Assembly (NCBI GenBank): GCA_913061075.1
Contig: CAJXSK010000002.1
Location: 124,001-188,000 of the forward strand
Origin: an uncultured Piscirickettsiaceae bacterium
GTDB lineage: Bacteria > Pseudomonadota > Gammaproteobacteria > Methylococcales > Cycloclasticaceae
Reading direction: 5' to 3'
DNA: 64,000 bases
Shown piece after piece: positions 1 through 64,000 of the stretch; the stretch's first letter is position 1; every line of letters starts with the position of its first letter. The translations under genes and the position numbers were made by a program. The notes under the pieces are model-generated. The model searched no databases, was not told where the DNA came from, and saw nothing but the letters and a program-made list of their open reading frames with translations.

Positions 1-1
1 C

Positions 2-685
2 GTGGTTGTTGATTTGTCAGTGGACCCACAAGCATTGATTGATTTATCGGCGGACGAAATATACCAACGGCTATATACAGCAACAGCTGATTTGGCTGAT
101 GGTGAACAGCGCATTCCACTGAAAACTATACATTTAAACAAGTCCCCAATGTTAGCGCCGCTGAATACCTTAACGGATGAACTAAAAAGGAAATTAGATA
201 TTGATTTAGTGCAATGCGAAGCAAATCGGCAAACCATTTTAAAGGCTGATATAGCGGACAAATTATCCGCGGTGTTTATCATTAATGAATTTGAAACACA
301 AAATGACCCTGACTTCATGTTGTATGGGGGCGGTTTCTTTAGTCATTCTGATGCGCGTCATATGGCACATATCCGTCAGACACCTAAAGAGAAACTAGCA
401 ACACTGGATTTACCTTTTGAAGACGATCGATTACCAGAAATGCTGTTTCGTTATCGTGCAAGAAATTTCCCTGAAACATTAACAGAGGAAGAGAAGAAAA
501 AATGGCATGTATACCGACAACAAACATTGAACAACGATAAAAAAGATGGGCGATTAACGCTAATCAGTTATTTTGAGAGATTGGACGAGTTGATTTCAGA
601 AGATAGTTGGAGCGAAGACCAGCAGGTCTTGTTAGAAGACTTGGTAAGCTATGGCGAACAACTTGCAGACAGTTTAGAAAGCTAA
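2..685 (+). CDS. sbcB: Exonuclease I, C-terminal part (gene cut by window start)
   Basis: This is the C-terminal 227 residues of a protein whose reading frame is open at the left edge, about half of the usual roughly 475-residue exonuclease I. The family degrades single-stranded DNA 3' to 5' and acts in mismatch repair and recombination in the cytoplasm. Visible family signatures are KTIHLNKSPMLAP (residues 41-53 of the visible part), which marks the SH3-like domain, then LYGGGFFSHSDA and the FPETLTEEE stretch near the C-terminus. The catalytic DEDD exonuclease domain lies outside the window. The GTG at base 2 is not taken as the true start. A small ssDNA-binding-like gene follows 74 bases downstream. 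Confidence 0.88.
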   Translation: MVVDLSVDPQALIDLSADEIYQRLYTATADLADGEQRIPLKTIHLNKSPMLAPLNTLTDELKRKLDIDLVQCEANRQTILKADIADKLSAVFIINEFETQNDPDFMLYGGGFFSHSDARHMAHIRQTPKEKLATLDLPFEDDRLPEMLFRYRARNFPETLTEEEKKKWHVYRQQTLNNDKKDGRLTLISYFERLDELISEDSWSEDQQVLLEDLVSYGEQLADSLES

Positions 686-759
686 TGCTGTCAACAGGGC
701 TGTGATTGTTGATAGAATGCAGGCACTAATCAACAACATAATTTTAATTAGGACCAAAA

Positions 760-1044
760 ATGGCTGAAACAGTAGAAGAATTAACCGTTAGTTATACTGA
801 TGGCGGTATTGAAACAGTAAAAGAACTAGATAAAGTTGTTCTTTCTAAAGGTGCTTGGGCGACAATCATCTATAAGCATCAAGATTGGAATCGGACTAAA
901 GAAGAGTACGGTCCAGACAAATTTACAATTCGTCGTTATCAAAAACGTAACGGTGAGTATCAGCAAAAATCAAAGTTTAATATTTCCAGTGCTGCTCAAG
1001 CGGAAGGGATTATTGCGGCGTTACAAGGCTGGATTAAGGCTTAA
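760..1044 (+). CDS. Small PC4/YdbC-like protein, putative ssDNA-binding
   Basis: A 94-residue basic cytoplasmic protein with no signal peptide. Its central part reads like the bacterial PC4 (YdbC) fold: a lysine/tryptophan-rich first half ending in HQDWN, then a DKFTIRRYQKRNGEY strand pair, a KFNISS turn and a closing helix. PC4 homologues bind single-stranded DNA as dimers. The assignment rests on remembered family pattern, not a search, so it is tentative. The gene follows sbcB, an ssDNA exonuclease, at 74 bases and could be transcribed with it. Its last 11 bases overlap the end of the convergent metallo-hydrolase gene. A GGA motif sits about 9 bases before the ATG. Confidence 0.55.
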   Translation: MAETVEELTVSYTDGGIETVKELDKVVLSKGAWATIIYKHQDWNRTKEEYGPDKFTIRRYQKRNGEYQQKSKFNISSAAQAEGIIAALQGWIKA

Positions 1045-2074
1045 CTGATAATAATTCACCCGGCGCTAGAATAGAAAAAGCCTTGTTGTCTAAATGATGA
1101 GTGACAATAGCTTTTTCTAAATCACTGAGAGCAGATTCTGGGCTGTCATCGCCCAGCTTAAACGTTCCATAATGGATTGGTACGCTTATGTTGGCCTTCA
1201 GGTCAATATGAGCTAATACAGCTTCTTCGGGGCTTGTATGGGCGCGCTGCATAAACCACTGAGGTTTGTATGCCCCAATGGGCAATAATGCGACGCTTGG
1301 AGGCCCCAATCGTTCTTTAACTAGTTTGAAATGTGCTTGATACGCGGTGTCGCCAGCGTAAAAGACAGATTGCTGAAGGCCTTGAATATAAAACCCGGAC
1401 CATAGGGCGCGATTTGCATCAAATAATGTACGTTTTGACCAATGTTGTGCAGGTGTGGCGGTAATCTTCACACTGTTTATAGAATGGGCCTGCCACCAAT
1501 CCAATTCAACAATATTAGTAATGCCAGCGCTTTCTAGGTAATGTTTATTTGCTAAGGGTGTAATAAATACAGGCTGATAAAGGCTGTTAAGTTGTTCCAA
1601 AGACGCTAAGTCCATATGGTCATAATGATTGTGGCTAATAACAACAGCGTCAATGGGGGGTAGTTCACTAATAGGTATTGGCGGTGGCATCTGACGTTGT
1701 GGCCCAAGCCAGCTAAACGGACTAGCACGCTCTGACCAAATAGGGTCGGTTAAAATATTGATGCCATCCACTTGAACAAGGACGGTCGCATGGTTAACCC
1801 ACGTTACGTTTAATGACGTAGGACGTTTATTTAGTAACGTGTTGGTTTTGTTAGTTAGATTAGTCCAAGGTTCTAGGTTGCGGTTAAAAAACCATGTGAG
1901 AAAGTCTTTAGCGCTACGTTGCCCTTTTGAGTCTATGACTAAATTATGGAAATGTTCACCATCATAATGGTTGCTAGCACCACCATGATGCAGCTTACTT
2001 AAGTGAGAGCAAGCAGTGAACCCAGTGATGCACAGTGTCATAACAATGATGATGTAAAGAACGGTTTTTTTCAT
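1034..2074 (-). CDS. MBL-fold metallo-hydrolase lipoprotein (NAPE-PLD/UlaG-like)
   Basis: A 346-residue metallo-beta-lactamase-fold hydrolase. The N-terminus is a lipoprotein signal: a hydrophobic stretch followed by lipobox FTAC with the acceptor cysteine at residue 22, so it should be anchored in a membrane facing the periplasm. The zinc motif HNHYDH is at residues 148-153 (SHNHYDH 147-153), with a later AGDT strand near residue 238 and IHYGTF near residue 300. The TxVLVQVDGINILTDP stretch near residue 97 and the PPPIPISELPPID segment match the group that includes NAPE-hydrolysing phospholipase D. The substrate cannot be read from sequence. The gene is divergent from the unknown membrane protein at 2246 and overlaps its convergent neighbour by 11 bases. 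Confidence 0.8.
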   Translation of the reverse strand: MKKTVLYIIIVMTLCITGFTACSHLSKLHHGGASNHYDGEHFHNLVIDSKGQRSAKDFLTWFFNRNLEPWTNLTNKTNTLLNKRPTSLNVTWVNHATVLVQVDGINILTDPIWSERASPFSWLGPQRQMPPPIPISELPPIDAVVISHNHYDHMDLASLEQLNSLYQPVFITPLANKHYLESAGITNIVELDWWQAHSINSVKITATPAQHWSKRTLFDANRALWSGFYIQGLQQSVFYAGDTAYQAHFKLVKERLGPPSVALLPIGAYKPQWFMQRAHTSPEEAVLAHIDLKANISVPIHYGTFKLGDDSPESALSDLEKAIVTHHLDNKAFSILAPGELLSVKP

Positions 2075-2245
2075 AATGATAGTTAGTTAAAAAAACAAAT
2101 CTAAAGTGAACTTAGGCATCGATCAGCCTGTCTATTAATACCTTGAGAGAAGATTCAAGACAGTTACTTTAAAGAGGCTTAATTTTTTTGTCAAAAAAGT
2201 TGAGTTAATACGTTAATATAGTTCGATACTAAAAAAGGAAATGAC

Positions 2246-2779
2246 ATGTTTAATCATCTTTTACAAATTGCATCTTTTAAGTCCGGCCCTCAACACTTTA
2301 ATACGCCGGTGTGGGTACTGGTCGTTTTTATACTTTTATTTACAGGAGTCCAGGGGTATTCGCTGAGCTTGTCGCCTGGAAACGAAATGATAAGAATGTT
2401 TGTGGCAAGTTTTATTAAAATGCTTGTATTGGGTGGAGTGTTGCTCGGATGGATGAGATCGGTCAATATTTCTGCACACTTTTTGTCTACATTCATGATG
2501 ATAGTCTTTGTTGCGCTATTAGTTGAAATTGTAAAACTCCCTTTAACGACCATAATCCGTGACGCAAAATTAACATCAGATGTGACAACGGCAGCTGTCT
2601 TATCCATCCCGTTGATCGCTGTTGCTATTTGGCAGTATTTGGTCTGGTTCTACGGCTTGAAACAAGTTGGGGAAAGAACAAAAGGGGAGATTCTAGCGGT
2701 GATGATTTCATTGGTCTTAGTGTCTGAAGTTGTAGGTTTTGTATTAAGCAAGATCGGTTCTCCAGTAGAAGGTTTTTAG
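2246..2779 (+). CDS. Unknown multi-pass membrane protein upstream of zapG
   Basis: I do not recognise this 177-residue protein. It is strongly hydrophobic, with about four to five membrane segments near residues 20-38, 49-68, 80-99, 117-137 and 150-168. It has short loops and a RDAK charged patch between the third and fourth segments. This gives a small polytopic inner-membrane protein without an obvious catalytic motif. The start is supported by AAAAAAGGAAATGAC just before the ATG. It ends two bases before zapG, so the two are almost certainly co-transcribed and translationally close. A Yip1-type fold is possible but unsupported. Confidence 0.7.
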   Translation: MFNHLLQIASFKSGPQHFNTPVWVLVVFILLFTGVQGYSLSLSPGNEMIRMFVASFIKMLVLGGVLLGWMRSVNISAHFLSTFMMIVFVALLVEIVKLPLTTIIRDAKLTSDVTTAAVLSIPLIAVAIWQYLVWFYGLKQVGERTKGEILAVMISLVLVSEVVGFVLSKIGSPVEGF

Positions 2780-2781
2780 TT

Positions 2782-3279
2782 ATGGTGACGATAGATTTAA
2801 TGTTAGGTATTTTAATAGGTACGGTGCTGGGTTTTGTATTATCGTTGTTGTTTAAAAAGTTAGGTGGCGGTGAAGGTTCGTTTAAAGTTAAAGAACTAAA
2901 GGCTGAGCATGAGCAGTATCGAAAAAAAGTAGATGACCATTTTGTTAATACGGCTGTTTTGTTTAAAGGGCTAACAGACCAGTATCGTGATGTATATCGA
3001 CATATTGCTTCTGGAGCCGGTGACTTATGCTCCGATGAAGCAAAAGCATTGCAGGTAGATATGGAAGAACCTGCTTTATTGGCAGAATCGGTTGATGTGG
3101 TTGGCGAACAACCGATAGACTCAAATAAAGAAACAACGGTTGAAGAAAAACCGGTTGCTGATGCCGAGGACTCTAAGCAAGAAGAGTCTGTTCCAGATGA
3201 AATGCCTTTAGCTGGCGAAGCCGAATTGCCAGCTGATTTAGTTGAAGAGCTAAAGAACAAACAGGGCGTTGATAAGTAA
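2782..3279 (+). CDS. zapG: ZapG/YhcB family envelope and division protein (DUF1043)
   Basis: A 165-residue DUF1043 protein. It has one N-terminal membrane helix (about residues 4-22, with GILIGTVLGF) followed by a cytoplasmic coiled coil. The family's KVKELKAEHEQYRKKVDDHF stretch lies near residues 36-55, and the FxGLTDQYRDVYRHIASGA block follows. In Escherichia coli YhcB links cell division, peptidoglycan and LPS synthesis at the inner membrane. The last 70 residues form an acidic tail rich in Glu, Val and Pro, typical in composition but not conserved in sequence. The ATG starts two bases after the stop of the upstream membrane-protein gene. Confidence 0.86.
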   Translation: MVTIDLMLGILIGTVLGFVLSLLFKKLGGGEGSFKVKELKAEHEQYRKKVDDHFVNTAVLFKGLTDQYRDVYRHIASGAGDLCSDEAKALQVDMEEPALLAESVDVVGEQPIDSNKETTVEEKPVADAEDSKQEESVPDEMPLAGEAELPADLVEELKNKQGVDK

Positions 3280-3342
3280 TCCATTTGTATTAGCTGTATG
3301 TTTCAGGCCACTGTGTTTTAAGTTAAGAAGACCTACGAATTT

Positions 3343-4296
3343 ATGCCAAACGCTTTAAAGGCTGACTTATGGCTGGTATTGGTGACAATACTAGCCGCCG
3401 TTAGTTGGATCTTTTCTAAAGAAGCAATAATGTTAATGCCTCCTCTTATTTTTATTAGTTTGAGGTTCTTTCTAGCAGGGTTGTTTTTAACGATTATTGG
3501 TTTTCATCAAATAAAATTACTCAATTGGGCGCAATATAAACAAGCTATTCTCGTTGGTTGTGTCTTTACAGTTGGAATGTGTTTCTGGATTATGGGCTTG
3601 TATTCAGGGGTGAGCTTAACTATTGGTGGATTTTTAACAAGTTTGGCTGTTCTTTTTTCGCCAATATTAGCCCGCGTTTTCTTTAAAGAATATGTGCCTT
3701 CAAGAACTTGGTATGCGATACCTGTCGCGGTAATTGGCGTTGGTTTTTTATCATTGGGGTCTGGGTTTAACATTGAAAGTGGTCAGTTGTTGTTCATGGT
3801 GGCTTCTTTGTTTTTTGCTTTGTTTTTTATTTTAAATACGCGTGCTGCCAATCATAGGGAAGTAGGTGGTATTGATGAGGTGCTTGAAATTAGTGAGAAA
3901 GTGCCCTCTTTACCCTTAACAGCCATTACGCTATTGGTGGTTGGTGTGATAGCTGGGTGCTTATCTCTGTTAATGGAATCGCCCTCAATTGTAGTTGAGG
4001 AGTTTTCGATGGCGATGTTGGGGTGGGTGTTGGCCAGTGCGTTTATTGGAACCGCAATACGTTTCTTCATTCAAACACATGCACAAAGCTTGTCCGAAAA
4101 TAGTCATGGCGTTGTTATTATGGTTGTTGAACCGGTTTGGACTGCGCTGTTGACAGCCGCTTGGTTCAGTGAACAATTATCAGTGAATGACTTTGTTGGC
4201 TGCCTGTTGATTTTTATTTCAATTATTATTATCCGTTGGACTTCTATTTACCAGCTGGTTAACCCTAAAAATAAAACATTACGTGGGACTACCTAA
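3343..4296 (+). CDS. EamA/DMT-family transporter
   Basis: A 317-residue drug/metabolite-transporter superfamily protein with two EamA halves. About ten membrane helices are visible, beginning with LWLVLVTILAAVSWIF and ending with LLIFISIIIIRW. Family-typical features are RFFLAGLFLT in helix 2 and the second-half EPVWTALLTAAWFSEQLS, which is the paired EPV-W-E-L signature of helix 9. The substrate is not predictable; relatives export amino acids, purines or metabolites across the inner membrane. The gene follows zapG in the same direction after 63 bases. The length is usual for the family. Confidence 0.88.
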   Translation: MPNALKADLWLVLVTILAAVSWIFSKEAIMLMPPLIFISLRFFLAGLFLTIIGFHQIKLLNWAQYKQAILVGCVFTVGMCFWIMGLYSGVSLTIGGFLTSLAVLFSPILARVFFKEYVPSRTWYAIPVAVIGVGFLSLGSGFNIESGQLLFMVASLFFALFFILNTRAANHREVGGIDEVLEISEKVPSLPLTAITLLVVGVIAGCLSLLMESPSIVVEEFSMAMLGWVLASAFIGTAIRFFIQTHAQSLSENSHGVVIMVVEPVWTALLTAAWFSEQLSVNDFVGCLLIFISIIIIRWTSIYQLVNPKNKTLRGTT

Positions 4297-4366
4297 AGCA
4301 ACGCCAGTTTATGATGAAACTGCACGTGATTTAACGTGCCATGCTGTTTTTAGGGTTCAACAATTA

Positions 4367-5317
4367 ATGCCTCTCCTATTTGTATCGCTATTATTACTGA
4401 TGGTGGTTAATGATGCGTTCTCTGCAACACAGATAAAACAGGTTGAACTTGCTAAAGAGGTACATTTAAAAAAATCTTCGTTAGCGAGGATGGCAGAGCA
4501 TCTTAAAACGCAAGAAGACCTTCTCAAACGAGATTTCGCTAATATCACCCTATTGGCTATGTTGAGAAAATACGTTGAAGAATTAGACAAAATAAATCTA
4601 GAAGATAAGCAATTAACACCTAAAGTAAGTCGGTGGTATCGAGCCACTAATGAGTATGCAGAAAGAGTCGCTTTGGCGCAGCAATATATTGAATCAGGTT
4701 TGCCTTTCTCTTTGAATGTAACACGTGAGGGATGGGTGCTGATTGTTGTCGAAGGCATACCCATGATAGTGTCTGGGCCAAAGGCATCAGATGCAAATAT
4801 CGCTCGTACAGTTAAAACTGAATATTGCCGTTATCATGATTGCAGTTGGCTAAAGCCTGAAAAAATACTGGTTCAGGAAAATACCAGGCTAGATATAGTC
4901 AAACAAGAAACGTGGATTTTTGATCAACGGCTAACACCGGCATTCGAAATTGATAGGCAGTTTCAGTTTGTATTTAAATCGTTCAAACAAAAAAAATTCA
5001 AACAAGCAGTGGCTTATAAGGCAACAGATGAAATTAAATTATTTTTGGCTGAGTTAAAAAGAGCGCAGTTGAGTGGTTATTTTATAAATTGGCAATTAAT
5101 GTCGCAAGAAGTACCCGCGGCAGGTGTAGATCAAACGGTCTTTCTAAATACGGGGGATTTATATTTAAGGTTGGCGTTGCCTTTGCTTGGTCATTTAACA
5201 TTAAGTGATTGGCAGCGTTTATTAGACTGGTTGAAATGGTCATTATCTGCAGATGGAACTAAATTAGTGATACAACACGCGGATAGTCTGCTGAGCGGTG
5301 GTCGATTGCAAGAGTAG
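4367..5317 (+). CDS. Unknown secreted/periplasmic protein
   Basis: I do not recognise this protein, which is 316 residues from the preferred ATG. It begins with a clean signal peptide, MPLLFVSLLLLMVVNDAFSA, predicted to be cut after AFSA. An upstream in-frame GTG at 4283 would overlap the transporter gene by 14 bases and bury the signal behind 28 polar residues, so 4367 is preferred. The mature part starts with a heptad-like helical region (residues about 22-95), then a mixed domain containing GWVLIVVEGIPMIVSGPK and a CRYHDC cysteine pair, which could form a disulfide in the periplasm. No enzyme motif is visible. It lies downstream of and co-directional with the EamA gene. Confidence 0.6.
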   Translation: MPLLFVSLLLLMVVNDAFSATQIKQVELAKEVHLKKSSLARMAEHLKTQEDLLKRDFANITLLAMLRKYVEELDKINLEDKQLTPKVSRWYRATNEYAERVALAQQYIESGLPFSLNVTREGWVLIVVEGIPMIVSGPKASDANIARTVKTEYCRYHDCSWLKPEKILVQENTRLDIVKQETWIFDQRLTPAFEIDRQFQFVFKSFKQKKFKQAVAYKATDEIKLFLAELKRAQLSGYFINWQLMSQEVPAAGVDQTVFLNTGDLYLRLALPLLGHLTLSDWQRLLDWLKWSLSADGTKLVIQHADSLLSGGRLQE

Positions 5318-5460
5318 TTAGCATCTTAATAGTTGAATAAGAAACAAAGCAACAAAGGCTATTTCATAGCGACTCAATAGAGTTATTTTCTTTACTTCAA
5401 TGAAAGTTTTGCCCGTTGCGTATAGAATAATACGTTTTAAAATTCACAGAAGATGAGCTT

Positions 5461-6660
5461 ATGATTATTGCACCTAAAATACGTGGTTTTATTTGTACAA
5501 CAGCACACCCAATTGGCTGTGCTGCTAACATCAGAGAACAAATCGAGTTAACACAGCAACAAGGGGCGATTGAAAATGGCCCTAAAAATGTGTTGGTTAT
5601 CGGCTCTTCTAGTGGGTATGGAATGGCATCAAGAATTTCAGCTGCCTTTGGTTCAGGTGCCTCAACTATTGGTGTGTTCTTCGAAAAACCGGGTACCGAA
5701 AGAAAAACAGGGTCAGCGGGCTGGTATAACACTGCTGCGTTTGATGCCGAAGCAAAAAAGGTTGGGCTTTATGCAAAGCATATCAATGGTGATGCATTTT
5801 CGAACGAAGCTAAGCAAAAAACAATTGAGTTAATAAAAGAAGACTTGGGTCAAATTGATTTAGTGGTCTATTCGCTAGCATCGCCTGTACGTAAAGTACC
5901 AGGAGATGATGCTGTGACACGTTCATGCTTAAAGCCAATTGGTGAGACGTATCGTTCCACTGCTATTGATACGAATAAAAACATTATCATTGAGGCCGAA
6001 GTTGAGCCGGCAACAGAACAGGAAATACAAGACACTGTGACTGTGATGGGTGGCGAAGACTGGGAGTTGTGGATGACTGCTCTAAGTGAAGCGGGTGTGT
6101 TATCAGACGGTTGCAAGTCTGTTGCATACAGTTATATTGGCACCTCTATCACGTGGCCTATTTACTGGGATGGCGCGTTAGGAAAAGCTAAAATGGATCT
6201 TGATCGAGCCGCCGGTACGATTGATACCCGTTTAAAAGCGATAAATGGCGCAGCTAATGTGGCGGTTTTAAAATCCGTTGTAACGCAAGCCAGCTCGGCT
6301 ATTCCAGTGATGCCTTTGTATATATCGATGGTGTTTAAAATCATGAAAGAAGAAGACATTCATGAGGGTTGTATTGAGCAAATAAACCGCTTATTCAGGA
6401 CACAGTTATATAATAATACGGTAGACCAGAATTTGGATGATACAAATCGAATTCGCCTTGATGATTGGGAATTGCGTGATGATGTGCAACAAAAATGTCG
6501 TGATATATGGCCGCAAGTTACCACTGAGAACCTTTTCGAACTCACGGACTATGCTAGTTATAAAAATGAATTTTTAGAATTATTCGGCTTTAATAAAGAC
6601 GGCGTGAACTACGATAATGATGAAAACTCTGAAGTAAATTTCAACGTCGAAACACTATAA
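5461..6660 (+). CDS. fabV: Enoyl-[acyl-carrier-protein] reductase FabV
   Basis: A 399-residue trans-2-enoyl reductase of the FabV type, which completes each cycle of type II fatty-acid elongation using NADH in the cytoplasm. The N-terminal [20 protein letters not shown] and the nucleotide-binding [16 protein letters not shown] (residues 44-59) are diagnostic. The active-site pair Tyr235 and Lys244 forms the FabV Y-x8-K arrangement within [10 protein letters not shown]. The conserved GWYNTAAFD and LASPVRK segments are also present. The length matches known FabV proteins. FabV is known for low sensitivity to triclosan. No fatty-acid genes adjoin it; mipZ follows after 56 bases. Confidence 0.96.
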
Positions 6661-6716
6661 CAATAAGGAAATTAAAGTCGTTACTGCTCATGGTTTGAGC
6701 GGTAGGCTCATTTAGT

Positions 6717-7508
6717 ATGAAAGATAAAAGCGCACATATTATCGTTTTAGGTAATGAAAAAGGTGGTACGGGTAAGTCAACGATGGCAATGCACATTGTT
6801 GTTGGCTTGCTAGAAGCTGGAAAAAAAGTAGCGGTCATTGATTTAGATTCGCGTCAGAAAAGTATCGCACGCTATATTCAAAACAGACAGACCTTTATGG
6901 CAAAGGGCGGCGCAAAGGTTGCCATGCCAAAATTTACCGTATTGACCCAGTCAGATGCGCCGGTTCTTAAAGACTGTGAAAAAGAAGATCAAGTTAATAT
7001 TGTTAAGGCCTTGGATGTATACCGTAAAACAGTCGATTTTATCGTTTTTGATTGTCCCGGAAACGATACTTATCTTTCTCGCTTAGCGCATGCATTGGCG
7101 GACACATTAGTAACACCGCTAAATGATAGTTTTGTTGACTTGGATTTATTAGGTGAGGTGTCACCAATAGATTTCGAAGTTAAAAAACTAAGTTTTTATG
7201 CCGAAATGGTGTGGGATAGCCGTAAGTTTAGATCAGCTAGTGGCAAGCCACCTATGGACTGGGTGGTAACGCGTTCTAGGTTGGCGTCATTAAGCTCAAG
7301 AAATAATAAACGGGTACATATGGCGTTAGAGTCATTGCAAAAACGTATTATGTTTCGCCATGTACCCGGTTTGTACGAACGGGTTATCTATAAAGAGTTG
7401 TTTCCGAGTGGTTTAACCATTTTAGATCTCGAAAAAGTGAACAGCATGTCGCACGTTGCGGCAAGACAAGAAGTTAGGTCGCTTATTGAGAGCTTAAATT
7501 TGTTGTGA
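6717..7508 (+). CDS. mipZ: MipZ-like division-plane positioning ATPase (ParA superfamily)
   Basis: A 263-residue P-loop ATPase of the MinD/ParA group that matches MipZ over its full length. The deviant Walker A is KGGTGKST (residues 15-22), switch I is IDLDSRQKS (41-49) and Walker B is FIVFDCPG (108-115). MipZ-specific blocks follow: VTPLNDSFVDLDLLGEV, then MDWVVTRSRLASL, then VIYKELFPSGLTILDL, and a C-terminal HVAARQEVRSLI. In Caulobacter, MipZ binds ParB and DNA and inhibits FtsZ, leaving assembly to occur at midcell. The function here is inferred from that similarity. The family is best known from Alphaproteobacteria, so its presence here is unusual. It is followed four bases later by the SprT-like gene. 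Confidence 0.85.
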   Translation: MKDKSAHIIVLGNEKGGTGKSTMAMHIVVGLLEAGKKVAVIDLDSRQKSIARYIQNRQTFMAKGGAKVAMPKFTVLTQSDAPVLKDCEKEDQVNIVKALDVYRKTVDFIVFDCPGNDTYLSRLAHALADTLVTPLNDSFVDLDLLGEVSPIDFEVKKLSFYAEMVWDSRKFRSASGKPPMDWVVTRSRLASLSSRNNKRVHMALESLQKRIMFRHVPGLYERVIYKELFPSGLTILDLEKVNSMSHVAARQEVRSLIESLNLL

Positions 7509-7515
7509 TTTCTTG

Positions 7516-8031
7516 ATGGGGAGTTTCGTGCTTGATGATGTTCAACAAGATCTTGTTATCCAAGAAACGAAAAAGTACATTGCGTTAGCCAGTCAGCTAT
7601 ATCAACAAGAGTTCGCCTATGTGCCCGTTAAGTTTGACCTTACCGGACGTACTATTGGTATGTATAAGCACATTAAAAAAGGCCGAGTTATTCGATACAA
7701 TTCACACGTTTTTGCTAAATACTTCGAAGAAAATATTCGAGATACCGTGCCGCATGAAGTGGCGCATTATATTGTTGATATGCAATACGTGAAAAAAGGT
7801 ACGCGCCCCCATGGGGCAGAGTGGAAGTCTGTTATGGCAGACTTCGGTGCAGATAATAACCGTACTGCAAATTTTGATCTATCCGATATACCTCAACGCC
7901 AATATTCGACCATTCCATATGGTTGTAGTTGCCAGCAACATCAATTGGGCGTTCGTCGACACAACAAAATAATAAAACGCCAAGCACAATATTTTTGCCG
8001 TGAATGTGGTGATGTTTTAAAAGCGATATGA
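7516..8031 (+). CDS. SprT-like zinc metalloprotease-fold protein
   Basis: A 171-residue SprT-family protein. The zinc-protease motif is HEVAH in the stretch TVPHEVAHYIVD, followed by the family's RPHGAEWKSVM block. A C-terminal zinc ribbon is visible as the CSC and CRECG cysteines. SprT proteins resemble eukaryotic Spartan, a protease acting on DNA-protein crosslinks, but the bacterial role is unsettled. The start is ambiguous: ATG 7516 is used, while GTG 7528 has a GGGGAG sequence four bases upstream. The gene begins 7 bases after mipZ and its stop overlaps the next gene's start in ATGA, so mipZ, this gene and the GIY-YIG gene look like one operon. Confidence 0.88.
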   Translation: MGSFVLDDVQQDLVIQETKKYIALASQLYQQEFAYVPVKFDLTGRTIGMYKHIKKGRVIRYNSHVFAKYFEENIRDTVPHEVAHYIVDMQYVKKGTRPHGAEWKSVMADFGADNNRTANFDLSDIPQRQYSTIPYGCSCQQHQLGVRRHNKIIKRQAQYFCRECGDVLKAI

Positions 8032-8270
8032 CTTGGTATGTGTATATTATTAAATCTAGCGACGATAGCCTTTATACTGGCATTACGACAAACTTAGGTC
8101 GGCGTTTCCAGCAGCATCTAACAGGTAAGGGGGCGAAATATTTTTTTGCGCGTAAGCCAGTAAAAATTGTTTTTTCAGAAAGCCATACCAACCGAAGTAT
8201 GGCGAGTGTGCGTGAATACGAAATAAAACAACTGACTCGAAAACAAAAAGAGCAGCTCATCCTAAGTTGA
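8028..8270 (+). CDS. GIY-YIG domain protein, YhbQ/UPF0213-like
   Basis: An 80-residue single-domain GIY-YIG protein. The signature strands are WYVYIIKSSDDSLYTGIT (residues 2-19), giving the YVY and YTG halves of the motif. They are followed by the conserved Arg of LGRRFQQH, then KGAKYF and the REYEIK helix that carries the catalytic-type glutamate. The length fits the small YhbQ/UPF0213 group, some of which have nuclease activity on damaged or branched DNA. It overlaps the SprT-like gene by four bases (ATGA), implying coupled translation. Confidence 0.9.
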   Translation: MTWYVYIIKSSDDSLYTGITTNLGRRFQQHLTGKGAKYFFARKPVKIVFSESHTNRSMASVREYEIKQLTRKQKEQLILS

Positions 8271-8321
8271 TATGTATAAACTTATCGCCATATTAATAAC
8301 ACCTTACAAGTAAAATAGACT

Positions 8322-8756
8322 ATGACAGACTCATTAAAAATCGTATGCCCGCACTGTGATGCGGTCAATAAACTACCTGCTGATAAACTAAGCGCAGGTG
8401 GCAGCTGCGGTAAGTGTAAAAAGAAACTGTTTGCTGGGAAACCGGTAACGTTAGCGTCTGCTAATATACAAAGGCACCTAGAACAAAGCGATATTCCCGT
8501 GGTAGTGGATTGTTGGGCGGGTTGGTGTGGGCCGTGTAAGTCTTTTGCTCCCACGTTTAACCAGGCTGCTAAAAAGTTAGAACCTGCTTACCGTTTTGCT
8601 AAATTTGATACTGAAAAAGAACAGCGTTTAGCAACGCGTTTTAAAATTAAAAGTATTCCAACGTTATTGGTGTTTAAAAAGGGTAAAGAAGTGGCAAGAC
8701 AAGCAGGTGTGATGAGTTTGTCTCAGTTTCAAGCGTGGCTAAAACCGTACAGCTAA
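8322..8756 (+). CDS. trxC: Thioredoxin 2 (zinc-ribbon thioredoxin)
   Basis: A 144-residue cytoplasmic thioredoxin of the TrxC type. Its N-terminal extension carries two CxxC pairs, CPHC and CGKC (residues 8-11 and 30-33), which bind zinc in the family and are released on oxidation. The thioredoxin domain follows with active site WCGPC in CWAGWCGPCKSFAP and the cis-proline strand KSIPTLLVF. TrxC reduces protein disulfides, for example in ribonucleotide reductase and under oxidative stress. It is co-directional with the GIY-YIG gene, 51 bases downstream, and convergent with hslO. Together with hslO and msrA it makes a short block of redox-protection genes. Confidence 0.95.
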   Translation: MTDSLKIVCPHCDAVNKLPADKLSAGGSCGKCKKKLFAGKPVTLASANIQRHLEQSDIPVVVDCWAGWCGPCKSFAPTFNQAAKKLEPAYRFAKFDTEKEQRLATRFKIKSIPTLLVFKKGKEVARQAGVMSLSQFQAWLKPYS

Positions 8757-8761
8757 TAAAG

Positions 8762-9631
8762 TTAGTGCTTTAGCGCTGACCCGTTTGTATTGCCTTTATT
8801 CGCTAGTTGCTCAATGTCGATGGCATCAAATTGATAGTGTTTATTACAGAAGTCACAATCAGCCTCTATCACGCCTCTTTCTTTAATTAATGAGCGCAAC
8901 TCTTTAATACCAAGGGTTAATAAACTGGCTTCAACCTTTTGTTGAGAACAGTCACATTTAAATTCTACGGGTTGCGGGTCATACATTCGGACGCTTTCTT
9001 CATGAAATAGTCGGTGAATAACTTCTTCTGAATTAAGGTTAAGTAACTCATCATCTTTGACCGTGTTAGCAAGCATTTCAACGCGCTCCCAATCCACCTG
9101 CTTACCATCATGTTCGGGTAATTCTTGTAGCATCATGCCAACGGCTCGTTCATTATTAACAGCAAACCAAAGGCGTGTTTTAAGTTGTTCAGACTGCGTA
9201 AAATAAGCCTGCAAAGCATCAGATAAAGATTCGCCCTCCAAACTAACAACCCCTTGGTAGGCTTTTCCTTTAGTGGGTTTAATGGTCATTACCAGAACGC
9301 CATCACCAAATAAGCCTGTTAAGTTGTCTTTAGGCACATCACCTTCCCAATGCGCTAAGCCACGTACAGCTTGTTGGTCGTTTGCTTGGGCGACAAGCAT
9401 GCTAATGGGGCCATTGCCACGAATTTGCATAATCAGGGAGCCATCAAACTTTAAGGTGGCGGATAACAGTAATGACGCTGCTAATGCTTGGCCTAATTGA
9501 TCAGCAACTACCGTTGGGTAGTTGTGCAATTCTAGCGCTGCTTGAAAGCTGGTATCTAAGGATGCTATTTCACCGCGTACGCCGAGGTCTTCAAAAAGGA
9601 AACGGAAAAGTTGGTCTGTGTTGGTTGTCAA
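8762..9631 (-). CDS. hslO: Redox-regulated holdase chaperone Hsp33
   Basis: A 289-residue Hsp33. It binds zinc through four C-terminal cysteines when reduced and becomes a holdase chaperone under oxidation with heat. The cysteines are visible as CDC (within EFKCDCSQQ) and CDFC near residue 260, the family's C-x-C and C-x2-C arrangement. The N-terminal domain starts FRFLFEDLGVRGEIASLDTSF, and the GNGPISMLVAQANDQQAVRGLA block is typical. Its stop is six bases from that of the convergent trxC. It is divergent from msrA across a 128-base region that contains a perfect palindrome. Confidence 0.96.
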   Translation of the reverse strand: MTTNTDQLFRFLFEDLGVRGEIASLDTSFQAALELHNYPTVVADQLGQALAASLLLSATLKFDGSLIMQIRGNGPISMLVAQANDQQAVRGLAHWEGDVPKDNLTGLFGDGVLVMTIKPTKGKAYQGVVSLEGESLSDALQAYFTQSEQLKTRLWFAVNNERAVGMMLQELPEHDGKQVDWERVEMLANTVKDDELLNLNSEEVIHRLFHEESVRMYDPQPVEFKCDCSQQKVEASLLTLGIKELRSLIKERGVIEADCDFCNKHYQFDAIDIEQLANKGNTNGSALKH

Positions 9632-9711
9632 AATAAAGGCTCTTTTTCAATTATGAATATAGTTTAAAGAAAAATAGGCATCAGTAATGAATATAAATTT
9701 CCTGTTGCTTG

Positions 9712-9725
9712 GTAATCAAGATTAC
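9712..9725. promoter_or_regulatory. Palindrome between hslO and msrA, candidate operator
   Basis: A perfect inverted repeat, GTAATC-AA-GATTAC, lies in the divergent intergenic region, about 35 bases before the msrA ATG. Its position between two oxidative-stress genes suggests an operator. I cannot match it to a known regulator, and a chance palindrome of six-base arms is possible. Confidence 0.3.
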
Positions 9726-9759
9726 ACTGATGGTACGAGTAGTTTAATGCAAAGTAATT

Positions 9760-10392
9760 ATGTTTAATGATAAATCTGTTTTACCAACGAAAGAAAACGC
9801 GTTGCCAGGGCGTGATGAAGCCATGCGCGTGCCGAGCTCTCATCATGTTAACCGTGGTCACCGTTTAATAGAACCTTTTCCAGAAGGTTACAAAACAGCA
9901 GTGTTTGGTTTGGGCTGTTTTTGGGGGGCGGAGCGTAAGTTTTGGCAGTTGGAAGGCGTGTATTCCACAGCTGTTGGTTACGCGGCTGGTTTTACCCCTA
10001 ACCCAACGTATGAAGAGGTGTGTTCTGGGCAAACGGGGCATAATGAGGTGGTGTTGGTGGTGTATGACTCTTCGGTTATTTCGTATTCCGGTTTATTAAA
10101 AACATTTTGGGAATCACATAACCCAACGCAAGGAATGCGGCAGGGAAATGATTCAGGGACTCAGTATCGGTCGGGTATTTATTATTCGATGGATGATGAG
10201 GCTGTTTTAGCAGAGCAAACACGTGATGCGTTTCAGCAGCTATTGCATGAGTCTGGTATGGGTGATATTACGACGGAGATTTTGCCGGTGCCTACTTTTT
10301 ATTATGCTGAACATTATCATCAGCAGTATTTGGCTAAGAATCCGGATGGATATTGTGGTTTGGGGGGGACAGGTTTATCACTAACTAGCTAG
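9760..10392 (+). CDS. msrA: Peptide methionine sulfoxide reductase MsrA
   Basis: A 210-residue MsrA that reduces the S-diastereomer of methionine sulfoxide in proteins. The catalytic [13 protein letters not shown] motif lies near residues 50-62, followed by [12 protein letters not shown]. The conserved [37 protein letters not shown] and [11 protein letters not shown] blocks follow. The roughly 40-residue N-terminal extension and a C-terminal glycine-rich CGLGG stretch with a second cysteine resemble the longer E. coli-type enzyme, in which C-terminal cysteines resolve the disulfide. There is no signal peptide, so it is cytoplasmic. It is convergent with the PAS-GGDEF gene, 14 bases away. Confidence 0.96.
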
Positions 10393-10406
10393 AGATGCTA
10401 GGCGGG

Positions 10407-11768
10407 TTAGACGACTCTATTTCTACCTAATTCTTTGGCTTTGTATAAGGCATGATCTGCAGCTTTAATAAGAATGCTTTCGTCAAATTGGCCAGTTTCT
10501 GGCGTGATGGTTGCTAAACCTATACTAATGGTGACTCTGTCTGCAGCGCTATTGCCGGAATGTTTCCAGTTTATATCGTATACAGCTTTTCGAACGCGCT
10601 CTGCAATGACGTATGCACCACCTTTGTCCGTTGCGGGTAAGATGATAGTGAATTCTTCCCCTCCGTAACGTGCGGCTAAGTCTGATGGGCGAAGGCATTG
10701 GCCACTGATTGTTTCGGCAACAGCTACTAAGCAATCATCACCTGCTTGGTGTCCGTAGACGTCATTAAATTGTTTAAAATGGTCGATGTCCATAAACAAC
10801 AATGAAACAGGCTTTTTATTGCGCTGGGCGAGGCTCCAATCGCCTTTTAACCGTTCGTCAAAGGCACGTCTATTTGCTAAGTTTGTGAGGCCGTCATATT
10901 GAGCCATGCGTTCAAGCTTTTCTTGTGATAATTTTGACTCTGTCATGTCGCGAAGCGACTCTATGACTGCGATCATGTTGCCTGCAGGGTCATGGATAGG
11001 CGCTGCATCAATGGCTAAATAAAAATGACCGGGTACATTCGGTATTTGACACCAATTTTCCACATGCAAACTGGTTTGCTTATCGCCATTATCGTTGTTT
11101 TCTAAATAGAGCTCATTTATCTCCTCGGTTTTATTCTTAACAACAAGGTCAGCTAAGCAATCTCTTTGTTCATCATAAAAGGCTTGCCAGTGATTTTTTG
11201 TACCAATGAGTGTTTCAGCTTTTACATTGGTTAGTACTTCACAGGCTTTGTTCCAAATGATGACTTCTCCTTCGGCACCCAATACAAAAGTGGGTGTTAC
11301 ATGATCTTGCATTAAGCGGTTTAAATTTTCTTGTGCGCGTTTTTGTTCGGTGATGTCTCTAATGGTTTCAACAACAGCAATAACCTGACCTTCCGAATTA
11401 TGGATAGGCCCTGCGTCTATAGATAAGTAAAAGTGGCCAGGTATTTTAGGAATTTCACACCAGTTTTCAGCATGAAAACCAAATTCCGTGTCATCAGAAT
11501 GGGTTTTATATAATTCGTTTAGTTCTTTTGTTTTTCCTTTAACGACAAGGTCCGCGAGGCAATCTCTTTGTTCATCATAAAAGGCTTTCCAATGATTTTT
11601 AGTACCAATAATCTCGCTAGCTTTAACATTGGTTAGGCGTTCACAAGCATTATTCCAAATGATCACGCTGCCTTTTGAATCTAAGACGAAGCTAGGTATC
11701 ACCAACTGACTCATCAGTGGTTCAAGAAGCTGATTGTCTTGTATCGCCAGAGCGGTTTCATTGCTCAT
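10407..11768 (-). CDS. PAS-PAS-GGDEF diguanylate cyclase
   Basis: A soluble 453-residue signalling protein. Two PAS domains (about residues 10-140 and 145-280) are followed by a GGDEF domain (about 290-453). The GGDEF active site is YGGEEF and the Mg-binding MDIDHFKQFND is present, so the cyclase should make cyclic di-GMP. The two PAS domains are near-copies of each other: both contain GTKNHW, FYDEQRDCLADLVV and PGHFYL. This indicates an intragenic tandem duplication. No membrane segment is visible, so the PAS domains should sense a cytoplasmic cue, possibly redox or a ligand. The inner ATG is preferred over one ten codons upstream because GAGAAAA precedes it. Confidence 0.9.
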   Translation of the reverse strand: MSNETALAIQDNQLLEPLMSQLVIPSFVLDSKGSVIIWNNACERLTNVKASEIIGTKNHWKAFYDEQRDCLADLVVKGKTKELNELYKTHSDDTEFGFHAENWCEIPKIPGHFYLSIDAGPIHNSEGQVIAVVETIRDITEQKRAQENLNRLMQDHVTPTFVLGAEGEVIIWNKACEVLTNVKAETLIGTKNHWQAFYDEQRDCLADLVVKNKTEEINELYLENNDNGDKQTSLHVENWCQIPNVPGHFYLAIDAAPIHDPAGNMIAVIESLRDMTESKLSQEKLERMAQYDGLTNLANRRAFDERLKGDWSLAQRNKKPVSLLFMDIDHFKQFNDVYGHQAGDDCLVAVAETISGQCLRPSDLAARYGGEEFTIILPATDKGGAYVIAERVRKAVYDINWKHSGNSAADRVTISIGLATITPETGQFDESILIKAADHALYKAKELGRNRVV

Positions 11769-11857
11769 AATTTTTCTCGTCAAAATACGTTTAACCATAA
11801 ATTATAAGAGTAGCAAAATCTAAGGATGTTACTTGATCGCGTGCGATAAGCCTTAAA

Positions 11858-12550
11858 TCAAATGGGCCCAGCTATTTTTGGTAAGGTCCAGTGAATGGGG
11901 GTTTTGTTGTGTTGTTTTAGATATGTGTTGGTTTTACTGAAGTGCTTACAGCCCAAAAAACCCCGATGTGCAGATAAGGGTGATGGGTGTGGAGCTTTAA
12001 GCACTAAGTGTTGTTGAGTATTTATTTGGGCACCTTTTTTTTGCGCATAGTTTCCCCAAAGCAGGAAAACAACGTGTTCGTTTTGCTCAGCTACTGTTTG
12101 GATTACTTTGTCGGTAAAAGTTTCCCAGCCTTTTCCTTGGTGCGCATTTGGTTTGTTGTATTCTACGGTCAGGACGCTGTTGAGAAGTAATACGCCTTGT
12201 TTCGCCCAACTTTCTAAACACCCATGTACAGCGTAAGGGATACTTAAGTCAGCCTGGAGTTCTTTGAACATGTTGCGCAATGATGGCGGGATGCCAACAT
12301 CAGGTTGAACAGAGAAGCATAATCCGTGCGCTTGATGTGGTTGGTGATAGGGGTCTTGTCCAAGGATAACTACTTTTACTTCGTCTAAAGGCGTAGCTTC
12401 AAGTGCATGAAACCAGTTTGATGAATGCGGGTAAATGGTTTTTTGTTCGTTTTTTTCTAGCCTCAGAAATTCTTTAAGCGCGAGCATATACGGCTGTTCT
12501 AGTTCCTCATCTAAAAAGGGTTTCCAGCTTTTAGCATTAGACAGTGGCAT
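11858..12550 (-). CDS. ung: Uracil-DNA glycosylase, family 1
   Basis: A 230-residue family-1 uracil-DNA glycosylase, which removes uracil from DNA to start base-excision repair. The water-activating motif [18 protein letters not shown] and the DNA-intercalation motif [11 protein letters not shown] are both complete, as is [10 protein letters not shown]. The start is placed at [13 protein letters not shown], where the family normally begins. A TTG 17 codons upstream would lie inside the neighbouring gene. The gene starts four bases after the stop of the ADP-ribosylglycohydrolase-like gene, so the two are probably co-transcribed. Confidence 0.96.
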
Positions 12551-12554
12551 GTGG

Positions 12555-13601
12555 CTATTGTATTTGGTTGGCCAGCTTTTCTGCGCGACCAAGTAATGCA
12601 CCAGAGTCTTCTAGCCCATCAATAAAACGTTGAGGAATGCCTTGTATACCAACTTGTGCACCAACGAGTGCGCCAGTTAACATCGCACGCGCCATGTTTT
12701 GGCCACCACCATTAATGGCGTGTAATACAGCGTTTTCGAAATCATCGGAATAACGTGCGGCTAAATAATAACAAGCGGGGAATTGATGGTAAACAGCGCA
12801 AGGCATTCCATAAACCAATGACACTTTCCATGCGGGTTGAATTAAATCTTCATGTGCTGCGCGAGCAATGCTAGAGGGTGTTAAAAGGGCGTCTGGTGAA
12901 GCAAATGTGCCGGCACCTGATGGCTTGCTGCCGGGTTTTGTCATCGCATGAAATGGCAGTTGTTGGTTGCCAACCAGTTGCATTAACTTACCAGATAGTT
13001 CTTCGTCTAACGGGTGGCCTTGAACTAGCATACCTAGAATAGCGCCGTAGGCTACAGTCATTGCGTTAATGGTTTCATCACATTGGGTCAGCATGGTGTT
13101 GCTTGAAATGCTACGGGCTAATTCTTGAGGGGCATTAGCATAACGCACCGCTAGCGACAAAATACGTTCGGCAGCTTCGGTATTATCGGTAAAACCTGCT
13201 ACTTCACCCCATGGTTTAAGGTGTTGTGTTCTTAGCGCCCATGATTCTCGTATTGATTGGCTAGTGAATCCACCGGGGCCAACATTGGGTGTGCCATCCA
13301 GTAGGGGGAAAAGGTCATTATCCAAAAGCTGGCAAAAGTCTTCTTCGTTGTATTCGCCATTAACCAACATAGAGTCGATTAGCATGTTTAGGATTAAACC
13401 GGATTGTGATTGTTGACCTGCTTTCATGCCGCCGTGATAGCGAGTGGGTTGAGGGTCGGTGTAATCGCTTATCCAATCTCCGTAGTGTTTGCGTTGTTCA
13501 TCTAAGTCATAAAACCAATGCGGGCCTAATCCTAAGGCATCACCAATGTAGGCACCCATGATGGCGCCTATTGCACGCTCTTGTTGGCTAATGTTGGACA
13601 T
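12555..13601 (-). CDS. ADP-ribosylglycohydrolase-fold protein with degenerate metal motifs
   Basis: A 348-residue protein of the DraG/ADP-ribosylglycohydrolase fold, recognised by [20 protein letters not shown] (residues 12-31) and the all-helical C-terminal half ending in GALVGAQVG. Catalytic members bind two metals through a TDDT-type motif and a GGD-x-D-T motif. Here the equivalent places read KAGQQSQSG (about residues 61-69) and GGGQNMARA near residue 300. The usual aspartates are therefore missing. It may bind ADP-ribose or another ligand without hydrolysing it, or use a different mechanism. The first GDALG aspartate is retained. It precedes ung by four bases, which hints at a DNA-repair or ADP-ribose link, but this is inference. 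Confidence 0.75.
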
Positions 13602-13680
13602 ATTTTCTCCTGATTAGGTTTTTATTGTTATATCACTTTGTTGAGTTGTGTGCATCACCTTAGAGACGGCTTAAGTTCTC

Positions 13681-13689
13681 TGGTAAAAT
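13681..13689 (+). promoter_or_regulatory. Extended -10 promoter of ttcA
   Basis: TGGTAAAAT is an extended -10 (TG-N-TAAAAT) ending six bases before the ttcA ATG at 13696. A transcript starting about seven bases downstream would begin at or next to the start codon, and no ribosome binding site is visible upstream. No clear -35 is present. Confidence 0.4.
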
Positions 13690-13695
13690 ACGGCG

Positions 13696-14559
13696 ATGAC
13701 TAACATTGATAAAACAAAACTTAGGTTTAATAAACTGCAAAAGCGCTTACGGCGTGAAATGGGGCAGGCGATTGCAGACTATAATATGGTTGAAGAGGGT
13801 GACCGTATTATGGTGTGTTTGTCGGGTGGAAAAGACTCGTACACGATGTTAGATATCTTATTAAACCTGAAACATAATGCGCCGATTAACTTTGAAATAT
13901 TGGCGGTTAATTTGGATCAAAAGCAACCTGGGTTTCCAGAACATATACTGCCTGAATATCTTGAATCGATTGGTGTGCCTTATCATGTAATTGAGCAGGA
14001 TACTTACAGTGTGGTGAAGCGTGTTATTCCTGAAGGGAAAACAACTTGTGGTTTGTGTTCAAGAATGCGCCGTGGTGCCCTGTACGCGTATGCTGAAGAA
14101 AACGGATACAATAAAATTGCATTAGGCCACCACCGAGATGACATTGTAGAAACGTTCTTCATGAATATGTTCAATGGCGGGCAACTTAAAGCGATGCCAG
14201 CTAAATTAAAAAGCGATAACGGCAAACATATTGTGATTCGTCCTTTGGCGTATGCACGAGAAAAAGACATCGCTGAGTTTTCTGGGCTTAAAGATTACCC
14301 GATTATTCCGTGTAATTTATGTGGTAATCAGGAAAATTTACAACGGGTTCAGATGAAGAAGATGTTAAACCAATGGGATAAAGCGTTTCCCGGTCGCGTT
14401 GAAACAATATTCAATAGTTTAAAAAATATACGGCCGTCGCAGCTATTGGATAAAAACTTGTTTGATTTTGAGGCGCTGACACAAACAGATGTTGAACCCC
14501 CACGTGAAAGAGTGGTTGCTCAACCCATTATTTTTACACCAACGAAAGTGAGTCATTAA
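13696..14559 (+). CDS. ttcA: tRNA 2-thiocytidine(32) synthetase TtcA
   Basis: A 287-residue PP-loop ATPase that thiolates cytidine 32 of several tRNAs using an iron-sulfur cluster. The ATP motif [10 protein letters not shown] (about residues 44-53) and the paired cysteines CGLC (near 116) and CNLCG (near 207) are the family hallmarks. The N-terminal [20 protein letters not shown] aligns with other TtcA proteins, which supports the chosen ATG. The start lies immediately downstream of an extended -10, so the message may be leaderless. plsB begins on the base after the TAA stop. Confidence 0.96.
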
Positions 14560-16962
14560 ATGGTTGGGTCTTTTTTCTTACGTTGGATATTATCTTTCTG
14601 GGTAAAAGTAAAAGTTTTGCCTAGTGACGGCGAACGCCTGAATGCATTGAAGGGTAAAAAAGTCTGTTACGTGATGTACAGTGATGTGTGTTCTAAACAG
14701 GTGGTGCTTGAGCAAACATGTAGGGATTTAGGGTTACCCTTACCATCCGCTGGTGTGCAGTGGAATGGTGGTGAAGAAAAGCTGGCTGTTTTTGTTTTAA
14801 ATAGAATAAAAAACTTATTTTATGATCCAGCACCAGAACGGTTAAAAAGATTGGTAGATTCAGTGGTTTCAGGCGATTGTGATGACGTGCTGATTGTTCC
14901 AGTGTCTGTTTTTTGGGGCAGATCGCCGAGAAAGTCAGATAGTTTATTAGGTAGCTTGTTTACTGATGGCGGTTTTAAATCGAATATAGTGTCTCGCTTT
15001 TTTGCCATCTTGTTCAATGGGCGACAAACCATTTTGCGTTACAGCGAACCAGTTTCACTTAAGGCGTTGGTTGAGGAAGATCAAACGGCATCATTTTTAA
15101 CGCGAAAACTTTCGCGTGTTTTACGTCTGCACTTTGCAAGAACGCGTTTAGCCACGATTGGCCCTGACCAGCAAAAACCAAAAAACTTAGCCAATGAATT
15201 AGTCCAACAACCTCTAGTTCAAAAAGCCATTGAACGTGAAGTAAGGGTTAAGAAAGTGTCGGAGAAAGACGCTAACAGTCAGGCAAGAGAGTACGCTCAA
15301 GAAATAGCGGCTGTTATAAACATTCGAGCAACTATTTTGCTCGAAAGGTTGCTGAGTAAGTTGTGGAACAAGTTATACGACGGTATTGTTTTACATCACT
15401 TTGACCGGACAGAGCGTTTATCACGAGAACATCAAATTGTGTACGTGCCGAGTCATCAAAGCCATATGGATTATTTGTTATTGTCCTATGTGTTGTTTGA
15501 TAAAGGCTTAGCTCCGCCTCATGTGGCAGCAGGTATCAATTTAAACCTTCCCATCGCCGGACCATGGATTAGACGTTGTGGGGCCTTTTTTATTCGCCGT
15601 ACGTTTAAAGGTAATGTACTGTACGGGGCAGTATTTGAAAGTTATATGGAGTATTTGGCAAGTAATGGTACAGCCGTTGAATACTTTGTAGAGGGTGGGC
15701 GAAGCCGTACCGGTAAAAAGCTTAAAGCAAAGCCCGGCCTGCTGGCAATGAGTGTTCGTAGCTACCTGCGCAACCATAAACGGTCAGTTGTTTTTGTGCC
15801 GGTTAATTTTGCTTACGAAAAACTGGTTGAAGGGGAAACCTATATTAATGAGTTAAGCGGTAAGCCGAAAAAATCAGAATCTGTGATGGGCGTTTTACGC
15901 TCTATTAAGGGGTTAAAAGAACATTTTGGTGAAGTTCATGTGAATTTTGGTTCGCCGCTTATGTTGGATCAACTATTAGATCAACAATCGCCTGATTGGC
16001 GCCGTGATGAATTGGCAGACAAACAAGAATGGGTGCCTAATGTTGTCTCTAAGTTGGGCCAACAGATTATGGCGGGCATCAACCAAGCGACACATGTGAA
16101 TTCGGTAAGCTTGTTGGCGATAACGATGTTAAGTACGCCGAAGCAGACGATCGCTGAAAGTGATTTGATTGCACACTTGAACCTTTATTTAGCGTTATTA
16201 AAAGCAGTTCCATATTCAAAAGATATCACTGTGACCGATATGAGCGGGCAAGAAATTATTGCCTATGGTGAGGAATTTGGGCTTATTCAGCGCCATTCAC
16301 ACCCGATGGGTGACATCATGTGTGTGGATCCGCACCAGGCAATATTGATGACGTATTTCCGAAATAATGTCGTGCATTTGTTCGCGTTGCCGTCGTTCAT
16401 TGCGTGTTGTTTTATAAGCAATACCACGTTACATAAAAAACAAGTCATCCACTGGTTTAAGTTGGTATACCCCTTCTTAAAAGCGGAACTGTCTATGCAC
16501 TGGAATACTCGGCAACTGACAGCGGTAACGAATAAGACGCTGAGTTGTTTAGTGGATGAAGGATTGATTGAGCAGCAAGGCGAACTGCTTACAATGGTAC
16601 AAAGCGATGTGATGCGGGTAACAGCCCTTTCCAAAGGGGTGTTGTTGAGCCTAGAGCGTTATTATTTGACGGTTGTGATACTGAAAACTAAGGGTGAAGG
16701 TGTATTGTCTCGAGTGGAATTAGAAAAACTGTGTAGTCAGGTAGCGGAACGTTTATCTATGTTGTACGAGCTCAATTCGCCAGAGTTTTTTGATAAGGCC
16801 TTGTTCAAAGGGTTTATTGAAATGCTTTATGACCAGAAAATCATTTGGGCAGATAAAAAAGGTAAGTTAACGTTTGGTGATGCTCTAAATTCTATTATTG
16901 ATGACGCAGGCTTGGTGTTGAGTCACCAAATTAGGCGAAGTGTTCATCAGCTCGTTAAGTAA
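14560..16962 (+). CDS. plsB: Glycerol-3-phosphate 1-O-acyltransferase PlsB
   Basis: An 800-residue membrane-associated acyltransferase that makes lysophosphatidic acid, the first step of phospholipid synthesis, at the inner membrane. The acyltransferase core carries the catalytic HQSHMD (H-x4-D) in VPSHQSHMDYLLLSY, then GAFFIRRTF and the substrate-binding FVEGGRSRTG, followed by VFVPVNFAYEKLVEG. Length and architecture match gammaproteobacterial PlsB (about 800-830 residues). It directly abuts ttcA, with no intergenic base, so the two are co-transcribed. Its last eight bases overlap the convergent TraB-family gene. Confidence 0.96.
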   Translation: MVGSFFLRWILSFWVKVKVLPSDGERLNALKGKKVCYVMYSDVCSKQVVLEQTCRDLGLPLPSAGVQWNGGEEKLAVFVLNRIKNLFYDPAPERLKRLVDSVVSGDCDDVLIVPVSVFWGRSPRKSDSLLGSLFTDGGFKSNIVSRFFAILFNGRQTILRYSEPVSLKALVEEDQTASFLTRKLSRVLRLHFARTRLATIGPDQQKPKNLANELVQQPLVQKAIEREVRVKKVSEKDANSQAREYAQEIAAVINIRATILLERLLSKLWNKLYDGIVLHHFDRTERLSREHQIVYVPSHQSHMDYLLLSYVLFDKGLAPPHVAAGINLNLPIAGPWIRRCGAFFIRRTFKGNVLYGAVFESYMEYLASNGTAVEYFVEGGRSRTGKKLKAKPGLLAMSVRSYLRNHKRSVVFVPVNFAYEKLVEGETYINELSGKPKKSESVMGVLRSIKGLKEHFGEVHVNFGSPLMLDQLLDQQSPDWRRDELADKQEWVPNVVSKLGQQIMAGINQATHVNSVSLLAITMLSTPKQTIAESDLIAHLNLYLALLKAVPYSKDITVTDMSGQEIIAYGEEFGLIQRHSHPMGDIMCVDPHQAILMTYFRNNVVHLFALPSFIACCFISNTTLHKKQVIHWFKLVYPFLKAELSMHWNTRQLTAVTNKTLSCLVDEGLIEQQGELLTMVQSDVMRVTALSKGVLLSLERYYLTVVILKTKGEGVLSRVELEKLCSQVAERLSMLYELNSPEFFDKALFKGFIEMLYDQKIIWADKKGKLTFGDALNSIIDDAGLVLSHQIRRSVHQLVK

Positions 16963-18190
16963 GTTGTTCGTATATTCTAAAGCCGGCAATATATGTTCCA
17001 GCTGCGGAGCCTAAGGTACTAAAAAAGAAAACAAGTAAGGTTCTCGATACTCTGTTTTTCCACCAACCACTCAGTTTTGCCACATCGTGCTTTAGCGTTG
17101 AAAAGTCACCAACGCGGGGTTTGCGTATCCAGGCTTCAACAGCAGCAGTGACCATGCCCGCCCCAACGGTTGGGTTTAGCGAGGTTAAAGGCGCTGCTAA
17201 AAAGGCAGTGATAATTGTAATAGGGTGAGCATTTGCCAATAAAGCACCTAACGCAGACAAACCGCCATTAATAACAACCCATTCAATAACAAGTTGCCAG
17301 CCTAATTCTGGTGCACGGTTAAAGCCAATGGCAAAACCAATAAATACCAATGAGACGATTAACCATGGAATAGCTTTTGGCCAACGGCTCGCTGGGGGGA
17401 TGGAGTCCAATTCAGCAATGCTTTTAGTGTCAGCCAAATCATTGTCTAAATAGTTTTTAATGCCTTTTAGGTGGCCTGCACCGATGACGACAAGCATGTT
17501 TTGGTGTTGGCTAGATGCTGCTTCTTCAGCAATGCGTTGTGCCATGTATTGGTCACGTTCATTGACCAGTGGCACGTAAATTTCTTTTGAGGACTCGGCA
17601 AATTGTGAGAATGTAGCATCTAACATATCGCCTTCTTTAAGTTTTTCTATGTCTTCTTCGCTGACCTTTTCCGAAAACATCACGCTGGCCAACAGACCAG
17701 AGAATAACTCCAAACGCTTCCACCAAGGTACGTTACGGTAAACACGTTTTAAGGTGGTGCCCACTTCACGGTCTATGAGCAATATGGGCAAGTCTTTTTC
17801 TTCAGCTAGGTTAGCTGCCATTTTCATTTCTGCGCCGGGTTCAATACCCAGCTCATCAGCCATTTTTTGTTGGAAAGAACCAAGAGCCAAACTGGCTGCT
17901 ACCATGGCAGCTTTACCGTTTTTGATAACGCTAAATAAATCCATTTGAGCAAGACTGTCTGGGTCAATTAACGCGTTATAACGGCTTTGGCACAATTCGA
18001 TGGCAACGCTATCAAACTGATCGCTGGATATGAGTGAATGAACGGCATCGGCGCTTGTTTTTGACACATGTGCCGTGCCTAATAACGTGATTTTACAGTC
18101 GTCAACAACGACTTCTTCAGTGGGTTGAGCAGCTAATTGGTTCAAATTATTACCGATGGTGAAAGTTGTATTGAAGGGCATTATACCCAT
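16955..18190 (-). CDS. TraB/PrgY family membrane protein
   Basis: A 411-residue protein of the TraB/PrgY/Tiki-like family. The N-terminal putative metalloprotease-like domain shows GTAHVSKTSADAVHSLI (about residues 33-49), the AIELCQSRYNALID block and a later VVIGAGHLKGI; these are the conserved GxxH, E and GxGH elements of the family. The C-terminal third is hydrophobic, with several membrane segments (WLIVSLVFIGFAIGF, IVVINGGLSALGALL and a final TLLVFFFSTLGSAAG). In enterococci PrgY limits pheromone activity; the role in proteobacteria is unknown. It probably sits in the inner membrane. It overlaps plsB by eight bases, tail to tail. Confidence 0.85.
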   Translation of the reverse strand: MGIMPFNTTFTIGNNLNQLAAQPTEEVVVDDCKITLLGTAHVSKTSADAVHSLISSDQFDSVAIELCQSRYNALIDPDSLAQMDLFSVIKNGKAAMVAASLALGSFQQKMADELGIEPGAEMKMAANLAEEKDLPILLIDREVGTTLKRVYRNVPWWKRLELFSGLLASVMFSEKVSEEDIEKLKEGDMLDATFSQFAESSKEIYVPLVNERDQYMAQRIAEEAASSQHQNMLVVIGAGHLKGIKNYLDNDLADTKSIAELDSIPPASRWPKAIPWLIVSLVFIGFAIGFNRAPELGWQLVIEWVVINGGLSALGALLANAHPITIITAFLAAPLTSLNPTVGAGMVTAAVEAWIRKPRVGDFSTLKHDVAKLSGWWKNRVSRTLLVFFFSTLGSAAGTYIAGFRIYEQLT

Positions 18191-18233
18191 AGGTTTGGTG
18201 TTTCACTCTAACGCTCGTATTGTTTTGTTGCTT

Positions 18234-19160
18234 TTAATAACGCGTAGTGAATTCATGTGCCCAATCATTTGCAACTAAGAACCCTCGGGTAGTTTCTATT
18301 GCAGAGTTAGGCTGTCGGCTATAGCCAGCAATGCATATGGGCCTTGGGTTGCTTTCGGCTAAAAATATATCTACTAATTCATCATGACAGTAAGTGTCAG
18401 TAGTAGCGCTAAATTCTTGTGGCGCAAACCATTGGTCTTTATTTAGAATCGCCCATGTCATGTTGCCGTGGCTAGTATTTGTGTTGAAATCATTTGCACG
18501 TGTCCACCACCCGGCCTGGTGATCGTTAGATATATGGAGTGGGGAATACTGATGGTCATTTGAGATGGGATGAAATAACCGCCCCTTCAATAAACAAATC
18601 CGTTGGTCAATGTGAATGCCGAGTGTGTTTAATTGATTAGTTGCGCAGGCATGACTGGATAATTGACTTTGTTTTGTTTGCATCTGTTCAAATTTAATGT
18701 CCAAACGGTCTCTAAGCATGGGGCCATGCCAGTTAGCAAGCTGAAGAGTATCGCCGATACCTAAATAAAATTTGCAAGCCACTTCCCAATGTTGGGTTTT
18801 ATTTAATAGTGTATCTCGGACGATGAAGTCGAATTCTCCAATGGTTCTGTTCTCATCTTGAATTTGCAGGTTTTGAGCAAGAATCTTATATCGCTTGTTA
18901 AGCTTAAAAAAGAAACTTAACAAGGTTTCAAAACGGTGGCCCAAACGTTTGTCTTTTTGTTGCTCAAGGAGGTCATGCAGTTCAAAAGGATTAGCATCCA
19001 ACTGACGTAGCAGGTCGTTTACTTCTTCGTATTGTTGCAACCAAAACGTACTGTTAGTCCAATGGGTGTGGTTAATCGTTTCTTGAATAATAGGAGGGCT
19101 GTTAATTAGCCAAGCAAGGTCTCTTACAGAAGTGTGTTTGAACGGTAGTGTTTTGAGCAA
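18234..19160 (-). CDS. DUF1853 family protein
   Basis: A protein of about 309 residues of the DUF1853 family, whose function is unknown. The family opening, SVRDLAWLINSPPII, is present near the N-terminus. The later RFETLLSFFFKLNKRYKILAQNL and TIGEFDFIVRD stretches resemble a restriction-endonuclease-like core (E ... D ... ExxxK-like with EVACKFYLG). Nuclease activity has not been shown in the family and is inference only. The start is set at TTG 19160, preceded by GAGGAAT and lying seven bases after the UPF0149 stop. An upstream TTG at 19205 would overlap that gene by 38 bases. Confidence 0.78.
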   Translation of the reverse strand: MLKTLPFKHTSVRDLAWLINSPPIIQETINHTHWTNSTFWLQQYEEVNDLLRQLDANPFELHDLLEQQKDKRLGHRFETLLSFFFKLNKRYKILAQNLQIQDENRTIGEFDFIVRDTLLNKTQHWEVACKFYLGIGDTLQLANWHGPMLRDRLDIKFEQMQTKQSQLSSHACATNQLNTLGIHIDQRICLLKGRLFHPISNDHQYSPLHISNDHQAGWWTRANDFNTNTSHGNMTWAILNKDQWFAPQEFSATTDTYCHDELVDIFLAESNPRPICIAGYSRQPNSAIETTRGFLVANDWAHEFTTRY

Positions 19161-19167
19161 GGCTATT

Positions 19168-19671
19168 TTATTCCTCGGGGGCGTTAAGTAATAGATATAG
19201 GTCAATAACGCAATCGGGGATTTTTTCAGCCATGCGGTCTAATAAATCATCATCTTGGGCAATGTCTTCTAGTTCTTCATTTAATAATTCTGAACAGCTA
19301 AGTATGGGTAATGTGAGTTCAGCGATATCTTCAGGGTGGGTGGAAAACCACGCCTCCTCTTGAAAAAATATGCCTTGCATAAAGCCTGAGCTCCACAAAA
19401 TCAACACGTCTTCATCTTCTATGCCGGTTTCAGGAATGTCAGGGAATTCATTATTAAGTAGGGATTGCTTAATGTTGTTTTGAAGCGCAATGATGGTTTC
19501 TTTTATAGGGGCGCTGACTGGGGTGTCGGGCAAAATTTCATCCAATACCTTTGTTTCATCAGCAGCACTTGGTTGAATGGCTAAGCTAGTCAAAAAGCCA
19601 TGCATTTCAGGGTAATACATAACGTCGTCTGACAAGTCATCAGAATCAAAAAAATCTATTAATGTATCCAT
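19168..19671 (-). CDS. UPF0149 (YecA/YgfB) family protein
   Basis: A 167-residue acidic, all-helical cytoplasmic protein of the UPF0149 family. Family marks are the early MHGFLTSLAIQPS motif (about residues 23-35) and the central LILWSSGFMQGIF (about 90-102). The C-terminal SEC-C zinc motif found in some YecA proteins is absent, so this is the short YgfB-like form. YgfB in Pseudomonas influences ampDh3 expression and beta-lactam resistance, but I cannot assign that role here. It lies between the CDGSH gene (ten bases upstream) and the DUF1853 gene (seven bases downstream), forming a three-gene transcription unit. Confidence 0.85.
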   Translation of the reverse strand: MDTLIDFFDSDDLSDDVMYYPEMHGFLTSLAIQPSAADETKVLDEILPDTPVSAPIKETIIALQNNIKQSLLNNEFPDIPETGIEDEDVLILWSSGFMQGIFFQEEAWFSTHPEDIAELTLPILSCSELLNEELEDIAQDDDLLDRMAEKIPDCVIDLYLLLNAPEE

Positions 19672-19681
19672 AATTTAGACC

Positions 19682-19909
19682 TTATTTATTATGGCTGCCA
19701 TCGCACCAAGGCATATTGGCCGATTTTTTACAGCCACAAACATATAGCTCTCCATCTCTTTTCGCAACATGTACCAACGGTCTGATGCCATCAGTTTGCC
19801 TATGGCTGCCGTCACAAAGAGGGGCCTTAGCAGTTTTACCGCATTGGCAAATATAGACTTCTTCATTTTCTTTGGCAGGCAGGATGTGAGGTGACTGTTT
19901 GCTGTACAT
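19682..19909 (-). CDS. Two-motif CDGSH iron-sulfur protein
   Basis: A 75-residue protein with two CDGSH [2Fe-2S] motifs. The first is C-Q-C-G-K-T-A-K-A-P-L-CDGSH and the second is C-G-C-K-K-S-A-N-M-P-WCDGSH at the very C-terminus. Each has the three-cysteine, one-histidine ligand set of mitoNEET-type proteins. Such proteins are thought to act in iron-sulfur transfer or electron transfer; the bacterial role is unclear. A good ribosome binding site (GGAG, then seven bases) precedes the ATG. It heads the minus-strand unit with UPF0149 and DUF1853 and is divergent from the symporter gene. Confidence 0.93.
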   Translation of the reverse strand: MYSKQSPHILPAKENEEVYICQCGKTAKAPLCDGSHRQTDGIRPLVHVAKRDGELYVCGCKKSANMPWCDGSHNK

Positions 19910-19960
19910 ATTCGTTCTCCGAGTGATTGGATTGATTCGGGTAATATTGTGTAATAATGG

Positions 19961-21328
19961 ATGGAAAATAACATAAACGTAGAGCCGCCCGATATGGAAA
20001 CATTAACACAGCTTCTTTCATCAATCAGCAGTTTTGTCTGGGGGCCGGTTATATTAACTCTGTTATTGGGTACAGGTTTGTATTTAATGGTAGGGCTTGC
20101 CTTTTTACCCTTGCGACAATTAATGAATACATTCTCATTACTGTGGAGAGGGCGAGAAAGTAATGAGTTAGATGATGGCGAAATTAGCCCCTTTACTGCA
20201 TTAATGACGTCCCTTGCGGCGACGATTGGCACAGGCAATATAGCGGGTGTTGCAACAGCTATATTTTTAGGCGGGCCAGGCGCTATTTTTTGGATGTGGA
20301 TGACGGCATTGGTTGGAATGGCAACGAAATACGCTGAAGCGGTGTTAGCTGTTAAGTACCGCGAAGTTGATAAAAATGGCGCGTATGTAGGTGGGCCAAT
20401 GTACTACATCAAAAACGGTTTGGGAGCCCAGTGGCATTGGCTGGCAGTTGCTTTCGCACTATTTGGTGCTATTGCGGCATTTGGTATTGGCAATACAATT
20501 CAAGCCAACTCGGTTGCTGATGTATTAAATAGCACATTGGATATACCACTCTGGTTAACAGGGTTCGTGATGGCTGCTATTGTCTATGTGGTATTGATTG
20601 GTGGTATTAAACGTATCGGAAATGTGGCGTCTAAGTTGGTGCCTTTTATGGGTGTTGCGTATGTATTAGGTGCAAGTATTATTATTATTCAACGACTAGA
20701 TTCTGTGCCAACAGCGCTACAATTAATTGTAAATGATGCGTTTACGGGTACTGCGGCTGCAGGCGGGTTTGCTGGTGCAGGCATTATGGCGGCGATTCGT
20801 TTTGGTGTGGCACGTGGTGTTTTCTCGAATGAAGCTGGGCTGGGTACGGCACCTATTGCTCATGCAGCTGCGAAGACAAACAGCCCAGTTAGGCAAGGTA
20901 AAATTGCGATGTTGGGAACGTTTATCGATACCATCGTTATTTGTACGATGACGGCATTGGTCATTATTCTTACGGGTAGTTGGACGAGTGGTGAAACGGG
21001 TTCATCTTTATCTGCACGTGCGTTTAGTATGGGCTTACCTGGTTATGGCGAGTATGTCGTGAGTTTTGGCTTAGCTATTTTTGCGTTAACAACGTTGCTC
21101 GGATGGAGCTATTACGGTGAGCGATGCGCTGGTTTTCTATTAGGGGAAAAAATTATTCCTTGGTACAGAATTGCGTGGGTATTAGTGATACCGGTTGGCG
21201 CAATAATGGATTTGGAGTTTCTTTGGTTATTGGCAGATGTGCTAAACGGCTTGATGGCAATACCTAATTTAATAGCATTGTTACTGCTTAGCCCCATCGT
21301 TTTTAAAATCAGTAGGAATAAAAAATGA
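19961..21328 (+). CDS. Alanine/sodium symporter, AGCS family
   Basis: A 455-residue polytopic inner-membrane transporter of the alanine-or-glycine:cation symporter family. The signatures are FVWGPVILTLLLGTGLYL near the N-terminus, SLAATIGTGNIAGVATAI (about residues 87-104), MWMTALVGMATKYAEA and FSNEAGLGTAPIAHAAAKT near residue 290. About 10-11 membrane helices are visible. It should import alanine or glycine with sodium, which fits a marine or sodium-using organism but does not prove it. A second in-frame ATG at 19994 (METLTQ) may be the true start, since TAATAT, a possible -10, lies only 14 bases before the first ATG. Confidence 0.93.
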   Translation: MENNINVEPPDMETLTQLLSSISSFVWGPVILTLLLGTGLYLMVGLAFLPLRQLMNTFSLLWRGRESNELDDGEISPFTALMTSLAATIGTGNIAGVATAIFLGGPGAIFWMWMTALVGMATKYAEAVLAVKYREVDKNGAYVGGPMYYIKNGLGAQWHWLAVAFALFGAIAAFGIGNTIQANSVADVLNSTLDIPLWLTGFVMAAIVYVVLIGGIKRIGNVASKLVPFMGVAYVLGASIIIIQRLDSVPTALQLIVNDAFTGTAAAGGFAGAGIMAAIRFGVARGVFSNEAGLGTAPIAHAAAKTNSPVRQGKIAMLGTFIDTIVICTMTALVIILTGSWTSGETGSSLSARAFSMGLPGYGEYVVSFGLAIFALTTLLGWSYYGERCAGFLLGEKIIPWYRIAWVLVIPVGAIMDLEFLWLLADVLNGLMAIPNLIALLLLSPIVFKISRNKK

Positions 21329-21354
21329 TGCCTAATTTAAGATGATATAAGTAC

Positions 21355-21774
21355 CTAGGCACTTATTGCTTGATATCGTTTTATGGGTGGGTTTAATGAC
21401 TGAAGTTGGTAGTTTAACCATTTCTCTAATAAATAATTTAATGCCCATTTTTGGTTCAAAACATCGCGAGGTGAGCGCGCTTCTTTTGCAGAAGAAGGCG
21501 TGTAACCGTCGATGCTAATAACTTCTACAGACTTAGTATCTAAATAGACTCGACATGTAAAACAGCCTGACGATGACGGTTCGCTAGTTCCTCGCTGTTT
21601 TAATTCTATGATGTGTGTATAGGGCCCTTTTTCTAGAATATCTATGGCGATGAGCGGTGTCCCCAATTTTGCGTCGTGCAGAGGTGGGCTTAAGCGTTGT
21701 AGTTTTGCGTAATTTTCTTCACACAGCATTTGCAAACAAAACGACTTGTTAATCGGCCGAACTTGATTAAACAT
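21355..21774 (-). CDS. DUF1249 (YqiB-like) protein
   Basis: A 139-residue protein that fits the DUF1249/YqiB pattern. A short N-terminal helix with LQMLCEENYAKLQRLSPPL is followed by an antiparallel beta region (HIIELKQRG, then CRVYLDTKSVEVISIDGYTP) and a C-terminal helix, WALNYLLEKWLNYQL. No function is established for the family and no catalytic motif is visible. Its ATG overlaps the queD stop by one base (TAATG), indicating coupled translation in the PilZ-queD-DUF1249 operon. In enterobacteria yqiB sits beside cpdA, which is not the case here. Confidence 0.65.
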   Translation of the reverse strand: MFNQVRPINKSFCLQMLCEENYAKLQRLSPPLHDAKLGTPLIAIDILEKGPYTHIIELKQRGTSEPSSSGCFTCRVYLDTKSVEVISIDGYTPSSAKEARSPRDVLNQKWALNYLLEKWLNYQLQSLNPPIKRYQAISA

Positions 21775-22178
21775 TAATCAATTGAGTAGCCTGCATTTGC
21801 GCTATCCGTTTCCCATACAGATACGTCTTTTACGGGGAAGCCACCTTGGGCGACATGGTCAAAAATTATCTTTGCAAGAAACTCTGCAGTAGGGTGTTCA
21901 TCAACGACCATCACGCGTTCGCCAGCTTGTTGAAGTAACGGTAAAACAGGGTCGTCTTTATGCAACAACATATTGTGATCAAAGGTGTCATCTAACCAGG
22001 TTGCAACAAACTTTTTTATATCAGAAAAATCGTACACCATACCTTGTTCATTAAGCGTTTTAGATTCTAAAGTTATTGCTACTTGAGCAGAATGCCCGTG
22101 GAGATGTTTGCACTTACCGGGATGGTTCATCAACCGGTGTCCGTAACAGAATGTGAACTTTTTGGTTATACGATACAA
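21774..22178 (-). CDS. queD: 6-carboxy-tetrahydropterin synthase QueD family
   Basis: A 134-residue PTPS/QueD-family enzyme, converting dihydroneopterin triphosphate to 6-carboxy-tetrahydropterin on the route to queuosine and other deazapurines. Zinc-binding histidines are visible in FCYGHRL and in CKHLHGHSAQV, the last including the catalytic cysteine-type CxxxHGH. The VYDFSDIK and DHNMLLHKDD stretches and the late PTAEFLAKII are family-typical. It starts with TTG, preceded by GAGG eight bases upstream, and no better ATG exists. No other queuosine genes are in the window. It lies 14 bases after the PilZ gene. Confidence 0.93.
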   Translation of the reverse strand: MYRITKKFTFCYGHRLMNHPGKCKHLHGHSAQVAITLESKTLNEQGMVYDFSDIKKFVATWLDDTFDHNMLLHKDDPVLPLLQQAGERVMVVDEHPTAEFLAKIIFDHVAQGGFPVKDVSVWETDSANAGYSID

Positions 22179-22192
22179 ATGGGAAACCTCAG

Positions 22193-22492
22193 TTAAGTTG
22201 CTTTAATGCCTTCAATAGTAGCGGCTACTTCATATGCGTTGCCATCTACTTCAACCACTCTAACAATTTGGATTAGTGCATTGAGCGGCGGGGTGATTTG
22301 GTTAATGGGGCTGACAGTTATATCTAAAGAAGAGCCTTCTTCAACAAAACTCTCGGTGCTGAATAATATACCCGCTGCACTTAAGTTTATACTGTACCCC
22401 GTGCTTTTTTTACTAGAACCTGGCCGCATAAACGACATTTCACAATGGGCGTCCATTCTAATAAACTTTCTGTTTTCTGATGGGTCAATCAT
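22193..22492 (-). CDS. Single-domain PilZ protein (cyclic-di-GMP receptor)
   Basis: A 99-residue protein made of one PilZ domain. The two cyclic-di-GMP-binding elements are present: an RxxxR-type motif in NRKFIRMD (residues 7-14) and the NLSAAG motif (D/N-x-S-x-x-G) near residues 32-37. It should therefore bind cyclic di-GMP in the cytoplasm. It heads a minus-strand operon with queD and DUF1249, an unusual company whose meaning I cannot read. Three GGDEF-domain proteins in this window could supply its ligand. It is divergent from phbB across 241 bases. Confidence 0.88.
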   Translation of the reverse strand: MIDPSENRKFIRMDAHCEMSFMRPGSSKKSTGYSINLSAAGILFSTESFVEEGSSLDITVSPINQITPPLNALIQIVRVVEVDGNAYEVAATIEGIKAT

Positions 22493-22650
22493 ATGTGCCT
22501 CATATGGTTAAAGGGTTGAGTGTCGAATAAATTGTAGTCTAAATTGCATCGGCTAGTGAACTTTAAAAAATTGTCATTGAATATTATCGGAATAAATTGT
22601 ATTTTGACGGTATTAAGTTACAGTTGGTGAAGCAGCAAAAAGCGGATATA

Positions 22651-22679
22651 TTGCAACGCAACATTTTTTTAGGTACAAT
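22651..22679 (+). promoter_or_regulatory. Promoter of phbB with a TTGC-N3-GCAA repeat
   Basis: The -35 TTGCAA (22651-22656) and -10 TACAAT (22674-22679) are separated by 17 bases, about 55 bases before the phbB ATG. The -35 lies within TTGCAACGCAA, an inverted repeat with three-base spacer similar in layout to PhaR-type operators (CTGC-N3-4-GCAG). The operator reading is inference. Confidence 0.55.
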
Positions 22680-22733
22680 ACAATTGCTTTCTTATACAAG
22701 CATTAATTTAAATTATAATAAAAGGGAAATAAA

Positions 22734-23471
22734 ATGTGTCAACGAGTTGCATTAGTAACAGGTGGTACGGGTGGTATTGGTGAAGCAGTATGCCAACGTT
22801 TTGTTCAGGACGGTTATAAAGTAGTTGCTGCTTATAACAACAAAGAAAAAGCAGAGGCGTGGCAAATAGCTCAAAAAGAAGCGGGTTTCGATATCGACAT
22901 CGTTCATTGCCCAGTAACAGACTTCGACGCCTGTGGCGTTGCCATTAAATGGGTTGAAGACAATGTTGGCCCTATCGATATTCTAGTGAACAATGCGGGT
23001 ATTACTAAAGACGGCATGTTCAAAAAAATGCCTATCGAACGTTGGGATGCGGTGATTGATACGAATTTGAACAGCGTATTTAACATGACACGTCAAGTCT
23101 TTGAAGGCATGGTTGAACGTGGTTTTGGTCGTATCATCAACGTTTCATCAGTAAATGGTCAATTAGGCCAAATGGGTCAAGTTAACTATTCTGCTGCTAA
23201 AGCTGGCATGCACGGTTTCACTAAAGCACTAGCTCGCGAAACTGCACGTAAAGGCGTTACAGTTAATACAATTTCTCCAGGCTACGTTGCGACACCCATG
23301 GTGATGGCGATTGCTGAAGACGTTCGTAAGAAGATTGAAGGTGGTATTCCAACAGGTCGGTTATGTAAGCCTGAAGAAATTGCCCACGGCATTTCATTTT
23401 TAGCCAGTGAATTGGCTGCTTACACAACAGGTTCTGATTTGAGCATGAACGGTGGTTTGTTTATGCATTAA
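22734..23471 (+). CDS. phbB: Acetoacetyl-CoA reductase (SDR family)
   Basis: A 245-residue short-chain dehydrogenase of the PhbB/PhaB type, reducing acetoacetyl-CoA to (R)-3-hydroxybutyryl-CoA with NADPH for polyhydroxybutyrate synthesis. The cofactor motif is TGGTGGIG (residues 9-16), with NNAG in ILVNNAGITKDGMF. The catalytic Ser-Tyr-Lys set is seen in NVSSVNGQLGQMGQVNYSAAKAG. The PhbB-specific VNTISPGYVATPMV and LSMNGGLFMH C-terminus are present. No phaA or phaC is nearby, so the rest of the pathway must lie elsewhere. It has its own promoter and a strong terminator, so it is probably monocistronic. Confidence 0.93.
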   Translation: MCQRVALVTGGTGGIGEAVCQRFVQDGYKVVAAYNNKEKAEAWQIAQKEAGFDIDIVHCPVTDFDACGVAIKWVEDNVGPIDILVNNAGITKDGMFKKMPIERWDAVIDTNLNSVFNMTRQVFEGMVERGFGRIINVSSVNGQLGQMGQVNYSAAKAGMHGFTKALARETARKGVTVNTISPGYVATPMVMAIAEDVRKKIEGGIPTGRLCKPEEIAHGISFLASELAAYTTGSDLSMNGGLFMH

Positions 23472-23477
23472 AAATCA

Positions 23478-23510
23478 AAAAGGGCAGCTTTAAAAGCTGC
23501 CCTTTTTTTT
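23478..23510 (+). terminator. Rho-independent terminator after phbB
   Basis: A GC-rich hairpin, AAAGGGCAGCTT with its complement AAGCTGCCCTTT, has a four-base loop and is followed by a run of T. It begins about seven bases after the phbB stop and separates phbB from acsA. Confidence 0.92.
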
Positions 23511-23564
23511 GATATAAAAAATAAAAATAGTAACAAAGAAATATAATCATTAAAGGAAAGGAAT

Positions 23565-25505
23565 ATGTCAGAAGGTAAGGTTTATAAAGTTAGAGGCGAC
23601 ATTGCAGCTCGTGCGCATATTAACAAAGCACAATATGAAGCTGAATATAAGCGTTCAATTGAGGACAATGATGGTTTCTGGAACGAGAAAGCTAAAGAAT
23701 TTTTAACGTGGTCGCAAGAATGGGATACCACGGTTGAATATGATTTCCCTAAAGGTGAGGTACAGTGGTTTAAAGGCGGCAAGTTAAACGTGAGTGTTAA
23801 CTGTTTAGACCGTCACTTAGAAACACGCGGTGATCAACCGGCCATTATTTGGGAAAGTGATGACCCAGAAGTCGATAAGACTTACACATACAAAGAATTA
23901 CATGCAGAAGTGTGTAAATTTGCCAATGGCCTTAAGTCATTAGGCGTTAATAAAGGCGATCGCGTTTGTATCTATATGCCGATGGTGGCAGAAGCGGCGA
24001 TTGCGATGTTAGCGTGTGCCAGAATCGGTGCGGTTCATTTAATTGTTTTCGGTGGTTTCTCTGCAGATGCGCTTAAAGATCGTATTGCGGATTCTGAAAC
24101 AGCGTTGGTTATTGTGACCGACGAAAGCGTTCGTGGCGGTAAAGCGGTTCCTCTAAAAACAAATGCAGATAAAGCGTTAGAAAGCTGCCCATTAGTAACA
24201 AACATGGTAGTTGTAAAACGCACAGGCGGTGATATTGCTTGGAAAGATGGCCGTGATGTTTGGTATCACGAGTTATTAGAAGCAGCATCAAGCGATTGTC
24301 CTGCTGAAGAAATGGATTCAGAAGATCCATTATTTATTCTATATACATCCGGTTCAACAGGTAAGCCAAAAGGTGTTGTGCATACAACAGGTGGTTACTT
24401 GTTACACGCAGCCATGTCGCACAAGTATATTTTTGACTATCAAGAAGGCGATATTTACTGGTGTACAGCTGACGTGGGCTGGGTAACTGGTCATTCGTAT
24501 ATAGTTTATGGCCCATTAGCAAATGGTGCTAGAACATTGGTGTTTGAAGGCGTCCCAACGTACCCAGATGCGTCTCGTTTCTGGAAAGTATGTGAAAAAC
24601 ATAAGGTTAATATTTTCTATACAGCACCAACAGCCATTCGCGCACTTATGGCAAAAGGCGATAGCTACGTAGAAGCCTGCGATTTAAGTAACTTAAGAAT
24701 ACTGGGTAGTGTGGGCGAGCCAATTAACCCAGAAGCATGGGAATGGTATTACCATAAGATTGGCGGCGGCCGTTGCCCAATTGTTGATACGTGGTGGCAA
24801 ACAGAAACAGGTGGCATTTTGATGACGCCACTGCCAGGTGCAACTGATTTGAAGCCAGGTTCTGCAATGCAGCCTTTCTTTGGGGTTGAATTCGGTTTAG
24901 TTGATAATGACGGTAAAGAAGTAACCGGCAATCCGGCAGAAGGTATTTTGGTGATTAAAAAACCGTGGCCTGGCATGTTTAGAACCTTGTTCGGTGACCA
25001 CCAGCGTTATATCGATGCATACTTCGCTAACTATCCTGGTTTGTATTTTCCTGGTGATGGTGCGCGCCGTGATGACGATGGCGACTATTGGATTACCGGC
25101 CGAGTAGATGACGTGATTAACGTATCGGGTCACCGGATGGGTACGGCTGAAGTTGAAAGTGCGCTCGTGCTTCACCCAGCAGTAGCGGAAGCGGCGGTAA
25201 TTGGTTATCCGCATGATATTAAAGGCCAGGGTATTTATACGTTTGTTACGTTGATGGACGGCGTAGAGCCAACGGATGAATTACGTAAAGAGTTGGTGAT
25301 GCACGTGCGTAAAGAAATTGGCCCGATTGCGTCTCCAGATGTTATTCAGTGGGCGCCAGGTTTACCTAAAACACGTTCAGGTAAAATCATGCGTCGTGTA
25401 TTACGTAAAATTTCTGAAAACTTGATTGATGAATTAGGTGATACGTCAACATTAGCAGACCCATCTGTGGTGGATGATCTGATTGCTAATCGCCCTAATA
25501 AGTAA
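23565..25505 (+). CDS. acsA: Acetyl-CoA synthetase (AMP-forming)
   Basis: A 646-residue acetate-CoA ligase that activates acetate through acetyl-AMP in the cytoplasm. The P-loop [20 protein letters not shown] begins near residue 263, followed by [11 protein letters not shown] (near 411) and [20 protein letters not shown] (near 498). The regulatory C-terminal [14 protein letters not shown] contains the lysine that is acetylated in this family. The length (about 650) is normal. A ribosome binding site, AAAGGAAAGGA, precedes the ATG. The gene sits between two terminators, so it is a single-gene unit. Confidence 0.97.
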
Positions 25506-25520
25506 GAAACGTTAGTTCTA

Positions 25521-25549
25521 AAAAAGCCCGCATTATGCGGGCTTTTTTT
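25521..25549. terminator. Bidirectional terminator between acsA and gap
   Basis: A perfect hairpin, AAAGCCCGCA with complement TGCGGGCTTT around a three-base loop, is flanked by A-run on the left and T-run on the right. It can end transcription of acsA and of the convergent gap gene. Confidence 0.92.
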
Positions 25550-25567
25550 GTCTTAAATATTTGTAGA

Positions 25568-27016
25568 TTAGTCTTTAGTTGGTAAAGATGGGAAGTCTAA
25601 ACCAGCCATCTTCTGCATCACGCGAATCACTTGGCAGCTATAACCAAATTCGTTGTCATACCATAGATAAAGCACACATGAATCACCAGAGGCAATGGTT
25701 GCCTTAGAGTCAATCGTACATGCTTTACGAGCACCCACTAAATCAGTTGATACGATTTCAGTTGAGGTCGTAAAGTCAATTTGTTCGCGCATAGATGAAT
25801 GAAGTGCCGTTTCACGTAAAAAGCTATTTAAAGAACGCTTATCTGTTTTTTTCTCTAAACTAAGGTTAAGAATAGCCATTGAAACATTAGGCGTTGGTAC
25901 ACGAATAGCATTACCGGTTAGCTTGCCTTCAAGTTCGGGCAGGGCTTTAGAAACCGCTTTAGCAGCACCTGTTTCTGTAATCACCATATTCAATGCTGCG
26001 GCACGGCCACGGCGTTCGCCTTTATGGTAATTGTCGATTAAATTTTGGTCATTTGTATAGGAGTGAACTGTTTCAACGTGCCCTTTGATAATGCCAAACT
26101 CATCATTTATTGCCTTAAGTGTTGGCGTAATAGCATTGGTTGTGCAACTGGCGGCTGAGATGACTTTATCTTCTGGTTTAATGTCGTCTGTATTAACACC
26201 AAATACAATGTTTTTAACATTCTTGCCAGGCGCAGTTAATAGAGCTTTAGCAGCACCTTTAGATAAAAAATGCTCACTTAATTCAGCTTCATCACGACGA
26301 ATACCTGTGTTATCAACAACTAACGCATTGTTAATGCCATATTTTGTGTAGTCTATTTCTTTAGGGTGGCTTGCATAAATAATTTGAATTAAGTTGCCGT
26401 TAGCAAGAATAGTATTGTCTTCTTCGTTTACTTTAATTGTTCCTTTAAATGAGCCATGAACAGAGTCACGACGTAATAAGCTTGCGCGCTTTTGGATGTC
26501 GTTATCACTGCCTTTACGAACAACAATAGCGCGAAGACGCATTTTATTACCTGAGCCAATACGTTCAATTAATAAACGAGCCAATAAGCGCCCAATACGA
26601 CCGAACCCATATAAAACAACGTCTGTTGGTTCAGATTTGGATTGTTCTTGAACTTCGCGAATACTACCCGCTAATTTATCGGCTAGAAAATCTTCAATAG
26701 ATAGGTTGCGTGTATCGTTGTTATATTGGACTGCCAATAAACCTAGGTCTATACGAACGGGGCCTAACTTCATTTTTTCTAAAGCGATAAGAATTTTGTA
26801 ACTGTCTTGTATATCTAATTCAACTTTTTCAAATTGACGAACATATCGATGAAATTTGAGTAAGTTCACGGGCGAAGCGTTAATTAACGTTCTACCATAA
26901 ATTTTTAAGACAACGCCACTGCTGCGGTACATTTTGCCAATGATAGGAATCATAGATTCAGCAATTTCTTGACGGCTTTCCCATTCACTTAAATAGCTAT
27001 CGTGTTGGTCACTCAT
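25568..27016 (-). CDS. gap: Glyceraldehyde-3-phosphate dehydrogenase, long N-terminal form
   Basis: A 482-residue GAPDH. About 130 residues precede the usual start of the Rossmann fold, which begins at VVLYGFGRIGRLLARLL (GFGRIGR at 137-143). The catalytic cysteine is C291 in SAASCTTNAITP, and the substrate-binding HSYTNDQNLIDNYHKGERRGRAAALNM and WYDNEFGYS blocks are intact. Similar extended GAPDHs are known in Pseudomonas and relatives. The extension's function is not known; it is mainly helical and carries no recognisable motif. The enzyme oxidises glyceraldehyde 3-phosphate, or works in the gluconeogenic direction. A good ribosome binding site (AAGGACAT) and a TATAAT box lie upstream. Confidence 0.94.
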   Translation of the reverse strand: MSDQHDSYLSEWESRQEIAESMIPIIGKMYRSSGVVLKIYGRTLINASPVNLLKFHRYVRQFEKVELDIQDSYKILIALEKMKLGPVRIDLGLLAVQYNNDTRNLSIEDFLADKLAGSIREVQEQSKSEPTDVVLYGFGRIGRLLARLLIERIGSGNKMRLRAIVVRKGSDNDIQKRASLLRRDSVHGSFKGTIKVNEEDNTILANGNLIQIIYASHPKEIDYTKYGINNALVVDNTGIRRDEAELSEHFLSKGAAKALLTAPGKNVKNIVFGVNTDDIKPEDKVISAASCTTNAITPTLKAINDEFGIIKGHVETVHSYTNDQNLIDNYHKGERRGRAAALNMVITETGAAKAVSKALPELEGKLTGNAIRVPTPNVSMAILNLSLEKKTDKRSLNSFLRETALHSSMREQIDFTTSTEIVSTDLVGARKACTIDSKATIASGDSCVLYLWYDNEFGYSCQVIRVMQKMAGLDFPSLPTKD

Positions 27017-27055
27017 TATTTGTTATGTCCTTATTGTTTGAATAATAAAACCGCT

Positions 27056-27061
27056 ATTATA
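27056..27061 (-). promoter_or_regulatory. -10 box of the gap promoter
   Basis: TATAAT on the minus strand about 40 bases before the gap ATG. The -35 region (TGCACA at 16-base spacing) is poor, so an activator may be needed. Confidence 0.45.
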
Positions 27062-27106
27062 GCAATTTTAAAAAAATTGTGCAGTGCAGCTAGGCTCTGT
27101 TGGAAA

Positions 27107-28117
27107 CTAAAAGCTTCTTTCTATGGAAAAGAGGGCTAATTCTTTCATGGCGTCTTTGTATACGGAGTCTGGAATATCACTCAGTGAAGCAATGGCTTTT
27201 TCTGCTTCGACTTTGGCGAAGTCAGCAGTGTATTCTAATGAACCAGTTTGTACGATAATCTTGAGTATTGTAGGGTAAGCGTCACGGTCACCCTCTCTTA
27301 TAGTGTCTCTGATAATGGTTGATTGTTCTTTCGAACTATTGGCCATGGCGTGAATAAGGGGCAAGGTTGGTTTGCCCTCGGCTAAATCATCGCCCAAGTT
27401 TTTTCCAAGTTCGTCAGGGTTGGCAGTGTAGTCGAGCATGTCATCCATTATTTGAAAAGCATTACCTAAATGAAGCCCATAAGCAGCGATAGCTTGTTCA
27501 GTTTGTTGGTTTTGATTGGTGAGGATGGCCCCCAGTTGCGTGGCGGCTTCAAATAATTTAGCAGTTTTACGACGAATAACTTCAATGTATTGTGCTTCGC
27601 TGGTATCGGGGTTATTAATATTAAGTAACTGCAGTACTTCACCTTCAGCAATGGCATTAGTTGTGTGAGACAAAACATCCATTACACGCATGCTGTCAAC
27701 GCTGACCATCATTTCAAATGACCTGGAGTATAAAAAATCGCCTACAAGTACGCTCGCTGCATTGCCCCAAATAGCATTTGCAGTATCTTCGCCGCGTCTT
27801 AAGTCTGATTCGTCAACAACATCATCATGTAAAAGTGTCGCCGTGTGAATGAATTCAATAACCGCGGCTAATGTAACGTGCTGTTTTTCTTCGTAGCCTA
27901 ATGCACAGGCCGATAACGCGACTAACATGGGGCGCAAACGCTTACCGCCACTATTTACAATATGAAAACCAATTTGGTTAATTAGGGCAACGTCTGATGA
28001 TAATTCACGTAAAATTTCAGCGTCAACTTGCTTCATCGTATCTGACATTAGGTGCTGAATAGCGCTAAAGTCTACGGGGTTAGGAGAAGTTTGGACGTGG
28101 TTATGGTGACTACTCAT
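27107..28117 (-). CDS. ispB: Octaprenyl diphosphate synthase (long-chain polyprenyl synthase)
   Basis: A 336-residue trans-prenyltransferase of the IspB type, making the side chain of ubiquinone. The first aspartate-rich motif is LLHDDVVDESDLRRG (DDxxD, near residues 97-101) and the second is FQIMDDMLDYT (near 225-229). The SGGKRLRPMLVALSACAL stretch near residue 54 binds isopentenyl diphosphate. The 15-residue polar start is a little longer than in relatives, so the true start could be the downstream ATG at LMSDTMKQV. It is divergent from rplU, a very common gammaproteobacterial arrangement (ispB / rplU-rpmA-obgE). Confidence 0.94.
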   Translation of the reverse strand: MSSHHNHVQTSPNPVDFSAIQHLMSDTMKQVDAEILRELSSDVALINQIGFHIVNSGGKRLRPMLVALSACALGYEEKQHVTLAAVIEFIHTATLLHDDVVDESDLRRGEDTANAIWGNAASVLVGDFLYSRSFEMMVSVDSMRVMDVLSHTTNAIAEGEVLQLLNINNPDTSEAQYIEVIRRKTAKLFEAATQLGAILTNQNQQTEQAIAAYGLHLGNAFQIMDDMLDYTANPDELGKNLGDDLAEGKPTLPLIHAMANSSKEQSTIIRDTIREGDRDAYPTILKIIVQTGSLEYTADFAKVEAEKAIASLSDIPDSVYKDAMKELALFSIERSF

Positions 28118-28214
28118 ATATCTGATTTGGTTTTTTGACTGGGTAAAGCTATATAATACAAGGTATAGGTAATAAATGCTGTTAAGAAGTTAGGTTGAAT
28201 TAATGAAATTATCA

Positions 28215-28243
28215 TTGACCAATCGGCCTCTAAGGGCTAAAAT
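28215..28243 (+). promoter_or_regulatory. Promoter of rplU-rpmA
   Basis: The -35 TTGACC (28215-28220) and -10 TAAAAT (28238-28243) are 17 bases apart, 45 bases before the rplU ATG. The close match to consensus suits a ribosomal-protein operon. Confidence 0.75.
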
Positions 28244-28287
28244 TCGCCTCTTTTTTAAAACCACCCAATTCTAGGAGTCTTACGACG

Positions 28288-28599
28288 ATGTACGCGGTAA
28301 TTCAAACAGGCGGTAAACAATATAAAGTCGCCGAGGGTGATTTCCTTAAGATCGAAAAACTTGACGTTGAAGAAGGGCAAGAATTTGTATTTGATTCTGT
28401 GCTTTTAGTAAACGGCGATTCAGGTCTTAAAGTAGGCACGCCAAATTTAGATGGCGCTAAAGTGACCGCTACAATTAAGTCACAAGGGCGTCACAAGAAA
28501 GTTAATATTATTAAATTCAAACGTAGAAAGCACCACATGAAAAAAATGGGGCACCGTCAGTACTTCACTGAAGTACTTATTACAGGTATTTCTGCTTAA
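28288..28599 (+). CDS. rplU: 50S ribosomal protein L21
   Basis: A 103-residue L21, normal length, starting [18 protein letters not shown] and containing the family's GTP-like [11 protein letters not shown] turn and the basic [16 protein letters not shown] region that contacts 23S rRNA. It begins with AGGAG ten bases before the ATG. It is co-transcribed with rpmA 20 bases downstream. Confidence 0.98.
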
Positions 28600-28619
28600 T
28601 AAAACAATAGGATAGATCA

Positions 28620-28877
28620 ATGGCACATAAAAAAGCAGGCGGTAGTACTAGAAACGGTCGCGATTCCGAGTCAAAACGACTAGGTGTTAAGCGCTACGGT
28701 GGTGAAAGTGTATTAGCAGGGAACATTATTGTGCGCCAAAGAGGCACGCGTTTTAGTCCAGGCGAAAATGTAGGAATTGGTAAAGACCATACTCTTTTTG
28801 CTACTGAAGCTGGAAAAGTTGTGTTTGAAATAAAAGGCCCGAAACGTAAAAAATTCGTTCGAATAGACGCAGCCTAA
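28620..28877 (+). CDS. rpmA: 50S ribosomal protein L27
   Basis: An 85-residue L27 starting [20 protein letters not shown], the tail that reaches the peptidyl-transferase centre. It is followed by LGVKRYGGE and [25 protein letters not shown]. The start is the mature gammaproteobacterial form, without the cleaved N-terminal extension of Firmicutes. It is the last gene before a terminator, with obgE beyond. Confidence 0.98.
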
Positions 28878-28916
28878 CATGAAGTATTAGGCGCCTCACA
28901 CGGCAGGTGCTGATTA

Positions 28917-28947
28917 AAAAAACCTGTCTTATGACGGGTTTTTTTTT
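28917..28947 (+). terminator. Rho-independent terminator after rpmA
   Basis: Hairpin AACCTGTC / GACGGGTT with a four-base loop, followed by nine T residues. It is only moderately stable (one G-T pair), so some read-through into obgE is likely. A TATAAT at 28951-28956 could serve as an additional obgE promoter. Confidence 0.85.
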
Positions 28948-28968
28948 ACCTATAATTTAAGGCATTAG

Positions 28969-30009
<1,041 letters not shown>

Positions 30010-30035
30010 CGAAAACGCTATAAGAAGGTTGTTAG

Positions 30036-31160
30036 ATGAAATCACGAGATGACTTAAAAAAAACGACTTGCTGTATTATAAAAATTGGAAGCGCCGTACT
30101 AACTGATAACGGGCGTGGCTTAAATCACTCGGCAATTGATCACTGGGTTGAGCAAATTAGCCAGCTTAAAAAACAAGGCGTTGATGTTGTCGTTGTCTCT
30201 TCAGGGTCAGTCGCTGAAGGCATGGTTAGACTTGGCTGGTCTGAACGCCCGCATGAGCTAAACAAACTTCAAGCAGCCGCATCTGTAGGGCAAATGGGTT
30301 TAATACAAGCCTACGAACAAAGTTTTCAACGGCATGGTTCAAAAACTGCTCAGGTATTGTTAACACACGATGATCTGTCAAATCGCACTCGACATTTAAA
30401 TGCTAGAAGTACAATTAAGACATTATTAGACCTTTCAGTTGTGCCGATTATTAATGAGAACGATGCGATAGCCAATGAAGAACTTAAAGTTGGTGATAAC
30501 GATACGCTGGCGGCAATGATAGCGAATTTATTATCTGCTGATTTGTTAATGATTCTTACGGACCAAGATGGTTTGTTTGATAGTGACCCTCGCAGCAATG
30601 TAAGTGCCGAATTGATTTCTGAAGCGGATGTTAATGAGGATTGCTTAGATGGGGCTGCTGGCGGTAGTGCTGGCTTATTGGGCCGTGGTGGTATGTTAAC
30701 GAAGCTTAGCGCTGCTCGAATTGCGGCGCGTTCAGGCGCGGCCACACTTATTGTTCCAGGATTAACGAAAAATGTTGTTTTAGATGCATTTGAAGGGAAG
30801 CAAATAGGTACGTTGTTAGTACCCAATGAAGCACCGATGTCTGCAAGAAAACGATGGTTATCAACTCATCTTAAAATAAAAGGTTGGTTAACGTTAGATG
30901 ATGGTGCTGTTAAAAGCTTGTCCGGCTCGGATGTTAGCTTGTTATCTGTGGGTGTTATAGGTGTTAATGGTGAGTTTGAGCGAGGAGATTTGGTTGTTTG
31001 CGAGGATCAACAAGGTCGCGAAATCGCTCGCGGTTTGGTTAACTATTCGTCTGAACAGGCGAATAAAATAAAACAAAAAAACAGTGCTGATATTGAAGAC
31101 GTATTGGGGTTCGTTGAAGAACCGGAACTGATAAACAGAGATAATTTGATTGTTCAATAA
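30036..31160 (+). CDS. proB: Glutamate 5-kinase
   Basis: A 374-residue glutamate 5-kinase, the first enzyme of proline synthesis, phosphorylating glutamate with ATP. The amino-acid-kinase domain has KIGSAVLTDNG near the N-terminus, VSSGSVAEGM, NENDAIANEELKVGDNDTLAAMIANL and the GRGGMLTKLSAARIAARSG block. The C-terminal PUA domain spans about residues 275-355. Length and domain order are usual. proA is not in the window. It ends at a shared terminator facing rpsT. Confidence 0.96.
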   Translation: MKSRDDLKKTTCCIIKIGSAVLTDNGRGLNHSAIDHWVEQISQLKKQGVDVVVVSSGSVAEGMVRLGWSERPHELNKLQAAASVGQMGLIQAYEQSFQRHGSKTAQVLLTHDDLSNRTRHLNARSTIKTLLDLSVVPIINENDAIANEELKVGDNDTLAAMIANLLSADLLMILTDQDGLFDSDPRSNVSAELISEADVNEDCLDGAAGGSAGLLGRGGMLTKLSAARIAARSGAATLIVPGLTKNVVLDAFEGKQIGTLLVPNEAPMSARKRWLSTHLKIKGWLTLDDGAVKSLSGSDVSLLSVGVIGVNGEFERGDLVVCEDQQGREIARGLVNYSSEQANKIKQKNSADIEDVLGFVEEPELINRDNLIVQ

Positions 31161-31174
31161 TATCTTGAGCAATA

Positions 31175-31203
31175 AAAAAGCCGACCATTTGGTCGGCTTT
31201 TTT
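31175..31203. terminator. Bidirectional terminator between proB and rpsT
   Basis: Hairpin AAAGCCGACC / GGTCGGCTTT with a four-base loop, an A-run on the left and a T-run on the right. It serves both convergent genes. Confidence 0.92.
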
Positions 31204-31220
31204 ATGAATTCCTGTAAAGC

Positions 31221-31490
31221 TTAAGCTTGTTGAAGCTTAACTATTCTTGCGTTTAAACGGCTTTTTAAACGAGCAGCTTTATTTTTATGGATTAAGCCTT
31301 TTGTGACAGCTGAATCAATAAATGGTACAGCTATTTTGTAAGCATCAGCTGTGGTTTCTACATTGCCTTCATCAGCGCCGTAAACAACACGTTTGATGTG
31401 AGTACGTAATTTGCTACGAAAAGTAACATTACGTTGACGACGTTTTTCTGCCTGTTTGGCGCGTTTTAATGATTGTGCACTGTTAGCCAA
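31221..31490 (-). CDS. rpsT: 30S ribosomal protein S20
   Basis: An 89-residue S20, a helical basic protein starting MANSAQSLKRAKQAEKRR. The conserved KGLIHKNKAARLKSRL near the C-terminus is present. The start codon is TTG, as in E. coli rpsT, where the weak start is part of autoregulation. It is preceded by AAGGA seven bases upstream. A strong minus-strand promoter lies 37 bases upstream of the start codon. Confidence 0.97.
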   Translation of the reverse strand: MANSAQSLKRAKQAEKRRQRNVTFRSKLRTHIKRVVYGADEGNVETTADAYKIAVPFIDSAVTKGLIHKNKAARLKSRLNARIVKLQQA

Positions 31491-31526
31491 GGTAAATCCT
31501 TAAGTCTGGTGTAAAAAAGATTGCGC

Positions 31527-31555
31527 ATTTTGATGAGTTATTAGGCTTTTGTCAA
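31527..31555 (-). promoter_or_regulatory. Promoter of rpsT
   Basis: On the minus strand, TTGACA (31550-31555) and CAAAAT (31527-31532) are separated by 17 bases. The perfect -35 fits a ribosomal-protein gene. Confidence 0.7.
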
Positions 31556-31731
31556 GCAGATACGTCAATAACTTATAATTAAACTAAAATTTTTAAGGGA
31601 GTACGTGCTCTATATTTAAGCTCAGGTTCACCTTGAGTGGGTATCTTACGCTGCAAGTATAAAATAGTAAGGCTTGACCGATTAACTATGAGCCTGTACA
31701 AAAACAACTCCACATTCTACGAGCTGCAGTC

Positions 31732-33198
31732 ATGACGGATTTATCAATATTTTTAGGTAAAGGGGAGAGCTCTCAATCTTTACTACTTAAACAAGCAAAT
31801 CGGCATGGCTTAATAGCGGGTGCCACGGGAACAGGCAAAACGGTTTCATTGCGTATTTTGGCTGAGGGCTTTAGTCGGCAAGGTGTTCCGGTTTTTATGG
31901 CGGATGCGAAAGGTGATTTGTCTGGTATGGCCGAAGCGTGTGGTTCGGTGCCGGCATTTGAAAAAAGGGCCAAGATAGTAGATTACAGTGATTATATAAC
32001 AGAAGCATTTCCCATCATCCTTTGGGACTTATATGGCGAGCAGGGGCACCCTATAAGGGCAACAGTACAGAACATGGGGCCTTTATTATTAGCCCGAATG
32101 CTGGAGTTAAATGAAGTGCAGGAAGGTATCTTAAACGTGGCTTTTTCAGTAGCTGAAGATGAAAATCTGCCGATATTAGATTTTAAAGATCTCAAGGCGT
32201 TATTAATTAACATCTCAGATAGATCAAAGGAGCTACGCGCTACGTATGGAAATGTTAGCCCGCAATCAATTGGCGCTATTCAACGGAAATTATTAACATT
32301 AGAGCGCCAAGGCGCAGAGCAGTTCTTTGGAGAGCCAGAACTCGAGCTTAAAGATATGATGCGTACGAATATTGATGGGCGTGGGTATATTAGCGTATTG
32401 GCGGCTGATAAGTTGATGAGAGAAAGCCCATCATTGTATGCAATATTTTTGATGTGGCTGCTATCTAGGCTTTTTGAAGAATTACCAGAGCAAGGCGATG
32501 CGGATAAGCCAAAAATGGTATTCTTTTTTGACGAGGCACATTTGTTGTTTGATAGAGCGCCACGTGTTTTAGTTGATCGGATTGAACAAGTAGTACGCTT
32601 GATAAGGTCAAAAGGTGTGGGTGTATTTTTTGTCACTCAGAATCCGGCGGACATTCCCGATGATGTACTGGGTCAATTGGGCAATAAAATTCAACATGCT
32701 CTGCGTGCGTTTACACCGAAAGATCAAAAGGCGATTAAGGCAGCAGCACAGAGTTTTCGTGAAAATCCCAAGTTAGATGTGCGAGAAGTAATTCAAACAT
32801 TAGGTGTTGGGGAGGCATTGGTTTCTACGCTAGATACCAAGGGTGTGCCGACGATGGTTGAGCAAACGTTAATTATCCCACCATCTTCTCAATTGGACCC
32901 ATTAACAAAACCGCAGCGTCAAACTGTTTTAGATAACAGTCCCGTATTGGGCAAGTATGATGAGGCGCTTGATAGAGAGTCAGCTCATGAGAAGTTATTA
33001 AAAAAATCTCAAGAAGCGGCAGAAAAAGCAAAAAAAATAGCTGAAAAAGAAGCAGAACTCAACGAGTCAAAACCGGCTAAAAAAGGGCGCCAGCGTCAAA
33101 CAGTGTGGGAATCTATGGCTAAAAGTGTCGTTAGAAGTGTCGGTTCAAGTGTAGGTCGTAAAATCGCAAAGAATCTATTGAAATCATTATTTAAATAA
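31732..33198 (+). CDS. HerA-like ATPase, DUF853 family
   Basis: A 488-residue P-loop ATPase of the DUF853 (YjgR) group, related to HerA/FtsK-type DNA-translocating motors. Walker A is GATGTGKTVSLRIL (near residues 30-43) and Walker B is MVFFFDEAHLLF (near 263-274). The sensor/arginine region is GVGVFFVTQNPADIPDDVLGQLGNKIQHALRAFTP. The C-terminal 60 residues form a Lys/Glu/Ala-rich coiled coil followed by a basic helix ending KNLLKSLFK, perhaps for nucleic acid or membrane contact. No NurA-like nuclease adjoins it. The physiological role is unknown. The DUF4197 gene follows after 17 bases. Confidence 0.9.
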   Translation: MTDLSIFLGKGESSQSLLLKQANRHGLIAGATGTGKTVSLRILAEGFSRQGVPVFMADAKGDLSGMAEACGSVPAFEKRAKIVDYSDYITEAFPIILWDLYGEQGHPIRATVQNMGPLLLARMLELNEVQEGILNVAFSVAEDENLPILDFKDLKALLINISDRSKELRATYGNVSPQSIGAIQRKLLTLERQGAEQFFGEPELELKDMMRTNIDGRGYISVLAADKLMRESPSLYAIFLMWLLSRLFEELPEQGDADKPKMVFFFDEAHLLFDRAPRVLVDRIEQVVRLIRSKGVGVFFVTQNPADIPDDVLGQLGNKIQHALRAFTPKDQKAIKAAAQSFRENPKLDVREVIQTLGVGEALVSTLDTKGVPTMVEQTLIIPPSSQLDPLTKPQRQTVLDNSPVLGKYDEALDRESAHEKLLKKSQEAAEKAKKIAEKEAELNESKPAKKGRQRQTVWESMAKSVVRSVGSSVGRKIAKNLLKSLFK

Positions 33199-33215
33199 AT
33201 AACAAGGATCTAACC

Positions 33216-33971
33216 ATGAAGATTAAAAGAGTAAAAACTCTCAGCGTGATTCTATTGGTAGGCAGCATGAGTGTTGCGCATGCAGGCTGGCAAGATATTT
33301 TAAATAGCGCTGTTAAAACGGTCACGGAAAATAAAAGTACAACGGAAGCGGCATCTTCTTTATTAGGAGAAAGCGAAGTGGTTGCGGGTTTGAAAGAGGC
33401 ATTAGCCAACGGCGTTGAAACGGCGGTTAACACATTAGGAAAAACAGACGGCTTTATGGGGAATTCTCTAGTACAAATTCCTTTGCCAGATTCGCTGAAA
33501 CTAGTGGAAAAAACGGCGCGTACCTTAGGCCAAGGCCAATATGCTGATGATTTTATTGGAACAATGAATCAGGCAGCAGAACAAGCAGTGCCTGAAGCGG
33601 CTGAGTTACTAGGTGAGGCGATTCGAACAATGTCTGTTGAGGACGCCACGAAAATTCTAAATGGCCCAGATGATGCTGCTACTCAATATTTTAGAAAAGT
33701 ATCAGGCGAACAATTATCTCAGCGGTTTAAACCCATTGTAGAAAAAGCGACTAATCAAGCGGGTGTTACATCGGCGTATAAAGGGCTAACAGCAAATGCG
33801 GGTTCTCTTTTAGGCGGGTTCGTGAGCCAAGAATCCTTGGATGTTGATAAGTACGTAACTGATAAAGCGCTTGATGGTTTGTTTAAATACATTGCGATTG
33901 AAGAGAAACAAATTCGAGAAAACCCATTAGCAAGAAGTACCGATTTGTTAAAAAAGGTATTTGCTAACTAA
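33216..33971 (+). CDS. DUF4197 family secreted protein
   Basis: A 251-residue protein with an N-terminal signal peptide (VKTLSVILLVGSMSVAHA, cleavage after AHA), so it is likely periplasmic. The body fits DUF4197: GLKEALANGVETAVNTLGKTDGF, then IPLPDSLKLVEKTARTLGQG and ILNGPDDAATQYFR. It is helical, and the function of the family is unknown. It is co-directional with and 17 bases from the HerA-like gene, and convergent with the DUF748 gene. The start ATG has AAGGATCTAACC before it. Confidence 0.85.
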   Translation: MKIKRVKTLSVILLVGSMSVAHAGWQDILNSAVKTVTENKSTTEAASSLLGESEVVAGLKEALANGVETAVNTLGKTDGFMGNSLVQIPLPDSLKLVEKTARTLGQGQYADDFIGTMNQAAEQAVPEAAELLGEAIRTMSVEDATKILNGPDDAATQYFRKVSGEQLSQRFKPIVEKATNQAGVTSAYKGLTANAGSLLGGFVSQESLDVDKYVTDKALDGLFKYIAIEEKQIRENPLARSTDLLKKVFAN

Positions 33972-36457
33972 ATAGATAATTCAACTCGTGGAGGGGCTTT
34001 TTCGGTTGCGATGTCGATAGTTGGCGTGCAGCTGAAGAGCCTTTTTGCGTCAACTTTATATTGTTGTATAAAGTGTGATTTGACGGCTTGAGCGCGGTCT
34101 TTTGCCAGTGCGATTAATTGCTTATCGTTGAGAGTGGTTTGTTTTTCTTTTGACGGTTTTTGAGGGTCAGTAAGCTTGTTTAATGTGAGCCTGTCCAATT
34201 CTGTTGAGAATCCGCACAGTTTGATGCGTAACCCTGGACGTTTTTGTAACATTGTGCCAATCTTCTCAAAATAGGGTGCCGAGTTTGCAGGTAAAGTGGA
34301 TTGTGCTGGCTCAAAACTAATGGCATCTAGTTTTATCGCTGTAGCAGCGCCGTACGCTTTTTCAGCGGCCATAAAAATTAAACCATACGGTTGCAATGCA
34401 TATTTTAGATAATTCTTAACGGTACCTTGAAGTGCATTGCCAAGCGCTGTGTTAATGACGTCACTGATGTTGAAATCTGGCGATGTTATGTTGCCTTTAA
34501 TGGGAATGCTCAAAGCAATGTCGTCGTTATCATCCCTGAGTAGAGATAATGCAGAATCCAACGGCATTGATAGTTGCTGAGTCATTTTAGATGCCGTTTT
34601 AGCATCTGATGTTACTAGTGCCAGTTGGTTAATTTCCAGATCAGTTTTGCCGTCTAACATATCTTGCTTAATGTTTAGGTTAGCTGAGGCGTTCAACTGC
34701 CCTGTTTGAATGTCGTAACCTATTTGGTCGCTAATGATTGGTGAGTAATCAGGTAGTTCGAACGCGTTTAGTGTGGATTTGAATTCAGCGTTAGTGGTTT
34801 TGCTAAATAATGCAATTTTGCCATCTGTTTTTATGCTTGAGTGCTTGTCTATGGTAGCTTTCAATGCAATGGGCGTGTACTGCTCGGTTTTTTGGGTATC
34901 AATTTCGCCAATATTCAGTGTGTTTATTAAAATTGTTTTTTTAACAGAACCTTTTTGTGCGGCTTTAGCGACGTTGATGCGGTTGTTACCGGTCAGTTCA
35001 ATGCCTTTAATGCTGAAGTTTGTAGGGTCGCTTTCTGTCGTGGGTTCGTCGTTTTTCTTGCTGTTGGTTTTTAAGCTATCAGTCAAGCTGTCTAATAACG
35101 TTAAGTGACCTTGTTTGTTGATATTGATAGATGACGATATTGAGTCGAGCACGGTTTTGCTCATGGAAATAGTTTTAAGGTTGGCAATATGCAGAGAGTC
35201 GAAAGTAGTTTGTTTGCTCTGAAAGAGCGATTCACTCTCTTGTTTTTGTGCCAGTAATAAATCGGACAAGGTAACGGTATTCAATTTAATGCTGTCTAGT
35301 TCATTTATTTCTAGCTGGCCGACGGATAGATGTTTTAAGGCTGCGACTATCAGTTTAGTATCAATGTTTTTGCTGGTGATACCTTGAATGTCTATTAATC
35401 CAGAGGCTTTTATTGATGGCTGTTCTTCCGACGTCTTAATTTGTGTTGTGCCTTTCCAGCGGAAAGTATCGATGCTCGTATGTAAGTTGGGTGATGTTAG
35501 GTTGTTTTGATGTTGGTCTGCTGATAATTCACCGTGCAAATCAATAGTCATGGCTTCCGCAATTTGTTTGACTTTAATGCTGCCACCCCAGCCTATGTTT
35601 GCGTGCTGCAGTTTTATGTCGGGTAGGCCGACGGCTGATTCCTTAATGGAAAATTGACCATTTTGCTGATACTCAAGCGAATTGTTATTAACAGTTAATG
35701 AAAATGTTAAATCAGTATTTAAATACCCTTCTAATGTCGAAAGATGCTGTGCGACAAAAGGTTTTAGGGTGGACAGGGCAAAGTTGTTGATGACAAGCGA
35801 CCCTTTAACAGTTGGCGTTTCGTCGAATGCAGTAAATTTGAGATCACCTTTTATTGAAGCGCCATTGAGCATCGTATCGAGAGTGATGTCTGATGAATGT
35901 TCTGGTTTCCAGCTGAATACGTCGTTAAGTGATAAAGCGCTGATAGAAAAGTCGTGAGCGAAATTGGGCGTGTCAATTTGAATAATGTTGTTGGTTAATA
36001 CCAGCTTATCTAAGCCAATTCCCCAGTCAGAAGAAGATTCGCTTTTTTGCTCTGTGGCGTTTTGAGATAAAGGGATTTTAATGCCACCGATGAATATATG
36101 CGTTTCATCGGGTTGGTGAACGGTAATAGTTGTATCACTTAAAGATAATGACGAAATGAATAGGTTTTTTTTAAAGAGTGGCATCCAATCAAACGCTAGT
36201 TTCAAAAGATTGATGCTGATATCAGGCTGATTGAGGCGTTGAGCGTGTAGTTTTTTTATTGCTAGTTCGCCGGTGAAAAGATTAAAGTCAACATCTTCGA
36301 TTGAGGCGGTTTTAATGTCCTGGCTCTTTAAACCCTCGGTGATCCCATATTGGATAGCGTAGGGCAAAAGCGTCATTAACAGTCCCAAAATAATGGAGAT
36401 GACGACTAGTTTTTTTATCCATCGAGGTTGTTGTTGGGGTTTTTGTTCGCTGGCCAA
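33968..36457 (-). CDS. DUF748 (AsmA-like) membrane-anchored protein with OmpA-like tail
   Basis: A large protein of about 829 residues. One N-terminal membrane helix (VVISIILGLLMTLLPYAI) is followed by repeated AsmA-like beta segments (DUF748) exposed to the periplasm, for example IDVQNLAL-type strands and the late LDGKTDLEINQLAL. The C-terminal 120 residues, containing APYFEKIGTMLQKRPGLRIKLCGFS and AQAVKSHFIQQYKVDAKRL, look like the OmpA-like helix-strand pattern. AsmA-like proteins bridge the envelope and move phospholipids, so a similar role is inferred. The start is placed at a TTG with AAAAAGGA six bases upstream; a TTG six codons earlier has no such site. Confidence 0.82.
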   Translation of the reverse strand: MASEQKPQQQPRWIKKLVVISIILGLLMTLLPYAIQYGITEGLKSQDIKTASIEDVDFNLFTGELAIKKLHAQRLNQPDISINLLKLAFDWMPLFKKNLFISSLSLSDTTITVHQPDETHIFIGGIKIPLSQNATEQKSESSSDWGIGLDKLVLTNNIIQIDTPNFAHDFSISALSLNDVFSWKPEHSSDITLDTMLNGASIKGDLKFTAFDETPTVKGSLVINNFALSTLKPFVAQHLSTLEGYLNTDLTFSLTVNNNSLEYQQNGQFSIKESAVGLPDIKLQHANIGWGGSIKVKQIAEAMTIDLHGELSADQHQNNLTSPNLHTSIDTFRWKGTTQIKTSEEQPSIKASGLIDIQGITSKNIDTKLIVAALKHLSVGQLEINELDSIKLNTVTLSDLLLAQKQESESLFQSKQTTFDSLHIANLKTISMSKTVLDSISSSININKQGHLTLLDSLTDSLKTNSKKNDEPTTESDPTNFSIKGIELTGNNRINVAKAAQKGSVKKTILINTLNIGEIDTQKTEQYTPIALKATIDKHSSIKTDGKIALFSKTTNAEFKSTLNAFELPDYSPIISDQIGYDIQTGQLNASANLNIKQDMLDGKTDLEINQLALVTSDAKTASKMTQQLSMPLDSALSLLRDDNDDIALSIPIKGNITSPDFNISDVINTALGNALQGTVKNYLKYALQPYGLIFMAAEKAYGAATAIKLDAISFEPAQSTLPANSAPYFEKIGTMLQKRPGLRIKLCGFSTELDRLTLNKLTDPQKPSKEKQTTLNDKQLIALAKDRAQAVKSHFIQQYKVDAKRLFSCTPTIDIATEKAPPRVELSI

Positions 36458-36557
36458 ATCAATTCCTTTTTGCACAATATTCTTTTGATTCTAGAGGTAT
36501 GTCAACACGCTGGCAATCTTTACACGATTCTTTACTGTGTATGCTCGTTCATCGCTT

Positions 36558-36563
36558 TATAAT
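36558..36563 (+). promoter_or_regulatory. -10 box upstream of murJ
   Basis: TATAAT at 36558-36563. A transcript from here would start near 36570, which excludes an in-frame GTG at 36537 as the murJ start. The -35 is weak. Confidence 0.35.
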
Positions 36564-36587
36564 GTTTACTCAATAAAGTCTGCAAAG

Positions 36588-38156
36588 GTGAACGGTCTGA
36601 GCAAAACGCTTATAAAATCAACAGTTGTCGTAGGTAGCATGACAATGATTTCGCGTGTCTTAGGGTTTGTGCGTGATATTGTTATTGCGCGTGTGTTTGG
36701 TGCTGATGCAGGCACGGATGCTTTCTTTGTTGCGTTTAAAATCCCTAACTTTATGCGCCGCTTGTTTGCTGAAGGGGCTTTTTCGCAAGCGTTTGTTCCG
36801 GTTTTATCTGAGTATAAAGAAACCAAGTCTCGTGAAGAATTAAAAGAATTGGTTGAAAAAACGGCAGGATCATTAGCCGCCGTATTATTTGTTATTACAT
36901 TGCTTGGCGTATTGGCAGCTCCCGTATTGATATTTATTTTTGCTCCAGGATTTGATACTGAAGGGACACGTCACGATTTAGCTGTAGAAATGCTTAGGCT
37001 GACTTTTCCTTATCTGTTCTTTATTTCGCTTACCGCTATGGCGGGTGGCGTACTGAATACATTTGGTAAATTCGTGGTGCCTGCAATTACGCCGGTGTTT
37101 TTAAACTTATCATTATTAGCGGCTATGTTTTGGCTAGCGCCGCTATTGGATGAGCCAATTATAGCGTTAGCTTGGGGTGTGTTATTGGCTGGTGTAGTGC
37201 AATTGGCATTCCAATTTCCTTATCTAAGTAAGCTTGGGTTGATGCCGGCGTTACGGTTTGACCGCGATCATGCCGGTGTTCAGAAAATAATGAAATTGAT
37301 GTTGCCGGCTCTGTTTGGTGTGTCTATAACGCAAATCAATTTATTGGTTGATACGTTGTTAGCATCTTTTTTAGTAACAGGCAGTGTGTCTTGGCTTTAT
37401 TTTTCAGACCGATTAGTGGAATTTCCGTTAGGTATTTTTGGTATTGCATTGGCGACAGTTATTTTGCCGGCCTTATCAAAAAGCCACGCAGCTGGGAGGC
37501 TTAATGAATTCTCAGCAAACTTGGATTCTGGATTACGTTGGGTTGTTTTTTTAGGTGTGCCAGCGGCGCTAGGGTTGTTTTTTTTAGCCACACCAATGTT
37601 AGCTACCTTGTTTCAGTACGATGCCTTTTCTACAAATGATGTGGATATGGCGACGTTAAGTTTAATGGCGTACGCCGTTGGCTTGCCCGCGTTTATTTTA
37701 GTTAAAGTGTTAGTGCCAGGCTTTACAGCTAGGCAAGATATGAAAACACCAGTGAGAATAGGTATTATCGCAGTTATATCGAATATGCTGATGAGTGTCG
37801 TTCTCGTGTTTTTTCTTAATCACGCCGGTTTAGCATTGGCAACATCGATAGCAGCCTTTATTAATGCAGGTTTATTGTATCGAGCGTTGGTTAAATCAGG
37901 TGCGTATGTGCCACAGCCAGGCTGGTTGGCTTTTCTAATTAAAGTCTTTATTGCTAATGCGCTTGTTTGCGTTGTGTATTTTTACGACTCGGCCACGTTG
38001 CAATGGTACCAATGGGGCGCGTTAGATCGAAGCATCAACTTGTTCGGAGAAATTATAATTGTACTGCTAGGGTATTTTCTGTGTTCTTGGTTAGTGGGGC
38101 TTCGCCGACACCATTTAGTGTATAAACAAAAAGTAGGCAACGATGAGGCTAGTTAG
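36588..38156 (+). CDS. murJ: Lipid II flippase MurJ
   Basis: A MurJ/MviN flippase of about 520 residues with 13-14 membrane helices, moving lipid II across the inner membrane. Family marks are TMISRVLGFVRDIVIARVFGA, then FFVAFKIPNFMRRLFAEGAFSQAFVPV, and later SRLVEFPLGIFGIALATVILPAL-like helices. The start is uncertain. GTG 36588 is used as the conservative choice. However, AAAGGTG at 36584-36590 lies six bases before CTG 36597, and relatives begin at the SKTLIKS that follows this codon, so CTG may be the true start. Its stop overlaps ribF by 14 bases. Confidence 0.95.
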   Translation: MNGLSKTLIKSTVVVGSMTMISRVLGFVRDIVIARVFGADAGTDAFFVAFKIPNFMRRLFAEGAFSQAFVPVLSEYKETKSREELKELVEKTAGSLAAVLFVITLLGVLAAPVLIFIFAPGFDTEGTRHDLAVEMLRLTFPYLFFISLTAMAGGVLNTFGKFVVPAITPVFLNLSLLAAMFWLAPLLDEPIIALAWGVLLAGVVQLAFQFPYLSKLGLMPALRFDRDHAGVQKIMKLMLPALFGVSITQINLLVDTLLASFLVTGSVSWLYFSDRLVEFPLGIFGIALATVILPALSKSHAAGRLNEFSANLDSGLRWVVFLGVPAALGLFFLATPMLATLFQYDAFSTNDVDMATLSLMAYAVGLPAFILVKVLVPGFTARQDMKTPVRIGIIAVISNMLMSVVLVFFLNHAGLALATSIAAFINAGLLYRALVKSGAYVPQPGWLAFLIKVFIANALVCVVYFYDSATLQWYQWGALDRSINLFGEIIIVLLGYFLCSWLVGLRRHHLVYKQKVGNDEAS

Positions 38157-39081
38157 ACATTTAATAAATGCAGAAGAACTGAAAAATGGCTGCGTACTGA
38201 CTATCGGTAATTTCGATGGTGTTCATCGTGGGCATCAAATGATGTTAGGCGAATTACTAAAGCTGGCGAGTACCTTAAACTTACCCGCAGTCGTTATGTG
38301 TTTTGAACCACAACCGGTTGAATATTTTCGAGGCGAAAATGCGCCGGCACGCATTTCTACAGCAAGAGATAAAATAGTACAGCTGTCTAAAACGGGGGTT
38401 AATGTGCTCTATTTCGTTCCGTTTGATGAGGCAATGGCAACCATGTCCGCTCAACAGTTTGTAGATAGCTTATACAAAGAACTGAATGTTAAAAGTGTGG
38501 TGATTGGTGACGACTTTTGTTTCGGAAAGAACCGGCAAGGTGATTTTAGCTTTTTGCAAAAAGCAGGTTTAGACTATGGCTTTACCGTTCAACGGTTTAA
38601 CTCATTCAAGATAAGTGAACAGCGTGTAAGCAGTACGCTTATTCGCGAAGCGCTAGAAAGTGGTGCTTTGGATATAGCGGCTGACTATTTAGGTAGGCGT
38701 TTTGAGGTGTCTGGCCGAGTGATGCATGGGCAAAAGCGAGGGCGGGAGCTGGGTTACCCCACTGCAAATATACGTGTAAAAAACAGAAAAACCCCGATAA
38801 AAGGCGTTTTTGCCGTTACAATAACCGTCGAATCGGGATTGGTATATGAAGGTGTTGCTAACGTTGGAACACGGCCTTCAATAGAAGACGTGACGGCTGT
38901 TTTATTAGAAGCACACTTGTTTGATTTCTCTGGTAATTTATACGGGCAACGCGTAACGGTTACCTTCTATAAAAAAATACGGCAAGAGAAGAAATTTGAC
39001 AGCTTAGAACACTTAAAAAACCAAATCTCAGAAGACGCTGAACAAGCAAAAACTTACTTTAATAAAAAACGAACACTGTAG
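38143..39081 (+). CDS. ribF: Bifunctional riboflavin kinase / FAD synthetase
   Basis: A 312-residue RibF that converts riboflavin to FMN and then FAD. The N-terminal FAD-synthetase domain has [17 protein letters not shown] (near residues 21-37) and the late [10 protein letters not shown]-type motif ([13 protein letters not shown]). The C-terminal riboflavin-kinase domain has [20 protein letters not shown] and [11 protein letters not shown]. The length is normal. It overlaps murJ by 14 bases and ends seven bases before ileS, placing it in a murJ-ribF-ileS-lspA unit, a common gammaproteobacterial order. Confidence 0.97.
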
Positions 39082-39088
39082 ATGTAGC

Positions 39089-41899
39089 ATGGATTATAAA
39101 CAGACCCTTAATTTACCAAAAACGAGCTTTCCAATGAAGGCTAACCTGGCTAATCGTGAGCCTGCAACGCTTAAGCGTTGGCAAGAACAAGATATTTACC
39201 AAAAGATTCGCGAAAAGTCTGCGGGTAAACCACAGTTTGTTTTGCACGATGGCCCGCCTTATGCCAATGGCCCAATTCATATTGGCCATGCGGTCAATAA
39301 GGTTTTAAAAGACATGATTATCAAGAGTAAAACCTTACTGGGTTTTGACTCGCCTTATGTTCCAGGCTGGGATTGTCATGGCTTGCCCATCGAGCTGATG
39401 GTGGAAAAAAAGATTGGTAAAGCGGGTGTAAAAGTCTCTCCTGCTGAATTTCGTCAGGCGTGTAGAACGTATGCGACCAAGCAAGTTGCCATGCAAAAAG
39501 AAGAATTTGTGCGATTAGGTGTTTTTGGCGATTGGCCAAACCCTTATTTAAGTATGGATTTCCAGTTTGAGGCGGATGTTGTTAGGTCATTAGGGCGGAT
39601 TATTGATAAAGGCCATCTACATAAAGGTTCTAAACCTGTTCATTGGTGTACAGATTGTGGTTCTGCATTAGCTGAAGCTGAAGTTGAATACGAAGATAAG
39701 CGATCACCAGCCATTGATGTGCGGTTTACAGTAAAGGACGAAACAACCTTTGTGCAGCATTTTCATAGCAGTGATGGTTCGCCAGGGCACGGGCCAATTT
39801 CGATTGTTATTTGGACAACAACACCGTGGACCTTACCCGCTAACCAAGCTGTTTCACTAAATCCGGAATTTGATTACGTAATGGTTCAACACGGCGATGA
39901 ACGACTGGTGCTGGCTGAGAATTTATTAAAAGACACTATGCTTCGTTATGGTGTAGATGATTACCGAGTTATTGCCTATTGCAAAGGTAAAGATTTGGAA
40001 TATATGGAGTTGCATCACCCGTTTTATGACAGGGTAGTACCCGTTATATTGGGGCATCATGTGACCACTGAAGCGGGAACGGGCGCTGTGCATACCGCGC
40101 CAGGTCATGGTCAAGATGATTACATTGTAGGCCAGCAATACAATATACCTGTTGATAACCCTGTGGGTGATAACGGTGTCTTTCTTCCAAGTACTCCATT
40201 ATTTGCGGGCAAGCACGTGTTTAGTGCCAATAGTGATGTGATCGACGAATTAAAAGAACAAGGGAAACTTGTTCATGAGGAAGCGTTAAATCATAGTTAC
40301 CCCCACTGTTGGCGACATAAAACGCCGATTATTTTCAGGGCAACGCCTCAGTGGTTTATTTCGATGGATAAAAACAACCTACGGGCGAAGGCCTTGGAAG
40401 AAATTAAACGCGTCTCTTGGATTCCTAGCTGGGGTGAGGCACGTATTAATAGCATGGTTGAGGGCCGCCCAGATTGGTGTATTTCTCGTCAACGTAATTG
40501 GGGTGTGCCCATCGCCTTATTTGTGCATAAAGAAACTGAGGAGTTGCACCCAGATACACCTGCTCTAATTGAGAAGGTGGCGGAATTAATTGAAGGGGCT
40601 GGAATTGAAGCTTGGTTTCAACTAGATCCCGCTGAATTGTTAGGTGAAGACGCCATAAACTATACGAAGATCAATGATATTTTAGATGTATGGTTTGATT
40701 CCGGTGTAACCCATGCATGTGTGCTTGAACGTCGAGAAGGTTTGCCATTGCCAGCATCCATGTATCTTGAAGGGTCTGATCAACATAGGGGTTGGTTCCA
40801 GTCTTCGTTGTTAACATCTGTTGCAATGAATGCCGCTGCACCTTACGACTCAGTGCTGACGCATGGTTTTACGGTTGATGCAAAGGGCCGCAAAATGTCT
40901 AAGTCGTTGGGCAATGTGATTGCACCCCAAAAAGTGATTAATTCATTAGGTGCAGATGTGCTTCGCCTTTGGGTGTCTGCTAATGATTACACTGGCGAAA
41001 TGACGGTGTCTGATGAGATTTTAAAAAGGGCGGCTGATGTGTATCGTCGTTTAAGAAATACGGCGCGTTATTTATTATCTAATTTAGATGATTTTGACCC
41101 TGCTCAAGACTGTGTTGCCTACGAAGATATGTTGCCACTTGACCGGTGGGCGATAGAAAAAACAAAACAGGTTCAACAAGATGTGTTGGCGTGTTACGAC
41201 GAATATCAGTTCTTGCAAGTGCACCAAAAGATACACCACTTCTGTTCAGTAGAGATGGGTAGCTTTTATTTAGATGTTATTAAAGACCGTCAATATACGC
41301 TTCAACAAGATAGCGTTGCTAGACGTTCTTCGCAAACAGCCATGTTCCATATAGCTGAAGCTTTTGTGCGGTGGATAGCGCCAATCCTTAGTTTTACTGC
41401 GGATGAAATTTGGTCAGCGATGCCCGGTGAGCGTGATGAGTCGGTGTTTTTAACAACGGCGTACGATCAGTTTCCTGACGGGGAGATTGCTGAGTCACCG
41501 TTAGAATTTTGGCAAAATATCATTGATATTCGAGAATTAGTTAGCAAAGAACTTGAGCAGGTACGGGTCGATGGAAAAATAGGATCAGGCCTTGATGCTG
41601 AAGTAACTGTTTATTGTGAAGGCGACATTTATGCAAGCCTCAAGCAGTTAGACGATGAACTTCGTTTTATTTTAATTACGTCATATGCTCAGGTAAAACC
41701 ATTGGCTGAAAAGGGCGATATGGCGAAAGCGACTGAGAACGAGAATGTATTTATCAGTGTAAATGCTAGTCAACACGATAAATGTATTCGTTGTTGGCAT
41801 CATCGTGAAGATGTTGGCGAATCTGCAGAGCATCCTGAGATTTGTGGTCGTTGTATTGAAAACGTAGACGGTCAAGGAGAAGTTAGGTTATACGCCTAA
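39089..41899 (+). CDS. ileS: Isoleucyl-tRNA synthetase
   Basis: A 936-residue class I synthetase. HIGH is at residues 64-67 in [11 protein letters not shown] and KMSKS lies in [13 protein letters not shown] near residue 605. The editing domain is recognised by [12 protein letters not shown], followed by [15 protein letters not shown]. The C-terminal zinc finger shows [12 protein letters not shown] and CGRCIENV. This is the bacterial type (IleS1), as in E. coli, generally the mupirocin-sensitive class. It sits between ribF and lspA with nine bases to lspA. Confidence 0.98.
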
Positions 41900-41908
41900 T
41901 TAGCTGCT

Positions 41909-42382
41909 ATGTATAAATGGTTATGGTTGTCTTTATTAGTCTTTGTGTTCGATCAGGCGAGTAAACTGTGGGTGGTAAAAAATTTTGAATTGTACGAATC
42001 AATTCAGCTATTTCCATCTTTAAATTTCACTTATGTTCACAACCTTGGTGCTGCGTTTAGTTTTCTGAGCTCAGCGGGTGGGTGGCAACGTTGGTTTTTT
42101 GTTGGCGTTGCATTGATTGCCACAACGGTTTTATTAATATGGCTTAGAAAGCTGAAACCATCAGAACGTTGGATGGCAGTGACCATTTCATTGGTGTTGG
42201 GTGGGGCGATTGGGAATTTATATGACCGTATTTCATACGGTTATGTTATTGATTTTATAGATGTTTACTACAAGGCGCATCATTGGCCGGTGTTTAATAT
42301 TGCCGATGCAGCTATTTCAATAGGCGTTGTAATGATGTTGATTGATGCTTTTAAGGGCGAGTCGTCAAAGGCTACTGAGTAA
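41909..42382 (+). CDS. lspA: Lipoprotein signal peptidase (signal peptidase II)
   Basis: A 157-residue inner-membrane aspartyl protease with four helices that cleaves prolipoproteins ahead of the lipidated cysteine. The motifs are FDQASKLWV near the N-terminus, NLGAAFSFLS, GGAIGNLYDRISYGYVIDFID (catalytic Asp in NLYDR) and FNIADAAISIG (second Asp). It is the last gene of the murJ-ribF-ileS-lspA run and overlaps the convergent ampD by 18 bases. Clients seen in this window include the lipoproteins LpoA, DolP and the MBL hydrolase. Confidence 0.97.
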   Translation: MYKWLWLSLLVFVFDQASKLWVVKNFELYESIQLFPSLNFTYVHNLGAAFSFLSSAGGWQRWFFVGVALIATTVLLIWLRKLKPSERWMAVTISLVLGGAIGNLYDRISYGYVIDFIDVYYKAHHWPVFNIADAAISIGVVMMLIDAFKGESSKATE

Positions 42383-42928
42383 ACGTCTAAATTTAGCCCA
42401 TTCAAAACTTTCTCCGGGATCAGTTTTTCTACCAGGCGCCACGTCACAATGCCCGACGATATTCTCTTCAGAAAGTAGTGGATACGTTTCGATCAATTGT
42501 TTGCAATATTCTGCCAACTGAACATATTGTGCTTCAGTGTACGGTACGTCATCGGTACCTTCTAGCTCTATTCCAATTGAAAAATCATTACAGTTACTTT
42601 GTCCGTTGAAAGATGAAACACCTGCGTGCCATGCACGTTCATGAAATGGTACGTACTGTGTTGATGTGCCGTCACGACGGATAAGTATGTGAGAGGAAAC
42701 TTCCAAGTGACAAATTTCTTGAAAGTAGGGGTGTTGATTAGGGTCTAAGGTGTTTAGGAAAAAATCATCAACCCAGTTGTGCCCAAATTCACCGGGAGGA
42801 AGGCTGATATTATGAACAATAATGAGGCGAATATCAGCGGGGTTAGGGCGCTCATTCCGGTTAGGTGAAGATAGTTGTTTAGCATTATCAATACAGCCAT
42901 TTTTTATCGAACATCTAACACGTTTCAT
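42365..42928 (-). CDS. ampD: 1,6-anhydro-N-acetylmuramyl-L-alanine amidase AmpD
   Basis: A 187-residue cytoplasmic zinc amidase that recycles anhydro-muropeptides and so keeps ampC beta-lactamase induction low where AmpR is present. The zinc ligands are recognisable in LIIVHNISLP (His), in HERAWHAGVSSF and in VGHCDVAPGRKTDPGESF (His and Asp). The length matches E. coli AmpD and no signal peptide is present, as expected for the cytoplasmic form. It overlaps the end of lspA by 18 bases and is divergent from the DUF1631 gene. Confidence 0.96.
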   Translation of the reverse strand: MKRVRCSIKNGCIDNAKQLSSPNRNERPNPADIRLIIVHNISLPPGEFGHNWVDDFFLNTLDPNQHPYFQEICHLEVSSHILIRRDGTSTQYVPFHERAWHAGVSSFNGQSNCNDFSIGIELEGTDDVPYTEAQYVQLAEYCKQLIETYPLLSEENIVGHCDVAPGRKTDPGESFEWAKFRRLLSSL

Positions 42929-43039
42929 CGAAATACCTAGGTAGCCTGGGGATAGTTTTTGTTTTGTGGCCTAGCGCACACTTTATTTCAGCCGTTGACT
43001 ATACTCTATACATCAACAGTTTTAAATGGATGAAGAGCC

Positions 43040-45304
43040 ATGCAGAAAACCTCGCCAAACGTTATTTCAATGGAAAACCGTAATCAACACACAACAGCTA
43101 AGGCACCGTTAGCGGACCACAATGCTATTGGCCAAATGGTGTGCTCAACGTTGTGTGATTATATGCAAACGGCACTTAAAACGCATGTAAAAGATGCTCA
43201 AGAACAGCTGTATAAATCATCAGAAACGGATGGTTTAGAAGCAGTATCAATTGATTTGAAGGTGTTTAATAAAGCATCTGAAGGATTGGTTTCTTTATGT
43301 GTAAATGAGGTTAAGCAGAGCTTTACGCACGTGCAAGGAAAGACTGTCATTACTCAACCAACGGTCGTTCATGATGCATCAAAAGATGATACGTTTGAAA
43401 GTATGTCATTATTAGGGACGGGTGAAATTGAAAACCAGTTAGCCATTGACGGCTGTATTTACCGCAGTGAACTTGAATTTAAAGACGTGTTGTATGCGTT
43501 GAATAAAAGGTTGGCGGTCGTATTTGCTAACCCTTCTTTGAAGATGGGTACTAATCCTGTTACGCCTATGTTTTTGATGGGTCAGTATGCAGAACGTGTT
43601 AAATCCCAATTATTCTCAGAAAAAACCAAACAACTACTATACAAATCATTTGAGAAGACAGTTTTGTTAGGGATGGGTGATGTGTATGAAAATATTAATA
43701 ATTTATGTATTCAAGCAGGCATTGTTCCTAAACTACCAAAACGAAAAGCAGTCAATGTTGATAACTTAGGTCAAGAGGGTGCTGAACAAAGCGTAGCAAC
43801 GAATGCCCAATCCGTAAAAACAGAAGCCAGTGCGGCGCATAATATGCCAGTTTCTGAAATTCCAGCGGCGATTTATTCTCCGTTGCTTGAAATGGCGCAA
43901 GCGTACCGTGCAACAGCCGCAGCATCAGCTATTTCAGATGGCTTAATAGTGGCAGGTGAGAAGTTACATAGTGGTGAATTACTGCAGTCATTAACGGAAT
44001 TGCAAAAAACCTCCGCTGCTGATGGTGTAAGCCTAGAAGATGGTTTACGCTCTCAAATTGGTATGCAGATTCAAGTAGGTGGCCAGCGTAGGCCGTATGC
44101 GGAGCATGACGATACATTAATCGATGTGGTGGCGATGTTATTTGATGCCATCTTACAAGATAGGCAGTTGCCCGATGTGGTGAGGGCGATGATTGCTCAG
44201 TTACAAATTCCTATTTTAAAAGTTGCGATGATGGACAAAGAGTTCTTTGCACGCAAAAACCACCCCGCGAGGCAGTTTTTAAACTCACTTTCTCATGCAG
44301 GCTTAGGTGTTAGTGAGCAAAATAATAAAATTCGAAATGTGGTTTTCGAAAAAATGGAAACAGTAGTATCGGAAATACTGCTTAACTTTGAACATGATGT
44401 TCAGATATTCAGCGATATGCATGAGGAATTTGAGTTATTTATGTCTCAACAACAACGTCAAATAGATGTGATTGAAGAGCGGTCAATAAAAGTGACTAAA
44501 AGCGGCGAGCAACTAGAGCTAACTAAGAGACAAGCGGCTTATGAAATTGCACTTAGATTAAAAGGAACAACGGTTCCAGCGTTTGTTAAAACCTTTTTAG
44601 ATGACGTGTGGGCTGATGTAATGGTATTAGCCTTATTACGGCGTGAAAGAGAGCCAGAATCAGTTAAACAAAGCTTAAGTGTTATAGAGCGTTTGGTGTT
44701 GAGTGTTATCAAGCAAAATGATGTGGATAAAGGCCAGCAAGTTTTACAAGGCCTGCCACGTTTGTTGAAAGACATCAAAATAGGGTTAGAAAATATTTCG
44801 TATGATTTTCATGAAGCGGCTCCATTTTTTAAAGATTTAGAAGCATGGCACCGTCACGTCTTGGCATTTAAAACGGAGGACGTTGATGATATCCCTGTTG
44901 TTGAGGAAATTGTATTAGTTGATACAGCTCCAAATGCATGCAGCGTGAGTTTAGAAGACGAATTAATGAAAGAACTGGACGAACAAGTTTCTAAAATGCC
45001 AGATGATAAATACACTAAGCTTGTTAATGAAATGGCGGTAGGGGACTGGGTTGAGTATACAAACGAAGAAGGTGAGCAATTACGTGCAAAGTTATCTTGG
45101 AAAAGTGCGGTGACACTTAATTGTTTGTTTGTTGATGAGCGTGGCACTAAAGCAATGGATATAAGTTTAGATGCATGTGCTGATCAACTTCGTCAAGATA
45201 AAATGATATTAGTCGGCCAAGAAAAAGCGCCATTAGTAGAACGTGCGCTGACGGGTATGAAAAAGTTAATTGGTGCTGAAGGACAAGAATTCAGTATCGC
45301 GTAG
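43040..45304 (+). CDS. DUF1631 family protein
   Basis: A 754-residue cytoplasmic protein of the DUF1631 family, function unknown. It is mostly helical, with family blocks such as LLGTGEIENQLAIDGCIYR, then PLLEMAQAYRATAA and WADVMVLALLRREREP. The C-terminal 100 residues, containing GDWVEYTNEEGEQLRAKLSW and LNCLFVDERGTKAMDISLDACADQL, look like a small beta-barrel resembling a divergent PilZ fold. The RxxxR and NxSxxG cyclic-di-GMP ligands are not visible there, so binding is not claimed. It is followed by a hairpin terminator and nadC. Confidence 0.85.
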   Translation: MQKTSPNVISMENRNQHTTAKAPLADHNAIGQMVCSTLCDYMQTALKTHVKDAQEQLYKSSETDGLEAVSIDLKVFNKASEGLVSLCVNEVKQSFTHVQGKTVITQPTVVHDASKDDTFESMSLLGTGEIENQLAIDGCIYRSELEFKDVLYALNKRLAVVFANPSLKMGTNPVTPMFLMGQYAERVKSQLFSEKTKQLLYKSFEKTVLLGMGDVYENINNLCIQAGIVPKLPKRKAVNVDNLGQEGAEQSVATNAQSVKTEASAAHNMPVSEIPAAIYSPLLEMAQAYRATAAASAISDGLIVAGEKLHSGELLQSLTELQKTSAADGVSLEDGLRSQIGMQIQVGGQRRPYAEHDDTLIDVVAMLFDAILQDRQLPDVVRAMIAQLQIPILKVAMMDKEFFARKNHPARQFLNSLSHAGLGVSEQNNKIRNVVFEKMETVVSEILLNFEHDVQIFSDMHEEFELFMSQQQRQIDVIEERSIKVTKSGEQLELTKRQAAYEIALRLKGTTVPAFVKTFLDDVWADVMVLALLRREREPESVKQSLSVIERLVLSVIKQNDVDKGQQVLQGLPRLLKDIKIGLENISYDFHEAAPFFKDLEAWHRHVLAFKTEDVDDIPVVEEIVLVDTAPNACSVSLEDELMKELDEQVSKMPDDKYTKLVNEMAVGDWVEYTNEEGEQLRAKLSWKSAVTLNCLFVDERGTKAMDISLDACADQLRQDKMILVGQEKAPLVERALTGMKKLIGAEGQEFSIA

Positions 45305-45339
45305 CTATCACGATAGTTGTTTTTCTGTGAGATAATATA

Positions 45340-45363
45340 AGGCCTCCTACGCGGAGGCTTTTC
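45340..45363 (+). terminator. Hairpin terminator after the DUF1631 gene
   Basis: GCCTCC / GGAGGC stem with a five-base loop, followed by TTTTC. It is shorter than the other terminators here and may be leaky toward nadC. Confidence 0.6.
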
Positions 45364-45384
45364 TTATAACCACTTATTAATTTT

Positions 45385-46218
45385 ATGATTGATCACTTAT
45401 TAGTCGAGGATGATGCTAGACGTTTCCTAGCGGAAGATGTTGGTGCTGGCGATTTAACAGCATTCGTTATACCAGAAGGTAAGAAAGCAAATGCTACCCT
45501 AATAACTCGTGAGGCTGTGTTGATTTGTGGGCAAGCCTGGGTAGAGGCAATTTTTGATGCGGTGGATACATCAATACAAATAAGTTGGCACAAGAATGAA
45601 GGAGACTGGGCATCAGAAAATGATGTGCTTTGTACATTTTCTGGTTCTGCAAGAGGCATATTAACGGCAGAACGGGCGGCTTTGAATGTCATGCAAACGC
45701 TCTCAGCAACAGCAACGGTATCGGCGCGTTATGCAAAAGCGGTAGAAGGGACAGGTGCGGTCGTTTTAGACACGAGAAAGACGTTGCCGGGTTTGCGGTT
45801 AGCACAAAAATATGCGGTTCGCTGTGGTGGTTGTACGAACCATAGAGTGGGCTTGTATGACGGTATATTAATAAAAGAAAACCATATTATGGCAGCTGGC
45901 TCTATTCAACTTGCTGTGGATGCGGCTCGTCAAACTGCTTCATCTGTACCCGTTGAAGTGGAAGTGGAAACGATGGATGAAGTTAAGCAAGCGTTGCAAG
46001 CAAAAGCAGATATTTTATTGCTGGATAACTTTACGATTCAACAGTTAAAGCAAGCAGTGGCGTTAAATGAAGATCAAGCTAAACTGGAAGCATCAGGCAA
46101 CGTTGACTTAACTACCATCAGGAAAATTGCTAACACAGGCGTGGATTATGTGTCTGTTGGTGCGCTAACTAAAAATGTCGATGCCATTGATTTATCGTTG
46201 CGTGTTGATATTCAATAG
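45385..46218 (+). CDS. nadC: Nicotinate-nucleotide pyrophosphorylase (quinolinate phosphoribosyltransferase)
   Basis: A 277-residue QPRTase joining quinolinate and PRPP to make nicotinate mononucleotide in de novo NAD synthesis. Motifs are LAEDVGAGDLTAFVIP near the N-terminus, then ERAALNVMQTLSATAT, then LDTRKTLPGLRLAQKYAVRCGGCTNHR (substrate-binding Arg and Lys) and ILIKENHI. The C-terminal barrel has VEVEVETMDEVKQA, ILLLDNFT and VDYVSVGALTKN. It ends two bases before the end of convergent dolP. An ampD-DUF1631-nadC neighbourhood is seen in several gammaproteobacteria from memory. Confidence 0.97.
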   Translation: MIDHLLVEDDARRFLAEDVGAGDLTAFVIPEGKKANATLITREAVLICGQAWVEAIFDAVDTSIQISWHKNEGDWASENDVLCTFSGSARGILTAERAALNVMQTLSATATVSARYAKAVEGTGAVVLDTRKTLPGLRLAQKYAVRCGGCTNHRVGLYDGILIKENHIMAAGSIQLAVDAARQTASSVPVEVEVETMDEVKQALQAKADILLLDNFTIQQLKQAVALNEDQAKLEASGNVDLTTIRKIANTGVDYVSVGALTKNVDAIDLSLRVDIQ

Positions 46219-46220
46219 AA

Positions 46221-46805
46221 CTAGATTATTTCGAATAGCTTTACTACGCGCTGAACACCGCTAATGCGTCTAACAGTATCTATTACTGCTTGAGATTCGT
46301 GTTCTCTTAATAGGCCTAATAAATAGACAACACCATTTTCAGTGATGACTTTAACCCGAGTAGGATCAAACCCCTTCATTTTTGAAATATTAAACAAAGC
46401 TATTTTTGCCTTACTGGTAATAAGTGAGTCGCTGCTTCTAGAAACTAATGAACTAGGCGCAGCAAGCGTTATATTGTTATGAACTGCTTTTACTTTTGGT
46501 ATGCGGGTTAATTTGTTAGCAACCTTGCTCCGAAGTATTTCGTTTGGCGCTTCACCCGTCAGTAACATAACACCGTTGTAGCTGGTGACATTGATATGTG
46601 TATTGTTTCTAATTTGTATATCATTGAAAAGGCGATATAGTGCCTTAAACTCAATCCCTTGGTCATCAATGACGGTGCCAGCAGTTCTTCTGTCATGAAC
46701 TAAAGCAGCGCCAGTCGTAGCGCTTGTAACAGCAACGGCTGCACAACCAGACAGTAATGCGATGGAAAGAGATAGAGCGATAAATAGGGTGTTACGTTGA
46801 TTCAT
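46221..46805 (-). CDS. dolP: BON-domain outer-membrane lipoprotein DolP (YraP)
   Basis: A 194-residue lipoprotein with the lipobox LLSGC giving the acceptor cysteine near residue 20, followed by two BON domains (about residues 45-115 and 120-190). Typical BON strands are HINVTSYNGVMLLTGEAPN and RVKVITENGVVYLLGLL. DolP supports outer-membrane integrity and BAM function at the division site in E. coli. The start is put at ATG 46805, four bases after the diaA stop; a TTG four codons upstream would overlap diaA. It closes the lpoA-yraN-diaA-dolP operon. Confidence 0.93.
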   Translation of the reverse strand: MNQRNTLFIALSLSIALLSGCAAVAVTSATTGAALVHDRRTAGTVIDDQGIEFKALYRLFNDIQIRNNTHINVTSYNGVMLLTGEAPNEILRSKVANKLTRIPKVKAVHNNITLAAPSSLVSRSSDSLITSKAKIALFNISKMKGFDPTRVKVITENGVVYLLGLLREHESQAVIDTVRRISGVQRVVKLFEII

Positions 46806-46809
46806 AAGC

Positions 46810-47764
<955 letters not shown>

Positions 47765-47765
<1 letters not shown>

Positions 47766-49684
47766 TAAAGGGGGGTGGTTTGATGGCTTGTTTGTGGTGT
47801 AGGGGATTTTTCCAGTAGGTTGAAATATTCGGTTTTTTCCAATTGAGGAGCAAGGCCAAGTGACTGAATATGGCCATTTTTAAAGGTTGCACAGGTTAAC
47901 TGTCGGCTAACCTCTCCATTTGGTTTTATAGATAACACGCCAGTACTACCGCTAAAACGAGCAAACGAACTGTTTTTTAATCGTTCAGTGTGAGAAATAC
48001 TTTGGTAAGCGTCTAGTCCTAAGGCAAACAATCTCCTTGATTGACTGTTTAAGCGTCCCCATTGTTTGGTTAGAGATAAGGTATCGAGTTCGGCGTAATT
48101 AGTGGGTTCAATTAAAGAGGGCATGTCACAAAAACTTACTTGATCTAAATCGCGGTTAGCAACGGGGTTAACGGTGCCGTCATAAATTTTAGAAATACTA
48201 AACACAGGTAATTTTATGGCGTGAAAAAAGCGTAGTTGTGGCTTAATAAGGCGGCCATCTCTGGGGGATGCAATAAGAAAAATAAAGTCCACATCTTGTC
48301 TGCGCCGTTCGACAAATTCCATACTTAAATTTAGCTTATTTCTAAGTTGTTTAAACCGGCTTTCGCTGTCTTCAATATTAAGTACACTTTTAATGGAGGG
48401 TGAATAATCTGAGGTTTTTGATGGGTATGTTTGAACGTCATTAACAGTGCCGCCGAATTGTTGCCAAACATCGGCAAAATGCGTAGCAATACGCTGACCA
48501 AACTTTGTTTGAGGGGTGAGAATAAGGGCTCTTTGATGGCCTTTTAGCCAAGCTAAGCTGGCAACTTGGATAACATCGTCTTCAGGAGCAAGCGATAAGG
48601 AAACAGTTTGGCTTGGTGCTGCCCCATCAAAGTTATTTAAAGCGATAATAGGAATAGTTTGGTTATTTAATAGTTGTAAATCCGCTACGTTTCTTTTGTC
48701 TAAAGGGCCTATGATTGTTTTGACGCCTTCGCTTAACGCTTGTTGGTATAGCGTAGTTATAGGTGTAACGCTCGTGTCGTAAAAAGTAACGTCTGCCTGA
48801 TTATTATCTAAGGCGTAAGCAGCTGAAATAATACCCTGACGAATACTCTGTGCCGACTTGGCATACGGGCCGTCGTTAGGTAAGAACACGCCTACTTTTC
48901 CTGCTGGTTTATTATTGTTTTGTTTGGTTTGAAGGAAGTTGGGTAAAAAGTTAGTGTTTGCTGAATGCTGAGGGTAACGCTGTTGCCAATCAATGATGTT
49001 GGGCGTTTTGTTTTTTAATGTTATGGCTAAATCAACCCAGCTGGTTACAGGGTCTGAAGGTGATGCTTTAAATACTTCTAACGCTTGGTTAGATAGTAAA
49101 AGAAGTGTTTCTATTAATTTATCTTGGTTTGATAGTTTCTCAGAAGGTTCGGTGATTAAATGATCAAGCTCAACGCGTTCACGAGCACTTTCAAAAATAT
49201 TACCTGATTGAAAAAATGCAGAGCTTCTTAGTTTATGTAGCTCAATGCGTTGTTGATTGGTAAGAATAGATTCGTCGATAGTCTCTATGGCAAAAAGAGA
49301 TTGTTCCGCTTTCCCCTGTTTTAATAAAATTTTTGAACGTAATAATTGAATATTAACTGAACTGTTAGCTAGTTGATTGGGTAATGAACTGATGACGCGT
49401 TCAGCGCTATCTATATCACCTGCATTTAAATAAGACTCAGCGGCAAACGTTAAAAAATGCTCATTATCCCCTGTGTTTCTTGCTAATTTTTCATATAAGG
49501 CTGCGGCCTTAAGGTATTGGCCTTGAGAGTTAGCCAGTTGAGCGTGCTCTTCTAAAGAGTTGCTGGGTGCTTGGCTACCAATGTTAGGCGTTGGAATGCT
49601 AGTACAATAGGGTAGGGTCAGTGTGATAGCAATAATAAGTAACGTTCTTTTTGCTAGCATCGTAAAATGTCTAAGTTGATTCAT
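47765..49684 (-). CDS. lpoA: Outer-membrane lipoprotein LpoA, activator of PBP1A
   Basis: A 639-residue lipoprotein. The signal TLLIIAITLTLPYC supplies a lipobox ending in Cys near residue 27. An N-terminal TPR-like helical half (about residues 35-260) is followed by a type 1 periplasmic-binding-protein-like half starting at KVGVFLPNDGPYAKSAQSIRQG and containing IIGPLDKRNVADLQ and RALILTPQTKFGQR. LpoA reaches from the outer membrane to activate peptidoglycan synthase PBP1A. An ATG at codon 9 could also be used. It is divergent from rsmI over 63 bases, the same arrangement as in E. coli. Confidence 0.93.
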
Positions 49685-49747
49685 GGAATATTATTAATTA
49701 ATGCTTAGAATAGCGAGATTAAGTGACCAGTATCTTTTTAGAGTGGA

Positions 49748-50605
49748 ATGATGTCAAACGTAAAAGGTAGTTTATACATAGTTGCAACCCCAATAGGCCA
49801 TTTGGCGGACATAAGCTTGCGCGCAATAGACGTATTGAAAAACGTTGATTTGATTGCTGCTGAAGATACCCGCAATAGTAAAAAATTACTAAACGAGTAT
49901 TCAATTCAAACCAAAATGACGGCTTATCATGAGCATAATGAAGATAAAAAAAGTGCTACGCTGTTAGAAAAACTGTCGGATGGTTCTTCTATCGCATTGA
50001 TTTCGGATGCGGGTACGCCTTTAATAAATGACCCGGGCTATTCGCTCGTTCAAAAAGCGCATGCGATGGATATCAAGGTTGTGCCAATCCCAGGTGCTTG
50101 CGCGCTCATAACGGCATTGAGCTCTAGCGGCTTAGCGACGGCAAGGTTTAGTTTTGAGGGTTTCCTGCCAAGGACGTCTTCTGCACGAAGAACAGCGCTT
50201 GAAGTGTATTTAAAAGACTCTAAAACGTTGGTTTTTTATGAATCAAGCCACCGTATTACAGCTACACTAGAAGATATACAGGTTGTTTTTGAACCCACTC
50301 GAAAAATGGCGATAGCGAGGGAGTTAACCAAAACATTTGAAACTATTGTCAGTGGATCAGTTGTAGATGTGGTGGGGCAGGCGCAAGCAGATAAAAATAT
50401 GCAACGCGGTGAGTTTGTTGTGTTGGTTGAGGGTGTTCAAAAAAAAGGCAATAAGTCAGCAGAGCTTTCAGATGCTTCGATAAGTACGTTAAAGGTGTTG
50501 TTGCAAGAATGTTCCTTAAAGACGGCGGTTAAGCTGGCTGTGGAGCTAACTGGTGAACCAAAAAAAGCACTGTATAGCTTGGCCTTAACGTTAACGGGCA
50601 AGTAA
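49748..50605 (+). CDS. rsmI: 16S rRNA 2'-O-ribose C1402 methyltransferase RsmI
   Basis: A 285-residue SAM-dependent methyltransferase of the tetrapyrrole-methylase fold. The signatures are GSLYIVATPIGHLADISLRAIDVLKNVDLIAAEDTRNSKKLL (from residue 6), ALISDAGTPLINDPGYSLV and VPIPGACALITALSSSGL, with FEGFLPR following. It modifies C1402 in the decoding centre. Two adjacent ATGs (49748 and 49751) are preceded by GAGTGGA; either may be used. The RNase P RNA gene follows, an order conserved in Pseudomonas and other gammaproteobacteria. Confidence 0.96.
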   Translation: MMSNVKGSLYIVATPIGHLADISLRAIDVLKNVDLIAAEDTRNSKKLLNEYSIQTKMTAYHEHNEDKKSATLLEKLSDGSSIALISDAGTPLINDPGYSLVQKAHAMDIKVVPIPGACALITALSSSGLATARFSFEGFLPRTSSARRTALEVYLKDSKTLVFYESSHRITATLEDIQVVFEPTRKMAIARELTKTFETIVSGSVVDVVGQAQADKNMQRGEFVVLVEGVQKKGNKSAELSDASISTLKVLLQECSLKTAVKLAVELTGEPKKALYSLALTLTGK

Positions 50606-50652
50606 TTAAGACTTCATTGAATAAATAGTTAGCTGAATTGCGTTCAATTTTG

Positions 50653-50658
50653 TACACT
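50653..50658 (+). promoter_or_regulatory. -10 box of rnpB
   Basis: TACACT ends seven bases before the predicted 5' end of the RNase P RNA, the right distance for a -10 box. The -35 region is not clear. Confidence 0.45.
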
Positions 50659-50664
50659 GCACGT

Positions 50665-51017
50665 GGAGTTGGCCAGGCAGTCGCTCTGCGCAAGCAGGGA
50701 GGAAAGTCCGGGCTTCATAGGGCAAAGTGCCAGGTAACCCCTGGGGGGCGCGAGCCTACGGATAGTGCAGCAGAAAGGAAACCGCCTAAGTCTTCGGACC
50801 GGTAAGGTTGAAAAGGTGCGGTAAGAGCGCACCGCGTGAGCGGTAACGTTTCACGGCGATGGTAAACCCCGCTTGAAGCAAGACCAAATAGAGAAGTGGT
50901 AACGCAAGTTACACGTGTGGCCCACACGGCTTCTGGGTAGGTTGCTCGAGGTGCATAGTGATGTGCATCCCAGATGAATGACTGTCCACGACAGAACCCG
51001 GCTTATCGGCCAACTCC
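50665..51017 (+). ncRNA. rnpB: RNase P catalytic RNA, bacterial type A
   Basis: A 353-base RNA gene with all conserved blocks in order: GGAGTTGGCCAGGCAGTCGC at the 5' end, then GGAGGAAAGTCCGGGCTTC and ATAGGGCAAAGTGCCAGGTA. The middle has GGTAAGGTTGAAAAGGTGC with GGTAAGAGCGCACCGC and AGCAAGACCAAATAGAG. The 3' part has AGATGAATGACTGTCCACGA and CAGAACCCGGCTTATCGGCC. The ends pair as GGAGTTGGCC with GGCCAACTCC, which sets the boundaries, and a T-run follows. The molecule removes 5' leaders from pre-tRNAs together with RnpA. Short reading frames over it are not genes. Confidence 0.97.
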
Positions 51018-51054
51018 ATTTTTTCTTACATTGAAAGGGAGCGCTTATGGTTAC

Positions 51055-52620
51055 TTAAGCGCCTTGGTGAATAATAAAGAAACCGCGGCCTTGTTCTTTA
51101 ACTTGGTAAAGGGCTACATCGGCTTGTTTAATTAAGTCTTTCAAAGTGTCGCCGCCGCCTTGGTATAAACTAACGCCAACACTACAACCCACGCTAACTT
51201 GATCACCTTTAGTCGTTACCATGGGTGCGGAAGACACTTTAATTAGTTTATTAACGACAGCTTCAAGGTTTTCAACAGAATCAATGTCCCATAACATGAT
51301 TAAGAACTCGTCTCCCCCAATACGTGCGACGATGTCAGACAAACGCAACGTATCTTGAATGCGTTTGGCGATGGTAATTAATATGTCGTCGCCTACATCA
51401 TGCCCGTATGTGTCGTTGATGGGCTTGAAGCGGTCGAGATCTAAAAACATAATGGCTGCATTACGTTTCTCACGCTTTGCAATTTTCATGTATTTTTCGG
51501 CTAACTTCATAAAGAAAATGCGATTTGGTAACCCCGTTAGTCCGTCTGTATTCGCGAGGGTTTCAAGTTTTTCTTGAGTACGTTTTAAGTTTTTGTTCAA
51601 CGATAAAATGTAAATCACCGTTGCCGCTAATGTTGTTATTGCAAAAAAGATTAATAAAACATATTTCCAATACCGAACGATGACATCAATAAAAGAATAA
51701 TTAACTAAGTTTTTATAGGCACCTAAACCCAATTGGCTATAAGCCATGTCTACTTCGCGGTAGTTTTGTGGGATAGTCCAGCCCATAATGCTGGCGGATT
51801 TAGCTGCATCAGAATTTTTATCTAAAATTAACAGTGCTGAAACAACTTTTTCTGCCACGAGGTCAGGAACGTGAGGAAGTTTTGCTAGTGGCCACTCGGG
51901 GTAAAGGCGGCTGCTGAGTAGAAGAGGGTAGCTGCTTTGGTTGCTAGATACGCTGTTAAGCGGTACTGGAATAGCTTTAAAGTCACTTAGTTTAATTTTC
52001 CCTTCTGATGCCATTGTCTCTAACGTGTCGGTTCTTACTACGCCAGCATCTGCTTTGCCATCTCTAATTGCATAAACAACTTTATCGTGGGTGCCTAAAA
52101 AATCTAATGAAGAAAAGGAGTTCACGGATAACCCGACGCTGTCAATTTCTCTATATGCGGCGACCCAACCGCCAAAAGATTGCTTAGAGACGGCAGCCAA
52201 TTTATGTCCACCTAGCATCTTGTATGATGAAATATCAAGGCGGTCTTTGTGGGTAAATACAACGCTGCCAAACTGAGTAAAACTGTTCCCTAAAATACGA
52301 CGTTTTAATGTGGCTACAGGTGATAATTGGTAAGAAAAGGAGAAATCGCTGAACATACCAGAATTTGTTAATAAGAAATCAATCTGATGTTCTTTAATAG
52401 CTTGTTCTATATCGGCAAAGCTAAGAGGTATGATGCTAAAGTGAAATTCAGGTACTTTTTTATCTAGATACTGTGCTAGTTTTGCCCACCGTTGATGAGT
52501 AGTGTCTGCCCCACGTTTGGCTAAAACACCAATTTCAATTGTCTCAGTGCTAGCGTGTACGGTCATGTTACCGAGAAGTGCAATTAAGCCAATAATAATT
52601 TTTTTATACAATAACTTCAT
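51055..52620 (-). CDS. Diguanylate cyclase with PhnD-like periplasmic sensor
   Basis: A 521-residue membrane protein. A signal peptide (LLYKKIIIGLIALLGNMTVHA) is followed by a periplasmic phosphonate/phosphate-binding-like domain (PhnD type, about residues 28-290, with TIEIGVLAKRGADTTHQRWAKLAQYL and the DFLLTNSGMFSDF pocket). Then come one membrane helix (YVLLIFFAITTLAATVIYIL) and a GGDEF domain with active site GGDEF in ARIGGDEFLIML and LDLDRFKPIND. It should make cyclic di-GMP in response to a periplasmic ligand. ATG 52620 is chosen because the signal starts there; a codon 21 positions upstream would overlap the GGDEF-EAL gene. Its unit with that gene is tightly spaced (28 bases). Confidence 0.9.
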   Translation of the reverse strand: MKLLYKKIIIGLIALLGNMTVHASTETIEIGVLAKRGADTTHQRWAKLAQYLDKKVPEFHFSIIPLSFADIEQAIKEHQIDFLLTNSGMFSDFSFSYQLSPVATLKRRILGNSFTQFGSVVFTHKDRLDISSYKMLGGHKLAAVSKQSFGGWVAAYREIDSVGLSVNSFSSLDFLGTHDKVVYAIRDGKADAGVVRTDTLETMASEGKIKLSDFKAIPVPLNSVSSNQSSYPLLLSSRLYPEWPLAKLPHVPDLVAEKVVSALLILDKNSDAAKSASIMGWTIPQNYREVDMAYSQLGLGAYKNLVNYSFIDVIVRYWKYVLLIFFAITTLAATVIYILSLNKNLKRTQEKLETLANTDGLTGLPNRIFFMKLAEKYMKIAKREKRNAAIMFLDLDRFKPINDTYGHDVGDDILITIAKRIQDTLRLSDIVARIGGDEFLIMLWDIDSVENLEAVVNKLIKVSSAPMVTTKGDQVSVGCSVGVSLYQGGGDTLKDLIKQADVALYQVKEQGRGFFIIHQGA

Positions 52621-52648
52621 TGTTGTGATTGTGTTCTCACGGTGCTTT

Positions 52649-54610
52649 TTATTCAAGTTGTGAAAGTGGGAATGGTTTAGCAATTACATAGCCTTGTGCA
52701 TAATCCACATGTAATGTTTTGAGAATGGATAAAATGTGTTCATTTTCAACATATTCAGCGACAGTTTGTAGCCCCATTTTTTGGCTGACTTCAACAATCG
52801 CTTTTATCATGGTGACGTCTATATCGCTGCTTTCTATATGTTTAACAAAAGCGCCGTCTATTTTAACAATATCAATGGGTAGGTTTTTGAGGTATTCGAA
52901 TGAGGCTAGGCCGCTACCAAAATCATCTAGAGCGATGTTAAAACCAGATTTTTTTAGAGATTTAAAGAAAGCGATGGTGTCAGAAAAGTTACGTAAAGCG
53001 GTTGTTTCTGTAATTTCGAAACAGACATTATGGGCTAATTCAAAATGCGAGAAGTGTGTGTAAAAGTTCTTTATAAACTCTGTGGAGCTCAGTGATGCGC
53101 CTGATAAGTTGATCGAAAGTTTTATGTTTTTATCCGACTGTTTAACTAACCAGTTAAATGTTTGGCTAATAATGTAATTATCCAGTTTTGGCATAATGCC
53201 ATAGCGTTCGGCAGCGGATATGAATATATCGGGCGAAATAAGGTTACCTTCCTCATCTGCTAGTCGTGTGAGGACTTCATGATATTGGCGGAGCTCGCTC
53301 GTGGTATCAATTGGTGAAATGGGTTGGGCATATAAATGAATTCGTTGAGATTCAAGCGCTTTGTTAATGGTGGAAATAGTTTGCATGTCTACGTCACGCT
53401 TTAGTACCTGGTGGTCGTCTTTTTCGTACACATGTACGCAATTTCTACCTGATTCTTTTGCGTTGTAACAGGCGATATCAGCTAACGATAGAATGTTTTC
53501 ATTGATGGTGTTGTGGTTAAGAATAGCGACACCAATGCTGCTGCCGATATGGAATGAGGCTTCATGCCAGACAAATTGAAAACCATCTAATTTGCTACGC
53601 ATGTTTTCACTTATGGTTAGCCCATCTTTTAAACTGCAATTAGGCAGTAATACACCAAATTCATCGCCACCTAGCCTTGCTAATGTATCGGTATTTCTAA
53701 CGCAGGTTTCTAATAGGTTGGCGATTTCTTTGATTAAGTCGTCACCTGCGTCGTGCCCCGCCGTATCGTTAACAATTTTGAATTGGTCTAAATCGATATA
53801 CAGTAGAACGTGTTGAGTATGGTGTGATTTTGTTTGTTGTTTAAGCTGGAGGAGGGTTTCTTCGAAATAGCGCCTATTCCACAGTGAGGTGAGTAAATCG
53901 TGTGTCGCATGATGGGTCATGTCTTTTGAAATGAGTTTTTCCTTATCAAGGTTTTCCTTTAAAATTTTCGCTTCTCTTCTAGAGGCGCGGCTAATAAGGG
54001 TGAATACAGTAAAGATGCTTAATAAAAAAAATGCGAAGCTAGAATAAGCCAACCCTTGTAATGAGGATAAAAGGTTGCTATTTAACATGTTTAGGGATTT
54101 TTTTAATGCGCTGGTTTGCTGCGCAATAATATTATCCATCTCTTTTATTAGTTCTGCTTGAGCAGGTAGGGTTTTAGAAAACAACAGTTGTTTAGCGGGC
54201 GTTACTTGTTCATCAATAAGTAAGTCGGCTACTTTTCTTTGCCGTACGCCATTCGCAGAAGTGAGTGTGAAAAGGTGAGTGAGTTGAGCTTCTTCCTGAG
54301 TAGAAAGCTCAAGTTTCATGATCGCTTGCCTTGCGTTTATAAAATTTGTTGCGTGCGAGCTAAGTATTTGATCGTAATCATCGAGCTCAAAGGCATCTTC
54401 AATATCGAGCATTTCAAGTAAGGTTAATGAACGTTCTCGTGCAGCGTTATACATTGAGATTAAGTGGGTTCGTTTCTCTTGTTGAATTTGAATGTTATCA
54501 GTTAATAGCGTATGCGTTTTAGATACGGACATGTACGTTCCATACAAGCTAAAAGCCGTAGCAATAAACCCAAGTACAATAATAAAATAGAGGGTAGCCC
54601 CCTGTGTCAG
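52649..54610 (-). CDS. Membrane GGDEF-EAL protein with four-helix sensor; likely CTG start
   Basis: A cyclic-di-GMP enzyme of about 653 residues. A first membrane helix (TLYFIIVLGFIATAFSLY), a periplasmic four-helix-bundle-like sensor, a second helix (FAFFLLSIFTVFTLI), a GGDEF domain (RLGGDEFGVLLP) and an EAL domain follow. The EAL domain keeps HEVLTRL, NLSGASL, ITETTALRN, LDDFGSG, KIDGAF and YAQGYVIAKP, so phosphodiesterase activity is expected; the GGDEF motif is also intact. The first helix begins upstream of the only TTG (54547). The frame is open back to a TAA at 54641-54643 with no ATG, GTG or TTG. GGGGAGG stands 11 bases before CTG 54610, so CTG is taken as the start. Confidence 0.82.
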   Translation of the reverse strand: MTQGATLYFIIVLGFIATAFSLYGTYMSVSKTHTLLTDNIQIQQEKRTHLISMYNAARERSLTLLEMLDIEDAFELDDYDQILSSHATNFINARQAIMKLELSTQEEAQLTHLFTLTSANGVRQRKVADLLIDEQVTPAKQLLFSKTLPAQAELIKEMDNIIAQQTSALKKSLNMLNSNLLSSLQGLAYSSFAFFLLSIFTVFTLISRASRREAKILKENLDKEKLISKDMTHHATHDLLTSLWNRRYFEETLLQLKQQTKSHHTQHVLLYIDLDQFKIVNDTAGHDAGDDLIKEIANLLETCVRNTDTLARLGGDEFGVLLPNCSLKDGLTISENMRSKLDGFQFVWHEASFHIGSSIGVAILNHNTINENILSLADIACYNAKESGRNCVHVYEKDDHQVLKRDVDMQTISTINKALESQRIHLYAQPISPIDTTSELRQYHEVLTRLADEEGNLISPDIFISAAERYGIMPKLDNYIISQTFNWLVKQSDKNIKLSINLSGASLSSTEFIKNFYTHFSHFELAHNVCFEITETTALRNFSDTIAFFKSLKKSGFNIALDDFGSGLASFEYLKNLPIDIVKIDGAFVKHIESSDIDVTMIKAIVEVSQKMGLQTVAEYVENEHILSILKTLHVDYAQGYVIAKPFPLSQLE

Positions 54611-54908
54611 ACTAGTTGTCGCCTCCCCGAATTGGGATAATTAAAAAAACAGGGTGTTTTAGCGTCGTTACTTAAAATTAATTTTAAAGTCATGGTTTGT
54701 GGTTTTTTATAAAAATTAAACCGAATTGTCATTTCAAGTTGGTTTTTTTTATATTTAACAATAAGCCTCCTAGTTTTTTCTTTAACTAAGCCCCGCAAAT
54801 AACTGATTTTAAATATATTTATTACCCCGTGTTTTTTTTTATATCTAAATCTCTAGGTTTCTTCGCTAAGTCATTGTTCATAAAGAAAGAATTTAGGGAA
54901 ATGGATGC

Positions 54909-54938
54909 TTGACAGAGTGGTGTTTTCTTCCTTATAGT
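54909..54938 (+). promoter_or_regulatory. Promoter of the dcw (mra) cluster
   Basis: A perfect -35 TTGACA (54909-54914) is followed by TATAGT (54933-54938) at 18 bases, or TTATAG at 17. The expected transcript start is near 54945, at the left edge of the MraZ operator. Confidence 0.75.
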
Positions 54939-54943
54939 GCAAA

Positions 54944-54979
54944 AAAGTGGTGAAAAGTGGTAAATAAGGGAAAAGGGGT
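54944..54979 (+). promoter_or_regulatory. MraZ operator: 10-bp-phased AAAGTGG repeats
   Basis: Two identical heptamers AAAGTGG (54944-54950 and 54954-54960) are followed by ATAAGGG (54964-54970) and a partial AGGGG copy from 54974. All are spaced three bases apart, giving a strict 10-bp period. This matches the MraZ box described for other bacteria (direct repeats on one DNA face). The last copy coincides with the ribosome binding site of mraZ, so autorepression could act on transcription and translation. Confidence 0.8.
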
Positions 54980-54984
54980 CAAGT

Positions 54985-55440
54985 TTGTTTAGAGGGGTTA
55001 ATAATGTCACGTTAGATGCAAAAGGGAGATTGTCTATCCCTACGCGTTACCGTGCCCAATTATCAGCTTCTTGTGACGGGCAAATGGTCATGACTGTTGA
55101 CCGTGAGCATAGCCTTCTACTTTACCCGTTACCTGTTTGGGAAGATATCGAACGCAAATTAATCAAGTTACCTACCTTGAATAAGCAAGCAAGGCGCTTG
55201 CAGCGATTGCTAATAGGTCATGCGACGGAGTGTGAGCTAGATAGCCAAGGCCGCGTGCTTGTGTCACCGCCGTTACGTGATTTTGCGGAATTAGATAAAA
55301 AAATAGTGATGATTGGTCAAGGTAATAAGTTTGAAATATGGAATGAACAAACTTGGACAGTTAAGCGTGATATGTGGTTTGAGGAAGAGAGTGAGGAAGA
55401 GGGTGATTTGTCACCCGAACTTGGCGTTTTGTCGCTGTGA
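54985..55440 (+). CDS. mraZ: Transcriptional regulator MraZ
   Basis: A 151-residue MraZ with two SpoVT/AbrB-like swapped-hairpin repeats. It starts [22 protein letters not shown] and has the second [16 protein letters not shown] in its C-terminal half, the paired DxxGR/K-V motifs that bind DNA. MraZ is the first gene of the dcw cluster and represses or modulates the cluster's own promoter. The start is TTG 54985 with AAAAGGGG six bases upstream, and the protein length and N-terminus match the family exactly. The stop overlaps the rsmH GTG by four bases. Confidence 0.96.
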
Positions 55441-56375
55441 TTGTGGCTAACAATGAGCACAAGGCTGTTCTTCTCAATGAAGCGGTAGATGGATTAATTC
55501 AACATGCAGATGGGGTTTTTATCGATGGGACCTTTGGACGTGGTGGGCATAGTGGGAAAATATTGCAGGCATTATCTGCAAAGGGTCGATTGCTCGCGAT
55601 TGATAAGGATATCGATGCAATGACGTCAGTAAACGCCAAAACGTATTTATTAGACCCAAGGTTTGAGTTTGAGCGAGGCAGTTTTGCTAGGCTCCAAGAG
55701 TTTGTAGAAAAGCGTGATTTGACTGGCAACGTTAATGGCATTCTGCTTGATTTGGGCGTGTCTTCTCCGCAACTAGACGTTGCAGAACGTGGTTTCAGCT
55801 TTATGAAAGATGGGCCGTTGGATATGCGTATGGATACAGCAAGTGGTGAGTCTGCAGCTGAATGGCTTGCTCATGTGGATGAGCTTGACCTGGTTAAGGT
55901 GTTGCGCGATTACGGCGAAGAAAAGTTCGCGCGAAAAATAGCCGCCAATATTGTTGCAGAGCGAGATAAAAATGAAATATTAACAACGGCTCAATTGGCA
56001 ACTGTTATTAGTGATGTTGTTAAAAGCCGTGAGCCTGGCAAGCATCCAGCAACGCGTAGTTTTCAAGCGATAAGAATTAAAGTAAATAACGAGCTGGGTG
56101 ATTTAGAGGCAGTGCTAGAACAATCACTTGAGGTGTTGGCGGAAGGTGGTCGATTGGTAGTCATTAGCTTTCACTCATTGGAAGACAGAATAGTGAAGCG
56201 TTTTATGCGAAAAGCATCGAAAGGCGATGTGGCGCCGCGTAAATTGCCGTTGCCTTTGGATGCTAAAGGGCCGACGCTAAAAACAATGGGTAAAGCGATT
56301 AAGGCATCAAGTGCTGAGTTGGCTGGCAATGTCCGTAGTAGAAGTGCTGTGTTACGAATAGCGGAGAAGTTGTGA
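55437..56375 (+). CDS. rsmH: 16S rRNA N4-methylcytosine 1402 methyltransferase
   Basis: A 312-residue RsmH (MraW), which methylates the base of C1402, the same nucleotide whose ribose is modified by RsmI from this window. Motifs are [13 protein letters not shown] at the start, then [16 protein letters not shown] (SAM loop), then [22 protein letters not shown] and [18 protein letters not shown], with [13 protein letters not shown]. The start is GTG overlapping the mraZ stop (GTGA), and the stop likewise overlaps ftsL. Confidence 0.97.
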
Positions 56376-56647
56376 TTGATAGGTCAAAAATGGGATTGAT
56401 GATTATTTTGCCATTGGTTGTTGCGTCAGCGCTGATGGTTGTTTACGTGAAATACCAGTCACGTGTTTTGTTTACTCAGTTAAAGCAAGAAACAAAAGCC
56501 CAAGATGTATTAGAGGTTGAGTGGAGCCGTTTGCAATTAGAGCAGACCACATGGTCATCAAATGCGCGAATTGAAAAGATTGCTAAAAAACAATTAGGCT
56601 TGCAGGCGCCAACAGCCGAGCAAGTTATATTTATTAAAATGAAATGA
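56372..56647 (+). CDS. ftsL: Cell division protein FtsL
   Basis: A 91-residue bitopic division protein with a membrane helix ([18 protein letters not shown]) and a periplasmic leucine-zipper-like coiled coil, [29 protein letters not shown]. It acts with FtsB and FtsQ to activate septal synthesis. It starts at GTG overlapping the rsmH stop (GTGA) and overlaps ftsI at ATGA. Identity rests on topology, length and its dcw position, since the family is poorly conserved. Confidence 0.92.
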
Positions 56648-58377
56648 TACATCAGCGACTAAAAGATAATGCAAACAAAGTGGTGGTGCCGGAGCTTTCC
56701 GGGCGTCGTCGCTTTATTTTAGCGTGCTTTATGTTAGCGATGTGTGGGTTGATTTGGCGGGCTGTTGACCTTCAGGTGCTGAATAACAGTTTCTTACAGA
56801 ATCGTGGCGATGCGGTTCATCTTAGCAATATCAAAATTCCAGCGTACCGTGGGCAAATATTAGATCGGGATGGGCATGCTCTGGCTATAAGTGCGCCCGT
56901 TAGTTCTGTTTGGGTTAATCCTCAAGAATTCGATGCTAATGGCCAAGGTAAGAAGCTAGCCAGTATGCTTGAGTTGGGGCAAAAAGCGTTAACGAAAAAA
57001 ACGGATAAAACATCTGGGCGAAGGTTTGTGTATCTACGCCGACATATGGATCCTCAGCTTGCAGAGCGCATTGAAGACCTGGGTGTTGTTGGAGTGTATG
57101 CGCAAAAAGAATATAGACGCTTCTATCCAGATGGTGAAGTGGCTGCACATGTGGTTGGGTTTACTAATGTGGATGGCGAAGGCCAAGAAGGTTTGGAGCT
57201 TGCATACGAGTCGCGGCTACAAGGTGTGTCGGGAGTAGAGCAAGTGTTACGTGACGGCAAGCGGCGCATGGTGAAGCATGTGGAAAGTGTTAGAGAGCCG
57301 GTGCCGGGTAAGGATGTTAAATTATCAATCGATCGCCGTTTGCAATACTTGGCTTATAGAGAATTAAAAGCAGCTGTTGCTCAGCAAAAAGCTAAATCGG
57401 GCTCATTGGTATTAATGAATCCGCTAACAGGTGAAATACTTGCTGCGGCAAATCAACCAGCATTTAACCCTAATGAGCGTTCAAAGCTGACTGCCAGCCG
57501 GGTACGAAACCGTGCGTTTGTTGACGTATTTGAGCCTGGATCAATAATGAAACCGTTTACTGTTGCGGCAGGGATGATGTCGGGTTTGTTTGATACTTCA
57601 ACCATTATCGATACAACGCCGGGATACATGAAAGTCGGGCGTAGTCAGGTTCGTGATCACCGTAACTATGGAAAAGTTGATCTTGCTACATTGCTTTTAA
57701 AATCAAGCAATGTGGGGTCGAGCAAGATTGCACTAGGCATTCCGCCGGAAGGCATGTGGGGCCTATTGAATCGGTTAGGGTTTGGGGCAAAGACGGGTAT
57801 AGATTTTCCTGGTGAAGCAAAAGGAAAATTAGTTGGCTTTGAGCGCTGGCGTCCTATTGAAAGGGCAACCTTGTCATTTGGTTATGGTCTGTCAAGTTCA
57901 GTTCTTCAGGTGGCTCAGGCCTATAGTGTTCTTGCAAATAATGGCGTGTTAATGCCGGCGACGTTGCTTTCTGATGGCGTTTCTGAGGCTGAGAGAGTCA
58001 TACCGGTTGAGATTTCAAAAAGCATTCGTCATATGTTACAGGGCGTTGTTAGTAAGGTGGGTACGGCACCCCGAGCGAAAATCCAAGGATATACAGTAGC
58101 GGGTAAAACAGGGACGGTTAAAAAGGCAGTTGCTGGTGGATATTCGGATGATAAATACTTAGGTCTGTTTGCAGGCATGGCGCCAGCAAAAAACCCAAAA
58201 CTAGTGATGGTTGTGATGATTGATGAGCCGAGTGCAGGTGATTATTACGGTGGTCTAGTCGCTGCACCTACATTTTCAAGAGTGATGGCTGGTGCGCTAA
58301 GATTGATGAATGTCGCCCCGGATAATGTAGAAGAGCCGGTGACGCTTGTTGCGTTTAATCAACGAGGCGCTCAATGA
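56644..58377 (+). CDS. ftsI: Septal peptidoglycan transpeptidase FtsI (PBP3)
   Basis: A 577-residue class B penicillin-binding protein. It has a short cytoplasmic tail, one membrane helix (about residues 22-43), a pedestal domain and a transpeptidase domain. The active-site motifs are SIMK (S300-K303) in EPGSIMKPF, SSN near residue 355 and KTG in VAGKTGTVKKA. RGQILDRDG near residue 69 is the usual class B entry motif. It is the main target of aztreonam-type beta-lactams in the family. The start ATG overlaps the ftsL stop (ATGA), and its stop overlaps murE the same way. Confidence 0.97.
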   Translation: MIHQRLKDNANKVVVPELSGRRRFILACFMLAMCGLIWRAVDLQVLNNSFLQNRGDAVHLSNIKIPAYRGQILDRDGHALAISAPVSSVWVNPQEFDANGQGKKLASMLELGQKALTKKTDKTSGRRFVYLRRHMDPQLAERIEDLGVVGVYAQKEYRRFYPDGEVAAHVVGFTNVDGEGQEGLELAYESRLQGVSGVEQVLRDGKRRMVKHVESVREPVPGKDVKLSIDRRLQYLAYRELKAAVAQQKAKSGSLVLMNPLTGEILAAANQPAFNPNERSKLTASRVRNRAFVDVFEPGSIMKPFTVAAGMMSGLFDTSTIIDTTPGYMKVGRSQVRDHRNYGKVDLATLLLKSSNVGSSKIALGIPPEGMWGLLNRLGFGAKTGIDFPGEAKGKLVGFERWRPIERATLSFGYGLSSSVLQVAQAYSVLANNGVLMPATLLSDGVSEAERVIPVEISKSIRHMLQGVVSKVGTAPRAKIQGYTVAGKTGTVKKAVAGGYSDDKYLGLFAGMAPAKNPKLVMVVMIDEPSAGDYYGGLVAAPTFSRVMAGALRLMNVAPDNVEEPVTLVAFNQRGAQ

Positions 58378-59900
58378 TGGCCGCGCAACATATTGAATCA
58401 GGGCTTTCTTTAAGGGACTTATTGTCAGGTATTGCTGAAGTAGACGTTGATGTGGATGTTTCTATGTTAACGCTTGATGCAAGAGAAATAGCAATTGGTG
58501 GTTTGTTTTTGGCAATAAGTGGCTCACAAAATCATGGTATGCAGTATGTAAGGCAAGCAATAAAGAATGGTGCGGCTGCTATCATTTTTGACCCAAAATC
58601 TGGCGGAAACTTATTGTCTAAAAAGTTCGTTAATCGCGATGATATCGTGCTGCTTGAGTTGAGTGATTTGTCTAACTATGTCAGTGAAATAGCGTCCCGT
58701 TTTTATCAGTATCCGTCAAAAGAGACTTCTGTTGTTGGAATTACTGGGACTAATGGTAAAACATCGATTAGCCACTTTATGGCTCAAGCAATGGGTATAC
58801 GTCAGCCATGTGGGGTGATTGGAACGCTTGGCTGGGGCTTTTTGGGGCGTTTGACTAAGACGGTTAATACGACGCCAGATGCGGTGTCTGTTCAGTGTGG
58901 TTTATCTCAATTGGTCAATGAGAAGGCGCAAGCAATAGCGATGGAAGTATCGTCGCATGGTTTGCAGCAACATCGGGTTGCTGCGGTAGAGTTTGATGGG
59001 GCGGTGTTTACGAATTTAACACACGACCATCTTGATTATCATGGGTCAATGGAAGCGTACGGTGAGGCCAAGTTAACATTATTTAAAAGCCCAACGTTGA
59101 AGTTTGCTGTGGTTAATTTGGATGATAGCTACAGCTCAGTCATAGTAAAAACGCTTGCTTCACCAGTAACGCTGTTGGGTTATACGCGTTTGTCGAAGGT
59201 AAATGAAAGAGTGAACGCGCTTTTGCATATTACAAATGAAGTTGTTGATAAAGATGGGTTGCGTTTTTCACTAAACTTCCAAGGTCGGCAATATGATGTC
59301 CGTACTGATTTACTGGGCCGTTTTAATATTGATAATGTTACTGCAACACTGGCTATTTTGTTTGCTCAAGGTTGGGGGGTGCAAGAGGCGATAGAGGCGG
59401 TCGAAGGTCTCGAAAGTATACCTGGGCGAATGGAGTGTATTTCGCTTGATGATTCATTGCCTTTGGTGATCGTTGATTTTGCTCATACACCTGATGCGTT
59501 GGCGTCGGTGTTAAAGAGTGTGCGTGAGCATTGTGATGGTAGGTTAATGGTGGTGTTTGGTTGTGGTGGCGATAGGGATTCGAGTAAAAGAACATTGATG
59601 GGTCAGGTAGCAGATGCTCATGCGGACTCAATTATCGTGACTAATGATAATCCTCGTCATGAGAATGCTGAGAAAATTGCTGAAGAAATAATGCTTGGCG
59701 CGGGAGCAGAAGCTGAGGTTCTTTTAGATAGAGAAAGTGCTATCAATAAAGCTGTTAACTCGGCATCGGCGGATGACGTTGTGGTTGTCGCGGGGAAAGG
59801 CCATGAGGGCTTTCAGCTTATAGCAGATAAAAAGCTACCTTTTAATGATGCTGATGTTGTGCGTTCAGCGCTTCAACGCCGTTTAAAAGGAGGCGTGTAA
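58374..59900 (+). CDS. murE: UDP-MurNAc-tripeptide ligase MurE (meso-diaminopimelate adding)
   Basis: A 508-residue Mur ligase adding the third stem amino acid. The ATP loop is GITGTNGKTSISH and NTTPDA is conserved. The motif DNPR in TNDNPRHENA identifies meso-diaminopimelate as substrate rather than lysine. The carbamylated-lysine region is YGEAKLTLF. The length is usual. Two ATGs are adjacent at the start (58374, 58377), the first overlapping the ftsI stop. It ends one base into the murF start. Confidence 0.97.
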   Translation: MMAAQHIESGLSLRDLLSGIAEVDVDVDVSMLTLDAREIAIGGLFLAISGSQNHGMQYVRQAIKNGAAAIIFDPKSGGNLLSKKFVNRDDIVLLELSDLSNYVSEIASRFYQYPSKETSVVGITGTNGKTSISHFMAQAMGIRQPCGVIGTLGWGFLGRLTKTVNTTPDAVSVQCGLSQLVNEKAQAIAMEVSSHGLQQHRVAAVEFDGAVFTNLTHDHLDYHGSMEAYGEAKLTLFKSPTLKFAVVNLDDSYSSVIVKTLASPVTLLGYTRLSKVNERVNALLHITNEVVDKDGLRFSLNFQGRQYDVRTDLLGRFNIDNVTATLAILFAQGWGVQEAIEAVEGLESIPGRMECISLDDSLPLVIVDFAHTPDALASVLKSVREHCDGRLMVVFGCGGDRDSSKRTLMGQVADAHADSIIVTNDNPRHENAEKIAEEIMLGAGAEAEVLLDRESAINKAVNSASADDVVVVAGKGHEGFQLIADKKLPFNDADVVRSALQRRLKGGV

Positions 59901-61300
59901 TGATGGGCGCTATGGATTTACGGCAATTAGCACACGTTGTAAACGGGTCATTGAAAGGTGAAAACGTAAGTTTTTCCAACATTTGTACAGACACGCGGTC
60001 GTTGCAAAAAGGGGATTTGTTCTTTGTTCTAAAGGGCGACAGTTATGACGCCAATGATTTTATTGAAAATGCCAAAGCAAGTGGGGCGGTTGCTGCAGTG
60101 GTCAGTAAAGATTGCGACGTGTTGCCAACTGTGTTGGTTGATGACACAACGGCAGCGTTAGGCAAATTAGCACAAGCCGTTCGAATGAAAGCTGATGCGC
60201 CAGTTGTTGCAATCACGGGAAGCAATGGTAAGACCAGTGTCAAAGAGATGCTGTTGGCGATTCTAAAGCAATCTTTCAACGTACTGGCCACTGAAGGAAA
60301 TTTGAACAACCATATTGGCGTGCCGTTAACGTTACTGCGTCTAACAAAGGAGCACCAAGTAGCCATCATAGAAATGGGTGCGAGCCATGCGGGCGAAATA
60401 GCGTATTTATGTGAGCTTGCAAAACCAAATTTCTCAGTTATCAACAATATTGGCGAAGCTCATTTAGAAGGTTTTGGGAGTGTGGAAGGTATTGCTAATG
60501 CTAAAGCGGAGATTGTAGAAGGTTTATCTGCGAACGGCGTTGCGATTTTGAATCAGGAAGATGCTTGGTATGAGACTTGTTTAGAGAAAGCTGTTGATAG
60601 GTCGGTGCTTAGTTTTGGTTGGTCAGATAATGCATCGGTTTGGTCGGAGCAATCAAACGTTCGTAGTCAACTGATTGGTGGCAGGTTCGAGATATCATTC
60701 ACATTACATTACCAACAACAATTTGTAGATGTTCAGCTCAACCTATTGGGTGATCACAATGTTTTGAATGCATTAGCAGCGGCTAGTCTTGCGATAGCGC
60801 TAGGTGTTTCGTTGCCAGACATTGCAACGGGGTTAGCAAAGGTAGAGCCCGTTGCTGGGCGGATGCAGCCGCTAGTTGGAGTGAACGATTCGTTAATTGT
60901 AAACGACTGCTATAACGCGAGCCCGACCTCTTTTAAAGCGGCGTTGTCTTGTGTTGTCGGCTTAGATAAGCCTGTTTGGTTAGTGCTTGGTGATTTTGCG
61001 GAATTGGGTAAGAGCGCGGCTGATATTCATCAGCAGTTAGCTGGCTTAATAGCAAATGAAAAAGTGGAAAGAGTTTTTGCAGTCGGGGAGTATATGAAAT
61101 TGACAGTGGAAGCACTTAATTCACGTGAAGAGGGGAAGCGCGTGGTTGCTGAGCACTTTACAAGTAAGGCAGCATTGTCTGGTGCAGTCAAACGTGATTT
61201 AGAGATAGATTGTGTTGTGTTAGTCAAAGGCTCTCGCTCTCAAGGGCTTGAAGACGTGGTCGGTCAGTTGGTTAAGCAGGAGGAAACGCCATGTTGTTAA
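59900..61300 (+). CDS. murF: UDP-MurNAc-tripeptide D-alanyl-D-alanine ligase MurF
   Basis: A 466-residue Mur ligase that attaches D-Ala-D-Ala to the tripeptide in the cytoplasm. It has the N-terminal [19 protein letters not shown] substrate domain, [14 protein letters not shown] (ATP loop), [16 protein letters not shown] and [10 protein letters not shown] blocks. Towards the C-terminal domain come [15 protein letters not shown] and GDFAELG. The start overlaps murE by one base (TAATG); a second ATG lies at the next codon. It overlaps mraY by ten bases. Confidence 0.97.
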
Positions 61301-62373
61301 TGTTATCAGAGTGGCTTACACAGTATGAAAGTGGCTTTCAGGTTTTTCAGTACCTGACGCTTCGTTCCATTTTGGGTACGCTAACCGCTTTGTTTATTGC
61401 GTTTCTGGTAGGGCCGACGATGATACGTCGGTTGACTTATCATAAGGTAGGTCAAGCCATTAGAGATGATGGGCCGGAGTCACATTTCACTAAAGCGGGT
61501 ACGCCGACAATGGGCGGTACATTGATTTTAGTGGCAATCGCTTTAAGTACGCTGTTATGGGCGGATTTAAGTAATCGATATGTGTGGGCGGTGCTGATAG
61601 TGACGATGTTGTTTGGCGTCATTGGGTTCATTGATGATTATAAAAAAGTTGCGTTGCAAAACCCAAAAGGCTTGTCGGCTGGTAAAAAATATTTAGGGCA
61701 ATCAATTGTAGGCTTAGGTGTTGCGCTGTTTCTGTATTACACCGCGGCATCGCCCGTTGAAACGACGTTGTATGTGCCTTTCTTTAAGGATGTCAGCTTC
61801 CAACTGGGTTGGTTGTTTATTCCTTTGACTTACTTTGTAGTAGTAGGAACGAGTAATGCGGTTAATTTAACAGATGGGCTAGATGGTCTGGCTATTATGC
61901 CGACGGTTTTGGTGGCGGGTGCACTAGCCATTTTTGCGTATTTATCAGGAAATTATAAATTTGCGGAATATTTATCAATTCCTCATCTCAGAGAGGCGGG
62001 TGAGTTGGTGGTTTTCTGTGGCGCTATTGTCGGCGCAGGCATGGGGTTTTTATGGTTTAACGCTTACCCAGCAATGGTCTTTATGGGTGATGTGGGCGCG
62101 CTAGCTTTAGGCGCAGCGCTTGGGTTGCTAGCGGTGTTAGTGAGGCAAGAGCTGGTATTGGTCATTATGGGTGGGGTTTTTGTAATGGAAACGTTGTCAG
62201 TGATGATTCAAGTGGTCTCATTTAAGTTGACAGGTAAGCGAATCTTTAGAATGGCGCCTATTCACCACCACTTTGAGTTGAAAGGGTGGCCAGAGCCGCG
62301 GATTATTGTTCGTTTTTGGATTATTACCGTTATTTTGGTTTTGATCGGCTTATCAACCTTGAAGATTAGATAA
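61291..62373 (+). CDS. mraY: Phospho-MurNAc-pentapeptide translocase MraY
   Basis: A 360-residue inner-membrane enzyme with ten helices that transfers phospho-MurNAc-pentapeptide to undecaprenyl phosphate, making lipid I. Conserved motifs are [21 protein letters not shown] (paired aspartates), [31 protein letters not shown] and [13 protein letters not shown] strong ribosome binding site, AGGAGGAAACGCC, lies inside the end of murF before the ATG. The next gene, murD, follows a few bases downstream. Confidence 0.98.
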
Positions 62374-62388
62374 AAGGTGGGCATAGCG

Positions 62389-63771
62389 ATGAAAAATGTA
62401 GCAACTGAACAGCATCAAGGTTTAACCGAATTAGGTTTAACGGATGCGGCTGCACGTGTGTTGATCGTTGGTTTGGGTGTGACGGGACTATCAGTTGCAC
62501 GTTTTCTTAATAAACACCAAATTCAGTCGGCAATTGTGGATAGTAGAAAAGCTCCGCCAGGGTTAAAAGAGCTAGAAGAGTCCGTTGAAGAAATGGCTGT
62601 GTTTACGGGTGGTTTCGATGAAGAGGCATTTGAAGCGGCAACTCACCTAGTGGTAAGTCCGGGAATTAGTCTTGAGCAAAAAGATATTGTGAAGGCAACT
62701 CAACGCGGTGCACATATTTTGGGTGATATAGATATTTTTGCAGCGTGCGCAGATGCGCCGGTTGCTTGTATAACGGGGTCGAATGGTAAAAGCACGGTAA
62801 CAACCTTGTTGGGATTGATGGCTGAGGCGTCAAAGCTTGATGTACGAGTTGGCGGCAATCTTGGTACGGCAGCCTTAGATTTAATAACTGAAAAAACGCC
62901 TGATTTGTATATTTTGGAACTGTCTAGTTTTCAATTAGAAAGAACAACCCAGCTTAATGCTTCTGTCGCAACCGTATTAAACATCAGTGCGGACCATATG
63001 GATCGTTATGAAGATATGGCTGCATATGCAAAAGTGAAGGCGTCTGTGTTTCGGGGCAATGGTGCAATTGTATTGAATCGTGCAGATGACGTTGTGATGG
63101 CGATGCAAGATGAAACTAGAGCAGGTATTACATTTGGCCTAGATGCGCCTGAGGCAGAGCACTACGGCGTGATGGCTAAAGAGAATGTTGACTATTTGGT
63201 TAAGGGTGATGAATACGTAATGCCAGTGCCAGAATTAAAAATAAAGGGTTCTCATAATATTCAGAATGCACTGGCCGCTATTGCAATGGCAGATGTTTTG
63301 AAAATCCCCGTGACAGGTCAGAAACAAGCATTAAAGGAGTTCGCTGGATTGGCGCATAGAACACAATGGGTGGCAGAAAGTAACGGACGGGTTTGGATAA
63401 ATGATTCAAAAGCCACCAACCCTGGTGCGACCTTAGCAGCAATAGAAGGGTTGAAAGGCTCCATTATATTGATAGCTGGAGGGGATGCAAAAGGCGCTGA
63501 CTTTAGCTTACTCAAAAATGCCATTCAACATCATGTGGTACATGTCGTGTTAATGGGGCGGGATGGGCCTGTGCTCAAAGAGCAGGCAGTAAATGATGTG
63601 AGTTGTACGTTTGTTGATTCAATTGAACAAGCAGTTCAATTGGCAGATAAATTGGCGAAGCAAGGCGATACTATTTTATTGTCACCTGCTTGCGCTTCAT
63701 TAGATCAATTTGCTAATTACCAAGAGCGTGGAGAACGTTTTGTGGCCGCTGTTGAGAGGTTGCACGGATGA
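62389..63771 (+). CDS. murD: UDP-MurNAc-L-alanine:D-glutamate ligase MurD
   Basis: A 460-residue Mur ligase adding D-glutamate. The N-terminal domain has VLIVGLGVTGLSVARFL, and the ATP loop is CITGSNGKSTVTTLLG. ELSSFQLE and the NDSKATNPGATLAAI block follow, then ILIAGGDAKGADFS and LLSPACASLDQFANYQERGERF. ATG 62389 is preferred because AAAAGGTGG lies eight bases before it; a GTG four codons upstream sits on top of that site. The stop overlaps the ftsW start (ATGA). Confidence 0.97.
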   Translation: MKNVATEQHQGLTELGLTDAAARVLIVGLGVTGLSVARFLNKHQIQSAIVDSRKAPPGLKELEESVEEMAVFTGGFDEEAFEAATHLVVSPGISLEQKDIVKATQRGAHILGDIDIFAACADAPVACITGSNGKSTVTTLLGLMAEASKLDVRVGGNLGTAALDLITEKTPDLYILELSSFQLERTTQLNASVATVLNISADHMDRYEDMAAYAKVKASVFRGNGAIVLNRADDVVMAMQDETRAGITFGLDAPEAEHYGVMAKENVDYLVKGDEYVMPVPELKIKGSHNIQNALAAIAMADVLKIPVTGQKQALKEFAGLAHRTQWVAESNGRVWINDSKATNPGATLAAIEGLKGSIILIAGGDAKGADFSLLKNAIQHHVVHVVLMGRDGPVLKEQAVNDVSCTFVDSIEQAVQLADKLAKQGDTILLSPACASLDQFANYQERGERFVAAVERLHG

Positions 63772-64000
63772 GTGTAGCGATGGGCAACCAAGAGCATTCG
63801 GCATATTTGACTCGCCGCCAACCTTACTATGTTGATGGCTGGTTTTTGTTTTCGGCCTTAAGTTTATTAGCGCTGGGTTATGTGATGGTGGTGTCTGCAT
63901 CCTTGCACTTAGGCGAAAGAGTATATACCAATATAACGCATTACCCGTTGCGCCAGTTTGTGCACATTGTATTGGGATTAGTGATGGCGTTTGTTTTGGC
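63768..64000 (+). CDS. ftsW: Septal SEDS glycosyltransferase FtsW, N-terminal part (cut by window end)
   Basis: The first 77 residues of FtsW. A cytoplasmic polar leader is followed by WFLFSALSLLALGYVMVVSAS, the typical first helix, with the HYPLRQFVHIVLGLVMAFV second helix reaching the window end. FtsW polymerises lipid II with FtsI at the septum. The ATG overlaps the murD stop (ATGA), and its place after murD is the normal dcw order. The catalytic loops lie beyond the window. Confidence 0.93.
   Translation, partial: MSVAMGNQEHSAYLTRRQPYYVDGWFLFSALSLLALGYVMVVSASLHLGERVYTNITHYPLRQFVHIVLGLVMAFVL

Follow-up and report, generated by a model that had tools for sequence, protein, structure and literature searches.

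An intact MipZ ATPase in Min-less Cycloclasticus and its probable role in division-site placement

The gene at positions 6717–7508 of the window, a 64,000-nucleotide stretch of a Cycloclasticus chromosome (Gammaproteobacteria, marine oil-degrading), raises the question of whether MipZ, described as alphaproteobacterial in reviews (PMC3910319, PMC4429545), is present in this genus as a genuine family member and, if so, what it does there. The literature searched contained no report of MipZ in Gammaproteobacteria and no paper joining Cycloclasticus with MipZ. The assignment of the host to Gammaproteobacteria in the first-pass annotation holds: the closest MipZ copies all lie within the window's own genus, and one same-genus genome (G050) has exactly the same MipZ sequence as a Cycloclasticus MAG (L033), which identifies the genus as Cycloclasticus. 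The genes bearing on the question are as follows.

5461–6660, + strand: fabV, enoyl-ACP reductase (NCBIfam FabV, 696 bits); upstream, 56 bp before mipZ, and conserved in the genus
6717–7508, + strand: mipZ, a 263-aa MipZ ATPase with the Walker-type P-loop KGGTGKST (Pfam, PDB sequence matches, key residues, structure)
7513–8031, + strand: SprT-like zinc metalloprotease family protein (Pfam SprT-like, 53 bits); directly downstream of mipZ in the unit
8028–8270, + strand: GIY-YIG domain protein (Pfam GIY-YIG, 72 bits); 4-bp overlap with the SprT-like gene
8322–8756, + strand: thioredoxin TrxC (NCBIfam TrxC, 156 bits); downstream neighbor
54985–64000, + strand: first part of the dcw (division and cell wall) cluster, from mraZ to ftsW (open reading frames; names from order and sequence)

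The window gene is a true, full-length and intact MipZ. Its open reading frame starts with ATG and encodes 263 amino acids, including all three sequence blocks quoted in the first-pass annotation (PLNDSFVDLDLLG, MDWVVTRSRLA and ELFPSGLTILDL). Pfam MipZ (PF09140) matches the protein with 344 bits (E 5e-103) over profile positions 1–260 of 262, and the runner-up family, AAA_31, scores 51 bits; because the PF09140 cut-off of 20.7 is lax and is also passed by MipZ-less control genomes, it is the score margin and coverage that decide, not the pass itself. No NCBIfam equivalog claims the protein: the top-scoring one, a ParA model, reaches 74 bits where 180 are required, and the MinD model gives 28 bits against a cut-off of 213, so that the protein falls outside MinD. 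Comparison with PDB sequences by phmmer returned MipZ 2xj4 at E 2e-69 and the best ParA at 3e-6, with bit scores of 237 for MipZ and at most about 30 for ParA chains. Over 256 aligned positions, the protein is 48% identical to Caulobacter MipZ. The possibility that the protein is the chromosomal ParA was rejected, as a separate parA adjoins parB on contig 6 of the same genome (L002/L143). An orphan ATPase of ParA type, about 250 aa long, is encoded on the minus strand of contig 3 (L004; G000:C3:130102-130665), with no parB in a 3-kb stretch around it.

The predicted structure agrees with this assignment. An AlphaFold2 model computed from 32 aligned MipZ sequences reached a mean pLDDT of 87.7 and a pTM of 0.88. 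The three MipZ crystal structures were the top Foldseek matches (4e-28, versus 2e-11 for the closest non-MipZ structure), and VIA-align superimposed them with Z scores of 33.0 (2xj9), 32.4 and 30.3 over 252–253 residues; the next family, ParF, gave Z 22.7 over 202 residues, and MinD gave Z 20. MipZ is distinguished from Soj and MinD by a beta hairpin, formed by a loop and a small beta sheet that lie between helices 6 and 7 (PMC3355305). In the model, this MipZ-specific hairpin is predicted as strands 146–148 and 155–158, splitting one helix in two and flanked by helices 139–142 and 160–174. The claim that the protein resembles MipZ along its full length is thus borne out by profile, sequence and fold alike.

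Functional residues were compared across 25 gammaproteobacterial and 59 other MipZ sequences mapped on the Caulobacter protein, for which residue roles have been described (PMC3355305, PMC7229837). In the window protein, K13, G14, K18 and D42, which serve ATPase activity and dimerization, appear as K15, G16, K20 and D44, and they are invariant across all 25 gammaproteobacterial and 59 other sequences; loss of dimerization residues, which the first-pass annotation named as evidence against its reading, is not seen. Mutation of R194, R198 or R221 all but abolishes DNA binding by Caulobacter MipZ (PMC7229837), and these strongest DNA-binding arginines are present as R195, R199 and R222. Among the six lesser DNA-binding sites, K197 and L237 are kept, R196, R219 and L248 are replaced by N, Y and M, respectively, and R242 aligns to a gap; the R219 position is S or G in most other MipZ sequences. 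The substitutions R196A, R219A and L248A give faint ParB foci in Caulobacter, where these residues may help ParB binding, and because all three are changed here, the ParB contacts may differ in Cycloclasticus. Eight positions differ consistently between the gammaproteobacterial and the other MipZ sequences.

Phylogenetic analysis, conducted without the MipZ of R. sphaeroides and MipZ1/MipZ2 of M. gryphiswaldense, placed the protein among MipZ and apart from ParA and FlhG, the comparison proposed at the outset. In an outgroup-free tree, 27 gammaproteobacterial MipZ sequences split from 59 others on a branch with support of 98/93; because they form their own clade, the gammaproteobacterial MipZ sequences are an old and distinct lineage. 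This lineage may derive from a single transfer out of Alphaproteobacteria or from a more ancient ancestor, and either transfer or loss may account for its spread among Gammaproteobacteria. A tree including the genome's own ParA, the ParA-like protein and FlhG as outgroup held all 86 MipZ rows together (100/96), with outgroup branches so long that the root within MipZ is untrustworthy, and placed three other-class sequences inside the gammaproteobacterial set. These intruders, two labeled Kordiimonadaceae/Alphaproteobacteria (L035, L037) and one from another class (L113), are donor-side candidates for transfer.

Within the genus the gene is retained and its surroundings are fixed. An order-level sample of 301 genomes included 18 from the genus, 16 of which encode mipZ, among them all 12 that are at least 87% complete; the two that lack it, at 83% and 73% completeness, yield no ParB match either. 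As judged from coding sequence, mipZ is under strong purifying selection, with dN/dS of 0.03 to 0.10 in the three computable pairs and dS saturated in the others. The order fabV-mipZ-sprT-GIY-YIG-trxC is maintained across the genus, with the SprT-like gene adjoining mipZ at all genus loci and trxC without a match in two short stretches, and no MipZ locus compared outside the genus shares it. The tight unit and non-alphaproteobacterial context noted previously are therefore both upheld, the former by a 4-bp gap between mipZ and the SprT-like start and an overlap of the next two genes at 8028, and the latter by the neighbor comparison. The SprT-like protein scores 117 bits against the NCBIfam SprT family, under its cut-off of 175, and SprT-like proteases are not known to act in division. 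A functional link of the SprT-like and GIY-YIG genes to MipZ was set aside as evidence, since in the loci compared they are never neighbors of MipZ elsewhere in Gammaproteobacteria or in other classes; they are probably transcriptional neighbors only. Division genes lie on the same 339-kb contig, which bears the dcw cluster; the cluster runs past the end of the window to ftsA and ftsZ, with ftsZ at G000:C2:195361-196521, 65 kb from mipZ, encoding an FtsZ with the GGGTGTG motif (L144:9361-10521).

Turning to the division-site systems of the host, MinC is absent from the window's own genome, from all 18 genus genomes (0/18) and from both genomes with MipZ in a second family of the same order, and is encoded in 17 of 18 MipZ-less genomes drawn from six further families (p = 0.036, Fisher test by family). 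MinD above cut-off was found in none of seven genus genomes tested, the window's own included, and in all five order controls. SlmA above cut-off was absent from all 22 genomes searched, order controls included, and so does not discriminate. The link between MipZ and loss of Min is strong within the order but reflects few independent events, the 18 genus genomes counting as one and the second MipZ-bearing family possibly being a sister lineage. The first-pass annotation had left it that the lineage uses, or also uses, MipZ for division and had suggested searching for minCDE and parB; as the genus lacks MinC and the seven tested genomes lack MinD, this can be narrowed to use instead of Min.

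The partners that a MipZ system would require are encoded in the genome, which has ParB, parS and FtsZ. The parA-parB pair on contig 6 is separate from the window gene, and ParB was found in 15 of the 18 genus genomes, the three without it being incomplete. Two parS sites lie 621 bp apart on contig 5 (G000:C5:23981 and 24602), and this spacing recurs in four relatives, three from the genus and one an order control (G013, G019, G035 and G003 listed); its constancy suggests that both sites lie inside one conserved gene. No parS was found within 39 kb of parAB or in the window. The 621-bp pair also occurs in a MipZ-less genome of the order and, in the window's own genome, is located away from parAB.

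Across the class, MipZ was found in 8 of 370 sampled gammaproteobacterial genomes (about 2%), representing 7 of 274 genera, and MinC in 166 of the 370; their exclusion at this level is not significant (p = 0.30). Both proteins are encoded in two genomes from other families, G434 (L031), in which MinC and MinD are adjacent, and G517 (L030), which possibly represent an intermediate or dual-system state. The remaining 204 genomes have no MinC match, and most of these lack MipZ too. Because about half of the sampled gammaproteobacterial genomes have neither MinC nor MipZ, Min absence alone does not prove replacement. One MipZ-bearing genome that is 95% complete (G421) gave no match to the ParB HTH, which may have been missed in an assembly of 300 contigs; a genuine absence would make this a case of MipZ without ParB.

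We propose that division-site placement in Cycloclasticus is probably carried out by MipZ instead of MinCDE, by means of a ParB-anchored gradient. By analogy with the mode of action in Caulobacter (PMC3355305), we infer that the protein binds ParB and FtsZ, forms such a gradient and is depended upon by the cell. ParB on origin-proximal parS would capture MipZ monomers, as known from Caulobacter, and promote ATP-dependent dimers; these would attach to neighboring nucleoid DNA irrespective of its sequence and keep FtsZ from polymerizing, with ATP hydrolysis giving back monomers. The resulting gradient would have its maximum at the origins and its minimum at midcell, where the Z ring would form. 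As to origin, the chances are evenly balanced that MinCDE ceded Z-ring placement to a distinct MipZ lineage of Gammaproteobacteria, both in Cycloclasticus and, independently, in a few further families of the class; this lineage would have used the resident ParB and FtsZ, with G434 and G517 as intermediates.

The main rival is a role of the kind described in Rhodobacter sphaeroides, in which MipZ has ParB as a monomer partner and acts at midcell on Z-ring assembly and stability with no polar gradient. The R. sphaeroides protein, 44% identical to Caulobacter MipZ, appears essential and localizes to midcell (PMC6315104, PMC7022226), and this precedent, together with a sequence that cannot separate the two modes, lends the alternative some weight; it would nonetheless need another positioning cue, as Min is absent and no SlmA is recognizable, and we consider it unlikely.

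Somewhat less likely still is repurposing, in which the MipZ fold would now serve a different ParA-like function, such as chromosome or protein positioning, with no action on FtsZ. ParA/MinD ATPases often take on new tasks, the neighbors SprT, GIY-YIG, FabV and TrxC are unconnected with division, and the eight consistent differences could be read in the same light; against this stand conservation over the full length with domains neither gained nor lost, the strong purifying selection, and the loss of MinC and MinD in the same lineages. Recent import from an alphaproteobacterium, or contamination, leaving a gene with no settled role, would fit the frequency of MipZ in other classes, which account for 105 of the 106 MipZ-bearing genomes among 397 sampled across the phylum. 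The neighbors are the same genus-wide, including in two single-contig genomes, the GC content of mipZ (41%) is close to that of the window (42%), and the gammaproteobacterial copies form one clade apart from the 59 others; on synteny, GC and tree, contamination or recent transfer was rejected, and we regard it as extremely improbable.

In Cycloclasticus, one division-site system appears to have given way to another. A Min-less genus with an intact MipZ, beside Min-keeping relatives of the same order, constitutes a natural experiment, opening the questions of whether MipZ replaces Min, whether adaptation of ParB and FtsZ is required, and whether both systems can coexist. Experiments are feasible because laboratory work on Cycloclasticus strains and their breakdown of aromatic hydrocarbons already exists (for example, PMC8547461).

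Among known systems, the closest is Caulobacter crescentus MipZ (PDB 2XIT, 2XJ4, 2XJ9), with which the window protein shares full-length homology (48%), the fold and MipZ-only hairpin, the ATPase and dimer residues, and a genomic setting with ParB/parS and FtsZ and without Min. It differs in its gammaproteobacterial host, in the changes or gap at R196, R219 and R242, in a shorter loop near residue 243, and in the location of the gene between fabV and sprT. MipZ of R. sphaeroides and MipZ1/MipZ2 of Magnetospirillum gryphiswaldense belong to the same family and are ParB-interacting regulators of division (PMC6315104, PMC7022226), but are alphaproteobacterial, unlike the window host. MinD likewise belongs to the P-loop ATPase superfamily and guides Z-ring placement, but is only about 20% identical to the window protein and acts through MinC and MinE, with MinC and MinD absent here. 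Chromosomal ParA (Soj) shares the superfamily, the ParB partner and a DNA-binding dimer, but in this genome that role has its own parA beside parB, distinct from the window gene.
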